DNA of 53,649 nucleotides from Candidatus Woesearchaeota archaeon CG10_big_fil_rev_8_21_14_0_10_37_12 (GCA_002762795.1 PCYA01000009.1:69059-122707), one strand, 5' to 3'. Positions 1 to 53,649 are shown, counted from the stretch's first letter. Program-made: numbers and translations. The notes: a model not told the origin generated them from the sequence alone.

Positions 1-368
1 TCCTTTGAAATCACAGTTACCCTTTCTTTTGGCAATTTAGCTGCAACGGCTCTAGAGCCGCCAGCTAACCCATCAACAAAGTACACATCTGCGTCTTGTG
101 GGAAAGGAATTTCTGAAGTTTCTGGGTCAAACCTTAACTTGATAAGATCTTGGTGGTCCAGAGCAGCAAATATTAGCTCTCTTGAAATTCCACAAAGTTC
201 AAGTCTATTTGGTAAAGTTCTATTTACAAAATCTTCAAGCTTTTGACCACAAAGACGAGCAAAATAAATCACGCTAATATCATTGTCACGCGCAAGAGGC
301 AGATATCTTCTTTGAATATCAGAAATATCGTCGTCATAAGCGATTATCTTTTTTCTTTGTTCAGTCAT
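1..368 (-). CDS. Receiver-like (CheY-type) protein, 3' end cut by window edge
   Basis: An open frame of 122 codons runs off the left edge. It starts at ATG 368, preceded by a GTGGAGA ribosome-binding site. It has receiver-domain landmarks: an acidic cluster after strand 1 (IIAYDDD, residues 8-14), a candidate phospho-acceptor Asp99 in VYFVDG, and a hydrophobic strand with a hydroxyl residue (VTVIS) at the edge. The spacing from acidic cluster to acceptor Asp is about 85 residues, roughly 40 more than in CheY, so it carries an insertion or is a divergent receiver. No histidine kinase is nearby. It is divergent from the TrmB gene at 465 and shares its promoter region. The family call is moderate; phosphorylation is an inference. 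Confidence 0.6.
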   Translation of the reverse strand, partial: MTEQRKKIIAYDDDISDIQRRYLPLARDNDISVIYFARLCGQKLEDFVNRTLPNRLELCGISRELIFAALDHQDLIKLRFDPETSEIPFPQDADVYFVDGLAGGSRAVAAKLPKERVTVISK

Positions 369-404
369 TTTTGTCTCCACAAATTCAAAGTTATTGTCTG
401 TAAT

Positions 405-464
405 CTCTTAGTAGCCAATAGAAATCAAAGCATTTAAATATTTGCTACTACCTTACTTAGTAGT
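405..464. promoter_or_regulatory. Divergent promoter region with CTTAGTAG repeats and a dyad at the TrmB start
   Basis: A TATA box TTTAAATA (433-440) sits about 28 nt before the TrmB ATG at 465, which suggests a leaderless mRNA. The dyad CTACTA (445-450) / TAGTAG (458-463) covers the predicted transcription start. The half-site CTTAGTAG occurs at 456-463 and again at 407-414, just before the divergent receiver gene. Repeated half-sites at a regulator's own start suggest autoregulation; this is inference. Confidence 0.45.
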
Positions 465-1223
465 ATGGATGGCAAAGAGTCAAACATACAAGCGCTAATA
501 GCAGCAGGATTAACAAACAGCGAAGCAAAAGCATATATAGATTTGCGATTTAACGGCGAGAGCCAGACAGGAAAAATTTGCACACGAACAAACATCAGAA
601 GTTCGCATATTTACACCATTCTTAACAGTCTGCTTGAGAAAGGACTTGTAACATACAAAGTTATTAACAACATAAAAGTATTTAGCGCTTCTTCGCCAGA
701 AAATTTAGCTCACATTTTTGAAGAAAAAGAAAAAAAAATCAAAGACGAAAAAGGAAAATTATTAGCATCTATTACTCAACTGAAAGCCATCCCACAACAT
801 GATCGTTTGACAGATTTTAAATATTTTTCAGATATCAGAGGAGTAAAATCAATGTTCACAGAAATTATGAATTTATGGAACAAAAACGATTCATATTATG
901 TAGCAGCAGTAACGTTAAAATCGTTTCAAAAACTTGAACCCTTCTTTCTAGAATTTCATAAAAAAAGAATCAAAGATAAAGTTTCACTCAAAATAATATT
1001 TGATCGCAAAGGCAAACAGTGGGGCGAAATAAGAAAAACAATGCCTAAAACAGAAGTAAAATATCTCGACTTAGAAACATTCACAGAGTACGGAGTCTTA
1101 AATGATTATTTATTTCTTGCAAGCTACGGAGAAAAGCCGTATGGATTGCTGATCAAAGACAAAAACTTTGCAGAAACTTACAAGACGTTTTTTGAGATGC
1201 TGTGGAAGATAGCAAAATCTTGA
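465..1223 (+). CDS. TrmB-family transcriptional regulator
   Basis: The 252-residue protein has the TrmB layout. An N-terminal winged helix (residues 8-75: GLTNSEAKAYIDL, then a recognition helix and a wing) is followed by a short charged coiled coil (about 85-105) and a C-terminal effector domain of the PLD-like type common in this family. The effector domain opens at FKYFSDIRGVKSMFTEI and ends TFFEMLWKIAKS. Archaeal TrmB proteins mostly control sugar or central metabolism genes, but no such target is adjacent here. The divergent neighbour is the receiver-like gene. A related C-terminal ending (FELLWKTAEE, FNILWKQAIK) occurs in the two other TrmB proteins of the window. The effector ligand is unknown. 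Confidence 0.85.
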   Translation: MDGKESNIQALIAAGLTNSEAKAYIDLRFNGESQTGKICTRTNIRSSHIYTILNSLLEKGLVTYKVINNIKVFSASSPENLAHIFEEKEKKIKDEKGKLLASITQLKAIPQHDRLTDFKYFSDIRGVKSMFTEIMNLWNKNDSYYVAAVTLKSFQKLEPFFLEFHKKRIKDKVSLKIIFDRKGKQWGEIRKTMPKTEVKYLDLETFTEYGVLNDYLFLASYGEKPYGLLIKDKNFAETYKTFFEMLWKIAKS

Positions 1224-1292
1224 TACTTAGAGTTGATCCAACCAAACATTTATTAAGCAGTTATACTTTTGTCTAATTGAGGTATGATTAAA

Positions 1293-1502
1293 ATGGCAAT
1301 AGAAGTAACATTGAGGAAATGGGGAAATTCATTAGGAGTCATTTTACCTAAAGAACTTGTTCAGAAAAAACACTTAAAATCGGATGATAAAATATTTCTT
1401 GAAGTTGTAAAAGAAACAGACTTAACAAATCTCTTCGGATCTCTGAAACGAAAAACTTCAGGGCAGCAATTCAAAGACATGGCTCGCGAAGGATGGGAAT
1501 AA
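1293..1502 (+). CDS. AbrB/MazE-like antitoxin
   Basis: A 69-residue swapped-hairpin AbrB protein: EVTLRKWGNSLGVILPKELV near the N-terminus is the classic DNA-binding fold, and the C-terminal half should bind the toxin. I chose ATG 1293 over the in-frame ATG at 1284 because GAGGT at 1279-1283 abuts the upstream ATG but lies a normal 9 nt before 1293. The last 10 bases overlap the PIN-domain gene, the usual antitoxin-toxin arrangement. It probably represses its own operon; no clear palindrome was seen upstream. Confidence 0.85.
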   Translation: MAIEVTLRKWGNSLGVILPKELVQKKHLKSDDKIFLEVVKETDLTNLFGSLKRKTSGQQFKDMAREGWE

Positions 1503-1867
1503 CAACTTACTTTTTTGACACATATGCTTTATATGAGATCATAGTTGGCAATCCAAACTACAAAAAATACTCAATTGGAATAGCAATAGTAACAACAAGA
1601 CTACAATTAATGGAATTACATTACGCCCTTCTTAGAACATACTCAAAAGAAATTGCAGATGAAAAATACGATGCTTTCATCGATTATTGTATTTTGATTG
1701 ATGATGCTACTATTAAAGAAGCAATGCTTTTCAAATTTCAAAATAAAAGCAGAAAATTATCATATGTTGACTGCATAGGATATTTACTTGCCAAAAAACT
1801 GAACATATTATTCTTAACAGGCGACCAACAATTCGAAACTTTTGAAAATGTTGAGTACGTTAAATGA
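1493..1867 (+). CDS. PIN-domain ribonuclease toxin (VapC-like)
   Basis: A 124-residue PIN domain. The acidic catalytic residues are visible: Asp in FFDTYALYE near the N-terminus, Glu in LMELHYAL, Asp in LSYVDCIGYLLAKK and Asp in FLTGDQQF. PIN toxins cleave RNA, often tRNA or rRNA, when released from the antitoxin. The gene overlaps the upstream AbrB-type antitoxin by 10 bases, so the pair is an AbrB-PIN module. It ends directly against the convergent tandem Lrp gene at 1868. Confidence 0.85.
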   Translation: MGITTYFFDTYALYEIIVGNPNYKKYSIGIAIVTTRLQLMELHYALLRTYSKEIADEKYDAFIDYCILIDDATIKEAMLFKFQNKSRKLSYVDCIGYLLAKKLNILFLTGDQQFETFENVEYVK

Positions 1868-2851
1868 TCAATCCAAAAACCCTTCAGGCAAAGTAGTCTC
1901 TTTATGTTCTTCTAAATCAATTTGGAAATCATAATCAAGAAGCTGTGCTCCAAAATGCTTTCTTAAATCTCTCAATAAGTCATTAAAATGATTCCTGTTT
2001 TTTGCGCAAACAGTCATGACTACATTATATCTTCCTGCAATTCGTGAGCAGTAAGTAACGTATGGACTTGTTTCACAATAATATTTTATCTTCGCAATTG
2101 TCTGATTAGTCATCTGATCAATTTGAAGTTGAACATAATACGATTCAAACCCTAATTTATTTACGTCAATTGTTATCGAATAACCAAGAAGTAAACCGCG
2201 CTTTTCCAAACTAATAATCCGTCTTCTAACAGCATCCTCACTTATTTTTAATTTTTTTGCAAGCTCAATATTTTTTATCCTGCAATTATTTGCCAAAATA
2301 CCAAGCAGAAGCTTATCGATTTTATCCAGATCTTTCTTTTCTGAATGATCCTTAAACGAAATTAGTGGAGAAATAAATTTCCGAGCATCCTCTGCAACAA
2401 GACCTTCTCTTGAAAACTTATACTCGCTAATATACAACTGAATCTGATGTTCTTTAAGATTAGAACCAATAAACTCGCTGATTTCTGTAATTATCTGAGC
2501 CAAATCTTCTGAGCTTTTGTAAAGAAAAACAATCACGATATCTGCTGTACCGCACAATTCAGCAATCCAATTAACAGAACGATGAGCTTTCAAAAAATCA
2601 AGAATGCCACTTAATCTTTTCTCATCAAAACGAATAAGCTTAAACAAAGCAGAACCAACACCTGCACAAAGAAAAGACATGTCAACACGAGCAACAAAAC
2701 CTTTGATAATTCCTGTTTTTTCAAGTTTTTTAATTCTGTATTCAGCAATTTCCCTGCTAATCCTACATTTTTTTGCAACCTTAGACACAGGAAGCCGGGA
2801 ATTATTATGAAGCGCCCAAAGAATCTTTTTGTCAACCGAATTCAAGTTCAT
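1868..2851 (-). CDS. Tandem Lrp/AsnC-family regulator (two fused HTH-RAM units)
   Basis: At 327 residues this is about twice a normal Lrp. Unit 1 (about 1-150) has an HTH beginning NSVDKKILWALHNNSRLPVSK and a RAM-like ligand domain. Unit 2 (about 175-320) has a second HTH beginning DKIDKLLLGILANNCRIK and a second RAM domain (YYVQLQIDQ). The duplication mimics an Lrp dimer in one chain. It is divergent from the LivJ-like lipoprotein at 2947, and their 95-nt intergenic region holds a concentric dyad. That context suggests it controls the lipoprotein gene in response to an amino acid or similar ligand (inference). The window has a second tandem Lrp at 19742. Confidence 0.88.
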   Translation of the reverse strand: MNLNSVDKKILWALHNNSRLPVSKVAKKCRISREIAEYRIKKLEKTGIIKGFVARVDMSFLCAGVGSALFKLIRFDEKRLSGILDFLKAHRSVNWIAELCGTADIVIVFLYKSSEDLAQIITEISEFIGSNLKEHQIQLYISEYKFSREGLVAEDARKFISPLISFKDHSEKKDLDKIDKLLLGILANNCRIKNIELAKKLKISEDAVRRRIISLEKRGLLLGYSITIDVNKLGFESYYVQLQIDQMTNQTIAKIKYYCETSPYVTYCSRIAGRYNVVMTVCAKNRNHFNDLLRDLRKHFGAQLLDYDFQIDLEEHKETTLPEGFLD

Positions 2852-2901
2852 TTTACTAATTAAACAGCATAAGTATAAAAATTATGCGATTATTTAGTAA
2901 A
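2852..2901. promoter_or_regulatory. Concentric nested dyad between tandem Lrp and LivJ-like genes
   Basis: The outer arms TTTACTAA (2852-2859) / TTAGTAAA (2894-2901) and inner arms GCATAA (2867-2872) / TTATGC (2882-2887) share one centre near 2877. The region separates the Lrp start (2851) from the LivJ-like promoter, whose TATA TTTAAAT lies at 2917-2923. A double dyad suits a regulator carrying two HTH units per chain. Confidence 0.55.
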
Positions 2902-2946
2902 TTTATGAAGAAAATTATTTAAATGCCTCGAGAAATATGTTTCCCT

Positions 2947-4038
2947 ATGAGGGTGGCTATAATCATTTTGCTGTTGTTTATTCTATCTTGTACATCGCAA
3001 ACTGCAGATACTGTAAAAATTGGAGCATTGCTTTCCCTCTCGGGGCCTGCGGCTTCATACGGACAAGAATCACAAAAAGGAATAGACCTTGCTGTTGAAG
3101 AAATCAATACAAAAGGAGGCATTAATGGAAAACAAGTTGAAATTATTTACGAAGATGATGCAACAGACTCAAAAAAAGCAGTTACGGCATTCAATAAACT
3201 TGTAGAAGTTGACAATGTTGTTGCACTTATTGGCGGAACATGGGACTTTAATTACAACGCAATTGCTCCTTTAGCAGAAGAAAAACAAATAACACTAATC
3301 ACTCCACAAAACGTCAAAACAGATGGGCTGACAATCAACGATTACACTTTTCTTATGCGTCCAGAAATGCGCAAAATAGTATGGACGCTTGAAAATCACA
3401 TTAAACAAAAAAACATCAAAAGAATAGCCATAGTACATTATACATCCCCATTTGGCGAAGCCATTTTACAAGGACTAACTGATATTATGAACAGAACAAA
3501 CGGAACAATTGTACTTGATCAGACATACACACAACTCGGAGGAAATGACTTTCTCACAGAAGCAGCTAAAGTAAAACAATCAGGAGCGGAAGCAGTCTTT
3601 TTAGACATGCTTGACACTGATTTGGCAACATTCCTCAAACGCGCAAAAGAAACAGAATTAGATGTTCAATTCATAAGTCACGGTATTGTCACAACAGCAC
3701 TCAACAATATGGAGTTAGATCACAACTTATTTCAGAACATGGTTTATTTTGATTATGATACACCAGCATCACAAGAATTTACAAAAAAATACCGAGCAAA
3801 ATACAATAAGACACCAAACTATTCTGCAAGCGGCGCATACGATAGCATGATGATTCTTGCAGAAGCACTCAATTCAACTTCACCTGAAAACATTAATGAA
3901 TACTTAGCAGCACATAAATTCTCAACAATAAATGGAGAATTTACTTTCAAAAACAACGTCATTGATACTGGCGAAGTATTTGTTCAACAAGTAACTCCAG
4001 AAGGCGTTGAAACATTGGAAAGAATAATAGTACATTAA
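2947..4038 (+). CDS. LivJ-like periplasmic-binding lipoprotein (no ABC partners)
   Basis: A type 1 periplasmic-binding protein of the branched-chain amino acid (LivJ) family, 363 residues from ATG 2947. The start fits a TATA box at 2917-2923 and gives a short signal peptide with lipobox ILSC. An ATG at 2923 overlaps the TATA box and is unlikely. Family motifs follow: KIGALLSLSGPAASYG, GIDLAVEEINTKGGINGK, an EDDAT segment, and ALIGG near residue 95. It should be lipid-anchored on the outer membrane face and bind an amino acid or small ligand. No permease or ATPase gene lies nearby, so it may be a sensor or use a distant transporter. Confidence 0.85.
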   Translation: MRVAIIILLLFILSCTSQTADTVKIGALLSLSGPAASYGQESQKGIDLAVEEINTKGGINGKQVEIIYEDDATDSKKAVTAFNKLVEVDNVVALIGGTWDFNYNAIAPLAEEKQITLITPQNVKTDGLTINDYTFLMRPEMRKIVWTLENHIKQKNIKRIAIVHYTSPFGEAILQGLTDIMNRTNGTIVLDQTYTQLGGNDFLTEAAKVKQSGAEAVFLDMLDTDLATFLKRAKETELDVQFISHGIVTTALNNMELDHNLFQNMVYFDYDTPASQEFTKKYRAKYNKTPNYSASGAYDSMMILAEALNSTSPENINEYLAAHKFSTINGEFTFKNNVIDTGEVFVQQVTPEGVETLERIIVH

Positions 4039-4041
4039 TAG

Positions 4042-5010
4042 TCAAACCAGTCCATTCACTAAGTAATAACTCTTCAAACTCAGTTCAACAATGATGAACA
4101 AAACATACATTAATAACAAAACAAGACCCTCTTTCCATGTTAAGCGCCTGCCATGATCAACTAACACAGCAAACAACAAACACACAATAACCATGAACAA
4201 ACTGCTTGTCAAAAACAAAAACAAATTTCCAGTAATTGGACTGATTATAGCAACAACACCAAGAATTAATGTGCTATTCCAGATCACAGAACCAATAATG
4301 TTCCCAAGCGCAATACTCGGATGACCTGAAAACACAGCACGAATCTGGACAACTAATTCAGGCAGGGATGTGCCAATAGCAATAAAGAACAAACCAACAA
4401 AAATAGGAGGAAGCAGAGCATCCAACGCAAGCTGCGTACCAGATACTACCACAATACTCGCACTAAAAAACAACACAGGCAGGGCAAGTAAAAACAGCAT
4501 AACGTACCCGATAACACGCCAACGTTTAATCGGCTCAGAAACTGTTGCCGTATACGCTTCCTTTTTCTTAATCATAAAATACAAATACACAAAAAGAACA
4601 ACAAGCAAAATAATTCCATCTAATCTGGATAACTCTTTGCCAACAAACATTAAGATTACGACCAAAGAAACAATAAAAAACATCAAATACGCATCTCTAA
4701 CCACAATCTTTGATTTTACTTTCAGCCCCTGCCCTAACAACGTAGCAATCCCCACCACTAAAGTGATATCAGCAATATTGCTACCGATAATCGTTCCGAG
4801 AGCAATCGCAGGCTGAGCAATCAACGCAGCGTTAATACCAATAAACAATTCAGGAAGAGATGTGGCAAGCCCAGCAATAATAAACGAAAATAAAAACTCA
4901 TTAACTTTCAGAAACTCAGCTAACCGCACCAAACTCCTGACAACTAAACTGCCTGCAATAATCAAAAGCAAACACGCGCCAATGAAAACTGATAGATTAA
5001 TTAAATCCAT
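4042..5010 (-). CDS. Calcium/sodium:cation exchanger (CaCA family)
   Basis: A 322-residue integral membrane protein with about ten hydrophobic segments and the two alpha repeats of the CaCA superfamily: LATSLPELFIGINAAL with GSNIADI in the first half, and GTSLPELVVQIRAVF with GNIIGSVIWN in the second. The Glu in each SLPEL motif is the cation-binding residue of the family. It resembles prokaryotic YrbG-type exchangers that trade Ca2+ for Na+ or H+. The gene lies one base after the TGA of the DUF192 gene, so the two are probably cotranscribed and translationally coupled. Confidence 0.9.
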   Translation of the reverse strand: MDLINLSVFIGACLLLIIAGSLVVRSLVRLAEFLKVNEFLFSFIIAGLATSLPELFIGINAALIAQPAIALGTIIGSNIADITLVVGIATLLGQGLKVKSKIVVRDAYLMFFIVSLVVILMFVGKELSRLDGIILLVVLFVYLYFMIKKKEAYTATVSEPIKRWRVIGYVMLFLLALPVLFFSASIVVVSGTQLALDALLPPIFVGLFFIAIGTSLPELVVQIRAVFSGHPSIALGNIIGSVIWNSTLILGVVAIISPITGNLFLFLTSSLFMVIVCLLFAVLVDHGRRLTWKEGLVLLLMYVLFIIVELSLKSYYLVNGLV

Positions 5011-5011
5011 T

Positions 5012-5335
5012 TCACACTCTTTTTATAATATTCAGCATATCACCTACTTTAATATTTCTATTTTTGATACTTCCTGAAGGCAATTCTAAAAGCACATTTG
5101 CTTTTTCTCTTGAACAATAAAACTTTGTTTGCCAAGATTCTTTTAGCTCAATAACTTTACCACGATAAGTCAAAAGCACCAAATCAATAGGAACAGGACA
5201 AAAAAACGAATGAAGAAATAACTTTCTTGCCTTTTTAAGCGGAAATGCCAAAGGAACAACTATTGAGCGAAACATCATGCCTCTGGCTTGTTGCCAAAAA
5301 GAGACACAAAAGAAACAACTTAGCTCTTTTTTCAT
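5012..5335 (-). CDS. DUF192 family protein
   Basis: A 107-residue DUF192 domain. Recognisable segments are ARGMMFR near the N-terminus, the LHSFFCPVPIDLVLL core, GKVIELKE, and the C-terminal ANVLLELPSGSIK...VGDML signature. DUF192 proteins are small beta-rich proteins of unknown function, often exported elsewhere. I chose ATG 5335 because the TATA box TATATAAA (5358-5365, read on the minus strand) is 26 nt upstream, implying a leaderless mRNA. In-frame TTG (5356) and ATG (5350) starts are too close to the TATA box. It heads a two-gene unit with the exchanger. Confidence 0.8.
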   Translation of the reverse strand: MKKELSCFFCVSFWQQARGMMFRSIVVPLAFPLKKARKLFLHSFFCPVPIDLVLLTYRGKVIELKESWQTKFYCSREKANVLLELPSGSIKNRNIKVGDMLNIIKRV

Positions 5336-5411
5336 AACAGCATACTTCATATCCAACTATATAAATATCATCACAGCAAAGCTTAAATAACCTGATTTGC
5401 TGGTTCTTGAT

Positions 5412-6323
5412 ATGAGAAAAATGTTTTTTATCGTCTTACTGGCAGTTATTCTTATTGCGTGCGCTCCTGAAAAGGAAACCAAAGCAAAGAGAATTGCAGA
5501 CGAGCTCAAACAGCAAGAGCAAATTGAAGTTCAGGAAATAATTGAAGGAGAACAACCCCCCATAGCAGAACCGATTCAGGAAATAGAAGGAGAACAGCCA
5601 CAATTAACGCAAGAATTGGAAAATTCAGAAACCCTTGAAACAGAACAGACTCCTGAAATGCCTGCTGAACCCACAGATATCAGCGAAGACGAAAGAACTG
5701 CAGTGTATCAATTCTTTGATAAATTCATAAAAAATGTAGACAGTTACCAATTCACATACAACAAACACAAATATTTTGTAAGAGACAAAAAATACAAAAT
5801 ACACCTTACAAAACCAATAACTATAAGAAATGCAAATATAAATGGTAAAACATACACTATGTTTCATTATGACGTTGTATACTTAGACAGAATATCACAA
5901 AAAGCAATCGCTTACTGTGAAAGCATACACGAAGAACTTGGCAGACAATGTGGCAAATTGGAGATTTATGACATTCCCTATTTGGTTTCATATAAGGATT
6001 ACAACATAATTTTGCCCGAAGACTGGTTTTACATATACTTAAACGAAGATACAGACAAAATTTCCAAAGGCAAATATACGCTTCGCGGAAGATCAGTAGC
6101 ACAAGCCATATTTGACCAAGAATCACCAACAGTAGAAATGTCTTTTGACGAACGAACAGGACTCGCTTTGCGCGTTGATAAAAAGCGAACAATTAATGAA
6201 GAAGAAATACTTGTAGAAAGATTTGACTATGAGGACTTCGCATACAACTCAGTAAGAGACAAGGACATTATTCACAGAAATAAAGATGAAATACCAACAA
6301 GCGAAGTATTTTATAAACGATAA
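5412..6323 (+). CDS. Putative lipoprotein with acidic repeat linker
   Basis: 303 residues from ATG 5412. A signal peptide with lipobox LIAC is followed by a low-complexity Glu/Gln/Pro-rich linker (about 20-90) containing the repeated unit EGEQP, then a folded domain (about 95-303) rich in aromatic and charged residues with two Cys (CESIHEELGRQC). The start is favoured because TTAAATA at 5384-5390 is about 26 nt upstream. Lipid anchoring on the cell surface is expected. I recognise no family for the C-terminal domain. The small gene at 6349 follows after 25 nt with its own ribosome-binding site and may be cotranscribed. Confidence 0.7.
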   Translation: MRKMFFIVLLAVILIACAPEKETKAKRIADELKQQEQIEVQEIIEGEQPPIAEPIQEIEGEQPQLTQELENSETLETEQTPEMPAEPTDISEDERTAVYQFFDKFIKNVDSYQFTYNKHKYFVRDKKYKIHLTKPITIRNANINGKTYTMFHYDVVYLDRISQKAIAYCESIHEELGRQCGKLEIYDIPYLVSYKDYNIILPEDWFYIYLNEDTDKISKGKYTLRGRSVAQAIFDQESPTVEMSFDERTGLALRVDKKRTINEEEILVERFDYEDFAYNSVRDKDIIHRNKDEIPTSEVFYKR

Positions 6324-6348
6324 TTATCATTTGTAAAAGAGGTGTATC

Positions 6349-6762
6349 ATGACAGAGGAATTTCAACAAGAATTTGATGATTATTTAAGCTCTCGGCAAC
6401 GAGCAAAGCCAAATTTTATCCAGTTATTCAAGCAATTAATTCCAAAACCAAATTTTTCATTCAAACGCGAAACTTCAGAAACTGTTGTTGAACCAGAAAT
6501 AAAACAAGAATCAGAAACACAACAAAACTTCAAAGATATATTCTTTAACTTGTTTAAAAGAGAAACGAAAAAAATTGAACATGATGAAATTAAAACAAAT
6601 AACTTTGCTCTGAACAATATAAAACAAGACATGAAACAAGTATCAAAAATAGTATTATCAGCAGTCAAACAATTACCACCAGAACAACTACGCGAGTTTA
6701 AAAACTCACGCGAATTTCAGGAAATGAAAGAGATATTGAAAAAGAATGAGCTAATTAAATAA
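6349..6762 (+). CDS. Hypothetical charged protein
   Basis: A 137-residue soluble protein with no signal or membrane segment. It is rich in Lys, Glu, Gln and Phe, with two similar short motifs (FIQLFKQLIPKPNFSFKRET and FFNLFKRETKK) and a helical C-terminal stretch (about 90-137: QVSKIVLSAVKQLPPEQLREF). A clear ribosome-binding site AGAGGTG precedes the ATG. It follows the lipoprotein gene by 25 nt. Its stop codon abuts the convergent PLD-like gene with no intergenic base. No family recognised. Confidence 0.6.
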   Translation: MTEEFQQEFDDYLSSRQRAKPNFIQLFKQLIPKPNFSFKRETSETVVEPEIKQESETQQNFKDIFFNLFKRETKKIEHDEIKTNNFALNNIKQDMKQVSKIVLSAVKQLPPEQLREFKNSREFQEMKEILKKNELIK

Positions 6763-7641
6763 TTACCATAAACTATTAAATTCGTCAACAAACTTTCCTG
6801 CAATTTCTTTATTGTGGATAATAACAACATTTTCATCATTTCTTGTATTCCCGTTATTTGTTGGATTATAACTTCCTGTAATGACTATTTTTTCATCAAC
6901 AATGAATACCTTATGATGCACTTTCTCAATTTTTGAAAAGTCTTTTAGTTTTTCATACTCACTATATTTTTTATCTTTTCTCGGATCAAAAATTCCTTTA
7001 ACAACCAATTTTTTCGACTTGTCTAAAACCAAATCGCCTATTTCATCATTTGTAAAAGAATAAGTCATAAAATAAATTGAGTCTTCCGCTGTTTCAAGAG
7101 TTTCTAATACGCGTTCTTGGCAATTATCTTCTGGACAAAAATATGCCTCAATAAGACTCCCATTCAATTTTACAAGACCTGGCAAAGATTTTCCTCCGTG
7201 AAACACTCCTTTTTCAAACTCTTCAAATTCTTTTGTAAATGCACTTGCAATGATTTTACTCTCAATCAGGACAACGTTATTTGGAATACTCATTTCTTGC
7301 TTTGGATTCCAAGAACCAGTCCAGACAAATTGATTATCAAACAAACAGAACTTGTTGTGCATCAAACCAGAACCAAATTCGTTGATTGTGTTGGATGAAG
7401 CATACTCTTCATCTGTTGCAAGAAAACCTTTCCCGTTTAACTCATTAATAAGCTCTTTAGATGGGTTGTACATTGCACAATTCGCTTTTGAACTTTGCGC
7501 TATTTTATCCTGCAAAATGATGTTGCAGTTAACTTTATCGCAGAAAAAAACATCAATCGAGCCTGTTTCTTCAGGTATTCCTGTTACAAATCCAGTTATG
7601 CAACTAGTTAATATGAAGAGAAAAATCCACTTTTTATTCAT
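6763..7641 (-). CDS. Secreted phospholipase D-like protein
   Basis: 292 residues with an N-terminal hydrophobic signal segment (FLFILTSCITGFVTG) and two PLD-type catalytic halves. The HxK motifs are MHNKFCLFDNQFVWTGSWN in the first half and VHHKVFIVDEKIVITGSYNPTNNG in the second. Each has the following Gly-Ser and Asn residues expected of the superfamily. Members cleave phosphodiesters in lipids or nucleic acids; Nuc-like secreted nucleases have this look. The N-terminal Cys in LTSC could be a lipobox. A TATA element about 30 nt before the start is visible on the minus strand. The substrate is unknown. Confidence 0.82.
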   Translation of the reverse strand: MNKKWIFLFILTSCITGFVTGIPEETGSIDVFFCDKVNCNIILQDKIAQSSKANCAMYNPSKELINELNGKGFLATDEEYASSNTINEFGSGLMHNKFCLFDNQFVWTGSWNPKQEMSIPNNVVLIESKIIASAFTKEFEEFEKGVFHGGKSLPGLVKLNGSLIEAYFCPEDNCQERVLETLETAEDSIYFMTYSFTNDEIGDLVLDKSKKLVVKGIFDPRKDKKYSEYEKLKDFSKIEKVHHKVFIVDEKIVITGSYNPTNNGNTRNDENVVIIHNKEIAGKFVDEFNSLW

Positions 7642-7739
7642 AAGCTTATTTATAAACTACCATATAAAATGTTTTGTGTTGCTACTTTTAAGTGGTCTAT
7701 GACCGAAAGCTTTAAATATGAGCTCCACTATCTGTTAGT

Positions 7740-7855
7740 AGTAACGAGGAAACAAAACTCGTACTGGTGATCGGGGGTGGATTACGCCTTCTTTTACCAT
7801 CACAATCACCTCTTTTTCCCTCGCAGGTGTCTTCGGATGCCTGCAAGGGTTTTAT
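7740..7855 (+). ncRNA. Candidate structured non-coding RNA with own promoter
   Basis: A BRE-like CGAAAGC plus TATA box TTTAAATA (7711-7718) predicts a start near 7740. Three helices follow. The first is GTAACGAG/CTCGTAC. The second is GGTGAT/ATCACC enclosing GGTGG/CCATC. The third is a 13-bp hairpin at 7818-7849 with one mismatch and a C(UUCG)G loop, followed by TTTTAT like a terminator. The UUCG loop is stable only as plus-strand RNA. A further pair ACTATCTGTT (7727-7736) / AACAGATAGT (7860-7869) flanks the unit. No plus-strand gene lies downstream, so it is not an obvious riboswitch. It does not resemble 5S, SRP or RNase P RNA to me. Confidence 0.55.
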
Positions 7856-7912
7856 AATCAACAGATAGTTAATAGTTTGAAGTAGGAAATAAGAGGTTAG
7901 AATTCTTTGGTA

Positions 7913-9643
7913 TTACTTTCTTTTCTTACTAAATTTCTTTTTTCTTTGCATTTGAATAAGAAAACCAGTGATTAGTAGAAGCAGTATGATTGTCAACGTA
8001 GTAATAGCAGGAACTTTTGATATTTCTTCTATTTGCTTTTCTTTTTCATCAAAATAAATATCTAAATTGGCAAGGTCCAAAGCGTATTCTGCAAACAACA
8101 AAGAAGTAATATCATCAAAACCCTGCAATGATTTTGCATACTCATAATAACTATATGCAATAATTGGAAACACACCTTTACTTTGCGCCTTCATCAAACC
8201 ACGGCGAGCTAGCTCTAAACGTAAATCGATCAAATCAGATAATCTGCTCTTTTTTACACCAACAAGATTCAAATACAATTCTGCGCGTGATTTTTCTTTT
8301 GAACTACCATACAAGCAAGTTATGTATTCTTTATTTTTTATTTGATTATGAATTCTTTCAAACTCTTCAAGACTATCAGTTAATGCTTCAGGAATGCTTG
8401 TTTTAACATAATTGTACCTTTCCTCTGCTTCAGACAACTTTGCAATACAACTATCCTGCAATTTTTGCTCTGTAATGATTAGATTTCCTGTTTTGTTCTC
8501 AAAAAAGCGTTCCCAAGTAATTGCTGAAAATAAACGCTCTTCAACATAACCGAGCGTGTTACCAACACGTTCATTTGTTTCATTTTCAACATTTTTAATT
8601 AATTCAATCATGCGCAGCGTTTCATCTATACGTTCACTCACAGCCATAAATGTCTGCAAGTTAGTCATTGTAGATATATCTCTATTCTTCAACTCAGTTT
8701 TGACTGCATTTGCGTTTTCTTCCACTGTTTTTGCACGCGCTTTTAACTCTTCAAAAGAAAAACTGTTTATTTTGTACCATTCCTGTTTGTAAATCGTGTT
8801 TGCGCGAAAACAAAAAGAAGCAGCAGAATAAAAAGAACCGTTTTTCAAATTCTCCTCCGCCTTCACAGTTATGTTTTGCAAATCAGTATCGTTAATTTTA
8901 CCAGTTTCTTTTAGTAAATCAGCTGTACGATCACACAAATCATAGGCAACATCGCGCATGATTTTTGTATATTCATCATTAATTATCAAATTGCCATTCG
9001 TATTGTTCTGCTCATAACCATACAACTCTTTTAAGATATCAAATATTGTTGCAGCTTCAATAACAGTTACGTTAACTTCTTTTCCAACATCCATTAAATT
9101 AACTGTTTGATTTGTTTCATTGTCTTCAAACTCGCTTGCACCAGGAGGCAAAAATATTTTTGTCAGATTGTTTTTTTGTGCAGCTTCGAGTTTTATATCT
9201 AAGCCACCAACAGGACCAACAGCTCCTCCGCTGTTAATTGTTCCAGTCATTGCAACATTTGCCGGAACCTCTTTATTTAACAACAACGCTCCAACCAATA
9301 TAGCTGCAGAGCTTCCTGCACTAGGCCCACCAACAATGCCAGGAGCAGCATTAATGCTGAACAAAAAATCATAACCAGAACAATCAATTTCTAACTCTTT
9401 ACATGTAATTTGCTGTGCAAGCCGCAAAGAAGCCTGCGTAGATAACTTAGTCATAGGAAATGTTTCAAGAAAAACTCTTTCTTTACCAGGAAGTATTTCA
9501 AGCTCTAACGATGCAACCCCTGCAGAACGCTCACCATTTTTATCAATTAGCGCAAGCAAAGTTATGCTTCCCTGCTTTGCTTCAATAGCTTGAACTAAAG
9601 GAACCAACAAGAGAATCAACAACAGAAAATGTGTTTTGTTCAT
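7913..9643 (-). CDS. Secreted, membrane-anchored Lon-like (S16) protease without ATPase
   Basis: 576 residues from ATG 9643; a TATA element centred near 9667 supports this leaderless start over an upstream TTG. An N-terminal signal peptide is followed by a Lon-type proteolytic domain (about 25-200). Catalytic Ser107 lies in GGPSAGS and catalytic Lys150 in GGLDIKLEAA. A long helical region (about 215-530, many Glu/Lys) leads to a C-terminal transmembrane segment and a basic tail. No AAA+ domain is present. The family is the archaeal extracytoplasmic S16-like group, which should act on the outer face of the membrane. An N-glycosylation-rich stretch (NKT, NQT, NVT, NNT) fits export. Confidence 0.85.
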   Translation of the reverse strand: MNKTHFLLLILLLVPLVQAIEAKQGSITLLALIDKNGERSAGVASLELEILPGKERVFLETFPMTKLSTQASLRLAQQITCKELEIDCSGYDFLFSINAAPGIVGGPSAGSSAAILVGALLLNKEVPANVAMTGTINSGGAVGPVGGLDIKLEAAQKNNLTKIFLPPGASEFEDNETNQTVNLMDVGKEVNVTVIEAATIFDILKELYGYEQNNTNGNLIINDEYTKIMRDVAYDLCDRTADLLKETGKINDTDLQNITVKAEENLKNGSFYSAASFCFRANTIYKQEWYKINSFSFEELKARAKTVEENANAVKTELKNRDISTMTNLQTFMAVSERIDETLRMIELIKNVENETNERVGNTLGYVEERLFSAITWERFFENKTGNLIITEQKLQDSCIAKLSEAEERYNYVKTSIPEALTDSLEEFERIHNQIKNKEYITCLYGSSKEKSRAELYLNLVGVKKSRLSDLIDLRLELARRGLMKAQSKGVFPIIAYSYYEYAKSLQGFDDITSLLFAEYALDLANLDIYFDEKEKQIEEISKVPAITTLTIILLLLITGFLIQMQRKKKFSKKRK

Positions 9644-9697
9644 ACTTTTTGACAAATCTATCCCTTTAAGAAATTTTTGATCTTATAATCTCTATGT

Positions 9698-11887
9698 TTA
9701 CTTTTTAATCTCTTCTTTCTGAGGCAATTTCTTAATGTTTCTACATTTTGGAAACTTGTTACAAGCCAAAAAACCGCCATAAATACTCTTTCTAAGAACA
9801 AGATTGCCTTCTTTGCATTTCTCACATTTTTCTTCTTTCACGTCAGGAATATTTTTAGATGGGCAATCAACATTGATGCAAATCTCTTGAGGTCTTTTTG
9901 CTTTCTTAATTACTTTTACAACAGGATGCTTGCAAGTTTCACAAATACTTGGAGTAACTTCTATTAACCCATTAGCAGGAAGCTTAAATGTTGTTTTACA
10001 TTCAGGATACTTATCGCACGCAATAAACCTTCCAAACTTACCTTTTCTTAAAATCAAACTGCCTTCTTTGCACGTTGGACACTCACCAACAGTTGTTAAA
10101 TCAGCACGAGTATTACTAAATGTTTTCTTTAATTCCTCTCCAACGTCTTTCTCTTTTGACTTAAACTCTTTTAGTAAATCAACAAGAATTTCTTTTGCCT
10201 TTGTTAATACCTTGTCCTGATTTGTTTTATTCTCTCTTATTTCTTCCATATCCTGCTCAAAATGACGTGTTAACTCTTCATCCAAAATCTTTGGCGCAAA
10301 TTTTTCAAGAGTATTAACTGTTTCTATGCCAAGCTCAGTCACAACAATAGATTCTCCTTTTACATAATTTCTTTTTCTTAATGTTTCGACAACTTCTGCA
10401 CGTGTGGCTTTTGTGCCAAGACCATGCTTTTCAAGTTCTTTAATCAAACTAGCAGGAGTGTACCTTTTTGGAGGCTTTGTTTCATCTTCGTGTAAAACAA
10501 TTTTTTTAATTGTGAGCTCATCTTTTTCCTTCATCTCAGGAAGCTCTTCTTCCTCAAGCTTCACATATGGAGCATAAAATACATGCCAGTTCTTTTCAAC
10601 AGTTCTTGTGCCCTTTGCAATGAACAACTCATTGTTTACATCTAATTTTGCAGTTACGGTTTCACGAACAGCAGGATCTGAAAATGTTGCCAAAAAACGC
10701 TTTACAATAAGATCATACACTTTTTCCTGGCGCTTTTCAAGACTTTTTGGCATAATACCAGTAGGATAAATTGCTGGGTGCGCAGGATCAGTCTTTTTCC
10801 CATTATTTGGCTTTAACTCTTTTTTCTTCAACAACTCATTTACAAGAGTTTTAAAATCCACATTCTTTGCTAATGCAGCAAAAATTTTCTTGAAACCAAT
10901 ACTTTCAGGAAGTTCCTGTGAACTTGTTCTCGGATAAGAAATCCAACCATTTGAATACAATTCCTGTGCAAGCTCTAACGTTATTTTAGGATTAATACCA
11001 AAACAACGATATGCTTCTGTTTGCAAAGTTGTCAGATCAAAAGGAACAGGCGGTTGCTGCTTAACTTGCTTTTTTGAAACTTCTTTAACTAAAACTTTTT
11101 TTTCATCCTTTATTTTATTGTATATTTCATCTGCTTTTTTCTTATCCCAAAACTTATCAGCCTCATGCCAAGCAACCACTTTTTCTTTCTTAACAAGAGC
11201 ATTAAGCTCAATCATCCAATAAGGATCAGGCTTAAATTTCTGAATTTCACGTTCTCTATCAACTACAACTTTTAGCGCAGGACCCTGCACTCTACCAATA
11301 CTCAAAATTTTAAACATTCCTGCAGTTTTAATAGCACTAGTTAACGCTCTTGATAAATTAATACCGTAAAAGAAATCAAGAAAATGCCTTGTTTCGCCAG
11401 CTTGAGCCTGTCCCCAATCAAGATGCGATTGTGCTTTTTCATAAGACTCTATAAGCTCATCTTTTGTTAACGTTGAAAATTTCATGCGCTTCGCATCTTT
11501 CTTTTTGCAGGCATACCTTACAACATTCAAGCCAATAACTTCACCTTCAACATCGTAATCTGTTGCAATGGTAATGCTGTCTGCTTCTTTTGAAAGCTTT
11601 TTCAACGCATCAAGATATTTTTTAGAAAATGCAGACGACTTAGAAACCTCATAATTTGGTTTCCACTCAATATCAAAAACAGGATACTTGAACCCTTTAG
11701 ACTTTTCTTTTTCAGCAAGACCAAACAAATGACCAACAGCACAACCAACAACAATGTCTTTTTTATTGTGTGTTAACTCATAATAAGGAACGCCCTTAAT
11801 ATCTTTTTTTACCGGCTTGCTGTCTGACAACGCCTCTGCAACACGCTTGCTCGCATTTGGCTTCTCTGTAATCACTAACTCGTACAT
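9698..11887 (-). CDS. topA: DNA topoisomerase I (type IA)
   Basis: 729 residues from ATG 11887. A TATA box TTTATAAA about 26 nt upstream supports this start, and residues encoded further upstream are not family-like. The Toprim domain opens with ELVITEKPNASKRVAEAL and has its acidic motif in TIATDYDVEGEVIG. The catalytic Tyr is in GWISYPRTSSQ. The C-terminus has three zinc-ribbon units: CPTC...CDKYPEC, CETC...CINVDC and CEKC...CNKFPKC. The enzyme relaxes negative supercoils by single-strand passage. Length and ribbon number are normal for archaeal TopA. Confidence 0.95.
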   Translation of the reverse strand: MYELVITEKPNASKRVAEALSDSKPVKKDIKGVPYYELTHNKKDIVVGCAVGHLFGLAEKEKSKGFKYPVFDIEWKPNYEVSKSSAFSKKYLDALKKLSKEADSITIATDYDVEGEVIGLNVVRYACKKKDAKRMKFSTLTKDELIESYEKAQSHLDWGQAQAGETRHFLDFFYGINLSRALTSAIKTAGMFKILSIGRVQGPALKVVVDREREIQKFKPDPYWMIELNALVKKEKVVAWHEADKFWDKKKADEIYNKIKDEKKVLVKEVSKKQVKQQPPVPFDLTTLQTEAYRCFGINPKITLELAQELYSNGWISYPRTSSQELPESIGFKKIFAALAKNVDFKTLVNELLKKKELKPNNGKKTDPAHPAIYPTGIMPKSLEKRQEKVYDLIVKRFLATFSDPAVRETVTAKLDVNNELFIAKGTRTVEKNWHVFYAPYVKLEEEELPEMKEKDELTIKKIVLHEDETKPPKRYTPASLIKELEKHGLGTKATRAEVVETLRKRNYVKGESIVVTELGIETVNTLEKFAPKILDEELTRHFEQDMEEIRENKTNQDKVLTKAKEILVDLLKEFKSKEKDVGEELKKTFSNTRADLTTVGECPTCKEGSLILRKGKFGRFIACDKYPECKTTFKLPANGLIEVTPSICETCKHPVVKVIKKAKRPQEICINVDCPSKNIPDVKEEKCEKCKEGNLVLRKSIYGGFLACNKFPKCRNIKKLPQKEEIKK

Positions 11888-11979
11888 ACCTTTGGTTTTT
11901 AAAGGAACATTTATAAAACTTTGGGTGATTAAATATGATGTGACTCCATAAGAGCTACTATCTGAAATACAAGTTCTCA

Positions 11980-12119
11980 TTTAAAAACGGACAAAGAGTA
12001 TTTACATGTCGGAATGCCACTCGTGTTTCTTCACAAGTGGTTTACTGGAACGAGTGGCACAACAAAAATCAAGGATTTTTGTGTGCAAGAAAATTCAAAG
12101 AATTTTCTTTGCATTCCGA
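11980..12119 (+). other. Promoter plus multi-hairpin element (first half of 12-kb island)
   Basis: A TATA box TTTAAAAA (11980-11987) predicts a start at about 12009, exactly where the structure begins. The outer pair TCGGAATGC (12009-12017) / GCATTCCGA (12111-12119) encloses TGCCACTCGT (12015-12024) / ACGAGTGGCA (12050-12059), ACAAAAATC/GATTTTTGT (12062-12082) and AAGAAAATTC/GAATTTTCTT (12087-12109). The arm CCACTCGTG can instead pair with CACAAGTGG (12032-12040), so alternative folds exist. No credible ORF is present. This may be a structured RNA or a mobile DNA element. Confidence 0.5.
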
Positions 12120-12125
12120 GCATGA

Positions 12126-12216
12126 TCAAGAACCACTGGACCATTTATCTTATGACTTTCTAAACAGTCATGCCACTGGTGTTGAGCACCACAGTGCGAT
12201 CACCAGTGGTTCTTGA
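12126..12216. repeat. Long inverted repeat with nested hairpins (second half of 12-kb island)
   Basis: Fourteen-base perfect arms TCAAGAACCACTGG (12126-12139) / CCAGTGGTTCTTGA (12203-12216) enclose ATGACT/AGTCAT (12152-12171) and a CACTGGTG/CACCACAGTG hairpin (12174-12196). The core TCAAGAACCAC ... GTGGTTCTTGAC recurs at 49464-49501, where it again follows a TCGGAA ... TTCCGAG hairpin. The right arm also supplies the last codons of the broken DUF84 gene. Confidence 0.6.
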
Positions 12217-12706
12217 CAAGCCCATGAATATAATATTCTGTTCTCTCCATCTTGCCTTTTGTTAAAAAACCTATTGTTCCGCCTTTTTGTTTGCTGTTTT
12301 ATTCTCCCAAATACTTATTTGTAACACTGCCAAGCTCTAAACCAGCTTCTATTTCCTTATACATAACTTCTAGAAGTTCAAACCAAGGAGCAGTACCAAA
12401 ACCAATCTTGCCAGAACTATTCATAATACACATAATCCCTGTAACAAACCACTTGCCATACAATTGAGTTATTCCGCCTTCAATACCAACAAAAAAATCA
12501 GCGTTTAAATTTTGCTTATCATTTATCATCTTTAATGCATCAACTCTATTTTTAGCACCTTCAAACGTTTCCTCATTTTTCGGCTGATCCGCAACAGAGG
12601 AAGGAACAGAAAAAGGAAGCACTTCAACATTCTCAAAAAACTTTTCAAACGCAACTTTTGTACAATTAATTTTTACTGGATTTTCTGAGCCAACAAGAAT
12701 TTTCAT
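12200..12706 (-). pseudogene. DUF84/YjjX-like inosine-xanthosine triphosphatase, interrupted by an in-frame TAA
   Basis: The first 135 codons encode a DUF84 NTPase: LVGSENPVKINCTKVAFEKFF at the N-terminus, ADQPKNEETFEGAKNRVDAL and FFVGIEGGI. These enzymes remove ITP/XTP from nucleotide pools. The frame meets TAA at 12299-12301. The same frame then continues with NSKQKGGTIGFLTKGKMER and TEYYIHGL, which is the family's C-terminal motif, to a TGA at 12200. With the stop read through, it is 169 residues, close to family length. The final residues VKNHW come from the adjacent inverted repeat, so the true C-terminus also looks replaced. It is a nonsense-mutated gene, a sequencing error, or a recoded stop; pseudogene is my first choice. 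Confidence 0.75.
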
Positions 12707-12811
12707 AGTTTAACACAACAAAACCAAGTATTAAAATTTTCCTCTACTCCAAATCGTATTTGGCAAATCTTATAAACTTAAACTCATCTAACACAGTAAT
12801 AAAGAGGGGAA

Positions 12812-14440
12812 ATGTCAGAAACAATACAAAGACTCAAAAAAGTAGTCCTGGTACTTTCTAAAAATGGACTAACCAGCCTGCTTTGCAAATACGGATTTGC
12901 ACACTACTTGCCATTCTTCAAACGAAAAGAAGTTGAAATACCAACAGACCTGCCAGAACGAATAAGAAAAAGCATGGAAGAACTTGGCGGCGGATACATA
13001 AAACTTGGACAATTACTCAGCGTAAAACCAGAACTAGTACCCCACGAATACTGCCAAGAATTTTCAAAACTACAAGACCAAGTAAAACCAGAGTCAACTG
13101 AAAACATCATCAAAGTAATCGAACAAGAATTTAAAAAACCAGCCAAAGAAATATTTAAACAAATAAACATCAAACCAATAGGAAGCGCAAGCGTAGCACA
13201 AGTACACAAAGCAAGATTAAAAAACGGCAAACTTGTTGCAGTAAAAATACAACGATTAAACATAGAAAACGAGTTCAAATCAGACATAAAAATAATCAAG
13301 TTTATCGCACACAAATTACAAAAACACATTCATGAAAACATCAATCCTGTATTAATTGCAGAAGAATTTGAACAATACACAAAACAAGAATTAGACTTTA
13401 CAGTAGAAGCAAGCCACATAGATGAAATACACAAACAAAACAAACTAAAAGAAATTATTATTCCAAAAGTTTTCTGGGAGCAAACAACCAAAAAAATACT
13501 TACCATGCAATATCTCGATGGCAAACAAACATCAGAATTAGACGAAAAAGACAAAAAATATGTTGCAGAAACAATTATTACTGCAGCACTAGAACAACTA
13601 ATTCAAGGAAACGTACTTCACGCAGACCTGCACCCAGGAAACATATTGCTACTAAAAAACAAAAAAATAGGATTGATTGATTTTGGACAAACAGGACATT
13701 TCACACCAAAAACACGAACACTTGCAGTACAACTCTACCTTGCAATAATAGAAAGAAACACCACTAAAATAGCTGAAACAATTTTACAATACGCAAATCC
13801 ATCAAGCAACACAAACATTAACCAATTCAAAGAACAAATAGAAAACACATTTATTGACTGGATCGACACAACACCAAAAAAACAAAGCATCATGCAACTC
13901 GCATACCAACTCTTCGTTATCGCAACACAAAACCAAATACGCCTACCAAGCGGAACAATCCTTATTGGAAAAGGACTCATGACTGCAGAAGCAACAGCAA
14001 AACAACTCTATCCTGCATTTGATATAATCAAATTTTCACAACCACGAATCAGCAAACTTCTCAAAGAAGAAAAAACACCCCAAAAAATAATCAACAGATT
14101 CAAAGAAAGAAGCACCTTATTAGCAACAGCACTAACAGAACTACCAACAAAAGCACTCGATACTCTGGATAAACTAAACCGAGAAGGAGTCATGTTAAAT
14201 CTGACTGACGATAAATTCAGACACCTTGGAAAAGACATTAACTTCTCAAGCAACAGACTAAGCTACGCGTTAATTTCATCATCACTCATTTTAGCAGCAG
14301 CATTAATGATTGATATAGGACCAACAATAGGAACATATAGCATGATTAGCACAGTCAGTCTAGGATTCGCAAGCCTTTTCGCATTAGCATTACTTATGTC
14401 AATACACAAAGAACACCATCCTGTGCATGATAAACATTAG
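12812..14440 (+). CDS. ABC1/UbiB/ADCK-family atypical kinase
   Basis: 542 residues. Family signatures: KLGQLLSVKPELVP and EYCQEFSKLQDQVKP near the N-terminus (KxGQ motif), SASVAQVHKARLKNGKLVAVK (Ala-rich loop plus the invariant Lys), HADLHPGNILL (catalytic loop) and GLIDFGQTG (metal-binding DFG). Two hydrophobic segments near the C-terminus (about 485-530) should anchor it in the membrane. UbiB proteins support isoprenoid quinone or lipid metabolism through an unusual ATPase activity. The adjacent phasin-like gene at 14512 matches the arrangement of UbiB-like genes in some bacteria. Confidence 0.92.
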   Translation: MSETIQRLKKVVLVLSKNGLTSLLCKYGFAHYLPFFKRKEVEIPTDLPERIRKSMEELGGGYIKLGQLLSVKPELVPHEYCQEFSKLQDQVKPESTENIIKVIEQEFKKPAKEIFKQINIKPIGSASVAQVHKARLKNGKLVAVKIQRLNIENEFKSDIKIIKFIAHKLQKHIHENINPVLIAEEFEQYTKQELDFTVEASHIDEIHKQNKLKEIIIPKVFWEQTTKKILTMQYLDGKQTSELDEKDKKYVAETIITAALEQLIQGNVLHADLHPGNILLLKNKKIGLIDFGQTGHFTPKTRTLAVQLYLAIIERNTTKIAETILQYANPSSNTNINQFKEQIENTFIDWIDTTPKKQSIMQLAYQLFVIATQNQIRLPSGTILIGKGLMTAEATAKQLYPAFDIIKFSQPRISKLLKEEKTPQKIINRFKERSTLLATALTELPTKALDTLDKLNREGVMLNLTDDKFRHLGKDINFSSNRLSYALISSSLILAAALMIDIGPTIGTYSMISTVSLGFASLFALALLMSIHKEHHPVHDKH

Positions 14441-14511
14441 CAAGTAAGCAGTTTATAGTAAGTAGAGTGCACGAAGTAAAGTTTAAATACTCCAAAAATC
14501 ATTACAGTATT

Positions 14512-14856
14512 ATGGCAAAAAAGAGAAGTACAAAAATAATTCTAGAAAAACAACTCAAAGAACTTGCAAGTTTAGGATTTATCAAAAATGAAGAAGCACG
14601 AAAACTAGCACGTGCACTAATTACTGAAGTCAAACAAGAACAACAAAAAATGACTACCTATGCAAAAAAAGAATTTACCCAAGAACTAAAAAAAGCAAAA
14701 CAAGCAGCAAAACCCTACATTAAACGAGCAATCAAACACGTTGAAAAACGCATTGATGAAAAACTTACAGACATGAAAACAAACAAGAAGCAAAAAACAA
14801 GCAGACGAACAAAGAAAACTTCAAAGCGACGTACAAGTAAAACGAAAAAAAGATAA
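14512..14856 (+). CDS. Phasin-like coiled-coil protein with basic tail
   Basis: 114 residues from ATG 14512. The start is supported by TATA TTTAAATA near 14482 (leaderless), so the longer upstream frame is not used. The first ~85 residues form one amphipathic helix region (KQLKELASLGFIKNEEARKLARAL), resembling phasin or granule-associated helices. The last ~30 residues are almost all Lys, Arg, Thr and Ser (SRRTKKTSKRRTSKTKKR), like a histone H1 tail. In bacteria, phasin-like genes are found beside ABC1/UbiB kinases, and here it follows one. A role in membrane or nucleoid association is possible but unproven. Confidence 0.6.
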   Translation: MAKKRSTKIILEKQLKELASLGFIKNEEARKLARALITEVKQEQQKMTTYAKKEFTQELKKAKQAAKPYIKRAIKHVEKRIDEKLTDMKTNKKQKTSRRTKKTSKRRTSKTKKR

Positions 14857-15510
14857 TTAATACTTTCTTACTAGCTTAATAAAATTTTCAATTATTTTAA
14901 GATGATCCTTGTAATCAGACTTGGTTCCTTTTAACAATTCTTCAACAGGTCTGTTATCTCTCTTCGCAGTATATTCAGCAACAGATGGACTTACTTCAGG
15001 ATGAAATTGCACACAATAAAAATTTTTGAACTGAAAACCCTGAATGCCAGCACTATTCCTTGCAATAATTGCCGCACCAATTGGAACCTGCACAACACTA
15101 TCTGAATGCCACTGAAAAACCTTGCTCAATAAAGTCATATCACTGAATAAAGGACAAGAAACATCCAATTCAACTGTTTCAAAACCAACTTCAAACGAGC
15201 ACGCTCGCTGCGCTCTTCCCCCAAAACATTCAGCAACTAACTGCATGCCAAGACAAACAGCCAAACAAGGCTTTTCTGACAATTTTATTTCTGAAATTGT
15301 TTTTCGCACATTAGCCATCCAATCATCAGTACTATCAAAACTCGCATGCGAACCAGTTATCACAAAACTAGCATACTTACTGACATCGACTGTTTCACCT
15401 TTACAATAATCTATCAACTCTGAATTTGGAATTAAATTTCTCAGAATGCGACCTCCGCCTGTTATCTCAGAATCATCAAGATCACAATTAACGATTGCTA
15501 TTCTCTCCAT
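14857..15510 (-). CDS. Class I glutamine amidotransferase-like protein
   Basis: 217 residues from ATG 15510, overlapping the 3' end of the GCS2 gene by 23 bases. The triad is visible: Cys in CLAVCLGMQLVAE (nucleophile elbow), and His plus Glu in YCVQFHPEVSP. The GSHASFDSTDDW segment and FQWHSDSVV also fit the class I family that includes GMP synthase glutaminase and gamma-glutamyl hydrolases. No synthetase domain is attached. Tight coupling to a gamma-glutamyl ligase suggests that it hydrolyses or transfers a gamma-glutamyl amide in the same pathway (inference). Confidence 0.82.
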   Translation of the reverse strand: MERIAIVNCDLDDSEITGGGRILRNLIPNSELIDYCKGETVDVSKYASFVITGSHASFDSTDDWMANVRKTISEIKLSEKPCLAVCLGMQLVAECFGGRAQRACSFEVGFETVELDVSCPLFSDMTLLSKVFQWHSDSVVQVPIGAAIIARNSAGIQGFQFKNFYCVQFHPEVSPSVAEYTAKRDNRPVEELLKGTKSDYKDHLKIIENFIKLVRKY

Positions 15511-16726
15511 TTCGTAACCTCGCAACAAGATAGGCTCTTACATCATCAATTGAACTTTGTTCATTAAACCTTTCACGTAAAAGATCTGCATCAGTACCAT
15601 CACTCAAAATAGTAGTTAACATTCTGCCTAATTGCTCACTTTCTGCAATAAATCCTCGATATTGTAATCCGCTTTGAGCGACTCTTCCCAGACGAACAAG
15701 ATGCAATCTTACAGGATTATTGTTATATATTGCATCAAGACCTTGTTTTGCAACAGGAACTAACTGATCGTATGTGCCATCTCCATCAACACCATCAATA
15801 CAATCAAAACCATCACGCTCTCCAGCATACGCAAGACCAAAAACAAAATTATTCATAGCTATCATGCGCTCAATTGTCGCAGGCATATCGGGACTTCGTA
15901 TTTCCACAGAAAGCAAACTCCTGTCTGATCTGTGACCAGGACGCAACCTTGTAGGCCAATACATCTGGCTATCATTAAATCTTTTAAATGGAAAATATGC
16001 ACCATCAGGACGGCCTCGTCTTAACTCTTCCCAATTCGCGTCAAGAAGGTTTTGATCTAAGAGCGCAAGCACATCATCAGAAACTCCTTGCACAATACTC
16101 CAATAATGTTCGACTGTTTCCAAATGAGGCTGTGTACGCATCGCTTCAGGAAAACGCGAAAGTAATTGCTGGTATTGCATTGGACGCCTACTATGTCCAA
16201 CTGTTCGCACATTACCATTTTCTCTTACAAACGGAGAAGAAGCAGACATCGCCAGCAAAACAGGATGAACCCTTCGTGTTGCATTAAAAAAAGCAATTGC
16301 AGCAAGTTCATCATCAAAACCAACAATGACTTGCTGACTCATAATTGATTTAAAACCATTCGCACAAGTTTGTGATAAAGAAGTCGTGCGTGCCCAGCTT
16401 GTCTCAGTATTTGCAGTATTTTCTAACAAAGATGCACCACCATAAATAACACCACCAGTACTTTCTACTGTTTCACGCAACCTTGTAACTAAAGCAGACA
16501 TTCCGCTATTCAATGCACGAACATCTGTTGCAAGATAACCATCAGATGTTCTTCCATTCAATTCAACAAGCTGATCTTTATTCACTTCGTGTTCAACAAC
16601 TGTGCCTGCGTGATCTGGAAGGCCAAGCAAACCTGCTCTGGCAATTATATCTGATGCATTTGCACCATGTAATCCGAACTCTAACTCTGAACCACACTCT
16701 GTATTACTGCCTGTTGCTGTTCTCAT
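15488..16726 (-). CDS. Glutamate-cysteine ligase-like (GCS2 family) carboxylate-amine ligase
   Basis: 412 residues from ATG 16726, with ribosome-binding site GGTGAGTGA. GCS2 family features: SELEFGLHG near the N-terminus (metal-binding Glu), IMSQQVIVGFDDELAAIAFFN, a PVLLAMSASSPF core, and SLLSVEIRSPDM late in the chain. The family makes gamma-glutamyl peptides (gamma-Glu-Cys) or other gamma-glutamyl amides. Arg and Val content and by-eye G+C appear higher than in most neighbours, which could mean transfer. The following GATase overlaps it, so both should be made together. The acceptor amine is unknown; no glutathione synthetase lies in the window. Confidence 0.82.
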   Translation of the reverse strand: MRTATGSNTECGSELEFGLHGANASDIIARAGLLGLPDHAGTVVEHEVNKDQLVELNGRTSDGYLATDVRALNSGMSALVTRLRETVESTGGVIYGGASLLENTANTETSWARTTSLSQTCANGFKSIMSQQVIVGFDDELAAIAFFNATRRVHPVLLAMSASSPFVRENGNVRTVGHSRRPMQYQQLLSRFPEAMRTQPHLETVEHYWSIVQGVSDDVLALLDQNLLDANWEELRRGRPDGAYFPFKRFNDSQMYWPTRLRPGHRSDRSLLSVEIRSPDMPATIERMIAMNNFVFGLAYAGERDGFDCIDGVDGDGTYDQLVPVAKQGLDAIYNNNPVRLHLVRLGRVAQSGLQYRGFIAESEQLGRMLTTILSDGTDADLLRERFNEQSSIDDVRAYLVARLRNGENSNR

Positions 16727-16773
16727 CTTCACTCACCAAAACCAAAGCAAAAGAAGTATTATATTAACTTTTG

Positions 16774-16787
16774 GTTATTTAAATAAC
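16774..16787. promoter_or_regulatory. Perfect palindromic TATA-like site between GCS2 and MoxR genes
   Basis: GTTATTTAAATAAC is a 14-base perfect palindrome in the divergent intergenic region. Its core TTTAAATA reads the same on both strands, so it could serve as a bidirectional TATA box or as an operator. The MoxR gene also has TTTTAAA near 16825. Confidence 0.35.
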
Positions 16788-16856
16788 ATTTCATCATTGA
16801 TTTGTTACTTTTATTGCGTTAACCTTTTAAACTATGCAGAATTGTCCAAATTACCC

Positions 16857-17822
16857 ATGAATCAAGAATTTAAAGCAAAACTTATAGAAACAAACTTTAA
16901 CCACATAAAAGGTCAAAGACGCGCAAAACATCAACTGAAAAGCGCACTGTTAATGAGCAGACACGTTATAATTCTAGGACCACCAGGAATAGGAAAAACA
17001 ACATTAGCGCGAAACTTGGCACAATTGCTTCCTGCAATAACTGTCAAACAAAAAATCGAAGGAAAAGAAGTCACAAAAAAAATCACTGGAGAAGAAAGAT
17101 TCATCAGAATACAAGGAAGTCCAGACCTAAATGTTGAAGATTTGCTCGGAGACATTGATCCTATCAAAGCTCTAAAATATGGACCAACAAGCATGGAAGC
17201 ATTCACACCAGGAAAAATATTCAAAGCAGACAAAGGCATCCTGTTTTTTGATGAACTCAACAGATGCCCAGAAAAACTGCAAAACGCACTATTACAAGTT
17301 CTTGAAGAAGGCAAAGCAACACTAGGATCATACACAGTAGATTTTCCAGTAGAATTTATCTTTATAGGAACAATGAACCCAGAAGAAAGCGCAGCAACAG
17401 AAAAACTATCAGATGTTTTACTTGACAGATTTGACATTGTGCACATGGGTTACCCAGAAGCACTAGAAATCGAACAAGAAATAATAAAAGAAAAAGGACA
17501 ACAACTCGCCGAGTTTTCAGACGCACTACTCATGCTCAGCATATCATTCATAAGACAATTACGAGAACACAAAGACATATTGCGAAAACCAAGCGTACGA
17601 GCAACATTAGGATTGTATGAACGAGCACAAGCAAACGCATACCTCGCCAAACGAAAAAAAGTAGAACCAACAGACATCATCGACGCACTACTGTCAGTCT
17701 TAGCACACAGAATAGAACTAAAACCAAGCGTCAAATACTTACAAACAAACGAACAATTCCTAAAAGAACAATTCCAAAAATTCGCAGAAGAACACAGCGA
17801 GCTCGGTGGTGATGGTCTTTGA
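16857..17822 (+). CDS. MoxR/magnesium-chelatase-like AAA+ ATPase
   Basis: 321 residues from ATG 16857, chosen by TATA spacing and because upstream residues are not family-like. Walker A is GPPGIGKTTLA, Walker B is ILFFDELNRCP, and sensor 1 lies in FIGTMNPEE. The arginine-finger region LLDRFDIV and the lid domain (about 225-310) follow. The PDLNVEDLLGDID insert is typical of the ChlI/MoxR clade. These ATPases act as chaperones with VWA partners to insert metals or mature complexes. The next gene encodes such a VWA protein and overlaps it, so they should form one machine. Confidence 0.92.
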   Translation: MNQEFKAKLIETNFNHIKGQRRAKHQLKSALLMSRHVIILGPPGIGKTTLARNLAQLLPAITVKQKIEGKEVTKKITGEERFIRIQGSPDLNVEDLLGDIDPIKALKYGPTSMEAFTPGKIFKADKGILFFDELNRCPEKLQNALLQVLEEGKATLGSYTVDFPVEFIFIGTMNPEESAATEKLSDVLLDRFDIVHMGYPEALEIEQEIIKEKGQQLAEFSDALLMLSISFIRQLREHKDILRKPSVRATLGLYERAQANAYLAKRKKVEPTDIIDALLSVLAHRIELKPSVKYLQTNEQFLKEQFQKFAEEHSELGGDGL

Positions 17823-18996
17823 CTCCCTCCACCAAGAAATCAAAGAAGTAAGCAGAACAGAAGAATTAAGCGGCAAACTCGGCAAACAAACAGAAGAAGA
17901 CAAACTGATGAATACTGTGTTGCCAGCAGACAAACAAAAACACGAACACGCAGAACTCCTTCAGGAAGCAACAAACAGAAGCATAGGATCATTTATGCCA
18001 GATCTGATGTTTTCCCAGCTAACAAAAAACTTCTCAATTACACAACAACTATACGGACCAAAACTCATCAGAATGGTCTCTGGCTATGATCCTAAATACA
18101 TTGAGAAAAATTTGAAGATACCTGAATTTCAAAAAGAATTACGAGAAAATATTGATAGAACAATTAAACAATTAAAAGATGAAAAACTTGTTGACATAGA
18201 AGGAAACATCAGCCAAACAGGAGCAGAACTTGCCGCACTTACTTTTCTGAAAGAACTTGACAATTACATTCCAAAAGAAAGCTTTGGTGAAAAAATAACT
18301 AAACGAGTAAGGCATTATGGTGAGAAAGCAGAATTGAAAACATACAAAAAAGGCGACAGGTACAAAGATATTGATATACGCAAATCAATTCACAAGGCAA
18401 TACGCAGAGGACACGCTTCTTTGCAACAAGAAGACCTTATTGCAGCAGAAAGACGAGGCAAAGGAAAAATAACATTAATCCTAGCATTAGATGCATCAGC
18501 CAGCATGAAAGGCAGAAAAATAGAAGTCTGCAAAAAAGCAGGAGTAACCTTAGCGCACAAAGCAATCACAGAAAAAGATCCAGTAGGATTAGTAATTTTT
18601 GGAAGCGAAATAAAACTCGCTGTCAAACCAACAATAGACTTCCCAACAATACTGTATTCACTTTCAAAAATAAGAGCAAGCAGACAAACAGACTTCCCTT
18701 TAATGATAGACAAAAGCATAGAGCTCTTTCCAACAAGAAATGAAACAAAACATTTGATAATTTTAACAGATGCACTGCCAACAGTAGGCAAAAAACCAGA
18801 ACGAGAAACACTACGCGCAGTCAGCAAAGCAAGAGGACTGGGAATTACAACATCACTCATTGGAGTTAACCTGGACAAAGAAGGAAGAGAACTTGCAAAA
18901 CAAATCGCAACAATAGGAGAAGGAAGATTCGCACAAGTCAGACAACTAGATGAGTTAGGACAAATAGTTTTAGAAGATTATTATTCAGTTAGATAG
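17812..18996 (+). CDS. VWA-domain protein, partner of the MoxR ATPase (BchD-like)
   Basis: 394 residues if ATG 17812 is used; GTG codons at 17806 and 17809 are alternatives, and GGTGGTGA overlaps them. The N-terminal half is helical and charged. The C-terminal half (about 220-394) is a von Willebrand A domain with MIDAS motif LDASASM, the conserved Thr in the later loop (ASRQTDFP) and an Asp in LTDALP. It binds a divalent metal and a substrate or ATPase partner. It overlaps the MoxR gene by 11 bases, the standard MoxR-VWA arrangement. The target complex is not indicated. Confidence 0.88.
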   Translation: MVFDSLHQEIKEVSRTEELSGKLGKQTEEDKLMNTVLPADKQKHEHAELLQEATNRSIGSFMPDLMFSQLTKNFSITQQLYGPKLIRMVSGYDPKYIEKNLKIPEFQKELRENIDRTIKQLKDEKLVDIEGNISQTGAELAALTFLKELDNYIPKESFGEKITKRVRHYGEKAELKTYKKGDRYKDIDIRKSIHKAIRRGHASLQQEDLIAAERRGKGKITLILALDASASMKGRKIEVCKKAGVTLAHKAITEKDPVGLVIFGSEIKLAVKPTIDFPTILYSLSKIRASRQTDFPLMIDKSIELFPTRNETKHLIILTDALPTVGKKPERETLRAVSKARGLGITTSLIGVNLDKEGRELAKQIATIGEGRFAQVRQLDELGQIVLEDYYSVR

Positions 18997-19016
18997 AATA
19001 TTATTTATTTTTGCAG

Positions 19017-19271
19017 TCATTCAATTAGTTCTTCAATTTCTCTTTTCTTTTTAGGATTCAGACTCACTTCTAAACCATAATGTGTTGGTTTTGAGAGCAA
19101 TAGATTCTCTTTAAGCAGTTCCTCAATTGCTTTTTTTACTTCTTTAGAACCTCTAAGTTCATTAGAAAGACCTTTTGGCAGATTATTTATGTTTGTATGA
19201 CTGCCTCCCCATTTTCTTTTACGATAAAGCTTTTCCACAATAAATTTTTTTATTACCAAACGCTCATCCAT
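19017..19271 (-). CDS. Small hypothetical protein, possibly winged helix
   Basis: 84 residues from ATG 19271, with a TATA element TTTATATG about 26 nt upstream. It is strongly charged. The order helix (DERLVIKKFIVEKL), KWGGSHTNINNLPKGL, helix (KEVKKAIEELLKENLL) and a beta-like pair (SKPTHYGLEVSL) suggests a small winged helix, but no family is certain. It is convergent with the VWA gene and divergent from the winged-helix gene at 19422. Confidence 0.55.
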   Translation of the reverse strand: MDERLVIKKFIVEKLYRKRKWGGSHTNINNLPKGLSNELRGSKEVKKAIEELLKENLLLSKPTHYGLEVSLNPKKKREIEELIE

Positions 19272-19421
19272 AAAACCTCTAAAATGGAGCACTCATATAA
19301 ATAACTTCTGCTTTGGAAGGCATGGTTCTTAAAATAGAAAAGTTTATATGTATTACATACTAACATGTAGACAAGGAATCTTGGAAAGGCTTCCTGCATG
19401 AATGATTGAAGAGAACGAATA

Positions 19422-19745
19422 ATGGAAGAAAAAAGCGTATTTGTGGAATATCTGGGAGATTACCCGCTTATTCGAGTATTAGACTTTTTAATACTCGGCA
19501 GAAACATGGACTACAGCATGACAGAAATAGCAAAAAACGCAGGCGTAGGATGGACCGCATTCTCAGAACTCTGGCCAAGATTAGTTGAGAAAGAAATTGT
19601 TGCGTTTACAAGACAAATAGGAAATGCGAAGTTGTATAAACTCAACACAAAAAATCTTTGGGTTAAAGATCTTATTCGCATGGACAAAACGATAACAAAA
19701 ATAGAAACTGATAAATTGTTGGAAGAAGAGGAAGTTTTGGCTTAA
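19422..19745 (+). CDS. Winged-helix transcriptional regulator
   Basis: 107 residues with an HTH of the ArsR/MarR-like winged type. SMTEIAKNAGVGWTAFSELWPRLVEKEIVAFTR (about 32-65) gives helix-turn-helix and wing, and a C-terminal Glu-rich helix may dimerise. A TATA box near 19338 leaves a leader of about 55 nt holding a small hairpin (AGGAA/TTCCT). The stop codon overlaps the convergent tandem Lrp gene by four bases. Confidence 0.75.
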   Translation: MEEKSVFVEYLGDYPLIRVLDFLILGRNMDYSMTEIAKNAGVGWTAFSELWPRLVEKEIVAFTRQIGNAKLYKLNTKNLWVKDLIRMDKTITKIETDKLLEEEEVLA

Positions 19746-20710
19746 CCCAAAAAAGGCACATAATCATATTTTACATTTTCTCCAAACAAGATGATTGTAT
19801 AATCCTCTATTTTATTTGGAAATGTTTTCTTGATATCTTCTATGAAATCATAAAATTCGTTAATTGTCAGAAAGATTGCAGAAAAGTCAAGCGTTGGAAA
19901 TCCTATTCCATGATTAAGAAAGATAATTTGTGGTTTCATTGTAATGAACTGCTTAATTTTGATAAATTCTTTCTGATCAATGTTCTTAAGCGAAAGCATA
20001 CATTTAAAGTATGAATACCCAATCGCTTTGTAATTAATAACTGCACGATAACCCAAGATAATTCCTTCTCGTTCAAGTTTTTTAATTCTATAAGAGATTT
20101 GTTTTGCATTTGCTCTAAGATTTGCAGCAATTTCATGAACTGGCGTGCGCGCATTATCTGCCAGAATTTTTAAAACACCTCTTTCAAGATGATCGATTTT
20201 TGATGTCAACGGTTGCACACAGGAAATAGTTAGCTCTTTTGTTTCAGAAACACCCAGAAGAAATCTGTTTTGAAGATGTGTGATGTAAATGGGAATGTGT
20301 TCATCTACTTTTTTAACACTATCTTTCCATTGAAAACGAATATGATCGGCCAGCTCGTTAAACTCAACTAATGATTTTGTCCAAATCGCACAAGCATAAT
20401 CATGTTCCCCTTGACAACGGAACACGTATGCAAATTGTTTATTTGTTTTGATAAATAATTCAAATTCTTTACGTATCTTTTCATCAATTTTAGAAAACGA
20501 TATCATCATACGAAGAAAGTAATACCCAAGCTTTCCAGAATCAATAAGTGATTTATATCCGAGAATTATTTTCTCTTTCTCAAATTTTTTCAGTTTATAA
20601 TCTACTCCCCTTTTTGAAAGACGAAGTTTTCGACCAAGTTGTCCCAACGATTCGCGGGCATTCATATCAATTTCTAACAATAACTTCTTGTCAACCAAAT
20701 CAAGCTTCAT
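19742..20710 (-). CDS. Tandem Lrp/AsnC-family regulator (two fused HTH-RAM units)
   Basis: 322 residues, with the same double architecture as the gene at 1868. HTH 1 is LDLVDKKLLLEIDMNARESL..., HTH 2 is IDHLERGVLKILADNARTPVHEI (about 170-230), and each is followed by a RAM-like domain. A TATA box TTTATATATAAA lies just upstream on the minus strand. It is divergent from the methyltransferase at 20817, which is its likely first target. Similar fused Lrp proteins are known in archaea but are less common than single-unit ones. Confidence 0.87.
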   Translation of the reverse strand: MKLDLVDKKLLLEIDMNARESLGQLGRKLRLSKRGVDYKLKKFEKEKIILGYKSLIDSGKLGYYFLRMMISFSKIDEKIRKEFELFIKTNKQFAYVFRCQGEHDYACAIWTKSLVEFNELADHIRFQWKDSVKKVDEHIPIYITHLQNRFLLGVSETKELTISCVQPLTSKIDHLERGVLKILADNARTPVHEIAANLRANAKQISYRIKKLEREGIILGYRAVINYKAIGYSYFKCMLSLKNIDQKEFIKIKQFITMKPQIIFLNHGIGFPTLDFSAIFLTINEFYDFIEDIKKTFPNKIEDYTIILFGENVKYDYVPFLG

Positions 20711-20816
20711 GAAGGTAATATTTTACTATTTTATATATAAATTTTTTTCTTTTTGTATATTTTTTCTATGATAATATTTACATAATACCAATAAGAACTA
20801 TCGTCAGGTGGTAAAA

Positions 20817-21695
20817 GTGATAAAAACTCAGCCAGTAGGGATACGAGCTGATTTGGAAGCAAAAGTCGACATTAGTAAAGTACATGGTGGTTATTTCTCT
20901 TCCGAAGAAAACGCCAGACAATTTATCAAAGCAGGGATAACTCCCATCAAAAAAAAGCTTCCTCAATCTGTACGATATGTCGACTTTGGAGGAGGACAGG
21001 GATTTCTTGCAAGCGCAGTAAGGGACTATCTCTTGTCACATGGCAAAGATGTTGCAACAACTGTTGCAGATGCCAATAACAGGTTTCTCGATCAGACAAA
21101 AGCTTTGAGAATTTCAACACTCTTTTGCAATCTTGCAGAGGGTTTCCCCTTATCAGAACTAGATCTTATTACTATGCGCGCAGTCAATCACTATAATGAC
21201 ATTTCAATGCAGTTGAAGATTCTTAAAAATGGTTATCGTTGCCTAAAAAAAGGCGGATACGTGGTCAGTCAAATAAGTACAGGGAATGAAGGAAATTGTA
21301 GACTGAGATCTGATATTGTCAATCTTGACAGTCTTGGCCGAGTTATGTCTTCTGAAAAATATTATTGGACAACTGAAGCCGAATATGTTGATATGCTTAA
21401 ACAAGCAGGATTTACTAAAATCATACATGCTGGTTATGCTCCTCCATGTTCATGGACTCCTGAAGAACAATGGGAGAGGTTCAATGGAGCAAAAACTACT
21501 GAAGCACTAAACAAAAAGGACAAAAAAATACTTCGCGAAATTGAATCGCAAAAACTAAAATTTTTGAAAGACGCGAATGATTTGATTCAGGATTACATCA
21601 CTTCTTATTCTGAAGTAAAAAAAGACATAGAAAAAAAATCCGATGGTTCAAACGTCATCCGGTATTCTTATGCAATAATTATTGCAAATAAGTAA
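20817..21695 (+). CDS. SAM-dependent methyltransferase
   Basis: A class I Rossmann methyltransferase of about 292 residues. Motif I is YVDFGGGQGFLASAV, an acidic strand-2 end lies in TTVADANNR, strand 4 in LITMRAVNHYN, and the post-motif helix in ILKNGYRCLKKGGYVVSQ. The C-terminal part (about 185-290) is helical and probably gives substrate specificity. The start is a GTG: 20817 follows AGGTGGT at good spacing, while GTG 20808 lies inside that site. It is divergent from the tandem Lrp. The substrate is unknown. Confidence 0.8.
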   Translation: MIKTQPVGIRADLEAKVDISKVHGGYFSSEENARQFIKAGITPIKKKLPQSVRYVDFGGGQGFLASAVRDYLLSHGKDVATTVADANNRFLDQTKALRISTLFCNLAEGFPLSELDLITMRAVNHYNDISMQLKILKNGYRCLKKGGYVVSQISTGNEGNCRLRSDIVNLDSLGRVMSSEKYYWTTEAEYVDMLKQAGFTKIIHAGYAPPCSWTPEEQWERFNGAKTTEALNKKDKKILREIESQKLKFLKDANDLIQDYITSYSEVKKDIEKKSDGSNVIRYSYAIIIANK

Positions 21696-21783
21696 TCTGC
21701 AGAGAAGTTGGCTCAAAATTCCCTAAATCTTCCCAATCTCAACAGTTTTACCATTCACAATTTGTTTTGCAACAAACTTAAGG

Positions 21784-22863
21784 TTACACACTTTTCCATC
21801 CTCTGTCTTTGAACTTGATAACCCTTAGCTGGCGTTCAACAGTTTGCTTTCCATTATACCCGATTGTTCCCAATAGTCCGTCATACTCTGTTAGCTTTCT
21901 TAGATTGTCTACAACGCAATCGGTGTCCTTACAGTCTTTATATGAATCAGCCATTTCCATAACACTATCATACGCAATCGCACTGCCCTGAATTTCTGTT
22001 GTTCTACCTCGCTCACCTAAACGTCGTTTGAATTCAACATACTTTTCATCCTCTGGATTAAATGCTAAATCTGTTCCAAATCCACCCTTCAACATATCAG
22101 AATACTTATCGATGCGTTCTTGACTTCCACAAGTAATTAATGCAAGGGGAGTGTACACTGGTAGCGATATGCCAAGTTCTTGCATCTGCTTAAACGCGTG
22201 ATCGCAATCACCTGCAAAAGCAAGAAGAATCAACGCAGTACTTTCTGAACTTTTGATTTTTGTAAACTGCACCCTGAAATCAGTATCTCCCGGCGTATAC
22301 ATTTCAAAAAGATTTAATGTTCCAACACGCTCGATCCCTTCTTTGCATAATTGTGTAAACTCTGCATTTGTTCCAAAGAAAGCCACCTTTCCATGCACTC
22401 CGCTCGCAGCGCTCATAAGAAGCTCACAATTATCTGCCATGCTTGGATAATCATTAAACGTATACTTTTTACCCACTGCTAACGAAGATGTTGAACTTCC
22501 GTAAATAAAAGGAGTATTACTTTCTTCTGCCAAGGAAACCATTACTGCAGCCGGAGGAGTTGTAATGGTAAATAATGCATCAACTGAATCAATATCTATT
22601 AATTTTTTTGTGCTACTTGCTGCTTTTGTTTGGTCTGTTCCAACATCTTCATACAGCATTTCCAACAATCTGCCATTTATTCCGCCATTGTTGTTGATAT
22701 CTTCAACAGCAAGATCTATCCCTGCTTTTGCATATTCGCCATAAAATGCGTTGTTTCCTGTTAACGGAAGAACAGCACCAAACTTATACGCTTTTGCTTC
22801 GGAATTACAACCTGTAATAAGTAATACGAACAACAAAAACATCCACGATACTTTCAAATTCAT
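21784..22863 (-). CDS. LivJ-like periplasmic-binding lipoprotein (no ABC partners)
   Basis: 359 residues from ATG 22863, with ribosome-binding site GGTGGT. A signal peptide with lipobox LITGC is followed by a type 1 binding-protein fold: FGAVLPLTGNNAFYG, GIDLAVEDINNNGGINGR, MLYEDVGTD and a FNPEDEKYVEFKRR late helix. Paired Cys (DNCELL, CDHAF, ITCGS, CKDTDC) are more frequent than usual and suggest disulfides outside the cell. It is the second LivJ-like lipoprotein of the window and, like the first, is divergent from a ligand-sensing regulator (TrmB at 22972) with no ABC permease or ATPase nearby. Confidence 0.85.
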   Translation of the reverse strand: MNLKVSWMFLLFVLLITGCNSEAKAYKFGAVLPLTGNNAFYGEYAKAGIDLAVEDINNNGGINGRLLEMLYEDVGTDQTKAASSTKKLIDIDSVDALFTITTPPAAVMVSLAEESNTPFIYGSSTSSLAVGKKYTFNDYPSMADNCELLMSAASGVHGKVAFFGTNAEFTQLCKEGIERVGTLNLFEMYTPGDTDFRVQFTKIKSSESTALILLAFAGDCDHAFKQMQELGISLPVYTPLALITCGSQERIDKYSDMLKGGFGTDLAFNPEDEKYVEFKRRLGERGRTTEIQGSAIAYDSVMEMADSYKDCKDTDCVVDNLRKLTEYDGLLGTIGYNGKQTVERQLRVIKFKDRGWKSV

Positions 22864-22971
22864 TTTAACCACCAAACAGTTTATTGCACTCACAATTATA
22901 TTAATCTTTGTTGACGAAAATAAGCGACAAATTAGAAAACATTAAATAGTTTGTTTCTCATGATAAATTCT

Positions 22972-23703
22972 ATGGATGCGTATTTGAAAACACTCCGAGA
23001 AATAGGCCTTGCTGAAAAGGAAGCACAAGTGTATTTGGCGCTTTTATCGATTGGTTCATCAACTGTTAATTCAATTGCTGAAAAGTCAGACATAGTTCGA
23101 ACAACAACGTATGATGTCCTTAAAAGTCTCAGAGAGAAAGGAATAGTATCATCTGTTATTAAAAATAAAATTCTTTATTTTGAAGCGGCAGATCCAGCAA
23201 AACTTGTGGAAACTCTCGAAGAACGAAAACAGAAGCTCAAACAACTTGTTCCTCAGCTCAGAACAATATATTCTCCGCCCCTAGGAAAACCTGCAATGGA
23301 AGTTTATGAGGGCAAGGAGGGAATCAAAACGGTTTGGGAGGACATTCTTGTTGAGAAAAAAACACTTTACTGCATCGCAAACGCAAAACTTCTTTATAAA
23401 CTTCTTCCTTTTGTATCCCCCAGATTTGTTCAGCGCAGAGCAAAACGTGGCATTCCTGTAAAAGCTCTTCTTGAACGAACAAAACAATCAACAAAACTTC
23501 AAACAAATGCTTCAGAATTGCGAGAAACAAGATACATACCACAATTGAAGAACATAAATATCACAGAATACATTTATGGCAGCTCGGTTGCAGTGATAGG
23601 CACAAACCCTAAAAACCCCCTCGGCATCATCATTCGTCATGCTGATTTTGCTAAAGAACAAAAACTTCTATTTGAACTGCTCTGGAAAACTGCAGAGGAA
23701 TAA
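22972..23703 (+). CDS. TrmB-family transcriptional regulator
   Basis: 243 residues from ATG 22972. A TATA element (CATTAAATAG, 22938-22947) about 28 nt upstream argues against the earlier in-frame ATG. The winged helix covers about 5-75 (LREIGLAEKEAQVYLALLSIGSSTV and a recognition helix VRTTTYDVLKSL). A coiled coil (about 78-95) leads to the PLD-like effector domain (MEVYEGKEGIKTVWEDIL...), ending LLFELLWKTAEE. It is divergent from the LivJ-like lipoprotein at 21784 and probably regulates it (inference). Effector unknown. Confidence 0.88.
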   Translation: MDAYLKTLREIGLAEKEAQVYLALLSIGSSTVNSIAEKSDIVRTTTYDVLKSLREKGIVSSVIKNKILYFEAADPAKLVETLEERKQKLKQLVPQLRTIYSPPLGKPAMEVYEGKEGIKTVWEDILVEKKTLYCIANAKLLYKLLPFVSPRFVQRRAKRGIPVKALLERTKQSTKLQTNASELRETRYIPQLKNINITEYIYGSSVAVIGTNPKNPLGIIIRHADFAKEQKLLFELLWKTAEE

Positions 23704-23759
23704 ATACCACTCCACACTCATTACGTATCTTTAAAAACATCTGACGTATTCATTCAGCA

Positions 23760-24608
23760 ATGGTATTTGAACAATTATACAGTGCAGACTACTTGAAAAA
23801 ACACCCATGGTATGGCTTCCTGCTTGGCATTTGCTACACAATTTTAGGCTTATTTATTGCACTCACTATTTTCAAAAACGACCCTGCACTGATCGCAGTA
23901 GGCATAATATCATTATTTTTAATGCCATCATTAATGAACCTAAACAGCAGCACAATCATCAGCAACAAAAAAACACCAACATACTGGAGTTACCTCAAAG
24001 AAACACTACCACACATTAAAGTATACGTAGCATTATTCTTCGGTATATTCTTCACATTCGCAGGATTTGCAATATTATTACCAAAACTTGCAGCAGGACA
24101 CTTATTTCAAACACAACTCGCAATAGTAGGAGGCGGAAAAGCCATAAATTTCAGTGCAAGCCTTTTCTGGGACTTATTCACATGGAACTTGCAAGTTTTA
24201 GGCTTAAGCTTCTTCTTATCATTAATCGTCGGCAACGGAGCAATACTATTCATCACATGGAACGCCAGCGTTTGGGGAACAATCTTCGGTAATCTCGCAA
24301 AAACAGGAGCATTAATGTCAACCGCAAACCCGCTGATATTATTTTTGTTGATCATCCTTAGTGTATTTCCACACACATTTCTTGAAGGGCTCAGCTACAT
24401 GATCGCAGCAGTCTCAGGATCAACACTCTCAGATGGAATAGTCAAACAAAAACTAACATCAGCAACAATGTGGCTAATTACAAAATACAACCTTTTATTA
24501 CTACTAACAGCAATACTCGTTCTAGCAATCGGTATGCTTGTTGAAACATACGTACTTGGCAACTTCACAACCTATCGTTTAATAATCAACCTAGCATTTC
24601 CGAGGTAA
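23760..24608 (+). CDS. SpoIIM/DUF95-family membrane protein
   Basis: 282 residues with about six hydrophobic segments. The family signature late in the chain is FPHTFLEGLSYMIAAVSGS, preceded by FLSLIVGNGAILFITWNASVWG. A TATA element TTTAAAAA centred near 23734 places the start exactly at ATG 23760 (leaderless). The SpoIIM family is named from a Bacillus sporulation protein but is widespread in archaea, with unknown biochemical function. The phosphoesterase gene starts six bases after its stop, so the two should be cotranscribed. Confidence 0.82.
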   Translation: MVFEQLYSADYLKKHPWYGFLLGICYTILGLFIALTIFKNDPALIAVGIISLFLMPSLMNLNSSTIISNKKTPTYWSYLKETLPHIKVYVALFFGIFFTFAGFAILLPKLAAGHLFQTQLAIVGGGKAINFSASLFWDLFTWNLQVLGLSFFLSLIVGNGAILFITWNASVWGTIFGNLAKTGALMSTANPLILFLLIILSVFPHTFLEGLSYMIAAVSGSTLSDGIVKQKLTSATMWLITKYNLLLLLTAILVLAIGMLVETYVLGNFTTYRLIINLAFPR

Positions 24609-24614
24609 ACAATC

Positions 24615-25235
24615 ATGAAAATAGTAGCATTCACAGACCTGCATGGCAGCGCAGCAGCATTTGCAAAACTCAAACACAAAATAAACAGATACAAACCAGA
24701 TATTATTATCTGCTGCGGAGACTTCACTTTTTTTGAACAAGGAATGAAACAAACCCTGCAGCAAATTAACAAACTCGGCAAAAATGTATATGTAGTTCCA
24801 GGAAATCACGAATCAGAAAAAGAAACAAAACAAGCATGCAAAACTTTTCCAAACATAACATTCGTTAACAAAGAAATCATCACCATAAAAAACATAAATT
24901 TTCTTTTCCATGGCGGCGGAGGATTTTACTCAAACGACGGAAAAACAAAAACAAACGATGAAAAACAATTTGACGCATTTGTAAAAAGAAACAAATCAAA
25001 ATTCAGCAAAAAAATAGTATTTGTTACACACGCACCTCCATGGAACACAAAATTAGATTACTTAGCATGGTTTGGAAAACACGTTGGCAGCGTAAGTTAT
25101 AGACAATTTATTGATGAATACAAACCAGTTCTTGCACTTTCCGGACATTTGCATGAAACTTTCAAAGAAAAACAAAAAATAGGAAAAACATTACTCTCTA
25201 ACCCAGGACCAGATGGAATGGTATATAGTATTTAG
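24615..25235 (+). CDS. Calcineurin-like metallophosphoesterase
   Basis: 206 residues with the full motif set: FTDLHGS (motif I, metal ligands), CCGDFTFF (II), VPGNHES (III), FVTHAPPW (IV) and LSGHLHE (V). It binds two metal ions and hydrolyses phosphoesters. The closest look is to small archaeal YfcE/Icc-like phosphodiesterases, and the substrate cannot be read from sequence. It starts six bases after the SpoIIM-like stop. Confidence 0.9.
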   Translation: MKIVAFTDLHGSAAAFAKLKHKINRYKPDIIICCGDFTFFEQGMKQTLQQINKLGKNVYVVPGNHESEKETKQACKTFPNITFVNKEIITIKNINFLFHGGGGFYSNDGKTKTNDEKQFDAFVKRNKSKFSKKIVFVTHAPPWNTKLDYLAWFGKHVGSVSYRQFIDEYKPVLALSGHLHETFKEKQKIGKTLLSNPGPDGMVYSI

Positions 25236-25302
25236 TTGGAAGTAGGCAGCAAGTGGTGAGTAGTAAAGAGCAAAGTCTTGCGGGGAGCAGAGCTCTCCTT
25301 GA

Positions 25303-25320
25303 CTTCAAGCAAGCTTGAAG
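25303..25320. terminator. Short perfect hairpin after the phosphoesterase gene
   Basis: CTTCAAGC AA GCTTGAAG forms an eight-pair stem with a two-base loop, about 70 nt past the stop codon. A weaker GGAG/CTCC hairpin with AGAGCTCT lies just upstream. There is no T-run, so a terminator role is uncertain; it could be a repeat remnant. Confidence 0.3.
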
Positions 25321-25374
25321 AGTTAAGAGTAGAGAGCAATAAAACTTAAATAGGTCTTTTCTGAGCACATTTGA

Positions 25375-25863
25375 ATGGATTTTCACAAAATATTAAACAA
25401 ATTAACACAACATACAGTATTCAAAGAATGGCATTCAAAAAACAAAAATTATTTTCTTGCACACGCATTCTTAATGCTTGATGACGCAAACAAAGACACG
25501 TGGCAAATAGGATTTTACAACGCTGACAAAGAAAAAATGGTAACTTTTCTGATATCTCCAACAGAAGTAAAGCATACAGAAGACCAAGAAGTACTCAGAA
25601 GCGAACAAGAAATACAAAAATTAGAACCAGAAAAAATCAAACTAGTTGTTGAAGAAGCACTTGAAAAAACAAAACAATTTCTTAAAGGACAAGACGCATT
25701 TATTGTAAAAACATTTTTCATCATACAACAATACCATCACACACCTATATACAATATTACCTACTTCTTGCAGACAATGGAAACAGTCAACGTCAAAGTA
25801 AACGCAGAAACAGGAGAAATTGTACACCATGACAGGAAAAAACTGCTTGATATGGGGAAGTAG
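25375..25863 (+). CDS. Hypothetical protein with PepSY-like C-terminal segment
   Basis: 162 soluble residues. The C-terminus (VNVKVNAETGEIVHHDRKKLL) resembles the ending of PepSY domains, in which a strand is followed by a T-G-E turn. The N-terminal half has aromatic-rich strands (WQIGFYNADKEKMVTFLI) and a helical Glu/Lys segment (about 65-110). No signal peptide is visible. TATA TTAAATA near 25348 fits a leaderless start. The function is unknown, and the PepSY resemblance is a weak impression. Confidence 0.6.
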   Translation: MDFHKILNKLTQHTVFKEWHSKNKNYFLAHAFLMLDDANKDTWQIGFYNADKEKMVTFLISPTEVKHTEDQEVLRSEQEIQKLEPEKIKLVVEEALEKTKQFLKGQDAFIVKTFFIIQQYHHTPIYNITYFLQTMETVNVKVNAETGEIVHHDRKKLLDMGK

Positions 25864-25877
25864 TAGGTTTGAAGTTA

Positions 25878-25965
25878 TAGATAACGCAAATAATTATCGA
25901 ACAATAGTTTGCGTTATCTAATGAGCAAAGGCAATTCAACCGTTCGATTAATTATTCCCTTTGCT
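25878..25965. repeat. Twin hairpins with complementary loops (copy 1)
   Basis: Hairpin A has 13-base perfect arms TAGATAACGCAAA (25878-25890) / TTTGCGTTATCTA (25908-25920) and loop TAATTATCGAACAATAG. Hairpin D has arms AGCAAAGG (25924-25931) / CCTTTGCT (25958-25965) and carries GTTCGAT in its loop. ATCGAAC in loop A and GTTCGAT in loop D are complementary, so a kissing interaction is possible. The same arrangement is found at 37544-37630. Confidence 0.65.
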
Positions 25966-25995
25966 ATAGCAGTAAGAAGTAAGAGGTTGGAAAGT

Positions 25996-28068
25996 TCAAA
26001 TTTTTATTTTTTCTTGAAGTTTTTTAATAGCTTCTTGTTCTATCTTGCCAATTGTTGCAGGAGAGAGTCTTTTTCCAAAAAGAGAACCCGCGTCTTTTTG
26101 GCTAAGTACTGCGCCTTTTCTCCCTTTCTTTTCAACACCTCTTGCTTTTTTCAGACCATATCTAACCTGCAAAACGTGTCTTTCTGTTGGTGAAAGTGAA
26201 GCTAAAAGCTCGTGAACAAAACTTTCTCTTTTTTTCCTTTCATCTTCATCATAAACCAGCTCTCTATCATCTTGTAACAATGTTACCAGTTCAGCACCAT
26301 CTTCACCCAACGGAGTAAAAAGTGAAACATTCCGACGATTCTTTCGTAACTCTCTGAAAATCCTGCGTTTTATCACAGCTATAGCAAAATTTGAGAACTT
26401 CCCTTTTGAAGGATTATGCTCTTTTACCGCAGTCATCAACCCCTCATCTGCTGCAACAGCATACAGTTCAGCATCAACACCAATCAATCTTGCAGTAACA
26501 TTGATAAGCTCACGATTCGCATCATACAAAAACCACTCAAGCATTCTCACATTATCAACAGCAGGACGTATTCCTTCCAAACTCTCAAGCCATAACGCAA
26601 CATCATCCAAAGAATGTTCTCCACCCAACGCGTACAAAGAATCAAAACCACGAGAACTCATAAAACCTTCAAGAGAATGAAGCGATCTTCTTGTCGCATC
26701 AATCGCATCAACAGAAACCCCAAGCAAAGACCTTGCTTCAAGCAAAGCAACAAACGCATCTCTCTGAGCCTCTTCAGAAAAGCCACATTCACCAAAATCA
26801 TACAACTTTTCTGCAATCTCCAAAAGACTTCTTTGTTGAACATCATCAACTTTCCCTGCAAGCGCAGATAGTAAACGAAGACTCCCTCTAGAACCCCAGT
26901 CGCCAACCAAACGTAAATATTCACGCGGAAGAACCAACTGCCCTCTTCCAGAACCCTTTTTAACTTTAAAACAAGGCGCTCGCTCATCAAGCAAACAGCG
27001 CATTCGCCCGTGAATTGTAGATAACGGAACACCCAACTCACGAGAAATATGCGCAGGCGTCAACAAAGAATCATACAAAAGAGAAAGAACACCTGCACCC
27101 TGAAACAACTCATCAACACCATACGTTGCACTAAAATAATCAACAACATACCCTCCTCTCACTTGACGCTCGCCATCAGCAGTTCTCACAACACCCTTAT
27201 CAGAACCAACACGCAACAACTTACGAAAATGATGCGCAGGCAAACCTCTCCGCTCAAGATCAGAAGGCGAATACCACCCATCACGATCAAGCGCAGCAAC
27301 ACCAGCATCAAGAGATTTTCGCGCAGACAAAACAGCACCACGAACAACACTCAAGTCTGCCTCACTTACTTTTCCATCCACAACACCCAACTCTCCAAAC
27401 AACGATTTTAACGCAAAAAAACCAACACCCAATTTATCTGCAAGACCAACCAAACCACAATCGGCAGAAGAAACAGGCCTTGCCTTTTTTGTCTCATCAC
27501 ACACATAAGGTGGAAACAACAAAAAATGATGACCGCCAGCAACATAACACACACCTTCACCAGCAATCTTTTCAACTAATGCACGAGGAGTTGCGTTAGG
27601 ATCATAACCCAAACGCTCGCCGACCTTACGACCAGACAACCAACCCTCTTTCTTCAATGCCTTGAATAACTCACGACCAGTTATTGGTTCATGACCAAAC
27701 TCACAAGCCTTACCAATCTGTGCAGGATAATAACTCTGATCAGCCCGTAGCTTACGCATACCCTCAACAGCACGCTTTGCTTTCTCAGCAGATGTCAACA
27801 CAGGCTTTTCTTGTCTTCGACGCTCATGAGAAAAACGATACCATCTCTTCGGATCAGCACGCTCAGCAAGTCCAGATTCGCCACGTTCACGCAGAACCTC
27901 TTGCACATGAGTGAGACCGTTGTAATAACTGCCAAAATGCGTTTTCAAACCATCAGCAGTATACGGATCACGCGCAGCCATATTTTTCCTGTCAAGATCA
28001 ACACCACTGCGAACATAACCAATAAACGCCTCAACATGCTCATCAGCAGACCGATAACCCTTGCCCAT
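25996..28068 (-). CDS. Sigma-70-family protein with long HTH-containing N-terminus
   Basis: 690 residues from ATG 28068. The C-terminal 175 residues look like a sigma factor. Region 2 (about 515-575) has DEGLMTAVKEHNPSKGKFSNF then AIAVIKRRIFRELRKNRR. A 3.2-like linker VSLFTPLGEDGAELVTLLQD follows, and region 4 (about 618-686) has LASLSPTERHVLQVRYGL with a final HTH LSPATIGKIEQEAIKKL. The N-terminal ~500 residues hold several HTH-like segments (about 132-167, 263-294, 335-366). The start is set by a TATA block 26 nt upstream that is identical to the one before the gene at 28995. Archaea normally use TBP/TFB instead of sigma. It could act as an initiation factor or as a repurposed DNA-binding regulator. 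Confidence 0.85.
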   Translation of the reverse strand: MGKGYRSADEHVEAFIGYVRSGVDLDRKNMAARDPYTADGLKTHFGSYYNGLTHVQEVLRERGESGLAERADPKRWYRFSHERRRQEKPVLTSAEKAKRAVEGMRKLRADQSYYPAQIGKACEFGHEPITGRELFKALKKEGWLSGRKVGERLGYDPNATPRALVEKIAGEGVCYVAGGHHFLLFPPYVCDETKKARPVSSADCGLVGLADKLGVGFFALKSLFGELGVVDGKVSEADLSVVRGAVLSARKSLDAGVAALDRDGWYSPSDLERRGLPAHHFRKLLRVGSDKGVVRTADGERQVRGGYVVDYFSATYGVDELFQGAGVLSLLYDSLLTPAHISRELGVPLSTIHGRMRCLLDERAPCFKVKKGSGRGQLVLPREYLRLVGDWGSRGSLRLLSALAGKVDDVQQRSLLEIAEKLYDFGECGFSEEAQRDAFVALLEARSLLGVSVDAIDATRRSLHSLEGFMSSRGFDSLYALGGEHSLDDVALWLESLEGIRPAVDNVRMLEWFLYDANRELINVTARLIGVDAELYAVAADEGLMTAVKEHNPSKGKFSNFAIAVIKRRIFRELRKNRRNVSLFTPLGEDGAELVTLLQDDRELVYDEDERKKRESFVHELLASLSPTERHVLQVRYGLKKARGVEKKGRKGAVLSQKDAGSLFGKRLSPATIGKIEQEAIKKLQEKIKI

Positions 28069-28098
28069 AGTGTAGATTAAAAAAACAAACTTTAAATT
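28069..28098 (-). promoter_or_regulatory. Promoter of sigma-like gene 1, identical block to sigma-like gene 2
   Basis: Read on the minus strand, AATTTAAAGTTTGTTTTT (28098-28081) contains the TATA core TTTAAA. It is followed by 12 nt and then the ATG at 28068. The same 18 bases and the same 12-nt spacer length occur before the ATG at 29768. The distance fits a leaderless transcript. Confidence 0.7.
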
Positions 28099-28163
28099 AA
28101 TTATTCTTTTTGAACCACATACTTTTAAATAACACAAGACTTCAACAATTCTGGGGTGATTAC

Positions 28164-28250
28164 ATGGCAGTTCCAGTAAACTACAAAGAAAAACGCAAAA
28201 ACCAAGAACTAGAATCTTTCTTCGAGGAACCAGCCGAAAAAGATGCTTGA
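28164..28250 (+). CDS. 28-residue microprotein with PCNA-box-like motif, coupled to NucS
   Basis: A small ORF with a strong ribosome-binding site (GGGGTGAT) and TATA box (TTTTAAATA near 28128). Its last codons overlap the NucS start (ATGCTTGA), which indicates translational coupling. The product is highly charged and contains NQELESFF (residues 13-20). That fits the PCNA-interaction pattern x-x-x-L-x-x-F-F apart from Asn in place of the usual Gln. NucS itself ends with a similar box. A role in recruiting or regulating the sliding clamp is an inference; the ORF could also be only a translational leader. Confidence 0.6.
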   Translation: MAVPVNYKEKRKNQELESFFEEPAEKDA

Positions 28251-28986
28251 ACCACAAGACTACTGCACACTATTACAAGATGCACTTACAAGAAATGAAA
28301 CAATTGTATTCTCTTGTAAGTGCAAAGTGCGTTACTCAGGCAGAGCAGAAAGCCATTTGGATTGGGGAGACAGAATTGTAATGATCAAATCAGACAATGC
28401 ACTAATAGTTCACCAACCATTCGGCAATGCTCCAATAAATTACATGAAACCAAACACAACACATACACTTCGTTATTCTGACAAAGAATTTGTTTTATCA
28501 AGCACCAATCTTGCACAAAAAGAAACCATGACTATAAACATAGACAAAATACATTTCTTTAACACACACAAACTGGAAGATGGACAAGCAATTAACGTTA
28601 TGGGCACAGAAATGGACATGAGCAACATGATCTACAAAAATCCTGAGTTGATTGAAGAAGGATTCAGACCAGTAAGCCAAGAAGAACAAACAAAATACGG
28701 ATTCATTGACGTTATGGGAGTAGACAAAAATGGAGTGTTGACACTTGTTGAGTGTAAACGATATCGAGCTGAGCTCTCTGCAGTCACACAATTACGCCGC
28801 TATGTAGAAAAAATAATGGTCAGCAAAGGAATTACAAAAGTACGCGGAATAATTGCTGCCCCGAAAATAACCCAAAACGCAGAAAAAATGCTGCAAGACT
28901 GGGGATTCGAATTCAAAGAAATAAGACCACCAAAATACTTAGAAGACTATCATAAAAAGCAGAGCAGGCTGGATGGTTTTCATTAA
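28243..28986 (+). CDS. nucS: NucS/EndoMS mismatch endonuclease
   Basis: 247 residues, normal length for the family. The N-terminal DNA-binding half includes GRAESHLDWGDRIVMIKSD. The C-terminal RecB-like nuclease domain has GFIDVMGVDKNGVLTLVECKRY, with Asp, Glu-x-Lys catalytic residues, followed by AVTQLRRYVE. The last residues QSRLDGFH match a PCNA-interaction box (Q-x-x-L-x-x-F). NucS makes double-strand cuts at mismatches in archaea and actinobacteria. It is coupled to the upstream microprotein and lies between the two sigma-like genes. Confidence 0.95.
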   Translation: MLEPQDYCTLLQDALTRNETIVFSCKCKVRYSGRAESHLDWGDRIVMIKSDNALIVHQPFGNAPINYMKPNTTHTLRYSDKEFVLSSTNLAQKETMTINIDKIHFFNTHKLEDGQAINVMGTEMDMSNMIYKNPELIEEGFRPVSQEEQTKYGFIDVMGVDKNGVLTLVECKRYRAELSAVTQLRRYVEKIMVSKGITKVRGIIAAPKITQNAEKMLQDWGFEFKEIRPPKYLEDYHKKQSRLDGFH

Positions 28987-28994
28987 ACTAACTC

Positions 28995-29768
28995 TCAATC
29001 AAGCAAGGCATACATATCTTCTAACTTTTTATTTTGACTGAGTTTGTTTAACGCGCCCTTTTTTATCTGCCTCACCCTCTCACGCGAAAAATTAAAAGTC
29101 CTTCCAATTTCTTCAAGAGTATGACGATCTCCTGTTAACCCAAAATACCAACTAACCACTTGCTTTTCGCGAAAGGAAAGACCAGAAAGAGCTGAATTAA
29201 TACAGTCTCTCAGCCGATCAACCTCGCCTTCGCTCAAAATTTCTAAAGGCGTTTTCTGAGAACTTGCAAGACCATCTATAAGATCTCCGTTTTCTCCTGC
29301 TGGATGCCACAAAGAAACTCCATCCTTACGTTGTATTCGAAGAGCACGCAAAACACGGTTTTTTATTGCTTTATATCCATAACTAGTAAATGCAAAACCT
29401 CTTGAAGGGTCATATCCTTGAACAGCACTCATTAAGCCTTCCTGAGCTTCCTGTAATAAAGGATCTTCTAAATATATGCCAAGTCTTTCACCAACATAAC
29501 CTATCAACCCGTAGTTAGCAACATAAAGACCAAACTCTGCATGACGCAATGCCGCTCTACTATCACGAATAACATCATCAGCATCATTGCCCTCTTCAGC
29601 ACCATTAATTGCATATCTTAAAGTATAAGCAAGATCAAATACTTCCTTCTTACTTCTAGAAGACACAATACCTTCTGGATTTACAAGTTCTTTGAGTCTT
29701 TCAACAGTTCTAATAATTTCATTCAAACCATCATCTTTCCCATTCACACCCTCACGAGTAGCATCCAT
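28995..29768 (-). CDS. Sigma-70-family protein (compact)
   Basis: 257 residues from ATG 29768. Region 2 (about 72-145) contains LLQEAQEGLMSAVQGYDPSR then GFAFTSYGYKAIKNRVLRAL, which matches the core-binding and -10-recognition helices of sigma-70. A 3.2-like linker (SLWHPAGENGDLIDGL) leads to region 4 (about 190-246): LSFREKQVVSWYFGL, HTLEEIGRTFNFSRERVRQI and KKGALNKL, an almost textbook sigma region 4 with its HTH. Region 3.0-3.1 is missing or minimal. It shares an 18-base promoter block with the other sigma-like gene. The surrounding genes are archaeal, so contamination is unlikely but should be excluded. Confidence 0.9.
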   Translation of the reverse strand: MDATREGVNGKDDGLNEIIRTVERLKELVNPEGIVSSRSKKEVFDLAYTLRYAINGAEEGNDADDVIRDSRAALRHAEFGLYVANYGLIGYVGERLGIYLEDPLLQEAQEGLMSAVQGYDPSRGFAFTSYGYKAIKNRVLRALRIQRKDGVSLWHPAGENGDLIDGLASSQKTPLEILSEGEVDRLRDCINSALSGLSFREKQVVSWYFGLTGDRHTLEEIGRTFNFSRERVRQIKKGALNKLSQNKKLEDMYALLD

Positions 29769-29798
29769 ACCAACAAAGAGAAAAACAAACTTTAAATT
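29769..29798 (-). promoter_or_regulatory. Promoter of sigma-like gene 2
   Basis: AATTTAAAGTTTGTTTTT (29798-29781, minus strand) followed by 12 nt and the ATG at 29768 duplicates the block at 28098-28081. The sequences outside the block differ, so the identity is not simply a long recent duplication. Confidence 0.7.
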
Positions 29799-29886
29799 GT
29801 TTACTGTTCGAGACAATACACTGTCATTATCACATATTCAATACACCATACGAATCCTTTTATACCTGCATTTTATCACAAAAAAC

Positions 29887-30777
29887 ATGGGTGATATTGA
29901 ATTTCAGAAAAGGTTAAACGAAGAAGAAATCACTGAACTGTTACGAAAAATAACATTCAGAGGATTATATGATGAACACGGAAATAAACTACATCCATAC
30001 AAAGACGCAAAATTTTCTCTAGTGAAAGTACACCCGCCAAAACACCCAACAAGCTTTCCGCAAATGATGCACGAATTGCAACCATACCCGCTTTTTACTG
30101 CACAACCAACTATCTACAAAACACAAACAGACATGATGTCCGAAATTGATACTTTTTTACAGACTTTGGGCAAGCGGATACACACACTTGGCTTTGAAGG
30201 AATATTTTACAATTGGAAAGACAAAGGACAATTTCATGTTCTTCCACCAATCATTGAAAAACACAGTTACCCATTACTTAACGGAGTTATTGACCTGAAA
30301 AAAATTGCTGGAAAATTCAAAGGGGCATACGTTAAAGACGCAAAAAATAACCTGCACGACATTTCAAAACCGTTATTGCGTGATTATCACGTAGACAAAG
30401 AAAGCTCTGTTAAATATTTGAACTTATTCAATCAAAACGTTGAGCTGATCAATTATGGCATGCGATTCAATGGGCCAAGCGAATTCTACATTATTTGCGA
30501 CGGAAGCCACAGAATGGACTACGCACTAGAAATACTCAACGAACCCATCACAGCAATACTAGTAGAATCAGAAAATTTGTTACCGTATTATGCCTTGCCA
30601 ATGCCCTTTAGACCAACAACAAGACTCACAAGCAAAGACGCAGAAAAAATGTACGCAAAATTAGAACGAGACAAAGTACACTTACTTAATGACTTCATCA
30701 AAAAAGTATTACATTACGATTGGGTAGAAGGGGGACTCTATGTTAGCAAACTCAGAACAAACACAACCATTCACTGA
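29887..30777 (+). CDS. ParB/Srx-like domain protein, first gene of pyrimidine cluster
   Basis: 296 residues from ATG 29887 (TATA TTTTATA near 29858, leaderless). The recognisable part is a ParB-like core near residues 195-225: FYIICDGSHRMDYALEILNE followed by a PITAILVE strand, matching the G/D-G-x-H-R helix of the ParB N-terminal fold. ParB-family proteins bind CTP or ATP. The rest is not recognised. It overlaps the cytidine deaminase gene by 38 bases, so it belongs to the nucleotide operon. A nucleotide-sensing role is a guess from that context. Confidence 0.5.
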   Translation: MGDIEFQKRLNEEEITELLRKITFRGLYDEHGNKLHPYKDAKFSLVKVHPPKHPTSFPQMMHELQPYPLFTAQPTIYKTQTDMMSEIDTFLQTLGKRIHTLGFEGIFYNWKDKGQFHVLPPIIEKHSYPLLNGVIDLKKIAGKFKGAYVKDAKNNLHDISKPLLRDYHVDKESSVKYLNLFNQNVELINYGMRFNGPSEFYIICDGSHRMDYALEILNEPITAILVESENLLPYYALPMPFRPTTRLTSKDAEKMYAKLERDKVHLLNDFIKKVLHYDWVEGGLYVSKLRTNTTIH

Positions 30778-31618
30778 AATTATTAGCAAATTAAAACTTC
30801 ATCTTGACAGATCATGGTTAAAACATGACAAAACAAGTTTTAACAGTGCAAGCGTAGCAGTAACAGACAACACATTACACTATAGTGGTTTGGTGGAGAG
30901 TAGAACGCACTTGCTTGATGTCACATCAGAACATGCAGTACTTGCCTTAGCAACAGCAGCAAAAGATCCACATATTAAAGAAATTGTAAGCATGGTTCAA
31001 GGAAACTTTGAACTTAGCCCTCTGATTATTAAAATACTCGCAGATCACACGCGAAGAACAGGAACACCAATAAAATACACTGTTTTCGATATTGATGGCA
31101 AAGAATTATTTACTTGTGACAATGCATCTGATTTGTACTATGCGCCAAAAACAGAAATACTTGAAAAAATAAAAACATGGGAGCCAAGAAAAAATAAGAC
31201 AACTATTGACCAATCGATACCAATAGAACAACAACTCAGAACATATGCAGAAAAAGGAATGCAAACACACTTTTCAGCAGGAACAAAGAGCTTATACGGC
31301 GCAGCAGTCATTGCAAACGGCAAAATATATTATTCTGGCGTGTATAGTAGCTTTGACAAACGACTTAATTTGCACGCAGAAATGGTAGCAGCAATAAGTG
31401 CAATAATGGATGGAAACAGAGAAATCACACACGTTGGATTAATCAGCACAAAATTTGAAAAAGAACCATGTCACATGTGCGGATGCTGCAGACAATTCTT
31501 CAGCGAAATACAACAAAAAACAGGAAAAGAAATTAATATTGTTGCATTTTCAATGAACGGGAAAAACTCTCAACACAGATTAAGCGAATACTTGCCGTAT
31601 GGCTGGCACTCAGGTTAA
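30740..31618 (+). CDS. Cytidine deaminase-like protein with degenerate N-terminal copy
   Basis: 292 residues, like E. coli Cdd in length. The C-terminal domain is catalytic: LHAEMVAAISAI (zinc-ligand position and proton-shuttle Glu) and EPCHMCGCCRQFF (PCxxC zinc motif). It ends YLPYGW as in Cdd enzymes. The N-terminal domain (about 10-150) is a degenerate copy with SEHAVLALATAA but no PCxxC. The enzyme should deaminate cytidine or deoxycytidine to the uridine form. It overlaps the ParB-like gene and precedes the thymidylate synthase-like gene, giving a C-to-U-to-T order. Confidence 0.82.
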   Translation: MLANSEQTQPFTEIISKLKLHLDRSWLKHDKTSFNSASVAVTDNTLHYSGLVESRTHLLDVTSEHAVLALATAAKDPHIKEIVSMVQGNFELSPLIIKILADHTRRTGTPIKYTVFDIDGKELFTCDNASDLYYAPKTEILEKIKTWEPRKNKTTIDQSIPIEQQLRTYAEKGMQTHFSAGTKSLYGAAVIANGKIYYSGVYSSFDKRLNLHAEMVAAISAIMDGNREITHVGLISTKFEKEPCHMCGCCRQFFSEIQQKTGKEINIVAFSMNGKNSQHRLSEYLPYGWHSG

Positions 31619-31706
31619 TTTTTCCTGTCTCTTTTACGACTTTCTACCAGGAAATATAGTCTACATTTCACAAAATCTTTAAAGCACTTTAAATAGCAAA
31701 AAAGTC

Positions 31707-34115
31707 ATGAAGTTTCCATTAGTGGACGCCTTCTTAATCTGTCCAGAAGAAGGAAAAAGGGGGAAAATAGGCATATGCACAAACATGCTAGCTCCCACAA
31801 TGGTCGTAAACGAAATACCATTTGATCAAAGACAAGACATAGCAGCAATGGGAAGCCTAGTAGTAAGCAGAGACGGCACAGAACGAATGATAGTTAACAG
31901 TTTAAGCCATCCAACCATAGAATACATCGTTCTATTTGGTGAAGAAACACTAAGCTTCAAACCAAGCACAAACTTATTGCTTGCACTAATGCAAGGTTAT
32001 GATGAAACACAAAAAGGGAACACAATCAAAGGAGGACAAGGAGTAAGCCACCAATACCCAAGCATTAAACTGGAATTACTCAACCTATTCCGAGACAGAG
32101 TAAAAGTCATACCCTTGTACAGCCACCACGAATCCTGCAAAGACATTGTAACAAAATATTTGGAATGGTTAAAACCAAAAGTATCAAAACAAGTATACTC
32201 ATCAATTCTAAAAATAAGAGAACAGAAAAAAATCTACTATGACAGCTTACAGGAACATCTTAAGCTGCTAACAAAAGAACCAGCAACAAACACAGAACCA
32301 GCACAACTCAATGCAAAAGACTTCCAACACTTACAACCGCCAATCGTTCAAGTAACTGGAGAAGACGAACAAATCAGTTGTCCATTCGAAGCACTAAAAG
32401 AAGGAAATGATATTGTGTTAAACATTGACTTCGGAGAAAAGCACTACCAAATAAAAGGTCAGGACAGCTGGTTAATGGCATACTCTTTAATGGTTTTTAT
32501 GAATGAAAACAAACTAAACTTACCACCATTACAACAACTCTTACTTGGAGCAGAACTTTCACGCATAGAAATAGAAACCAAAAATAACATAACAAGCAAA
32601 CAATACATTAAACCAGAACTGACAAACTCAGAACGAACACAAATACCCATACAACCACAAACAATACTCAAAGCAGACAAAGAATACTACTACAAATTCT
32701 TCCACAAAGAAGAACAAATCTGCGTACAAAGCTTAGCACACGACACATGCACAAGCGTTTTTGAACTAAGAAGCAAAAAACTCATACCACTCATCAAAAA
32801 AATCGCGCAAGAAAATAGATTCCAACAGTACGAGCAAGAAATGCTTCATAGATTTGACGTAGGAATAGAATTAGGAAGAGCAGCAATAGCACTCGAAACA
32901 GGAAACAGCTACTTCCAAGACTTCAGAAACATATTCACACTCAACACAACAAAATTCCCATTGCTCATATCAGAAGCAGACAGTTTTTTGAGAAACCATC
33001 AAAACATCATTACAAAAATTTACACGCAAGGACTCACAATGCAGCACGCAGATGCACACAAAGGAACAATGCGAGAAGCAACAACATTGGCGATTTATCG
33101 CGATGCAGCAAACACATTAAAACATTTTCCAAGAATTTATGCAAGCGGAGAAAAACTCCCAGAAGACATGCGCAAAGAATACGCAGCAAACTTACTTAAT
33201 CCAGGAAATGATGGAACATACACATATGGACAAAGAACAAGAGCCTTCTTTGGAACAGACCAATTGCAGAATGCAATAAACCACTTCAAAACAAGCACAG
33301 AACCATTCGTTATCCAACGATTTGATTATACTAACGATATGAAAGTTATAAAAACAGACGTTATCGAGAACGGAAAAGTCGTGCGAACACGATTAGAAGC
33401 AACAAAAGATCCTTGTTTATCCCATGATATTTACTTTGTACAAGACGGTAAACTGCACTCATTCCACTTAGCACGCGCACACAACATTGTAAATGCATAT
33501 CCGGAAAACATTTTTGGCCTGCACGATGCATATGATAAAACGATTTCTGAAGGAACAGGCATTCCTCTTGGAGACATGTATGTGCTATCAAGCAGAGGAA
33601 ACATTCTTCTGTTGACAGAGGAACAAAAAGCAAAAAGATTAATCGCAGAACCAAGTAAACCAGTAGCAGACATGAGCACCGCAAGCGGGCCGTACGATCT
33701 TAAATCAAGTAAATCTGTAAAAGGAGTTTCTTACAGAGAACTACCACTACAAGAATTGCATGAAAAACCAAACCATCCCTGCCTTGAACGATTAGAGAAT
33801 TATGAAGGACAAAACATTATTGTAAAAGCAGCAGAATACTTGCGAGACAGAGGAGATACGCACAACAATCCAATCATCGGAACATACAACCCAAGAACAG
33901 GCAAATTAGGAGAAGCAGAACGATTAGTGTTTTTACAAGCAAACCAACGAGGAGGAAAATTGTATATTGCGGCAACATTTGTCAACGGAACTACAAAAAA
34001 ACTTCCAAGAGATGTAGAGTTATGTCATTACATAGCAACACAATACGGCAAAATACTTAACTTGCCACTCGGTCAACTTTATCTGTTTTATGTACCGATG
34101 AGGGAAGATGAATAA
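31707..34115 (+). CDS. Thymidylate synthase-like protein with large N-terminal fusion
   Basis: 802 residues; the TATA core TTTAAA (31678-31683) places the start at ATG 31707. The C-terminal ~330 residues are ThyA-like: YGQRTRAFFGTDQLQNAI, Cys570 in KDPCLSHDIYF (catalytic position), LARAHNIVNAYPENIFGLHD (nucleotide-binding segment) and LPLGQLYLFYVP. The N-terminal ~170 residues (GKIGICTNML, MGSLVVSRDGTERMIV, IKGGQGVSHQYPS) resemble the MtrA/DUF4346 domain found with some archaeal ThyA proteins. The middle (about 190-480) is helical and not recognised. The family methylates dUMP or modifies pyrimidine nucleotides. The length is far above the ~260 residues of normal ThyA. Confidence 0.75.
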   Translation: MKFPLVDAFLICPEEGKRGKIGICTNMLAPTMVVNEIPFDQRQDIAAMGSLVVSRDGTERMIVNSLSHPTIEYIVLFGEETLSFKPSTNLLLALMQGYDETQKGNTIKGGQGVSHQYPSIKLELLNLFRDRVKVIPLYSHHESCKDIVTKYLEWLKPKVSKQVYSSILKIREQKKIYYDSLQEHLKLLTKEPATNTEPAQLNAKDFQHLQPPIVQVTGEDEQISCPFEALKEGNDIVLNIDFGEKHYQIKGQDSWLMAYSLMVFMNENKLNLPPLQQLLLGAELSRIEIETKNNITSKQYIKPELTNSERTQIPIQPQTILKADKEYYYKFFHKEEQICVQSLAHDTCTSVFELRSKKLIPLIKKIAQENRFQQYEQEMLHRFDVGIELGRAAIALETGNSYFQDFRNIFTLNTTKFPLLISEADSFLRNHQNIITKIYTQGLTMQHADAHKGTMREATTLAIYRDAANTLKHFPRIYASGEKLPEDMRKEYAANLLNPGNDGTYTYGQRTRAFFGTDQLQNAINHFKTSTEPFVIQRFDYTNDMKVIKTDVIENGKVVRTRLEATKDPCLSHDIYFVQDGKLHSFHLARAHNIVNAYPENIFGLHDAYDKTISEGTGIPLGDMYVLSSRGNILLLTEEQKAKRLIAEPSKPVADMSTASGPYDLKSSKSVKGVSYRELPLQELHEKPNHPCLERLENYEGQNIIVKAAEYLRDRGDTHNNPIIGTYNPRTGKLGEAERLVFLQANQRGGKLYIAATFVNGTTKKLPRDVELCHYIATQYGKILNLPLGQLYLFYVPMREDE

Positions 34116-34749
34116 ACTAGAAGGAGTTAAATATATCGGACTTGATTTGGACCAAACATTATATCCTAAATCAGAAAAAATAGATGAAGCAATACAACAA
34201 TACATTTATGAAAAAATTGCAGAATACAAACAAATTAATGTTGAAGAGGCTAAACAATTATTTTACTCTTACTATCCGAAAATAAGCGGAAGAAAAACAC
34301 TCATTGAATTGAGAATACCTAGCGCAGAGAACATTATACAGGAAGCACTGGAAAACGCAGACATTGCAGAATTCTTAGTACCTGATAGGTCTGTAAAACA
34401 ACTTCTTGAACAATTAAGAAAGAAATACAAACTTGCATTAATAACAGGATCAAACAAAGAAATAGCAACAAGAAAATTAATGAAATTAGAATTGCCTTTG
34501 GAATTATTTGATTTTATCATAACTGGTGAGATTAGCAAATCAAACGGAACAGCATACAAACAATGGATTGAGCATTATGATGGCGAAGTATCTGAGTTTT
34601 TGTATATTGGAGACAGAAAAACAACAGATGTGGATATTCCAGTTTCTTTGGGAATGAAGGCTGTTTTGGTAAATGTTAAGGAAGTTGATGATTCATTGGC
34701 TGTGATGCAGTTTAAGGAATTAGTTGAGATAAGGAGTTTGTTTTTATAA
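34108..34749 (+). CDS. HAD-family hydrolase, pyrimidine 5'-nucleotidase-like
   Basis: 213 residues. Motif I is IGLDLDQTLYP (the LYP extension is typical of pyrimidine 5'-nucleotidases of the YjjG/SDT1 group), motif II is ALITGSNKE, and motif III/IV are the Lys in EISKSNGTAY and FLYIGDRKTTDVD. A helical cap lies between about 20 and 85. It overlaps the thymidylate synthase-like gene by eight bases (ATGAATAA), so it is translationally coupled. It would remove phosphate from a pyrimidine nucleotide made by the operon (inference). Confidence 0.85.
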   Translation: MNKLEGVKYIGLDLDQTLYPKSEKIDEAIQQYIYEKIAEYKQINVEEAKQLFYSYYPKISGRKTLIELRIPSAENIIQEALENADIAEFLVPDRSVKQLLEQLRKKYKLALITGSNKEIATRKLMKLELPLELFDFIITGEISKSNGTAYKQWIEHYDGEVSEFLYIGDRKTTDVDIPVSLGMKAVLVNVKEVDDSLAVMQFKELVEIRSLFL

Positions 34750-34800
34750 CCCAACAAACTCAGTCTTACTTAATCAAAACCTTTTTATATTTCGTGTGTG

Positions 34801-34812
34801 TGCATGCATGCA
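34801..34812. promoter_or_regulatory. Palindrome at the VapB start codon
   Basis: TGCATGCATGCA (34801-34812) is a perfect palindrome whose last base is the A of the VapB ATG. The TATA element TTTTTATATT (34783-34792) lies just upstream. Binding there by the antitoxin would block a leaderless transcript start. Confidence 0.4.
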
Positions 34813-35048
34813 TGAGCACGAAAACTATTACCTTATCAGAAGATGCATATCAGCGTCTCGTATCGCTTAAGCAAACTAAAGAAAGCTTTAGTGATGTAGT
34901 GAGGCGGATAACAACTAAAAAACCACTCACAGCTTTTGCAGGACTTTTAACTGAGACAGAAGCAACAAAAGTCGAAAAAGCAATACAAAAAGGACGCGCA
35001 CGATCCCGAGAACGAGCTTTGAAATTAAAATCGGAGTTTCAATCATGA
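34812..35048 (+). CDS. VapB-type antitoxin (DUF217 family)
   Basis: 78 residues from ATG 34812. The TATA element 20-29 nt upstream supports this start rather than the in-frame ATG at 34794. The sequence TKTITLSEDAYQRLVSLKQTKESFSDVVRRI is the ribbon-helix-helix-like motif of archaeal DUF217 antitoxins, followed by a helical toxin-binding tail (TEATKVEKAIQKGRARSRERAL). The ATGA overlap with the next gene couples antitoxin and toxin. Confidence 0.88.
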   Translation: MSTKTITLSEDAYQRLVSLKQTKESFSDVVRRITTKKPLTAFAGLLTETEATKVEKAIQKGRARSRERALKLKSEFQS

Positions 35049-35431
35049 TTTTAGATACGACTTTTCTCATAGATCTTTTGAAAAACAAAAAAGAAGCAAT
35101 ACTCAAAGCCAGAGAACTTGAGTTAACAGAAGCTCATCTTGCAACCACTACAATATCTGTTTTTGAACTTTGGAGAGGACTTGATGATTTATCAATTGAA
35201 AAAAAGGAAAAAGCCTGCAACTTTTTAGATCAACTTACTATTTATCCTCTCAATTTAATCGCTGCAAAAAAAGGAGGAGAAATTGCAAATAAACTTGACA
35301 GCAAAGGTCAAGAAATTGATCCAGAAGATTGTATGATTGCAGGAATCGCTTTAGAACATACTGAAACTATTCTAACTCGAAACACAAAACATTTCAAAAG
35401 AATACCAAACTTATTTGTTGAGTCGTATTAA
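35045..35431 (+). CDS. VapC PIN-domain toxin
   Basis: 128 residues with PIN acidic residues: MILDTTFLIDLLK (first Asp), ISVFELWRGL (Glu), IDPEDCMIAGIALE (Asp) and LTRNTKHFKRI (Asn/Asp position). It is a probable RNase inhibited by the upstream VapB. The start overlaps the antitoxin stop by four bases. The gene ends directly against the convergent Lrp gene at 35432. Confidence 0.9.
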   Translation: MILDTTFLIDLLKNKKEAILKARELELTEAHLATTTISVFELWRGLDDLSIEKKEKACNFLDQLTIYPLNLIAAKKGGEIANKLDSKGQEIDPEDCMIAGIALEHTETILTRNTKHFKRIPNLFVESY

Positions 35432-35881
35432 TCATAACTCAACAAACTCAGTCTTAATCTGCTTTAAAGACATTAAAGAGGTAATCTTGCCAATACCTTT
35501 TCTTGGAATAATATCCTTAACAAACTTGTAATAATCATTCTGATCTTTTGTACGGACTTTCATAATAATTTCACAATCACCAGTGCAAATATCAACACTC
35601 TCAACTTCAGAATGTTTTGCGAGTTCTTTTGCAATACGCTCAGGATTGCCGTATTCATCAGGCGTTAGACTGATCAATATGAAGTTACAGAACCCCTCAT
35701 CAATTTTACTATAATCAAACACTGCTTTGTATGCTTTGATCTTATGTTCCTTCTCTAACTTTTTAATGTTATAATGGATTGTAGTAGAAGGCTGTTTGAG
35801 ATATTTTGCAATACGAGCTATTTGAGGCGTACAATATCCTATTTTGAACAAACCAATTAATTTCGGAGTGATGTCTTTCAT
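35432..35881 (-). CDS. Lrp/AsnC-family regulator (single unit)
   Basis: 149 residues, normal Lrp length. The HTH (about 5-55) reads KLIGLFKIGYCTPQIARIAKYLKQP... with STTIHYNIKKLEKEHKI as the recognition helix and linker. The RAM domain (about 65-145) has FILISLTPDEYGNPERI and CTGDCEIIMKVRTKD. The TATA element CATATAAATAC is visible upstream on the minus strand. It is divergent from the acetyltransferase gene; a dyad lies in their shared upstream region. Confidence 0.88.
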   Translation of the reverse strand: MKDITPKLIGLFKIGYCTPQIARIAKYLKQPSTTIHYNIKKLEKEHKIKAYKAVFDYSKIDEGFCNFILISLTPDEYGNPERIAKELAKHSEVESVDICTGDCEIIMKVRTKDQNDYYKFVKDIIPRKGIGKITSLMSLKQIKTEFVEL

Positions 35882-35924
35882 AAACTTGCAGATTATTCAA
35901 GTATTTATATGCTTTCTGGTTTCA

Positions 35925-35945
35925 TTATTGAAGATTGTTCAATAA
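35925..35945. promoter_or_regulatory. Operator-like dyad between Lrp and GNAT genes
   Basis: TTATTGAA (35925-35932) / TTCAATAA (35938-35945), five-base loop, overlaps the start of the AT-rich TATA stretch AATAAAATATATA of the plus-strand gene. Its size and position suit an Lrp-type regulator. Confidence 0.45.
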
Positions 35946-35996
35946 AATATATAACTGAGGCGTTGGGAGTTGTGATTGTAGTGAGGTAGAATAAAA

Positions 35997-36650
35997 ATGA
36001 GACACACACAAGGAAACGGAGCAACTGGTTTAGAACCAGTCATAGAACAACTTGATAAAGCAACAATAGACGACCCTGAAACAGTTATCAGCGCATTAAA
36101 CGAAATAACTGCTGGAGTATTTGGCAAGCCTGTACCTTATCAAGAAACAGTGGATCGTTTTAGAGAAGCAGAACTAATATTCCTTGTTCGAGATCCGAGA
36201 ACAAATAAAATTGCAGGATACTCATTCAACGATCGCGTAGAAGTAGAAGGAAAAACTGCAAACTATTTTGGCAGCGGATTTATTCACCCAGAAAGCCAAG
36301 GAGGAGGATGGTACCACACACTTAACGATAGACGTATTGCAGCAATGCCTGCAAACGTGTTAATCACACGAACACAAAATCCAATAGTGTATGCAGGAAT
36401 GGCAGCACTTGCAAAACGTCAGGGTTACAAATTATCGCCAACTCCTGATGGGGAATTAACATCGAGTGGATTAGCGATTGCACGTGCAAAATTCCCAGAA
36501 TGCGATGACTCAATGGTTTGCAGAGGTGTATACGGCAGAGAATTAATGGCCAGAACGCCTGAACCAAAGAAACCTCTTGCTAGCTTGTTTGAGCGAATAG
36601 ACATCAGCAGAGGAGACGGATTTGTATTGGTTGCAGAAAAAGCAGCATAG
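35997..36650 (+). CDS. Probable GNAT acetyltransferase
   Basis: 217 residues. The GNAT-like part is strand-rich: LIFLVRDPRTNKIAGYSFNDRV (strands 2-4), then FGSGFIHPESQGGGWYHTLNDRRI, where QGGGW resembles the Q/R-x-x-G-x-G/A acetyl-CoA loop. A strand/helix pair VLITRTQNPIVYAGMAALAKRQGYKL follows. The ribosome-binding site is GTGAGG. It is divergent from the Lrp regulator. The substrate is unknown and the family call is moderate. Confidence 0.55.
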   Translation: MRHTQGNGATGLEPVIEQLDKATIDDPETVISALNEITAGVFGKPVPYQETVDRFREAELIFLVRDPRTNKIAGYSFNDRVEVEGKTANYFGSGFIHPESQGGGWYHTLNDRRIAAMPANVLITRTQNPIVYAGMAALAKRQGYKLSPTPDGELTSSGLAIARAKFPECDDSMVCRGVYGRELMARTPEPKKPLASLFERIDISRGDGFVLVAEKAA

Positions 36651-36667
36651 TTTTTATATTTTATTTT

Positions 36668-36871
36668 TTATTGATGATCTTTGTGATATAAATCCAGAAA
36701 AGTAATTTTATCTTCCTCAAAATTTCTAGGCATATCCTTTAGCCTTTTAAGGATAAGTTGCTTACCATTATCTATGATTGCAAACTTTTCTCCAATACCA
36801 AAGTTTTTTCTCATTTCTTTTGGTATTACACTTTGTCCTTTTGAGCTCATTTTCGTTATGTCAATGTTCAT
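36668..36871 (-). CDS. Orphan AbrB-family DNA-binding protein
   Basis: 67 residues. IDITKMSSKGQSVIPKEMRKNFGIGEKF is the AbrB swapped-hairpin motif. The tail (KDMPRNFEEDKITFLDLY) is the kind that binds a toxin, but no PIN or other toxin gene is next to it. The upstream gene at 36926 does not look like one. A perfect 16-base palindrome ends four bases before its ATG, which suggests autoregulation. Confidence 0.85.
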   Translation of the reverse strand: MNIDITKMSSKGQSVIPKEMRKNFGIGEKFAIIDNGKQLILKRLKDMPRNFEEDKITFLDLYHKDHQ

Positions 36872-36874
36872 GCG

Positions 36875-36890
36875 GTAAGATTAATCTTAC
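36875..36890. promoter_or_regulatory. Perfect 16-base palindrome upstream of AbrB
   Basis: GTAAGATTAATCTTAC is fully self-complementary and sits between the AT-rich upstream region and the AbrB start at 36871, over the expected transcription start. It is a likely operator for the AbrB dimer. Confidence 0.6.
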
Positions 36891-36925
36891 TTATTATTGA
36901 ATTTTTCGACATTTTTTCATCTCCT

Positions 36926-37168
36926 TTAAACCTCCACCACAAACCAGTTCTTTCCAGCAATAATTCCAGCAGGAAACGCACACTGATTGCTCACAATAGA
37001 TTTTTTGTTCAAATCAAACACCAAATAACCTGCGTCAAGAAAACGATGCTTGAGTAATGGCAGGACTGATTCAGGGCCTTTTTGCATTAGCTTCATCGCA
37101 GTTCTATAATGCACACTTGCAAAATAAAAACGATCATCTTTCACCAAAATAATGTTCACGTATGACAT
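36926..37168 (-). CDS. Hypothetical small protein
   Basis: 80 soluble residues with mixed strands and helices: VNIILVKDDRFYFASVHYRTAMKLM, a Leu-rich middle, and a C-terminal AGIIAGKNWFVVEV. No motif recognised. It lies 54 bases upstream of the AbrB start on the same strand, separated by the palindrome, so it may be cotranscribed with AbrB. It could be a non-classical toxin partner, but nothing in the sequence shows that. Confidence 0.5.
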   Translation of the reverse strand: MSYVNIILVKDDRFYFASVHYRTAMKLMQKGPESVLPLLKHRFLDAGYLVFDLNKKSIVSNQCAFPAGIIAGKNWFVVEV

Positions 37169-37273
37169 GACTCACACAAGATGTTCTCATTTAAAGAGCC
37201 TTGCGGTCAAAAAGACGTAAAGATTACGATTTGATTTATTTTTTCGGAATTGTTTCGGAAGAAGGCGGAACGT

Positions 37274-37541
37274 TTACTGTAGATTAAACAGTAAGCAGTA
37301 CATGGTAAGCAATAAAAGGTTTGAAGTAACGAAGAACTCGCAGGTGAGATATTGTTTGCCTAACAGCCCTCGAACGCACTGAATTATTGCGCACATTCAC
37401 TGGAAAGACAATTCTATAGAGAAGTTTGAAAAAGTATAAAATCAAGCCAAACTTCTCTAAGAAGAACTTTGCATTCGACGGTGAAACTGATGCTTGCTTC
37501 GCAAAAATATCTGAAACCGGAATTATGCAAAGTTCTCTATA
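37274..37541. repeat. Inverted-repeat island (gene-free)
   Basis: No credible gene is found between 37169 and 37726. Nested repeats include TTACTGT/ACAGTAA near 37274-37293, TAGAGAAGTTTG (37417-37428) / CAAACTTCTCTA (37448-37459), and AGAACTTTGCAT (37463-37474) / ATGCAAAGTTCT (37525-37536). The pair TATAGAGAA (37415-37423) / TTCTCTATA (37533-37541) competes with both of the 12-base hairpins. The left edge has AGTAAGCAGT-type tracts and GGTTTGAAGT, which also occur near other hairpin elements. Confidence 0.55.
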
Positions 37542-37543
37542 AT

Positions 37544-37630
37544 GAAATTCGCAAGAAATCGAACAAATAGTTGCGAATTTCAAATATAGTAAATTGCTAA
37601 ATTGTTCGATATTTAATGCAATTTACTATA
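37544..37630. repeat. Twin hairpins with complementary loops (copy 2)
   Basis: Hairpin B has arms GAAATTCGCAA (37544-37554) / TTGCGAATTTC (37571-37581) and loop containing ATCGAACAA. Hairpin C has arms TATAGTAAATTGC (37585-37597) / GCAATTTACTATA (37618-37630) and loop containing TTGTTCGAT. The loops are exactly complementary over nine bases. The stems differ from copy 1 at 25878-25965, but the loop core and the head-to-head layout are kept. Confidence 0.7.
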
Positions 37631-37726
37631 AAACAACAAAATTCTTTCAAAAAGAAATTGCCTCAGGAAAATTAATACCTGCCTTAACTAACCAAGAACC
37701 ATCAGGTTTATTCTCTCTTCTTTTAT

Positions 37727-38359
37727 TTAAAAATTATACGGTTGTCTTTTCAAAACAAATTTTATTATTGGCTTAAGCCAACTATTATTGTACACTAAAT
37801 GCTTCTTGAAAATCATTTTTTTTAACTCTTCATTATTTCCTGGAGTTATTTTTTCGAGATGATTTCTTGCAAACTTAAGACCTTTTCTCTCAAGTTTTTC
37901 AGTGCGCTCAAGCAAATCTTTTGTCAATCCTGACTTTGTAGCGGCAAACTGCAACTCATACTCAGGACCAAAAACACGCTTAAAAATATACTTTGTTCTT
38001 TCTAAATGATCTTCTGATGTTACAACAATTAACTTTTTCCAACCATTTTTATCAACAACATTAATTTTGTTAAAAAAAGCCTCACCAATTGTTTCCTCTG
38101 AAATCTCCTGCTTGACTATTTTGCTTTCATGAACTCCTAACTTTGTAACAAACCTTTTCATCGCTTCAGCTTCAGTAATTGGAGGAACAAAATTCTGAAA
38201 CGCCCAATATTTACTGCTCAGCAAAACATTATCAGCAAAACCTTTCTTAAACAAAGAAACAGCAAGCATACCTCTTAACTGCGGACCATTTGGCAAAGAA
38301 CCATCTGGCTTAATTCCTCTTCCAAGAACCATTATCGCATCTGCTTTATTATATTTCAT
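37727..38359 (-). CDS. YdcF/SanA-like DUF218 protein
   Basis: 210 residues. DUF218 features: DAIMVLGRGIKPDGSLPNGPQ at the N-terminus, the LRGMLAVSLFKKGFADNVLLSS helix-strand, EAEAMKRF, EEISEETIGEAFF and KKLIVVTSEDHLERT. It lacks the N-terminal membrane segments of many relatives, so it is probably cytosolic. Family members are linked to envelope metabolism in bacteria, but the activity is not established. A basic tail ends the chain. Confidence 0.8.
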   Translation of the reverse strand: MKYNKADAIMVLGRGIKPDGSLPNGPQLRGMLAVSLFKKGFADNVLLSSKYWAFQNFVPPITEAEAMKRFVTKLGVHESKIVKQEISEETIGEAFFNKINVVDKNGWKKLIVVTSEDHLERTKYIFKRVFGPEYELQFAATKSGLTKDLLERTEKLERKGLKFARNHLEKITPGNNEELKKMIFKKHLVYNNSWLKPIIKFVLKRQPYNF

Positions 38360-38394
38360 TGACTATATGGGAATGTACTCATTAATATTAATTT

Positions 38395-38652
38395 CTACTT
38401 TTTCCTAATTTCAAGTAATTTCTCTTTACTTTTCAACCCAGACTTAATACAAATTCTCTTGCCAACAAGCTTAGAAAAAAACTTAATCACTTCAATGTTT
38501 GCTTTATTATCCTCGGCAGGAGCAGCGATTGCAACCTTCCAAGCTTGTTTTGTTTCATCAAAGCTAATAATTTCTGTTTTTCCAGCGTTTGGCTTAACGA
38601 TTATTTTTAATCTGTCCGAATTTAAATTTTTGATAAATTTGGCAGTTATCAT
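38395..38652 (-). CDS. DUF167/YggU family protein
   Basis: 85 residues matching DUF167: RLKIIVKPNAGKTEI, WKVAIAAPAEDNKANIEVIKFF and ICIKSGLKSKEKLLEI. It is a small conserved alpha/beta protein of unknown function. Its ATGA start overlaps the upstream hydrolase stop by four bases, so it is coupled to that gene. Confidence 0.9.
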   Translation of the reverse strand: MITAKFIKNLNSDRLKIIVKPNAGKTEIISFDETKQAWKVAIAAPAEDNKANIEVIKFFSKLVGKRICIKSGLKSKEKLLEIRKK

Positions 38653-39329
38653 TTTTCTAAAAACTCCCTGACAAATTTTACTAATTTACTTTGCTTACCT
38701 TGAAAATCATGACATTCACCATCTAAAATTAACTTTTTCTTTCTGGACTCTAAACTTTCAAAAATTTCATTTGCGTGCAAAACATCAACAATATCATCTT
38801 TGCTGCCATGAACAACAAGAACAGGACATTGTATTTTTGCAGCAGCATCAAGAACATTTGTTTGCCTAACATCAGCTAAAAACGATTCTGGAAGATCTTT
38901 TTTAACCCATTTTTTGGCAAGATAAGACAGACGCTCAGGAGAAGGTCCTGAATGCGTTCCAATCGTCACAATAGTATAAACTGAAACTTTTGAAGCAGCC
39001 AGTAAACAAATAGAACCACCCATACTATGACCAATAAACGCAACTTTTTTGCAGCCTATTTTTTTCATAAACTGGATCGCGCATAACAAATCACTTGTTT
39101 CTTTGCTATAGTTTGAATCTTCAAATTTCCCTTCGCTTTCTCCATTGCCAGAAAAATCAAAACGCAAACACAAAAAAGCATCCTTCAAACCATGAGCAAG
39201 TGTATGTAAAACAGGACTGCTTTTATTGCCAGTAAAACCATGACAAAGAATTACTCCTTTATCGCCAGAACCTTCAAGAATACCAACGAGCGTTTCACCT
39301 TGCTTGTTCTTAAACGCTACTTTTTCCAT
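38649..39329 (-). CDS. Alpha/beta hydrolase
   Basis: 226 residues. The nucleophile elbow is GHSMGGSI, the oxyanion region GVILCHGFTGNKSSP, the acid residue lies in HGSKDDIVDV and the His in GECHDF. It resembles small esterases or acyl-peptidase-like hydrolases. It overlaps the Nudix gene's 3' end by 13 bases and the DUF167 gene by four, forming the minus-strand operon 40749-38395. Confidence 0.9.
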   Translation of the reverse strand: MEKVAFKNKQGETLVGILEGSGDKGVILCHGFTGNKSSPVLHTLAHGLKDAFLCLRFDFSGNGESEGKFEDSNYSKETSDLLCAIQFMKKIGCKKVAFIGHSMGGSICLLAASKVSVYTIVTIGTHSGPSPERLSYLAKKWVKKDLPESFLADVRQTNVLDAAAKIQCPVLVVHGSKDDIVDVLHANEIFESLESRKKKLILDGECHDFQGKQSKLVKFVREFLEK

Positions 39330-39832
39330 TTTTTACTCTCAGTAAAAGCCTTAATTACAGCTCTGAATGTAGGAGCAAACTCTTCAGGATTATTTGTGAT
39401 TAATTCTTTCAATTCGGCAACAGAAAATGCACGTAAATACTGGATTTCACTTTTGTCAATTTTGATTTTATCTCGAGGAATAGTATTTTTTGTTGTAAAC
39501 ACAGAAAACAACGCTTTATAATCATCTTCATCATACTTGAAACTTGCAACGTGCTCAACAGGTTCTTCAGTACCAATCTCTTCCAACATTTCTCTCATCG
39601 CAGCCGCTTCAAATGATTCGCCTGCACTAACTTTTCCACCAACAGCACAACACCACGTATCAGGAAAAGGATGCTTATCTTTTGCCCTTCTGCACAACAA
39701 TAACTTGCCATCCTCCTGTGGAATAATCAAAGAAACCTTATGAGGAAACATCTCCTTTTTCAGATCACTCTTTGGACGAACCTGTACAACATTGCCGTCC
39801 CAAGTGATGTGTTCAATCAGTTCTTCTGACAT
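39317..39832 (-). CDS. Nudix hydrolase
   Basis: 171 residues from ATG 39832, preceded by GGAGAG. The Nudix box is GGKVSAGESFEAAAMREMLEEIG. The flanking VSLIIPQEDGKLLLCRRAKDKHPFPDTW resembles the YfcD/isopentenyl-diphosphate-isomerase-like branch. It hydrolyses a nucleoside diphosphate derivative or acts on a related substrate. It starts two bases after the TFS stop and overlaps the hydrolase gene. Confidence 0.9.
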   Translation of the reverse strand: MSEELIEHITWDGNVVQVRPKSDLKKEMFPHKVSLIIPQEDGKLLLCRRAKDKHPFPDTWCCAVGGKVSAGESFEAAAMREMLEEIGTEEPVEHVASFKYDEDDYKALFSVFTTKNTIPRDKIKIDKSEIQYLRAFSVAELKELITNNPEEFAPTFRAVIKAFTESKKWKK

Positions 39833-39834
39833 TT

Positions 39835-40146
39835 TTAAGAATAATCTCTCCAAGTATGCTTGCATTTTGTACACTTATGAAACTTCGTAGCAGGCTCGTC
39901 AGCAGAACGCGTCTGCACTTCCCAATATTCAGCTTCTCTATTACCACATTTAGGACATTCTACTTCAACAACAACATTCACACTATCTTCATTATGCACA
40001 ACCGCAATTTCCTCAATCTTCTTGCCAGATTCTTTAATAGTCAAACTTTCTGCACCTTCTTTGTAACCACAACTGCAACTAAAAATATTTTTACCTCCTT
40101 CTTTTCTCGGCATCATTAAACTTCTACATTTCGGACAAAATTTCAT
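39835..40146 (-). CDS. tfs: Transcription factor S (TFIIS-like RNA cleavage factor)
   Basis: 103 residues, normal length. The N-terminal zinc ribbon is CPKC...CSCG (residues 4-26). The C-terminal ribbon is CPKCG...CTKC, with the catalytic hairpin acidic pair in TRSADEPATKF. TFS stimulates backtracked RNA polymerase to cleave its transcript, as TFIIS does. It lies in the minus-strand operon between the signal peptidase and the Nudix gene. Confidence 0.95.
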   Translation of the reverse strand: MKFCPKCRSLMMPRKEGGKNIFSCSCGYKEGAESLTIKESGKKIEEIAVVHNEDSVNVVVEVECPKCGNREAEYWEVQTRSADEPATKFHKCTKCKHTWRDYS

Positions 40147-40149
40147 TTT

Positions 40150-40749
40150 TTACCTCGCTAAATTCAGCATTTCTACCGCAACAATTTTTACATAACCAAG
40201 CCAAGGAACACGCCAAACAGCTTTGCCAATAACTTGCTCTTTCTGAATATTTGCCTCAAACGAACCAACATTACAATTATGATCTCCTTTTGTAACAAGT
40301 AAATCACCATTCTTAATTACTCGATGAATAATAGGGTCAGCTTTACTCGGAATTACGTACACAATCACATCACCAAGCTCAATATGTTCTGCACTATACA
40401 AAATCATAATGTCGCCTTTGTTAAAACCATTTACAAAGCCAAAACTCCTGAACTGTTTTTTTGAAATATTGATTTGCTCATAAAAATCACCCTGAATAAT
40501 TGAAACAGAACAATCATCATTACAGCATGTTTTTTCATCCCAGAACGTATCAAAATCACCATCGTGTTCCATACTTCCAGAAACAACAGCTACGATAGGT
40601 GCAGGAGTGCCAAGCAACAAACCGAGACCAGGATACAACAAAAATTTAATTACGATAAATGCAAGAAGAACATTCACAACCCAACTTATCCACGAATCCT
40701 CATACCAAATAAACTCCCAAACTTTTCTCAGAAAGGATTTTGTCATCAT
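40150..40749 (-). CDS. Archaeal-type signal peptidase I (S26B)
   Basis: 199 residues from ATG 40749 (40746 is an alternative). There is an N-terminal transmembrane segment (WVVNVLLAFIVIKFLLYPGLGLLLG). The catalytic Ser is in VVSGSMEHD. The His of archaeal/ER-type peptidases, replacing the bacterial Lys, is in VTKGDHN, and GDVIVYVIP fits the conserved core. A C-terminal hydrophobic segment may be a second anchor. It processes secreted proteins such as the Lon-like and PLD-like products here. An insert with paired Cys (CCNDDC) is unusual. Confidence 0.88.
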   Translation of the reverse strand: MMTKSFLRKVWEFIWYEDSWISWVVNVLLAFIVIKFLLYPGLGLLLGTPAPIVAVVSGSMEHDGDFDTFWDEKTCCNDDCSVSIIQGDFYEQINISKKQFRSFGFVNGFNKGDIMILYSAEHIELGDVIVYVIPSKADPIIHRVIKNGDLLVTKGDHNCNVGSFEANIQKEQVIGKAVWRVPWLGYVKIVAVEMLNLAR

Positions 40750-40824
40750 TATTTTGTCTTCCTTGAGGCTTAAAAAGGTTTGTTTTTGGTAACGCTTAAA
40801 AACTATCATTCATACAACACATAA

Positions 40825-41277
40825 ATGGCGGAATTAACTGTACCACACTCAGATTATTTTGAAGGCGTGCTCCAATTACGCGGAGGAACCGATGAAATAA
40901 GAACATGGATTGTTAAAAGGGTAAAAAAAGACGGCAAAGCACTCATTACAAAGATCAAAAAAGTAAGAAACGGGCATGATTTCTACTTCAGTGATCAACA
41001 TTACTTGCAAAGCTTTGGCAAAAAACTCAAACAAACCTTTCCAGGGGTGCTCAAAGCAAGCAGAAAACTGCACACTCAACACAGAGTAACAAGCAAAATA
41101 CTCTATAGAGTAAATGTTCTCTTCAAACCAATACCTTTCAGAAAAGAACAAATTATAACCTTAAGGGGAGACAAAGTGAAACTTCTGGCATTCGGACAAA
41201 CTGCACAAATCCAATATGAAAAATCAGGCAAGAAAAAAAACATCTCGCTAGAACAACTCATGACTGCCAGATCTTAA
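40825..41277 (+). CDS. NMD3-like protein lacking the N-terminal zinc domain
   Basis: 150 residues. YFEGVLQLRGG near the N-terminus, GHDFYFSDQHYLQSFGKKL and SRKLHTQHRVTSKILYRVNVLF match the core domain of NMD3, the 60S export/assembly factor whose archaeal homologues bind the large subunit. Archaeal NMD3 usually begins with Cys-rich zinc motifs, and none is encoded here. A TATA element CTTAAAAAC about 28 nt upstream supports ATG 40825 as the real start, so the short form looks native. Confidence 0.7.
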   Translation: MAELTVPHSDYFEGVLQLRGGTDEIRTWIVKRVKKDGKALITKIKKVRNGHDFYFSDQHYLQSFGKKLKQTFPGVLKASRKLHTQHRVTSKILYRVNVLFKPIPFRKEQIITLRGDKVKLLAFGQTAQIQYEKSGKKKNISLEQLMTARS

Positions 41278-41345
41278 TTATTCGAAATGGGTTCATACCC
41301 TGTGTAAACGGAAGACATAATAATCTTGATAGAATCCTAAACGAG

Positions 41346-42431
41346 ATGATACTGATAGATGGCAATCAAGGCGAAGGCGGCGGACAAATAATCAGAACAG
41401 CATTAGCATTAAGTTGCTTAACAGGAAAACCATTCAAAGCAACAAACATACGCGGCGGAAGAGAAAACTCAGGATTAAAAGCACAACACGTCGCAGCAAT
41501 AAAAGCACTCAAAAAATTTTGCAACGCAAAAACAGACGGAGATGAAATTGGAAGCAAAAAATTATTATTCATTCCAGGCAAAATAACGGCAAAAAATATT
41601 GTTGTAGATGTAGGTACTGCGGGGAGCATGCCAATATTGCTTCAAGCAATTATTCTGCCATGCATTTTTGCAAACAAAACACATACAATAACATTTATAG
41701 GCGGTACAGATGTTTCAAACTCTGCATCAATTGATTACTTTCACTATGTTATTCTACCATATTTCAAACAGCTTGCAAACATTGAACTAAAAATACTCAA
41801 GAGAGGATATTATCCCAAAGGACAAGGGAAAATAGAACTCACAATCAAACCAAAAATAAAATTAAGTCAATACAATAATTTTGAAGATTTCTTGACAGAA
41901 CTACAACAATATGCTTTCCAAGCCATTCAACAAGGAAAACTAATCCAGATTAAAGGGATAAGTCATGCAAGTATAAACTTAGAAACGGCGCAAGTTGCAG
42001 AAAGACAAGCAACAGCAGCAGAACAGCTACTAAAAAATCTTGGAGTCCCAATTAACATTCGTGTTGAATACGCACAAACAGAATCTAAAGGATCAGGAAT
42101 AACTCTTTGGGCAGTCTGCACAACACAAAAAAATGATCTTGCAAAATCACACATATTTGGAGCTGATGCTCTTGGCGAACAGGGTAAACCAGCAGAACTT
42201 GTCGGCAGCGAGGCAGCACAACAATTACTGGAAACTTTAAACTCAAAAACGCCAATTGATGCGCACTTAGCAGATAACTTAATGCCGCTTATTGCACTTT
42301 GTAGACCAAGCGAAATAGTTGTGCAGCAAATAACACCACACACAAAAACAAATATTGCGATTGCTGAAAAATTTCTTGGCCAGTGTTTTAAAATAAACGG
42401 AAAAGCAATTTCAACTGTTGTTCTCAATTAA
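41346..42431 (+). CDS. rtcA: RNA 3'-terminal phosphate cyclase
   Basis: 361 residues. Family motifs: DGNQGEGGGQIIRTALALS at the N-terminus, RGGRENSGLKAQH, VGTAGSMPILLQAI, and AHLADNLMPLIA near residue 305, which contains the nucleotidylated His. RtcA converts RNA 3'-phosphates to 2',3'-cyclic phosphates using ATP. The gene is slightly longer than most archaeal RtcA and overlaps the convergent coiled-coil gene by four bases. Confidence 0.95.
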   Translation: MILIDGNQGEGGGQIIRTALALSCLTGKPFKATNIRGGRENSGLKAQHVAAIKALKKFCNAKTDGDEIGSKKLLFIPGKITAKNIVVDVGTAGSMPILLQAIILPCIFANKTHTITFIGGTDVSNSASIDYFHYVILPYFKQLANIELKILKRGYYPKGQGKIELTIKPKIKLSQYNNFEDFLTELQQYAFQAIQQGKLIQIKGISHASINLETAQVAERQATAAEQLLKNLGVPINIRVEYAQTESKGSGITLWAVCTTQKNDLAKSHIFGADALGEQGKPAELVGSEAAQQLLETLNSKTPIDAHLADNLMPLIALCRPSEIVVQQITPHTKTNIAIAEKFLGQCFKINGKAISTVVLN

Positions 42432-44797
42432 AGCATGGCTAGCTTGATGCTGGTCTTAAGATCTCTAAGATCATACTCAAATGTTTGCTTCTCAATATCT
42501 TTTAACCGTTCAATAAGTAATTCTGCTTCAGAAGCAAGACGAATAGCACTGCCAGTATCACCTTGCTCAAGTTTTACACGAGCATCATCAATCAATAACT
42601 GAATACCTTCAGGACCTTTTTTAACAGCAACTTTACCATTTTTTAATTCACTTCGCAAATAATCTGTAAACGCCTGCTCTTGTCTACCTTCTAGCGCTCT
42701 TACTTCATGATCCATTTCAACTAAACGAGCAGATTCTTTATCTATTCCTTTATCACGCAACTCTAATTCCCTCTCGAGCTCTTCAAATTTCTTTAATCTT
42801 GAAGGAGCAATTGCACCTTTTTCAACAAGTTCGGAACGCATTTTCCCCATCGATTTTTCCAAGTTTTTGTATTTTTGTTCTAACTTAGGAAGCTCTTTTC
42901 TTAACTTTTTAGCACGATAAACTTTGTCTTTTTCAACAGTAAGTGAATCATTTTCTTTCTGCAATTTCTTTTTCTCACTTTCAATAAACTTCAAGCCTTT
43001 TTTCACAAGCCGTTCTTCAGACTGCACATCGTCATGAAGCTTTTTCAAATCAGCTTCTTTATTTTCTAACTCTCTTTTTGTTTTTTCAAGTTCCGCAATG
43101 CGGCGCACTATTGATTTTTCTTCAAGTTCCAAACGAGCTTTATCCTGTTCTAATGCTTTGATTGTATTTACAAATTCATCTTCTTTGTCTTTCAATACAA
43201 GAATATCGCTCTTAATCATTTTACTTAAATCAGCCTTCTCTTTCTTTATCTCTTTTATCTCCTGATTAAGCTCTTCCCACTTTGTAACCCATTCCTGCTT
43301 ATCTAAAGACAACTCTGATTTTCTTACTTCTACTGCTTTGTCAAACTCTTCACGAGCTTCATTTAACAACTGCATAGACTCTTTTAACACCTGATCATGC
43401 TCCTGCCAGGCAGCCTCCCTCAATGAAATCTCTTTTTCAGTTTGTCTTATTTCTCTCAGTCTCTCTTCTTGCTCTTTTTTGGCCTTCAAAATAGATGCCT
43501 CTGCTTCCCTTGCGCGTTTTTCTATTTCGCGCAACAAACTAACAGACTGCCTGTTATCATCAATACTTCTTCTTAACTCATCGACCATGTGACGTTTTTC
43601 TTCAACAAGCATTGCAAGATCCTGCTTTTGCTGTTCAACATGATCTGTTTCTTCACGCAGTTTTTGCAGACGCTTTCCTTCCTCAGCTAACAAATTTTTC
43701 TTTTCTGAAAACTCGCGCTCTTTTTCTATTAATTGAGCACTTCTTTCTGCAATATCTTGTTTTTTTGCAATGAGCTGCCTTAACTCGCTTTCCAGCGCAC
43801 TTGTTTTTTCACGCCAAGGCTTCAATGCTTGCTTTGCCTCAGCAATATCTTTTGCTAACTGTTCTTTTACTGCAGCAAGACCGCGTACTTTTTCTTCCAG
43901 CTGTTCAGCACGCAAAGCAGATTTAGATAACTCACTAAGACTCTTATTTTTTCTTTCAATCTCATCAGATAGTCTTTTGTTATCATCTGCTAACCTACTT
44001 ACTTTATCTTCTGCATTTTTTCTTATTCTTAACAAAGAAGCTTTTTCTTCTGCAACATCATAAAAAGCCTTTTTCGCCATGCTTGACTGCCTGTCTGCTT
44101 CCTTTTTTAGAATATTAAACTCTTTTTTTAGCAATGCATTGTTATCACTTAACTCATCAACACTCTTTTTCAGCAATTCTTCCTGAATTTTCAATTTAGT
44201 AATCTTATCTTCAGCACGCGCCAATTCTTTCTGTTTTTCCTTAGCAATACTTTCTATGTCCTGAGCAGTTTTCTCTTTTTCCTCAGCAACAGAAATACGT
44301 TTTGAAACATGTTCTTTAACCTTCTTTAACCCTTCAAACTCTTTCTTCACAATTTCAAGCCGCTCATCAGCGTGTGTATGCTTCTTTTTTACCTCGCGCT
44401 CACTTTGAGAAACAAGGCGGAGCAACTCACGCTCCTTTTTCTCCAAAGCACGAATATTATTTAGTAAACCAAATTCTTTTTTCTTTAAGCGCTCAAGTTT
44501 ACCTGGCAAAAAATTCTGAGGCACTGCACTCTCTCTGTCATCCAACTCTTTTGCTTTTTTTTCCAATTCTTTTCTGAATTTCTCAAGCTCTACCTTTTTT
44601 TTCTCAAATTCTCTCTCAATCAGCTCTGTCCTCCTGTTCGCCTCAGTAATATCTTTCTGCGCAGAGTCCCTTAACTCAAGAAGAGCTTTTTTCTTTTCAT
44701 CAAACTCTTTTCTAGCCTGCGCAAGCCTCTCAGAAATAACTTTTTCAGAATCCTTGTTTTTTCCATTCCCAAACAATAAAAATGCCCCTGTGTCCAT
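42428..44797 (-). CDS. Very long coiled-coil protein
   Basis: 789 residues from ATG 44797. From about 20 to 700 it is one continuous heptad-rich coiled coil (Glu, Lys, Leu, Arg, Ala), without the ATP-binding head or hinge of SMC proteins. The last ~75 residues (KKGPEGIQLLIDDARVKLEQGD onward) form a helical domain. The N-terminus GAFLLFGNG is slightly hydrophobic. Its job is unknown; scaffold, cytoskeletal or chromosome-bridging roles are all possible. The sequence is native to the archaeon by context. Confidence 0.75.
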   Translation of the reverse strand: MDTGAFLLFGNGKNKDSEKVISERLAQARKEFDEKKKALLELRDSAQKDITEANRRTELIEREFEKKKVELEKFRKELEKKAKELDDRESAVPQNFLPGKLERLKKKEFGLLNNIRALEKKERELLRLVSQSEREVKKKHTHADERLEIVKKEFEGLKKVKEHVSKRISVAEEKEKTAQDIESIAKEKQKELARAEDKITKLKIQEELLKKSVDELSDNNALLKKEFNILKKEADRQSSMAKKAFYDVAEEKASLLRIRKNAEDKVSRLADDNKRLSDEIERKNKSLSELSKSALRAEQLEEKVRGLAAVKEQLAKDIAEAKQALKPWREKTSALESELRQLIAKKQDIAERSAQLIEKEREFSEKKNLLAEEGKRLQKLREETDHVEQQKQDLAMLVEEKRHMVDELRRSIDDNRQSVSLLREIEKRAREAEASILKAKKEQEERLREIRQTEKEISLREAAWQEHDQVLKESMQLLNEAREEFDKAVEVRKSELSLDKQEWVTKWEELNQEIKEIKKEKADLSKMIKSDILVLKDKEDEFVNTIKALEQDKARLELEEKSIVRRIAELEKTKRELENKEADLKKLHDDVQSEERLVKKGLKFIESEKKKLQKENDSLTVEKDKVYRAKKLRKELPKLEQKYKNLEKSMGKMRSELVEKGAIAPSRLKKFEELERELELRDKGIDKESARLVEMDHEVRALEGRQEQAFTDYLRSELKNGKVAVKKGPEGIQLLIDDARVKLEQGDTGSAIRLASEAELLIERLKDIEKQTFEYDLRDLKTSIKLAML

Positions 44798-44909
44798 TAT
44801 AAAAAGCACAGGAATTTTTCTTTATAATGATTTGTTATCTCTGAGGAATAGTGTACTCTTAGTTCTTTGAATCATAAGATTTTTAAACCCCCTCTTTTCA
44901 GCTTTTCCC

Positions 44910-45065
44910 ATGACAAAAATCATACAAAAAGAACTAAACAATAAAGAAGGACGCGTTAAATTTTCCTGTCCAAAATGCCTCAATACAGACATCACACGCA
45001 CTTTAAATGCAAGAAAAATAGGCACAAAATACACGTGTACATGCGGTTTTGAGGGACCAAACTAA
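44910..45065 (+). CDS. Small Zn-ribbon protein (HVO_2753/DUF1610-like)
   Basis: 51 residues with two Cys pairs, SCPKCL and CTCG, forming one or two small zinc fingers. Archaea commonly have such a tiny zinc-finger protein directly before aEF-1 beta, as here. Its stop overlaps the aEF-1 beta start (TAATG), so the two are coupled. It is probably RNA- or ribosome-associated, as inferred from the family context. Confidence 0.85.
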   Translation: MTKIIQKELNNKEGRVKFSCPKCLNTDITRTLNARKIGTKYTCTCGFEGPN

Positions 45066-45355
45066 TGGCATCAGTAGTTGTTACTATTAAAATCATGCCT
45101 ACAAGTCCAGATGTTGATCTGGATAACCTATACAATCAAGCTTGCACAAACATCAGAAACTTTGTAGATGAAAAACACAAAGAAGATGAAATCAGAAAGC
45201 AACTTGAACCAATAGGGTTTGGATTGCAGGCGCTCAAACTTGTTTTTGTAATGGATGAATCTCTTGGCGACACAGAAAAACTAGAACAAACTGTATTATC
45301 TTTAGAACAAGTAGAATCAGTAGAAGTTACTGATGTGAGACGTGCAATAGGCTAA
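45065..45355 (+). CDS. ef1b: Elongation factor 1-beta (aEF-1B)
   Basis: 96 residues, standard archaeal length. VVVTIKIMPTSPDVDLDNLY, PIGFGLQALKLVFVMDE and VESVEVTDVRRAIG match the nucleotide-exchange domain. It recycles aEF-1A from GDP to GTP. It is coupled to the upstream Zn-ribbon gene and followed two bases later by the FKBP gene. Confidence 0.95.
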   Translation: MASVVVTIKIMPTSPDVDLDNLYNQACTNIRNFVDEKHKEDEIRKQLEPIGFGLQALKLVFVMDESLGDTEKLEQTVLSLEQVESVEVTDVRRAIG

Positions 45356-45357
45356 AC

Positions 45358-46359
45358 ATGAAATCAAAAAAAACCAAATCAAGTGCAGTAAAAAAAGAGC
45401 ACATTGTTGTAGTAGTTTTTCTTATACTTATTGTTGCAGCAACAGTTCTCTTAACTACAAAATCAGCAGACAACATAGTAGATATTCCTGAGCCAATATT
45501 AGAAGAAACAGGAGTACAATACGGAGACCTTATTACAATAAAATACATACTTTCTTTAGAAAACGGAACTGTTGTAGATACAACTGATGAACAACTTGCC
45601 CAGCAACACAGCGTGCAAACATATCCTAAAGGAGAATACGCATTTATACTTGGACAAAGCGGCAAACTTAAAACATTTGATGAAGCCATAAAAGGATTAT
45701 CAGCAGAACACGGCAAAAAAACAATCATTCTTGAACCAATTGAACACGAAATAATCCTTGATTTAGATAGAACACAACATGTTGAAAGAACAGTATCATA
45801 TCTTAGAAACCAACGATTCTCAATAACAGATTTTGAAAAATTCTTTGGCAAAAAACCAACAATAGGAGCAATTGTAAAAAGTAATGAATTGCCATTCACC
45901 TACAAAGTAGTTAATATGTCAGAATCAAAAGTTCTGGCATACATAATAAACGTAAAAGAAGGACAAACATACACTTTTCCTAAGATGGACTGGCCAAGCA
46001 AAATCCTTAAAATAGCAGAACAAGACATGCTCATTTATCACACACCAAAAGAAGGACAAGTTATTGAGACATTATTTGGAAATGCTACCGTTCATTTAGA
46101 CACCAAAATGATTTTTCTCTATCAATACCCAGAATTTGGCATGATCTTTGAAAAAGCTATAGAACTTCCAGGACAAACAGGTGCCATCCCTCAAAAATTC
46201 CAGATTATTGATGTACAAAAAAACACATTCAGAGTCAAAAGATATGGCTCATTAGCAGACAAACGATTAACACTTGAAGTGGAACTACTTGAAGTTGTAG
46301 AAGATGTTAAAGAAGTAAAAATCAGAAACAAGCTGTTAGGAACAGAACGCGTTAATTAG
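45358..46359 (+). CDS. Membrane-anchored FKBP-type peptidyl-prolyl isomerase
   Basis: 333 residues. One N-terminal transmembrane helix (HIVVVVFLILIVAATVLL, about 15-32) is followed by an FKBP/SlyD-like domain: GDLITIKYILSLENGTVVDTT, then the insert-in-flap region and FILGQSGKLKTFDEAIKGL. The C-terminal ~190 residues form a second domain of long archaeal FKBPs (IYHTPKEGQVIETLFGNATV). It should assist folding outside the membrane. It directly follows the aEF-1 beta gene. Confidence 0.82.
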   Translation: MKSKKTKSSAVKKEHIVVVVFLILIVAATVLLTTKSADNIVDIPEPILEETGVQYGDLITIKYILSLENGTVVDTTDEQLAQQHSVQTYPKGEYAFILGQSGKLKTFDEAIKGLSAEHGKKTIILEPIEHEIILDLDRTQHVERTVSYLRNQRFSITDFEKFFGKKPTIGAIVKSNELPFTYKVVNMSESKVLAYIINVKEGQTYTFPKMDWPSKILKIAEQDMLIYHTPKEGQVIETLFGNATVHLDTKMIFLYQYPEFGMIFEKAIELPGQTGAIPQKFQIIDVQKNTFRVKRYGSLADKRLTLEVELLEVVEDVKEVKIRNKLLGTERVN

Positions 46360-46590
46360 TTATTCTTCATAATCTTTTGGATGTTCTTCACCACGAGAAA
46401 AACCTCCTTCCCAAGAATCTATTTCATCATCTTCAACGAGCTCTTCCCTGCCTTCCTCAGTGTATACGTCTGTTTCTTCATCTCCTGCTTCAACACGAAC
46501 AGAATGTTCATCAGCAGTATCTTTGTCATCTTCATCAAGAAACTCGTTTGGCTTGCCTATCAAATCATCTTCGTGGTTTTTGTGTGTCAT
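46360..46590 (-). CDS. Small very acidic protein
   Basis: 76 residues from ATG 46590, with about 40 percent Asp and Glu and a strongly negative net charge. There is no signal or membrane segment. The C-terminal motif DEIDSWEGGFSRGEE has the look of a conserved archaeal acidic tail protein. It is probably disordered until bound to a partner. It abuts the FKBP gene convergently and lies just past the XPD helicase start-to-stop unit on the same strand. Function unknown. Confidence 0.6.
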   Translation of the reverse strand: MTHKNHEDDLIGKPNEFLDEDDKDTADEHSVRVEAGDEETDVYTEEGREELVEDDEIDSWEGGFSRGEEHPKDYEE

Positions 46591-46633
46591 AAAAATTAAC
46601 AAAAACATAACAATATATAAAATTTATTGTCAC

Positions 46634-48475
46634 TCAAAACAATCTTCCAAAAAACGGACCAAGCTCATCCTGATAAGACTCCGTAACAATCAAATTCCAT
46701 TCAGAAGGAAAACAAGAACGATAACGAGGCCAAGCATAACGCACGTCTAAAAATATAATTGCACCACGGTCCTTCTCAGAACGAATACACCTGCCAGCAT
46801 TCTGAATAGACTTAGTCATTGCAGGAATTGTATATGCGTACTCCCATCCTTTACCAAACAATTTATCATAATATGCAATCAACTCACTTGTTTCTAAGTC
46901 GGGTTTATCAAGTGGAAGACCAGCAACAATAACGCCCTTCAACACGCCAGGCAAATCAATACCTTCCCCGAACGAACCAGCAGCAACACCCAGCAAAGCC
47001 GCACCAGACTCCTTTGCCTCTTTGGTAAACTTATCCAGCAAACGCTGCTTAGCAGCCTTATCCATGCCTGGTGTTTCAAAAAAAGCAGTCTTCTCATACT
47101 CATCACTAAAATATTTCTCAACAGAATCACGAACATTATAACTCGGGAAAAAAATCATCACACCGCCAGGAATTCTATTCGCAATATCAGCACAATGCAA
47201 ACCAATATTTTCATACATGCGCTCATTTCGCATTGCATATTTTGTAGTTGTTTTAGGAATGATCAACGATAATTTGTTTACTTCCGGAAACGGACTTTCA
47301 AAAGAACACTGCAATGCATTCGGAATGCCAAGAATATCAGCATACATGCTTGTAGGATTTAAAGTACCAGACATGATAATCGCACTATAACAAGAATCAA
47401 ACACCTCTTTTGTCAACAACGCAGGCTCAAGACAACTATTTGTTAACGTAACAAGCTCACCTTCCCGCTTAATAATCCTTGCAAAACCGTCTCTACCAGA
47501 ACGCCAGTCCTGCAAAAACTTTACAATTGCACCAATATGAGATCTCTTTTGCTCAGAACGAATCATCTCACCAGCAAGATCCAGCTCAGCAATTAGTTCT
47601 TCGTAAGACTTAAACTTTTCAAGTGGAACAAGAAAATCCTCCTTTCTAACAAGTTTATCTCTCTGAACACCAACACTTAATTTATTTAATACATCTTGAA
47701 TCTCAACAAGAGAAGCAATAACATCAACATCAAACTTTTTCGCCTCCTGAATCGCAAGCCTCATAACTCTATTTGACAGTTTTGTTGTTAATAACTCACG
47801 CAAACGACCAGGCAAATTATGACCTTCATCAACAATAATAATGCACTGTTCTAACTTTTTCTTCAATTTCCCGAATAACGAATCTCTTATGTTAGGATGG
47901 AATATGTAATAATAATCAGCAACAATCACTTTTGCAGTCTCCGCAAGCATTAAACTAGCTTCGTACGGACAAACTCTTTCATTTGTTGCACGAATCATTA
48001 CTTGTTCAGCAGCAAGCGGACCTTCTTTATGCAACGACTCAACCAACCTTTTTCCAATGAGATTATTTTTTCCACGAGCATTTCTATAAAACTCACATTC
48101 ATCACCTTCCACTAACGACTTGCAAAACTCTGCAAAATCCGCAGAAGCCATAGTCTGAGTATTATCCTGCGCGCACAACCATTTCTTACCAATTAAACTT
48201 GCACAAACAACATTCAGATTATGTTTTTTGTTTAACTTTTGCACTGTTTCCAACACAATCTTATGCTGAGTATGCCGAGATGTAAGAAAGAAAACTGTTA
48301 AATCACGCTCCATTGCCAACTCAAGCGCAGGACACAACACACCAGCAGTTTTACCAAGACCAGTAGGAGCATGAATCAAAATGTGTTTTTTCTTTTTCAG
48401 CGAATCTGCAACAGCAGCAACTAACTTGCCTTGTGTTGGGCGCACATCCTCATGAGAAAATAACATGTTTTTCAA
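46634..48475 (-). CDS. XPD/Rad3-type Fe-S DNA helicase
   Basis: 613 residues. Walker A is HAPTGLGKTAG, motif II is IIIVDEGHNLPGR (DEGH), and motif VI includes IQNAGRCIRSEKD. Four Cys for the iron-sulfur cluster lie between motifs I and II: KKWLCAQ, EFCKSL, DECEFY and VCPYEA. It is a 5'-to-3' helicase of the XPD/DinG group, used in repair. In-frame ATG codons at residues 1 and 4 are both possible starts. Confidence 0.93.
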   Translation of the reverse strand: MKNMLFSHEDVRPTQGKLVAAVADSLKKKKHILIHAPTGLGKTAGVLCPALELAMERDLTVFFLTSRHTQHKIVLETVQKLNKKHNLNVVCASLIGKKWLCAQDNTQTMASADFAEFCKSLVEGDECEFYRNARGKNNLIGKRLVESLHKEGPLAAEQVMIRATNERVCPYEASLMLAETAKVIVADYYYIFHPNIRDSLFGKLKKKLEQCIIIVDEGHNLPGRLRELLTTKLSNRVMRLAIQEAKKFDVDVIASLVEIQDVLNKLSVGVQRDKLVRKEDFLVPLEKFKSYEELIAELDLAGEMIRSEQKRSHIGAIVKFLQDWRSGRDGFARIIKREGELVTLTNSCLEPALLTKEVFDSCYSAIIMSGTLNPTSMYADILGIPNALQCSFESPFPEVNKLSLIIPKTTTKYAMRNERMYENIGLHCADIANRIPGGVMIFFPSYNVRDSVEKYFSDEYEKTAFFETPGMDKAAKQRLLDKFTKEAKESGAALLGVAAGSFGEGIDLPGVLKGVIVAGLPLDKPDLETSELIAYYDKLFGKGWEYAYTIPAMTKSIQNAGRCIRSEKDRGAIIFLDVRYAWPRYRSCFPSEWNLIVTESYQDELGPFFGRLF

Positions 48476-48560
48476 ACGTTATAAGATTATTAAAAAACTT
48501 CCGTTAATCCTTTAAATGCTTATCGCAAAAACTTATAAACAGTGTAAGGACTGAACAGGG

Positions 48561-48626
48561 ATGAACATTGGTTTTATCGACGATAAAAAAAAGCTGCACG
48601 AAACCTTTAAATATATATTACAATAG
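48561..48626 (+). CDS. Possible 21-residue leader ORF
   Basis: The ATG at 48561 is 26 nt after the TATA CTTATAAAC (48532-48540), so a leaderless transcript would begin with this ORF (MNIGFIDDKKKLHETFKYILQ). It contains the palindrome TTTTATCGACGATAAAA and ends over the TATA box of the next gene. It may be a leader peptide or only a chance frame within regulatory DNA. Confidence 0.3.
   Translation: MNIGFIDDKKKLHETFKYILQ
48572..48588. promoter_or_regulatory. Palindromic operator between two TATA boxes before the winged-helix gene
   Basis: TTTTATCG A CGATAAAA (eight-base arms) lies between TATA 48532-48540 and TATA TTTAAATATATAT (48605-48617). It is a plausible autoregulatory site for the winged-helix protein encoded at 48661. 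Confidence 0.5.
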
Positions 48627-48660
48627 ATTCATTACAAATACAACAGCCAGGGGTGGAGAG

Positions 48661-48933
48661 TTGAACAAGAACAAAGAAATATTCAAAACTTTTTTTAGAG
48701 AAAAACCAGCAATGATGTTGGTAGAGCTCAAAAACGCCAAAAGTGAAGTGTATGCAAGCTCCCTTGCAAAAACAATAGATTGCACATACTCCCACGTTGT
48801 AAAAATTCTTCAAGAAATGGAAACAGAAGGACTAGTCAACTTTGACAAACAAGGAAGACTAAAATTGTTGACATTAACCAAGAAAGGATCTGATGTCGCA
48901 GACAGAATAGATGGAATAAGAGGATTACTTTAG
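48661..48933 (+). CDS. Winged-helix regulator (MarR-like)
   Basis: 90 residues starting at TTG 48661, which follows a strong GGGGTGGAG ribosome-binding site; no ATG in the frame fits. The HTH is YASSLAKTIDCTYSHVVKILQEMETEGLV, with wing LKLLTLTKKGSDVAD. It stands upstream of a receiver-only gene after 28 nt, so the pair may form a split regulator. Its promoter region has the 17-base palindrome at 48572. Confidence 0.8.
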   Translation: MNKNKEIFKTFFREKPAMMLVELKNAKSEVYASSLAKTIDCTYSHVVKILQEMETEGLVNFDKQGRLKLLTLTKKGSDVADRIDGIRGLL

Positions 48934-48961
48934 ATTTCATTAAATATGATAAGTGATTACT

Positions 48962-49339
48962 ATGGACAATGCAAACATATTGATAGTAGACGATGATGTT
49001 GAAGTTCTGAGACTGTTAAAAGAATTGCTCGGCAGGAAAGTAAGTTCTGCGATAATTGCAACCGCATCAAATGCTGATGCAGCGCAAATAGCATACAGAA
49101 ACAACAAAGACAGTTTACGTGTTGTTGTTCTAGACACAGAAATAGGAAGAACCAGAGGATACGAATTGTTAGATGACTTAAAACAACAAGGGTATGCTGG
49201 CAAAGCAGTAGGCTTATCCGGAAACACGGATTCAGAGCACGAAAATAACTGGAGTGAACGGGGAGCGGTTTTTCTTGCAAAGCCACCAGATACAAATCGA
49301 TTAACTGGTTATATTAATGATGCGTTAAAAAACAATTAA
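48962..49339 (+). CDS. Stand-alone response-regulator receiver domain
   Basis: 125 residues from ATG 48962, with AAGTGATT upstream; a GTG at 48953 is an alternative. Receiver landmarks: ILIVDDDVEVL (acidic pair), VVVLDTEIG (phospho-acceptor Asp), AVGLSGN (Ser/Thr position) and VFLAKPP (conserved Lys). It has no output domain and no histidine kinase gene is nearby. It may signal through the winged-helix protein encoded just upstream. Confidence 0.88.
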   Translation: MDNANILIVDDDVEVLRLLKELLGRKVSSAIIATASNADAAQIAYRNNKDSLRVVVLDTEIGRTRGYELLDDLKQQGYAGKAVGLSGNTDSEHENNWSERGAVFLAKPPDTNRLTGYINDALKNN

Positions 49340-49377
49340 CAGAAACATTTATAAACAAACATTTTTGAATTAAATCT

Positions 49378-49517
49378 ATTCGAGAGACAATACGGTGAAG
49401 CTGTATTGTGCTGAAGCGTCGGAAATCCACATGAATAAAATAGTTGTATGGATTTCCGAGGCCTCAAGAACCACGAGTACTAAATTAAGGTGGTTCTTGA
49501 CGAACCGGAGAATTATA
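49378..49517 (+). promoter_or_regulatory. Structured leader of rpS15
   Basis: TATA TTTATAAA (49348-49355) predicts a start near 49378, leaving a 140-nt leader before the S15 ATG. It holds three hairpins: ACAATAC (49387-49393) / GTATTGT (49403-49409); TCGGAAATCCA (49419-49429) / TGGATTTCCGA (49449-49459); TCAAGAACCAC (49464-49474) / GTGGTTCTTGA (49490-49500). The last two share sequence and order with the island at 12009-12216. The ribosome-binding site follows at CCGGAG. Confidence 0.6.
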
Positions 49518-49973
49518 ATGGCACGCATGCATTCAAGAAAGCGAGGAAGATCAGGAAGTAACAAACCACTCGCACCAAAAAAACCAATTTGGGTTAGCCA
49601 CGCACAAAAAGAATTAGAATTAATCATATCAAAACTTGCAAAAGAAGGACATAACCCAAGCAAAATAGGAATAATCTTACGAGACAGCTACGGAATACCA
49701 AGCGTTCAACTTGTTGCAGGGAAAAAAATCCAAAAAATTCTTTCAGAAAAAAAATTATTGCACGAACTACCAGAAGATCTTCTTGCACTTATGAAACGCG
49801 CAATCATGCTGCGAAAACACAGAGAAAACAACAAACAAGACAAATCAGCATTACGCGGTTTACAATTAACTGAAAGTAAAATAAAGAGACTCGCAAAACA
49901 CTATAAAACCACAGCAAAACTGCCAGTAGACTGGAAATATGATCCTAACGCAGTTAAATTGTACGTTGAATAA
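49518..49973 (+). CDS. rps15: Ribosomal protein S15 (archaeal S15p/S13e)
   Basis: 151 residues from ATG 49518. The N-terminal MARMHSRKRGRSGSNKPLAP is the archaeal/eukaryal extension. The core has GHNPSKIGIILRDSYGIPSV, LMKRAIMLRKHRENNKQDKSA and LTESKIKRLAKHYK. It binds 16S rRNA in the small-subunit body. Its unusually structured leader may allow autoregulation, as S15 does in bacteria by a different mechanism. Confidence 0.96.
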   Translation: MARMHSRKRGRSGSNKPLAPKKPIWVSHAQKELELIISKLAKEGHNPSKIGIILRDSYGIPSVQLVAGKKIQKILSEKKLLHELPEDLLALMKRAIMLRKHRENNKQDKSALRGLQLTESKIKRLAKHYKTTAKLPVDWKYDPNAVKLYVE

Positions 49974-49998
49974 AAAGAAATTACACAGATTCACAATC

Positions 49999-50721
49999 AT
50001 GGCAACTAAATACTTTTTTGCAACACTTTTGTTATTTTTATTAGCTTGTCAACCCGCGCTGCAAGCAGTTCCATCATCTGCATACCAAAATCAAAATCAA
50101 CCAGAAGAAACAAATCCTTGTGCAGCAGTTTCTTGCCTTGCAGGACAAATTTGCGAAAACGGAGAGTGCATTTGCTCAAAAGGAACAAAAATGTGTGATG
50201 GACAATGCATTGCAGAGCATATTTGTTGCGATAATAATGATTGTAATTCTGAAGATTTTTGTAACAATGGAACTTGTGAACCAGTATCTTGTGAGTATGG
50301 ACAACAAGCAAAAGACGGCGAATGTGTATGCGCAGAAAACATGAAATATTGCTCTGAACAAAGAAAATGCATTTCAAAAGAATCCTGCTGTGTGTTCAGC
50401 ATGTGTAGTGAATATGACAGATGCGTAGAAACACTATGGAGAACACACTTATGCTTTGAACTACCAAACAAAACAACCTGTAAAGCAGTAGGAGATAATG
50501 ATCAAACAGTGTTATTCAGCTTAGAAGGCGAAGATTTTCGGGTAAGCACAAAAAGATGGTACTCAGACGAACGAATTATGTTTTCTATAAATAATGAAGA
50601 TATCACAATTCCAACACATGCAAAAATACCATACAATCAAACAGAATTGCAAGATCTTTCTTTATATCACGAAGGAATAATAGTACTCGGCGGATTCTGC
50701 AAACCAGATGAAACAGACTAA
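49999..50721 (+). CDS. Cys-rich secreted lipoprotein
   Basis: 240 residues from ATG 49999. A signal peptide with lipobox LLAC is followed by a Cys-rich region (about 38-155) with repeated C-x-x-G and EGF/TIL-like spacing (CLAGQICENGECICSKG, CDNNDCNSEDFCNNGTC). A small beta-rich C-terminal domain has three Cys. Many disulfides imply an extracellular, oxidising site. It may serve in adhesion or inhibition, but no function can be read from the sequence. Confidence 0.75.
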   Translation: MATKYFFATLLLFLLACQPALQAVPSSAYQNQNQPEETNPCAAVSCLAGQICENGECICSKGTKMCDGQCIAEHICCDNNDCNSEDFCNNGTCEPVSCEYGQQAKDGECVCAENMKYCSEQRKCISKESCCVFSMCSEYDRCVETLWRTHLCFELPNKTTCKAVGDNDQTVLFSLEGEDFRVSTKRWYSDERIMFSINNEDITIPTHAKIPYNQTELQDLSLYHEGIIVLGGFCKPDETD

Positions 50722-50736
50722 TTTTTTCTAAATAAA

Positions 50737-50872
50737 GAAATTGCCTGAAAACTCGCTATCCCCGCAGCAAGTTGGGGGTATTACGCGAGTTTTCTCGGCA
50801 CTAAAAAACCACCGGGTTTTTGGTGCCCTGAAAATAAAAAGTATTTTCATGGCTTCACCGACCGGCAATTTC
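50737..50872. repeat. Multi-branched inverted-repeat element with GGGGTATT hairpin
   Basis: The outer pair GAAATTGCC (50737-50745) / GGCAATTTC (50864-50872) encloses three hairpins. Hairpin 1 is GAAAACTCGC (50747-50756) / GCGAGTTTTC (50785-50794) around CCCC...GGGG plus GTATT. Hairpin 2 is GGCAC/GTGCC (50797-50827) around AAAAACC/GGTTTTT. Hairpin 3 is TGAAAATA/TATTTTCA (50829-50849). No gene is seen between 50722 and 50962. Confidence 0.6.
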
Positions 50873-50876
50873 AGTC

Positions 50877-50936
50877 TTTCAAAGTTGGTGCAGATAACCG
50901 CAGCAAGCTGCGGGGTATTCGACCCAACATTTGAAA
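50877..50936. repeat. Nested hairpin ending GGGGTATT (copy 2)
   Basis: Outer arms TTTCAAAGTTGG (50877-50888) / CCAACaTTTGAAA (50924-50936) surround the perfect hairpin CCGCAGC AA GCTGCGG (50898-50913), followed by GGTATT. It has the same architecture as the elements at 50747-50794 and 53579-53633, with different outer-arm sequence. Confidence 0.6.
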
Positions 50937-50962
50937 TAAACTTAGAAACCACCTGACTTTAA

Positions 50963-51035
50963 TAGCCCTGACCGGATTTGAACCGGTGTCCTCGGGACCA
51001 GAACCCGATATACTTGACCACTATACTACAGGGCT
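50963..51035 (-). tRNA. tRNA-Gln (anticodon CTG)
   Basis: A 73-nt cloverleaf on the minus strand. The acceptor stem is AGCCCTG/CAGGGCT with discriminator A. The D arm has the GG of the D loop. The anticodon stem TCGGG/CCCGA has loop TTCTGGT (anticodon CTG). A four-base variable loop is followed by T arm ACCGG TTCAAAT CCGGT. No CCA is encoded and no intron is present. A TATA-like TTTTAAAAA lies upstream. Confidence 0.95.
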
Positions 51036-51103
51036 GAATAAAGAAACAAGCAAACTAACGCTTTTTAAAACTTATGTGTCAAGAAAAAAAGAAAATTAAG
51101 TAA

Positions 51104-51244
51104 TTATTCTTGGAAATGGTGAATGGACATTATCAAAAACACCAATGCCAAAACCAAAGAATCCCATCTTGCGCCTTGCCACGCAAACCAGCCAGCAATC
51201 AACGCACCAACTAATTGTACTCCGCCTAAAAGTTTCGCATTCAT
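51104..51244 (-). CDS. 46-residue membrane protein
   Basis: A short ORF with a strong ribosome-binding site (GAGGTGATAG, 5 nt before ATG 51244). It has two hydrophobic stretches: LLGGVQLVGALIAGWFAW and SLVLALVFLIMSI, separated by QGARWD. It is a small two-helix membrane protein with no family that I recognise. It lies between the tRNA and the PAP2-like gene, all on the minus strand. Confidence 0.65.
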   Translation of the reverse strand: MNAKLLGGVQLVGALIAGWFAWQGARWDSLVLALVFLIMSIHHFQE

Positions 51245-51296
51245 TTACTATCACCTCTTTTCCTTACTGAATACGTTAACTTATTTAAAACTTTGC

Positions 51297-51773
51297 TCAG
51301 AAAGAAGCAACAAGCCAAACACTTACAAACCCCAAAATAACACCTAACACTAAACCGATAATAACATCAAAAATATCATGTTTTTTCTCCTGAACTCTAA
51401 TTACTGCAACCAAAACAGCAAGAATTGCAAACACAACAGCAACAACACGATTTGCAAAAAACAAACTCAACAAAACAGTCAAAACTGTCGCACGCATTGC
51501 ATGCAAACTCGGAAAACTCGACGCATCAATTTTCTCAATCCAATTCGCGAATTTCTGTTTTTTAGGCCTTTCTTTAAAATAACACAAACGAATAAGCACA
51601 GTTACTCCAAACGCTAAGATAAACCCGATCAATAACTGAAAAAATAATTCAAAATAACCCAAAAGCAAAACAACCAATGACAAAAAACAGTACAAAGGAA
51701 AACCACCAAACGCGGACGTATCTCTAATTAACTGCAAAACAGCGATGTCCTTGCCTGTGTTTTTAAGGTTCAT
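51297..51773 (-). CDS. PAP2-family membrane phosphatase
   Basis: 158 residues from ATG 51773. Phosphatase motifs: KERPKKQ (motif 1), SSFPSLHAMRAT (motif 2 PSxH) and R-x-x-EKKHDIFDVIIG (motif 3, with the catalytic His). Several transmembrane helices surround them. It likely removes phosphate from a lipid pyrophosphate or phosphatidate. In-frame upstream codons lack family features, and TATA-like sequence lies between them and this ATG. Confidence 0.88.
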   Translation of the reverse strand: MNLKNTGKDIAVLQLIRDTSAFGGFPLYCFLSLVVLLLGYFELFFQLLIGFILAFGVTVLIRLCYFKERPKKQKFANWIEKIDASSFPSLHAMRATVLTVLLSLFFANRVVAVVFAILAVLVAVIRVQEKKHDIFDVIIGLVLGVILGFVSVWLVASF

Positions 51774-51816
51774 ATAGATGCAATTATTTATGGGGTTTAA
51801 ATGGTTTTCCTTCATG

Positions 51817-52236
51817 CTAAGAACAGTAGTTAACCACAAGCATGTACGCATGAACCTCCTCTTCCAATTCTGCTTTGTTTTCTGGTTCTACAAATTCTCT
51901 TCTGTATGCTAAACAAGTACCATCGTTAAGCCAATCTAACTTGTTTGGCCTTATTCTTAACAATAAACTTTTTTTGACCTGCTTTTTAACAACCGCTAAC
52001 TTTCCAATACTTGCAATGGTTTCTTCTGTTCCTTGCGCATTTGAAATTTCATATGCAACCTCGTGTGCAACTTTGCTTCTACCTCCATCGCGAACCAATG
52101 TTAACCTATACGTTATATTATTTTCAGACTCAAATAACAGGGTTTCGCTATTTACATCCGTCTCTCGTTTAATCCTTTCAGATAATCCTCCAACTGTCTT
52201 GTATGCATCTCTTAATGCTGTTTTTGTTGCTCTCAT
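51817..52236 (-). CDS. Hypothetical protein, paralogue of the next gene
   Basis: 139 residues from ATG 52236, one base after the TGA of the neighbouring gene, so translation is coupled. It shares a plan with that gene: an N-terminal helix with K-x-x-GG, a strand-rich middle (LLFESENNITYRLTLVRDGG), and a C-terminal motif DGTCLAYRREFVEPENKAELEEEVHAYM that matches DGTMVWYHRRPVEVPDQKSLDKEVRAYI there. No family recognised. The 3' end overlaps the 5' region of the PAP2 transcript. Confidence 0.6.
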   Translation of the reverse strand: MRATKTALRDAYKTVGGLSERIKRETDVNSETLLFESENNITYRLTLVRDGGRSKVAHEVAYEISNAQGTEETIASIGKLAVVKKQVKKSLLLRIRPNKLDWLNDGTCLAYRREFVEPENKAELEEEVHAYMLVVNYCS

Positions 52237-52237
52237 T

Positions 52238-52711
52238 TCACTCGCCTTTGTCAGACAGTTCATTCACTGTTTTGATATATGCACGAACTTCTTTGTCAAG
52301 AGATTTTTGGTCAGGCACTTCAACTGGACGGCGGTGATACCAAACCATCGTCCCATCAGCTTTGAATTCCAGCTCACTCGGTCTTCCTACACTTTTCAAG
52401 TTTTCTTCAACAACGCGTTTTGCACGCTTAAACCCTGCGTATTTTTCTGCGTTGGGTATTGATTCTTTTTCTGCGTCTATATGACCGGTATAAAAGATGA
52501 AATGTTCAGCAAACCTCGTTCCATCACGGCAATTCAGGCTTATGTCGAATAAAGTTACGGGGGTTTGCATGAATAGTGTGCTCTCAGAAGTAGAACCATC
52601 GTCTGTAATGTCCTTTGGATCTCCTCCTAATTCTTTATACGTCTTGAACAGGATACACTCACCTGATTCTCTATTGTATATTCCATCAACTCTTGTTGCG
52701 TTTTCATTCAT
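52238..52711 (-). CDS. Hypothetical protein, first of a paralogous pair
   Basis: 157 residues from ATG 52711, with ribosome-binding site GGTGGTGA. A variable N-terminal half (ESGECILFKTYKELGG) is followed by LFDISLNCRDGTRFAEHF and the C-terminal motif shared with the downstream gene (ELEFKADGTMVWYHRRPVEVP...EVRAYI). It is soluble and mixed alpha/beta. It is divergent from the TrmB gene at 52819 and may be controlled by it. Function unknown. Confidence 0.6.
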   Translation of the reverse strand: MNENATRVDGIYNRESGECILFKTYKELGGDPKDITDDGSTSESTLFMQTPVTLFDISLNCRDGTRFAEHFIFYTGHIDAEKESIPNAEKYAGFKRAKRVVEENLKSVGRPSELEFKADGTMVWYHRRPVEVPDQKSLDKEVRAYIKTVNELSDKGE

Positions 52712-52762
52712 CTTCACCACCAAAGGATATTAATACAAGTGAGTATAACAAAATATAATAGC

Positions 52763-52773
52763 CCCCTATGGGG
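52763..52773. promoter_or_regulatory. CCCC-TAT-GGGG dyad in the divergent region before TrmB
   Basis: An isolated GC-rich palindrome in an AT-rich intergenic region, about 15 bases upstream of the TrmB TATA box (TTTTTAAATTC, 52788-52798). It lies between two divergent genes and may bind the TrmB protein. Confidence 0.4.
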
Positions 52774-52818
52774 TGGTTATTAGAAAGCTTTTTAAATTCG
52801 GCAATTTATCGTGTATAC

Positions 52819-53577
52819 ATGAACGCAGAAGTGCTGGAGAAAATAGGACTGACAAAAGGAGAAAGCAGAGCATATGTTGCACTCTTGAAGCTTGGCAAAA
52901 GCAGTGTTGGAATAATCATAAATGAAGCAAATATTTCACGATCAAAAATTTATGATGTTCTAGATCGGTTAATTTCAAAAGGACTTGTAAGCATTGTAAC
53001 AGAAGGAAAAATCAAACATTTCACTGCAATTCCACCAAAACGCATTCACGAATTCTTAGAACAACAAAAACAAGAACTCGAAAAAAGAGAAGAAGCGCTA
53101 AAAATGATCACGCCACAACTTGAAAAGCTTCCGTTACTCCAAACAAACACAAGCGCAGAAATTCTCAGCGGACCAAGAGGAATCAAAACATTTTTTGACA
53201 TGTCACTCTATGACAATTCAAAAAAAGAAGAAATACTTGTATTGGGGTACTCAAAAGAAGCAAGCCTGTATTTTCATGCGTACTTTAGAAAACACCACAA
53301 AGAAAGAACACGAAAAAAAATTCCTGGTCGCGTAATATATGATTATGAAACCTGGTTCTTGAAAAATCGTGAGAAGCGAACGTATGTAGAACAAAGATAC
53401 TTGCCAAAAGACATGAAAACACCAGCATTCATATACTTATTTGGAGATGTTATTGGCACAATTGTTTTTACAAAACAACAAAAACTCTGCTTCATGATTA
53501 AAAATAAAATGGTTGCTGAAAGTTACACAGCATATTTTAACATACTCTGGAAGCAAGCAATAAAAACAGGAAAATAA
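52819..53577 (+). CDS. TrmB-family transcriptional regulator
   Basis: 252 residues from ATG 52819. A TATA box 27 nt upstream supports a leaderless start, and the upstream in-frame region is not family-like. The winged helix (about 3-75) reads VLEKIGLTKGESRAYVALLKLG, with recognition helix ISRSKIYDVLDRL. A coiled coil (about 80-105) leads to the PLD-like effector domain (AEILSGPRGIKTFFDMSL...). It ends FNILWKQAIKTGK. It is divergent from the paralogous hypothetical pair. Effector unknown. Confidence 0.88.
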   Translation: MNAEVLEKIGLTKGESRAYVALLKLGKSSVGIIINEANISRSKIYDVLDRLISKGLVSIVTEGKIKHFTAIPPKRIHEFLEQQKQELEKREEALKMITPQLEKLPLLQTNTSAEILSGPRGIKTFFDMSLYDNSKKEEILVLGYSKEASLYFHAYFRKHHKERTRKKIPGRVIYDYETWFLKNREKRTYVEQRYLPKDMKTPAFIYLFGDVIGTIVFTKQQKLCFMIKNKMVAESYTAYFNILWKQAIKTGK

Positions 53578-53578
53578 A

Positions 53579-53633
53579 GAAAAACGCACTATTCCCCGAC
53601 CTGAAGGTCGGGGTATTTTATCGTGCGTTTTTC
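53579..53633. terminator. Nested hairpin ending GGGGTATT (copy 3), after the TrmB stop
   Basis: Outer arms GAAAAACGCAC (53579-53589) / GTGCGTTTTTC (53623-53633) surround CCCCGACC TGAA GGTCGGGG (53594-53613), followed by TATT. It lies one base after the TrmB stop and has a T-run, so it could end transcription. The layout matches the elements at 50747 and 50877. Confidence 0.6.
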
Positions 53634-53649
53634 TACAGCGAAAAATACA

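Follow-up and report, generated by a model that had tools for sequence, protein, structure and literature searches.

The divide between bacterial and archaeal transcription is taught as one of sigma factors versus TBP and TFB, and two genes in the genome of Candidatus Woesearchaeota archaeon CG10_big_fil_rev_8_21_14_0_10_37_12 raise the question of what a pair of sigma-70-like proteins would do in an archaeal cell. The genes, here called SigA and SigB, lie in a stretch of 53,649 nucleotides (GCA_002762795.1, PCYA01000009.1:69059-122707), which is referred to as the window. The mechanical ORFs for both genes begin at TTG, upstream of the ATG starts set by their leaderless promoters, and the coordinates in Table 1 follow the latter.

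Table 1. Features of the sigma locus, with positions counted from the first nucleotide of the window.
Feature	Position	Strand	Size	Remarks
SigA	25996..28068	minus	690 aa	Start set by leaderless promoter
SigA promoter element	28081..28098	minus	18 nt	AATTTAAAGTTTGTTTTT
NucS (archaeal endonuclease)	28243..28986	plus		NF003270 250 bits, cut-off 216; between SigA and SigB
SigB	28995..29768	minus	257 aa	Start set by leaderless promoter
SigB promoter element	29781..29798	minus	18 nt	Identical to AATTTAAAGTTTGTTTTT, same distance to ATG

Family membership and archaeal setting

SigA and SigB are sigma-70-family proteins. In Pfam searches, SigB scored above the cut-off with both Sigma70_r4 (3.7e-15) and Sigma70_r2 (3.5e-8), and SigA just exceeded the cut-off for region 2 (2e-5, 24.7 bits against 24) and just missed that for region 4 (9.7e-5, 22.2-22.7 bits against 24.1). 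Both cleared the curated cut-off (42.9) of TIGR02937, the NCBIfam sigma-70 superfamily model, SigA with 56.5 and SigB with 66.9. When phmmer was run against solved structures, the best PDB matches of both proteins were the bacterial RpoD/SigA, with the 3.2-like linker (SL..P.GE.G) of each aligned to the RpoD finger and region 4 aligned as well. Predicted structures were generated with AlphaFold, as monomer models only, and the first matches retrieved with them by Foldseek were sigma subunits of bacterial holoenzymes (SigB E 3e-8, SigA E 2e-5). Mean pLDDT was 79 for SigB and 64 for SigA; in the SigA model, most of the C-terminal sigma part is well predicted and most of the N-terminus poorly. 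The TM-scores were low because the relative placement of domains in the models is not predicted, and the fold claim is therefore one of domain-level matches and not of overall arrangement. TFIIB cyclin-fold repeats (PF00382) produced no match to either protein at E<=1. The preliminary description of this DNA had read sigma region 2, a 3.2-like linker and region 4 in both products, and that reading is confirmed.

The preliminary description had also taken the host to be archaeal, and this is borne out by the genes around and between the sigma genes, by the promoters and by the transcription machinery. The genome (1.35 Mb in 19 contigs, 99% complete) encodes TBP and, as a separate gene on contig C10, TFB; its only Rpo1N has the length of an archaeal one, and no bacterial polymerase was found in it. 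Gene content and the parallel with published genomes place the group probably in Woesearchaeales. NucS serves as a positional anchor for the archaeal context and is probably not functionally part of the sigma pair. The window also encodes an archaeal topoisomerase I (topA_arch), ribosomal protein S15 (uS15), an archaeal signal peptidase and RtcA. The GC3 of the two sigma genes is 0.29 and 0.24, and that of their neighbours 0.23-0.38. Just past the sigma genes and on the opposite strand (window positions 30740-34115), a cytidine-deaminase-like protein adjoins one of 802 aa whose C-terminal part resembles thymidylate synthase; the two make an unusual pair for nucleotide metabolism.

The two sigma genes have the same promoter element. 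In both, a TTTAAA starts 28 nt ahead of the ATG, a position that falls within the peak of TATA-like hexamers at -26 to -31 across the window. Among the 1035 gene pairs in the window, the sigA and sigB promoters are the most alike, with an identical run of 18 nt (next best 9). With no mismatch allowed, the 16-mer TTTAAAGTTTGTTTTT occurs at only two places in the window, both of them sigma promoters, and of the three copies of the core ATTTAAAGTTTG in the whole genome, two are at the promoters of SigA and SigB. This match suggests that SigA and SigB are probably co-regulated, and possibly self-regulated.

Anatomy of the pair and contact residues of the family

SigB is built in the order sigma 2, finger 3.2, sigma 4, with sigma 3 missing, and in E. 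coli RpoD numbering it keeps Q406, E407, M413, F427, Y430, R584, E585, R588 and Q589. Of the region 2.2 clamp motif (D403, Q406, E407), it thus retains Q406 and E407 and not D403. Of the residues for the -10 element, F427 and Y430 are kept, Y425 is replaced by F and T429 by S, and W433, W434, Q437 and T440 are absent, while all four -35 recognition residues (R584, E585, R588, Q589) are in place. SigA joins an N-terminal array, spanning about residues 1-450, to a degraded sigma that has sigma 2, the finger and sigma 4 and again no sigma 3; the protein has none of the clamp motif, only F427 of the -10 residues, and none of the -35 residues. The preliminary description had treated the two proteins alike. 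This holds for their membership of the sigma-70 family, but not for their contact residues, since Q406/E407 and the -35 contacts are present in SigB and missing from SigA.

The N-terminus of SigA was searched against Pfam in pieces. One piece returned weak HTH matches and the other four returned no match; these profile matches and the HTH-like sequence point to an array of probable DNA-binding modules. A module of this N-terminus is also found in a 915-aa protein of another genome (G096; L258, minus strand) whose C-terminal sigma has apparently intact regions 2 and 4 (TLEEIGKDFDVSRERIRQIEAQALAKLK), and this 915-aa protein has some 400 aa in common with a 904-aa sigma of a further genome (G016; L064:3907-6621). 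With the layout of an HTH array followed by a sigma also present in these two loci, SigA represents a recurring architecture and no chance fusion. Near kin of SigA were not found in named genomes. A 1741-aa archaeal protein (L139:2316-7541, genome G160) carries a canonical sigma at its C-terminus behind an N-terminal part of roughly 1450 aa.

Most of the sigma proteins collected retain sigma 2, 3 and 4 together with the residues that touch clamp and promoter in bacteria. For 77 archaeal sigmas, mean identity to E. coli RpoD was 0.62 at the clamp residues, 0.60 at the -10 residues and 0.79 at the -35 residues, against 0.38 for the average column, and random residue sets reached such identity in 0.5%, 0.4% and 0.1% of draws, respectively. 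The lists of contact residues follow what is generally known of E. coli sigma-70. In the archaeal sigmas the finger motif can be recognised, with S506 in 84% followed by L in most. The aromatics for single-stranded DNA, the clamp residues and the finger have no obvious use without a polymerase.

Distribution and origin

Of 371 genomes sampled from the phylum, 127 (about a third) have a match to sigma-70 region 2, as do 30 of 57 near relatives and none of four archaeal control genomes; in the near relatives examined, only archaeal polymerase was seen. Of 72 archaeal sigma proteins scanned for domains, 71 have region 2, 71 region 4, 48 region 3 and 33 region 1.2. The preliminary description had proposed looking for the pair in related archaea, and two sigma genes do stand side by side or nearly so at 10 of about 79 loci, this window counted and a second match at L040 left out as looking like a frame break; the figure is a tally from which no rate follows, since the loci were picked partly for showing paired matches. 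The genome studied here has a third, ECF-like sigma of 179 aa (L033:5880-6419, minus strand; contig C11:46188), which shares its contig with Rpo1N, some 15 kb away, and adjoins a Rad50-like ATPase and a DEAD-box helicase.

The bacterial origin of the family is borne out by one relative (G037, L034:5446-7746), the sigma core of which shares 64% identity with a planctomycete RpoD. In the tree, built on a short, divergent alignment, this protein groups among bacterial RpoDs, so at least one acquisition was recent, and most archaeal sigmas are long-branched. The N-terminal part of the same protein, from sigma 1.2 onward, is common to other archaeal sigmas, which suggests a recent transfer or a replacement of the core. 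The tree joins SigA and SigB as nearest relatives of one another. Sigma proteins of genomes of the same genus are only about 29-40% identical. A dN/dS of 0.44, which is modest, comes from the single usable pair, the paralogues L151/L152, and not from SigA/SigB. We rejected a viral origin, as no relatives of SigA or SigB were found in IMG/VR and none of SigA in phage records; for SigB, the matches were confined to remotely related sigma factors of phages and bacteria.

Possible function and comparison with known systems

The Rpo1N clamp helices are archaeal in type and look the same in relatives with and without a sigma, and coevolution of the clamp with sigma presence was rejected on these grounds. 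This genome contains 0 exact TTGACA-TATAAT promoters, where the reversed control gives 3; within 20 kb of the window, 61 sigma-70-type promoter matches compare with 54 expected. Neither amounts to an excess. No conserved neighbour or regulon gene was found beside the sigma genes at the collected loci. Archaeal Rpo2 is not known to have the flap-tip helix, which holds sigma 4 in bacteria. One relative without a sigma (G046, contig C5) has a divergent clamp helix, and TTGACA-TATAAT matches in its genome number 13, compared with 4 in the control. Of the 13, 8 fall on a single contig, and the excess possibly reflects a bacterial contig in the bin.

Polymerase contact is weakened as a reading by the unadapted clamp, the lack of a promoter excess, the lack of a regulon neighbour, the modest dN/dS and the flap-tip helix not known from Rpo2, and backed by the residues kept in SigB, the above-average contact residues of the family and the recognisable finger. 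Binding to the archaeal RNA polymerase is plausible. The reading that we favour, tentatively and at just under an even chance, is that a duplicated bacterial-type sigma gave rise to promoter-directed regulators beside TBP/TFB, with SigB an accessory factor and SigA its partner or antagonist. SigA and SigB would then be a duplicated pair derived from a bacterial-type sigma-70 and resident in the archaeal chromosome, presumably transcribed together by the ordinary TBP/TFB machinery from the twin TATA/leaderless promoters recognised in the sequence. On this reading, SigB most likely still reads -35-like DNA through its intact region 4.2 and touches the archaeal RNA polymerase through the remnant of region 2.2 and the 3.2 finger. 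Having neither sigma 3 nor the tryptophans for the -10 element, it is probably unable alone to open such an element of the bacterial type, and it would bring the polymerase to a few promoters, or tune it there, as an accessory and not a free-standing initiation factor. SigA would most likely use the HTH-like array at its N-terminus to bind DNA and would work with or against SigB.

The main rival is plain DNA-binding regulation, in which region 4 and the HTH array are the DNA-binding domains of repressors or activators that make no polymerase contact, and sigma 2 is a mere scaffold. We rather doubt it but take it seriously: SigA, without clamp, -10 and -35 residues, still carries its array, sigma 3 and the tryptophan pair are gone from SigB, the polymerase clamp is unchanged and sigma-70-type promoters are not in excess. 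Against it, SigB retains Q406/E407 and the finger, and the family keeps clamp and single-stranded-DNA-binding residues well above background, which plain DNA binding does not need. A bolder version of polymerase contact, in which horizontally acquired sigma-70 factors, some of them array-fused, dock on the archaeal clamp in many Nanoarchaeota, replacing TFB/TFE or beside them and with promoters of their own, we regard as unlikely.

It is improbable that bacterial sigma genes have simply been gained and lost repeatedly, neutral or mildly useful, decaying and being replaced with no settled function. The patchy presence across the phylum, the close planctomycete match in one relative, the low identity within a genus and the degraded state of SigA all fit such turnover, but the ORFs are long and intact, their GC3 is host-like, an archaeal TATA promoter is conserved between both genes, motifs are kept despite deep divergence, and N-terminal architectures are common across families. 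Export of SigA and SigB as effectors that act on the bacterial polymerase of a partner or host cell is very improbable. DPANN archaea are usually symbionts, and the genome has no bacterial polymerase although the family keeps residues for contact with one. Against export, neither protein has a signal peptide or a membrane segment at its N-terminus (a single hydrophobic stretch was flagged in the window, and it precedes the true start of SigA), and no conserved secretion gene stands beside the sigma genes. An assembly chimera or bacterial contamination, which the preliminary description had named as what could undo its claim and which would account for a bacterial hallmark such as sigma-70, has a negligible chance and is excluded as far as the data allow, because NucS and the other genes that separate and flank SigA and SigB are archaeal, GC3 is host-like and the promoters have an archaeal TATA at -28; in addition, a sigma gene shares its contig with Rpo1N in two other genomes (G044 and the single-contig G035), sigma genes occur independently in over a hundred genomes, and Castelle et al. 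ruled out mis-binning for their own genomes (PMC8204110).

Residues for contact with polymerase and promoter are kept in the sigma-70 of about a third of the sampled genomes of the phylum, and should any such sigma act on the archaeal polymerase, bacterial and archaeal initiation would be partly interchangeable.

Among known systems, the bacterial group 1/2 sigma-70 factors (RpoD/SigA) are like SigA and SigB in the order sigma 2, finger 3.2, sigma 4, and the four E. coli -35 contact residues of RpoD are also those of SigB region 4.2. Unlike these factors, SigA and SigB are without sigma 3 and W433/W434, SigA has an extra N-terminal array of roughly 450 aa, and the only polymerase of the cell is archaeal. 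ECF sigma factors likewise have no sigma 3 and combine only sigma 2 with sigma 4; in contrast to them, SigA and SigB have a 3.2 finger of the RpoD type, and in SigB region 4.2 is of that type as well. MzaA, the sigma of the MZA anti-phage system, matches SigB in part, mainly in region 4 (NCBIfam/PADLOC). We rejected the identification of SigB as MzaA, given 81 bits with NF041931 against a curated cut-off of 800 and no conserved neighbour genes. The preliminary description had seen in the pair its strongest candidate for an undescribed system, and this does not stand for sigma-70 presence as such, which is not new: Castelle et al. 2021 (PMC8204110) noted Woesearchaeota sigma-70 proteins (fam00359) in one paragraph, as occurring alongside TBP/TFB/TFE and with no anti-sigma found. 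Theirs are proteins of the same kind from the same broad archaeal group, reported for presence only; the anatomy of the pair, the residue-level conservation, the gene pairing, the common TATA promoter and the N-terminal HTH-array fusion are added here and, as far as the open-licence literature shows, appear to be new.
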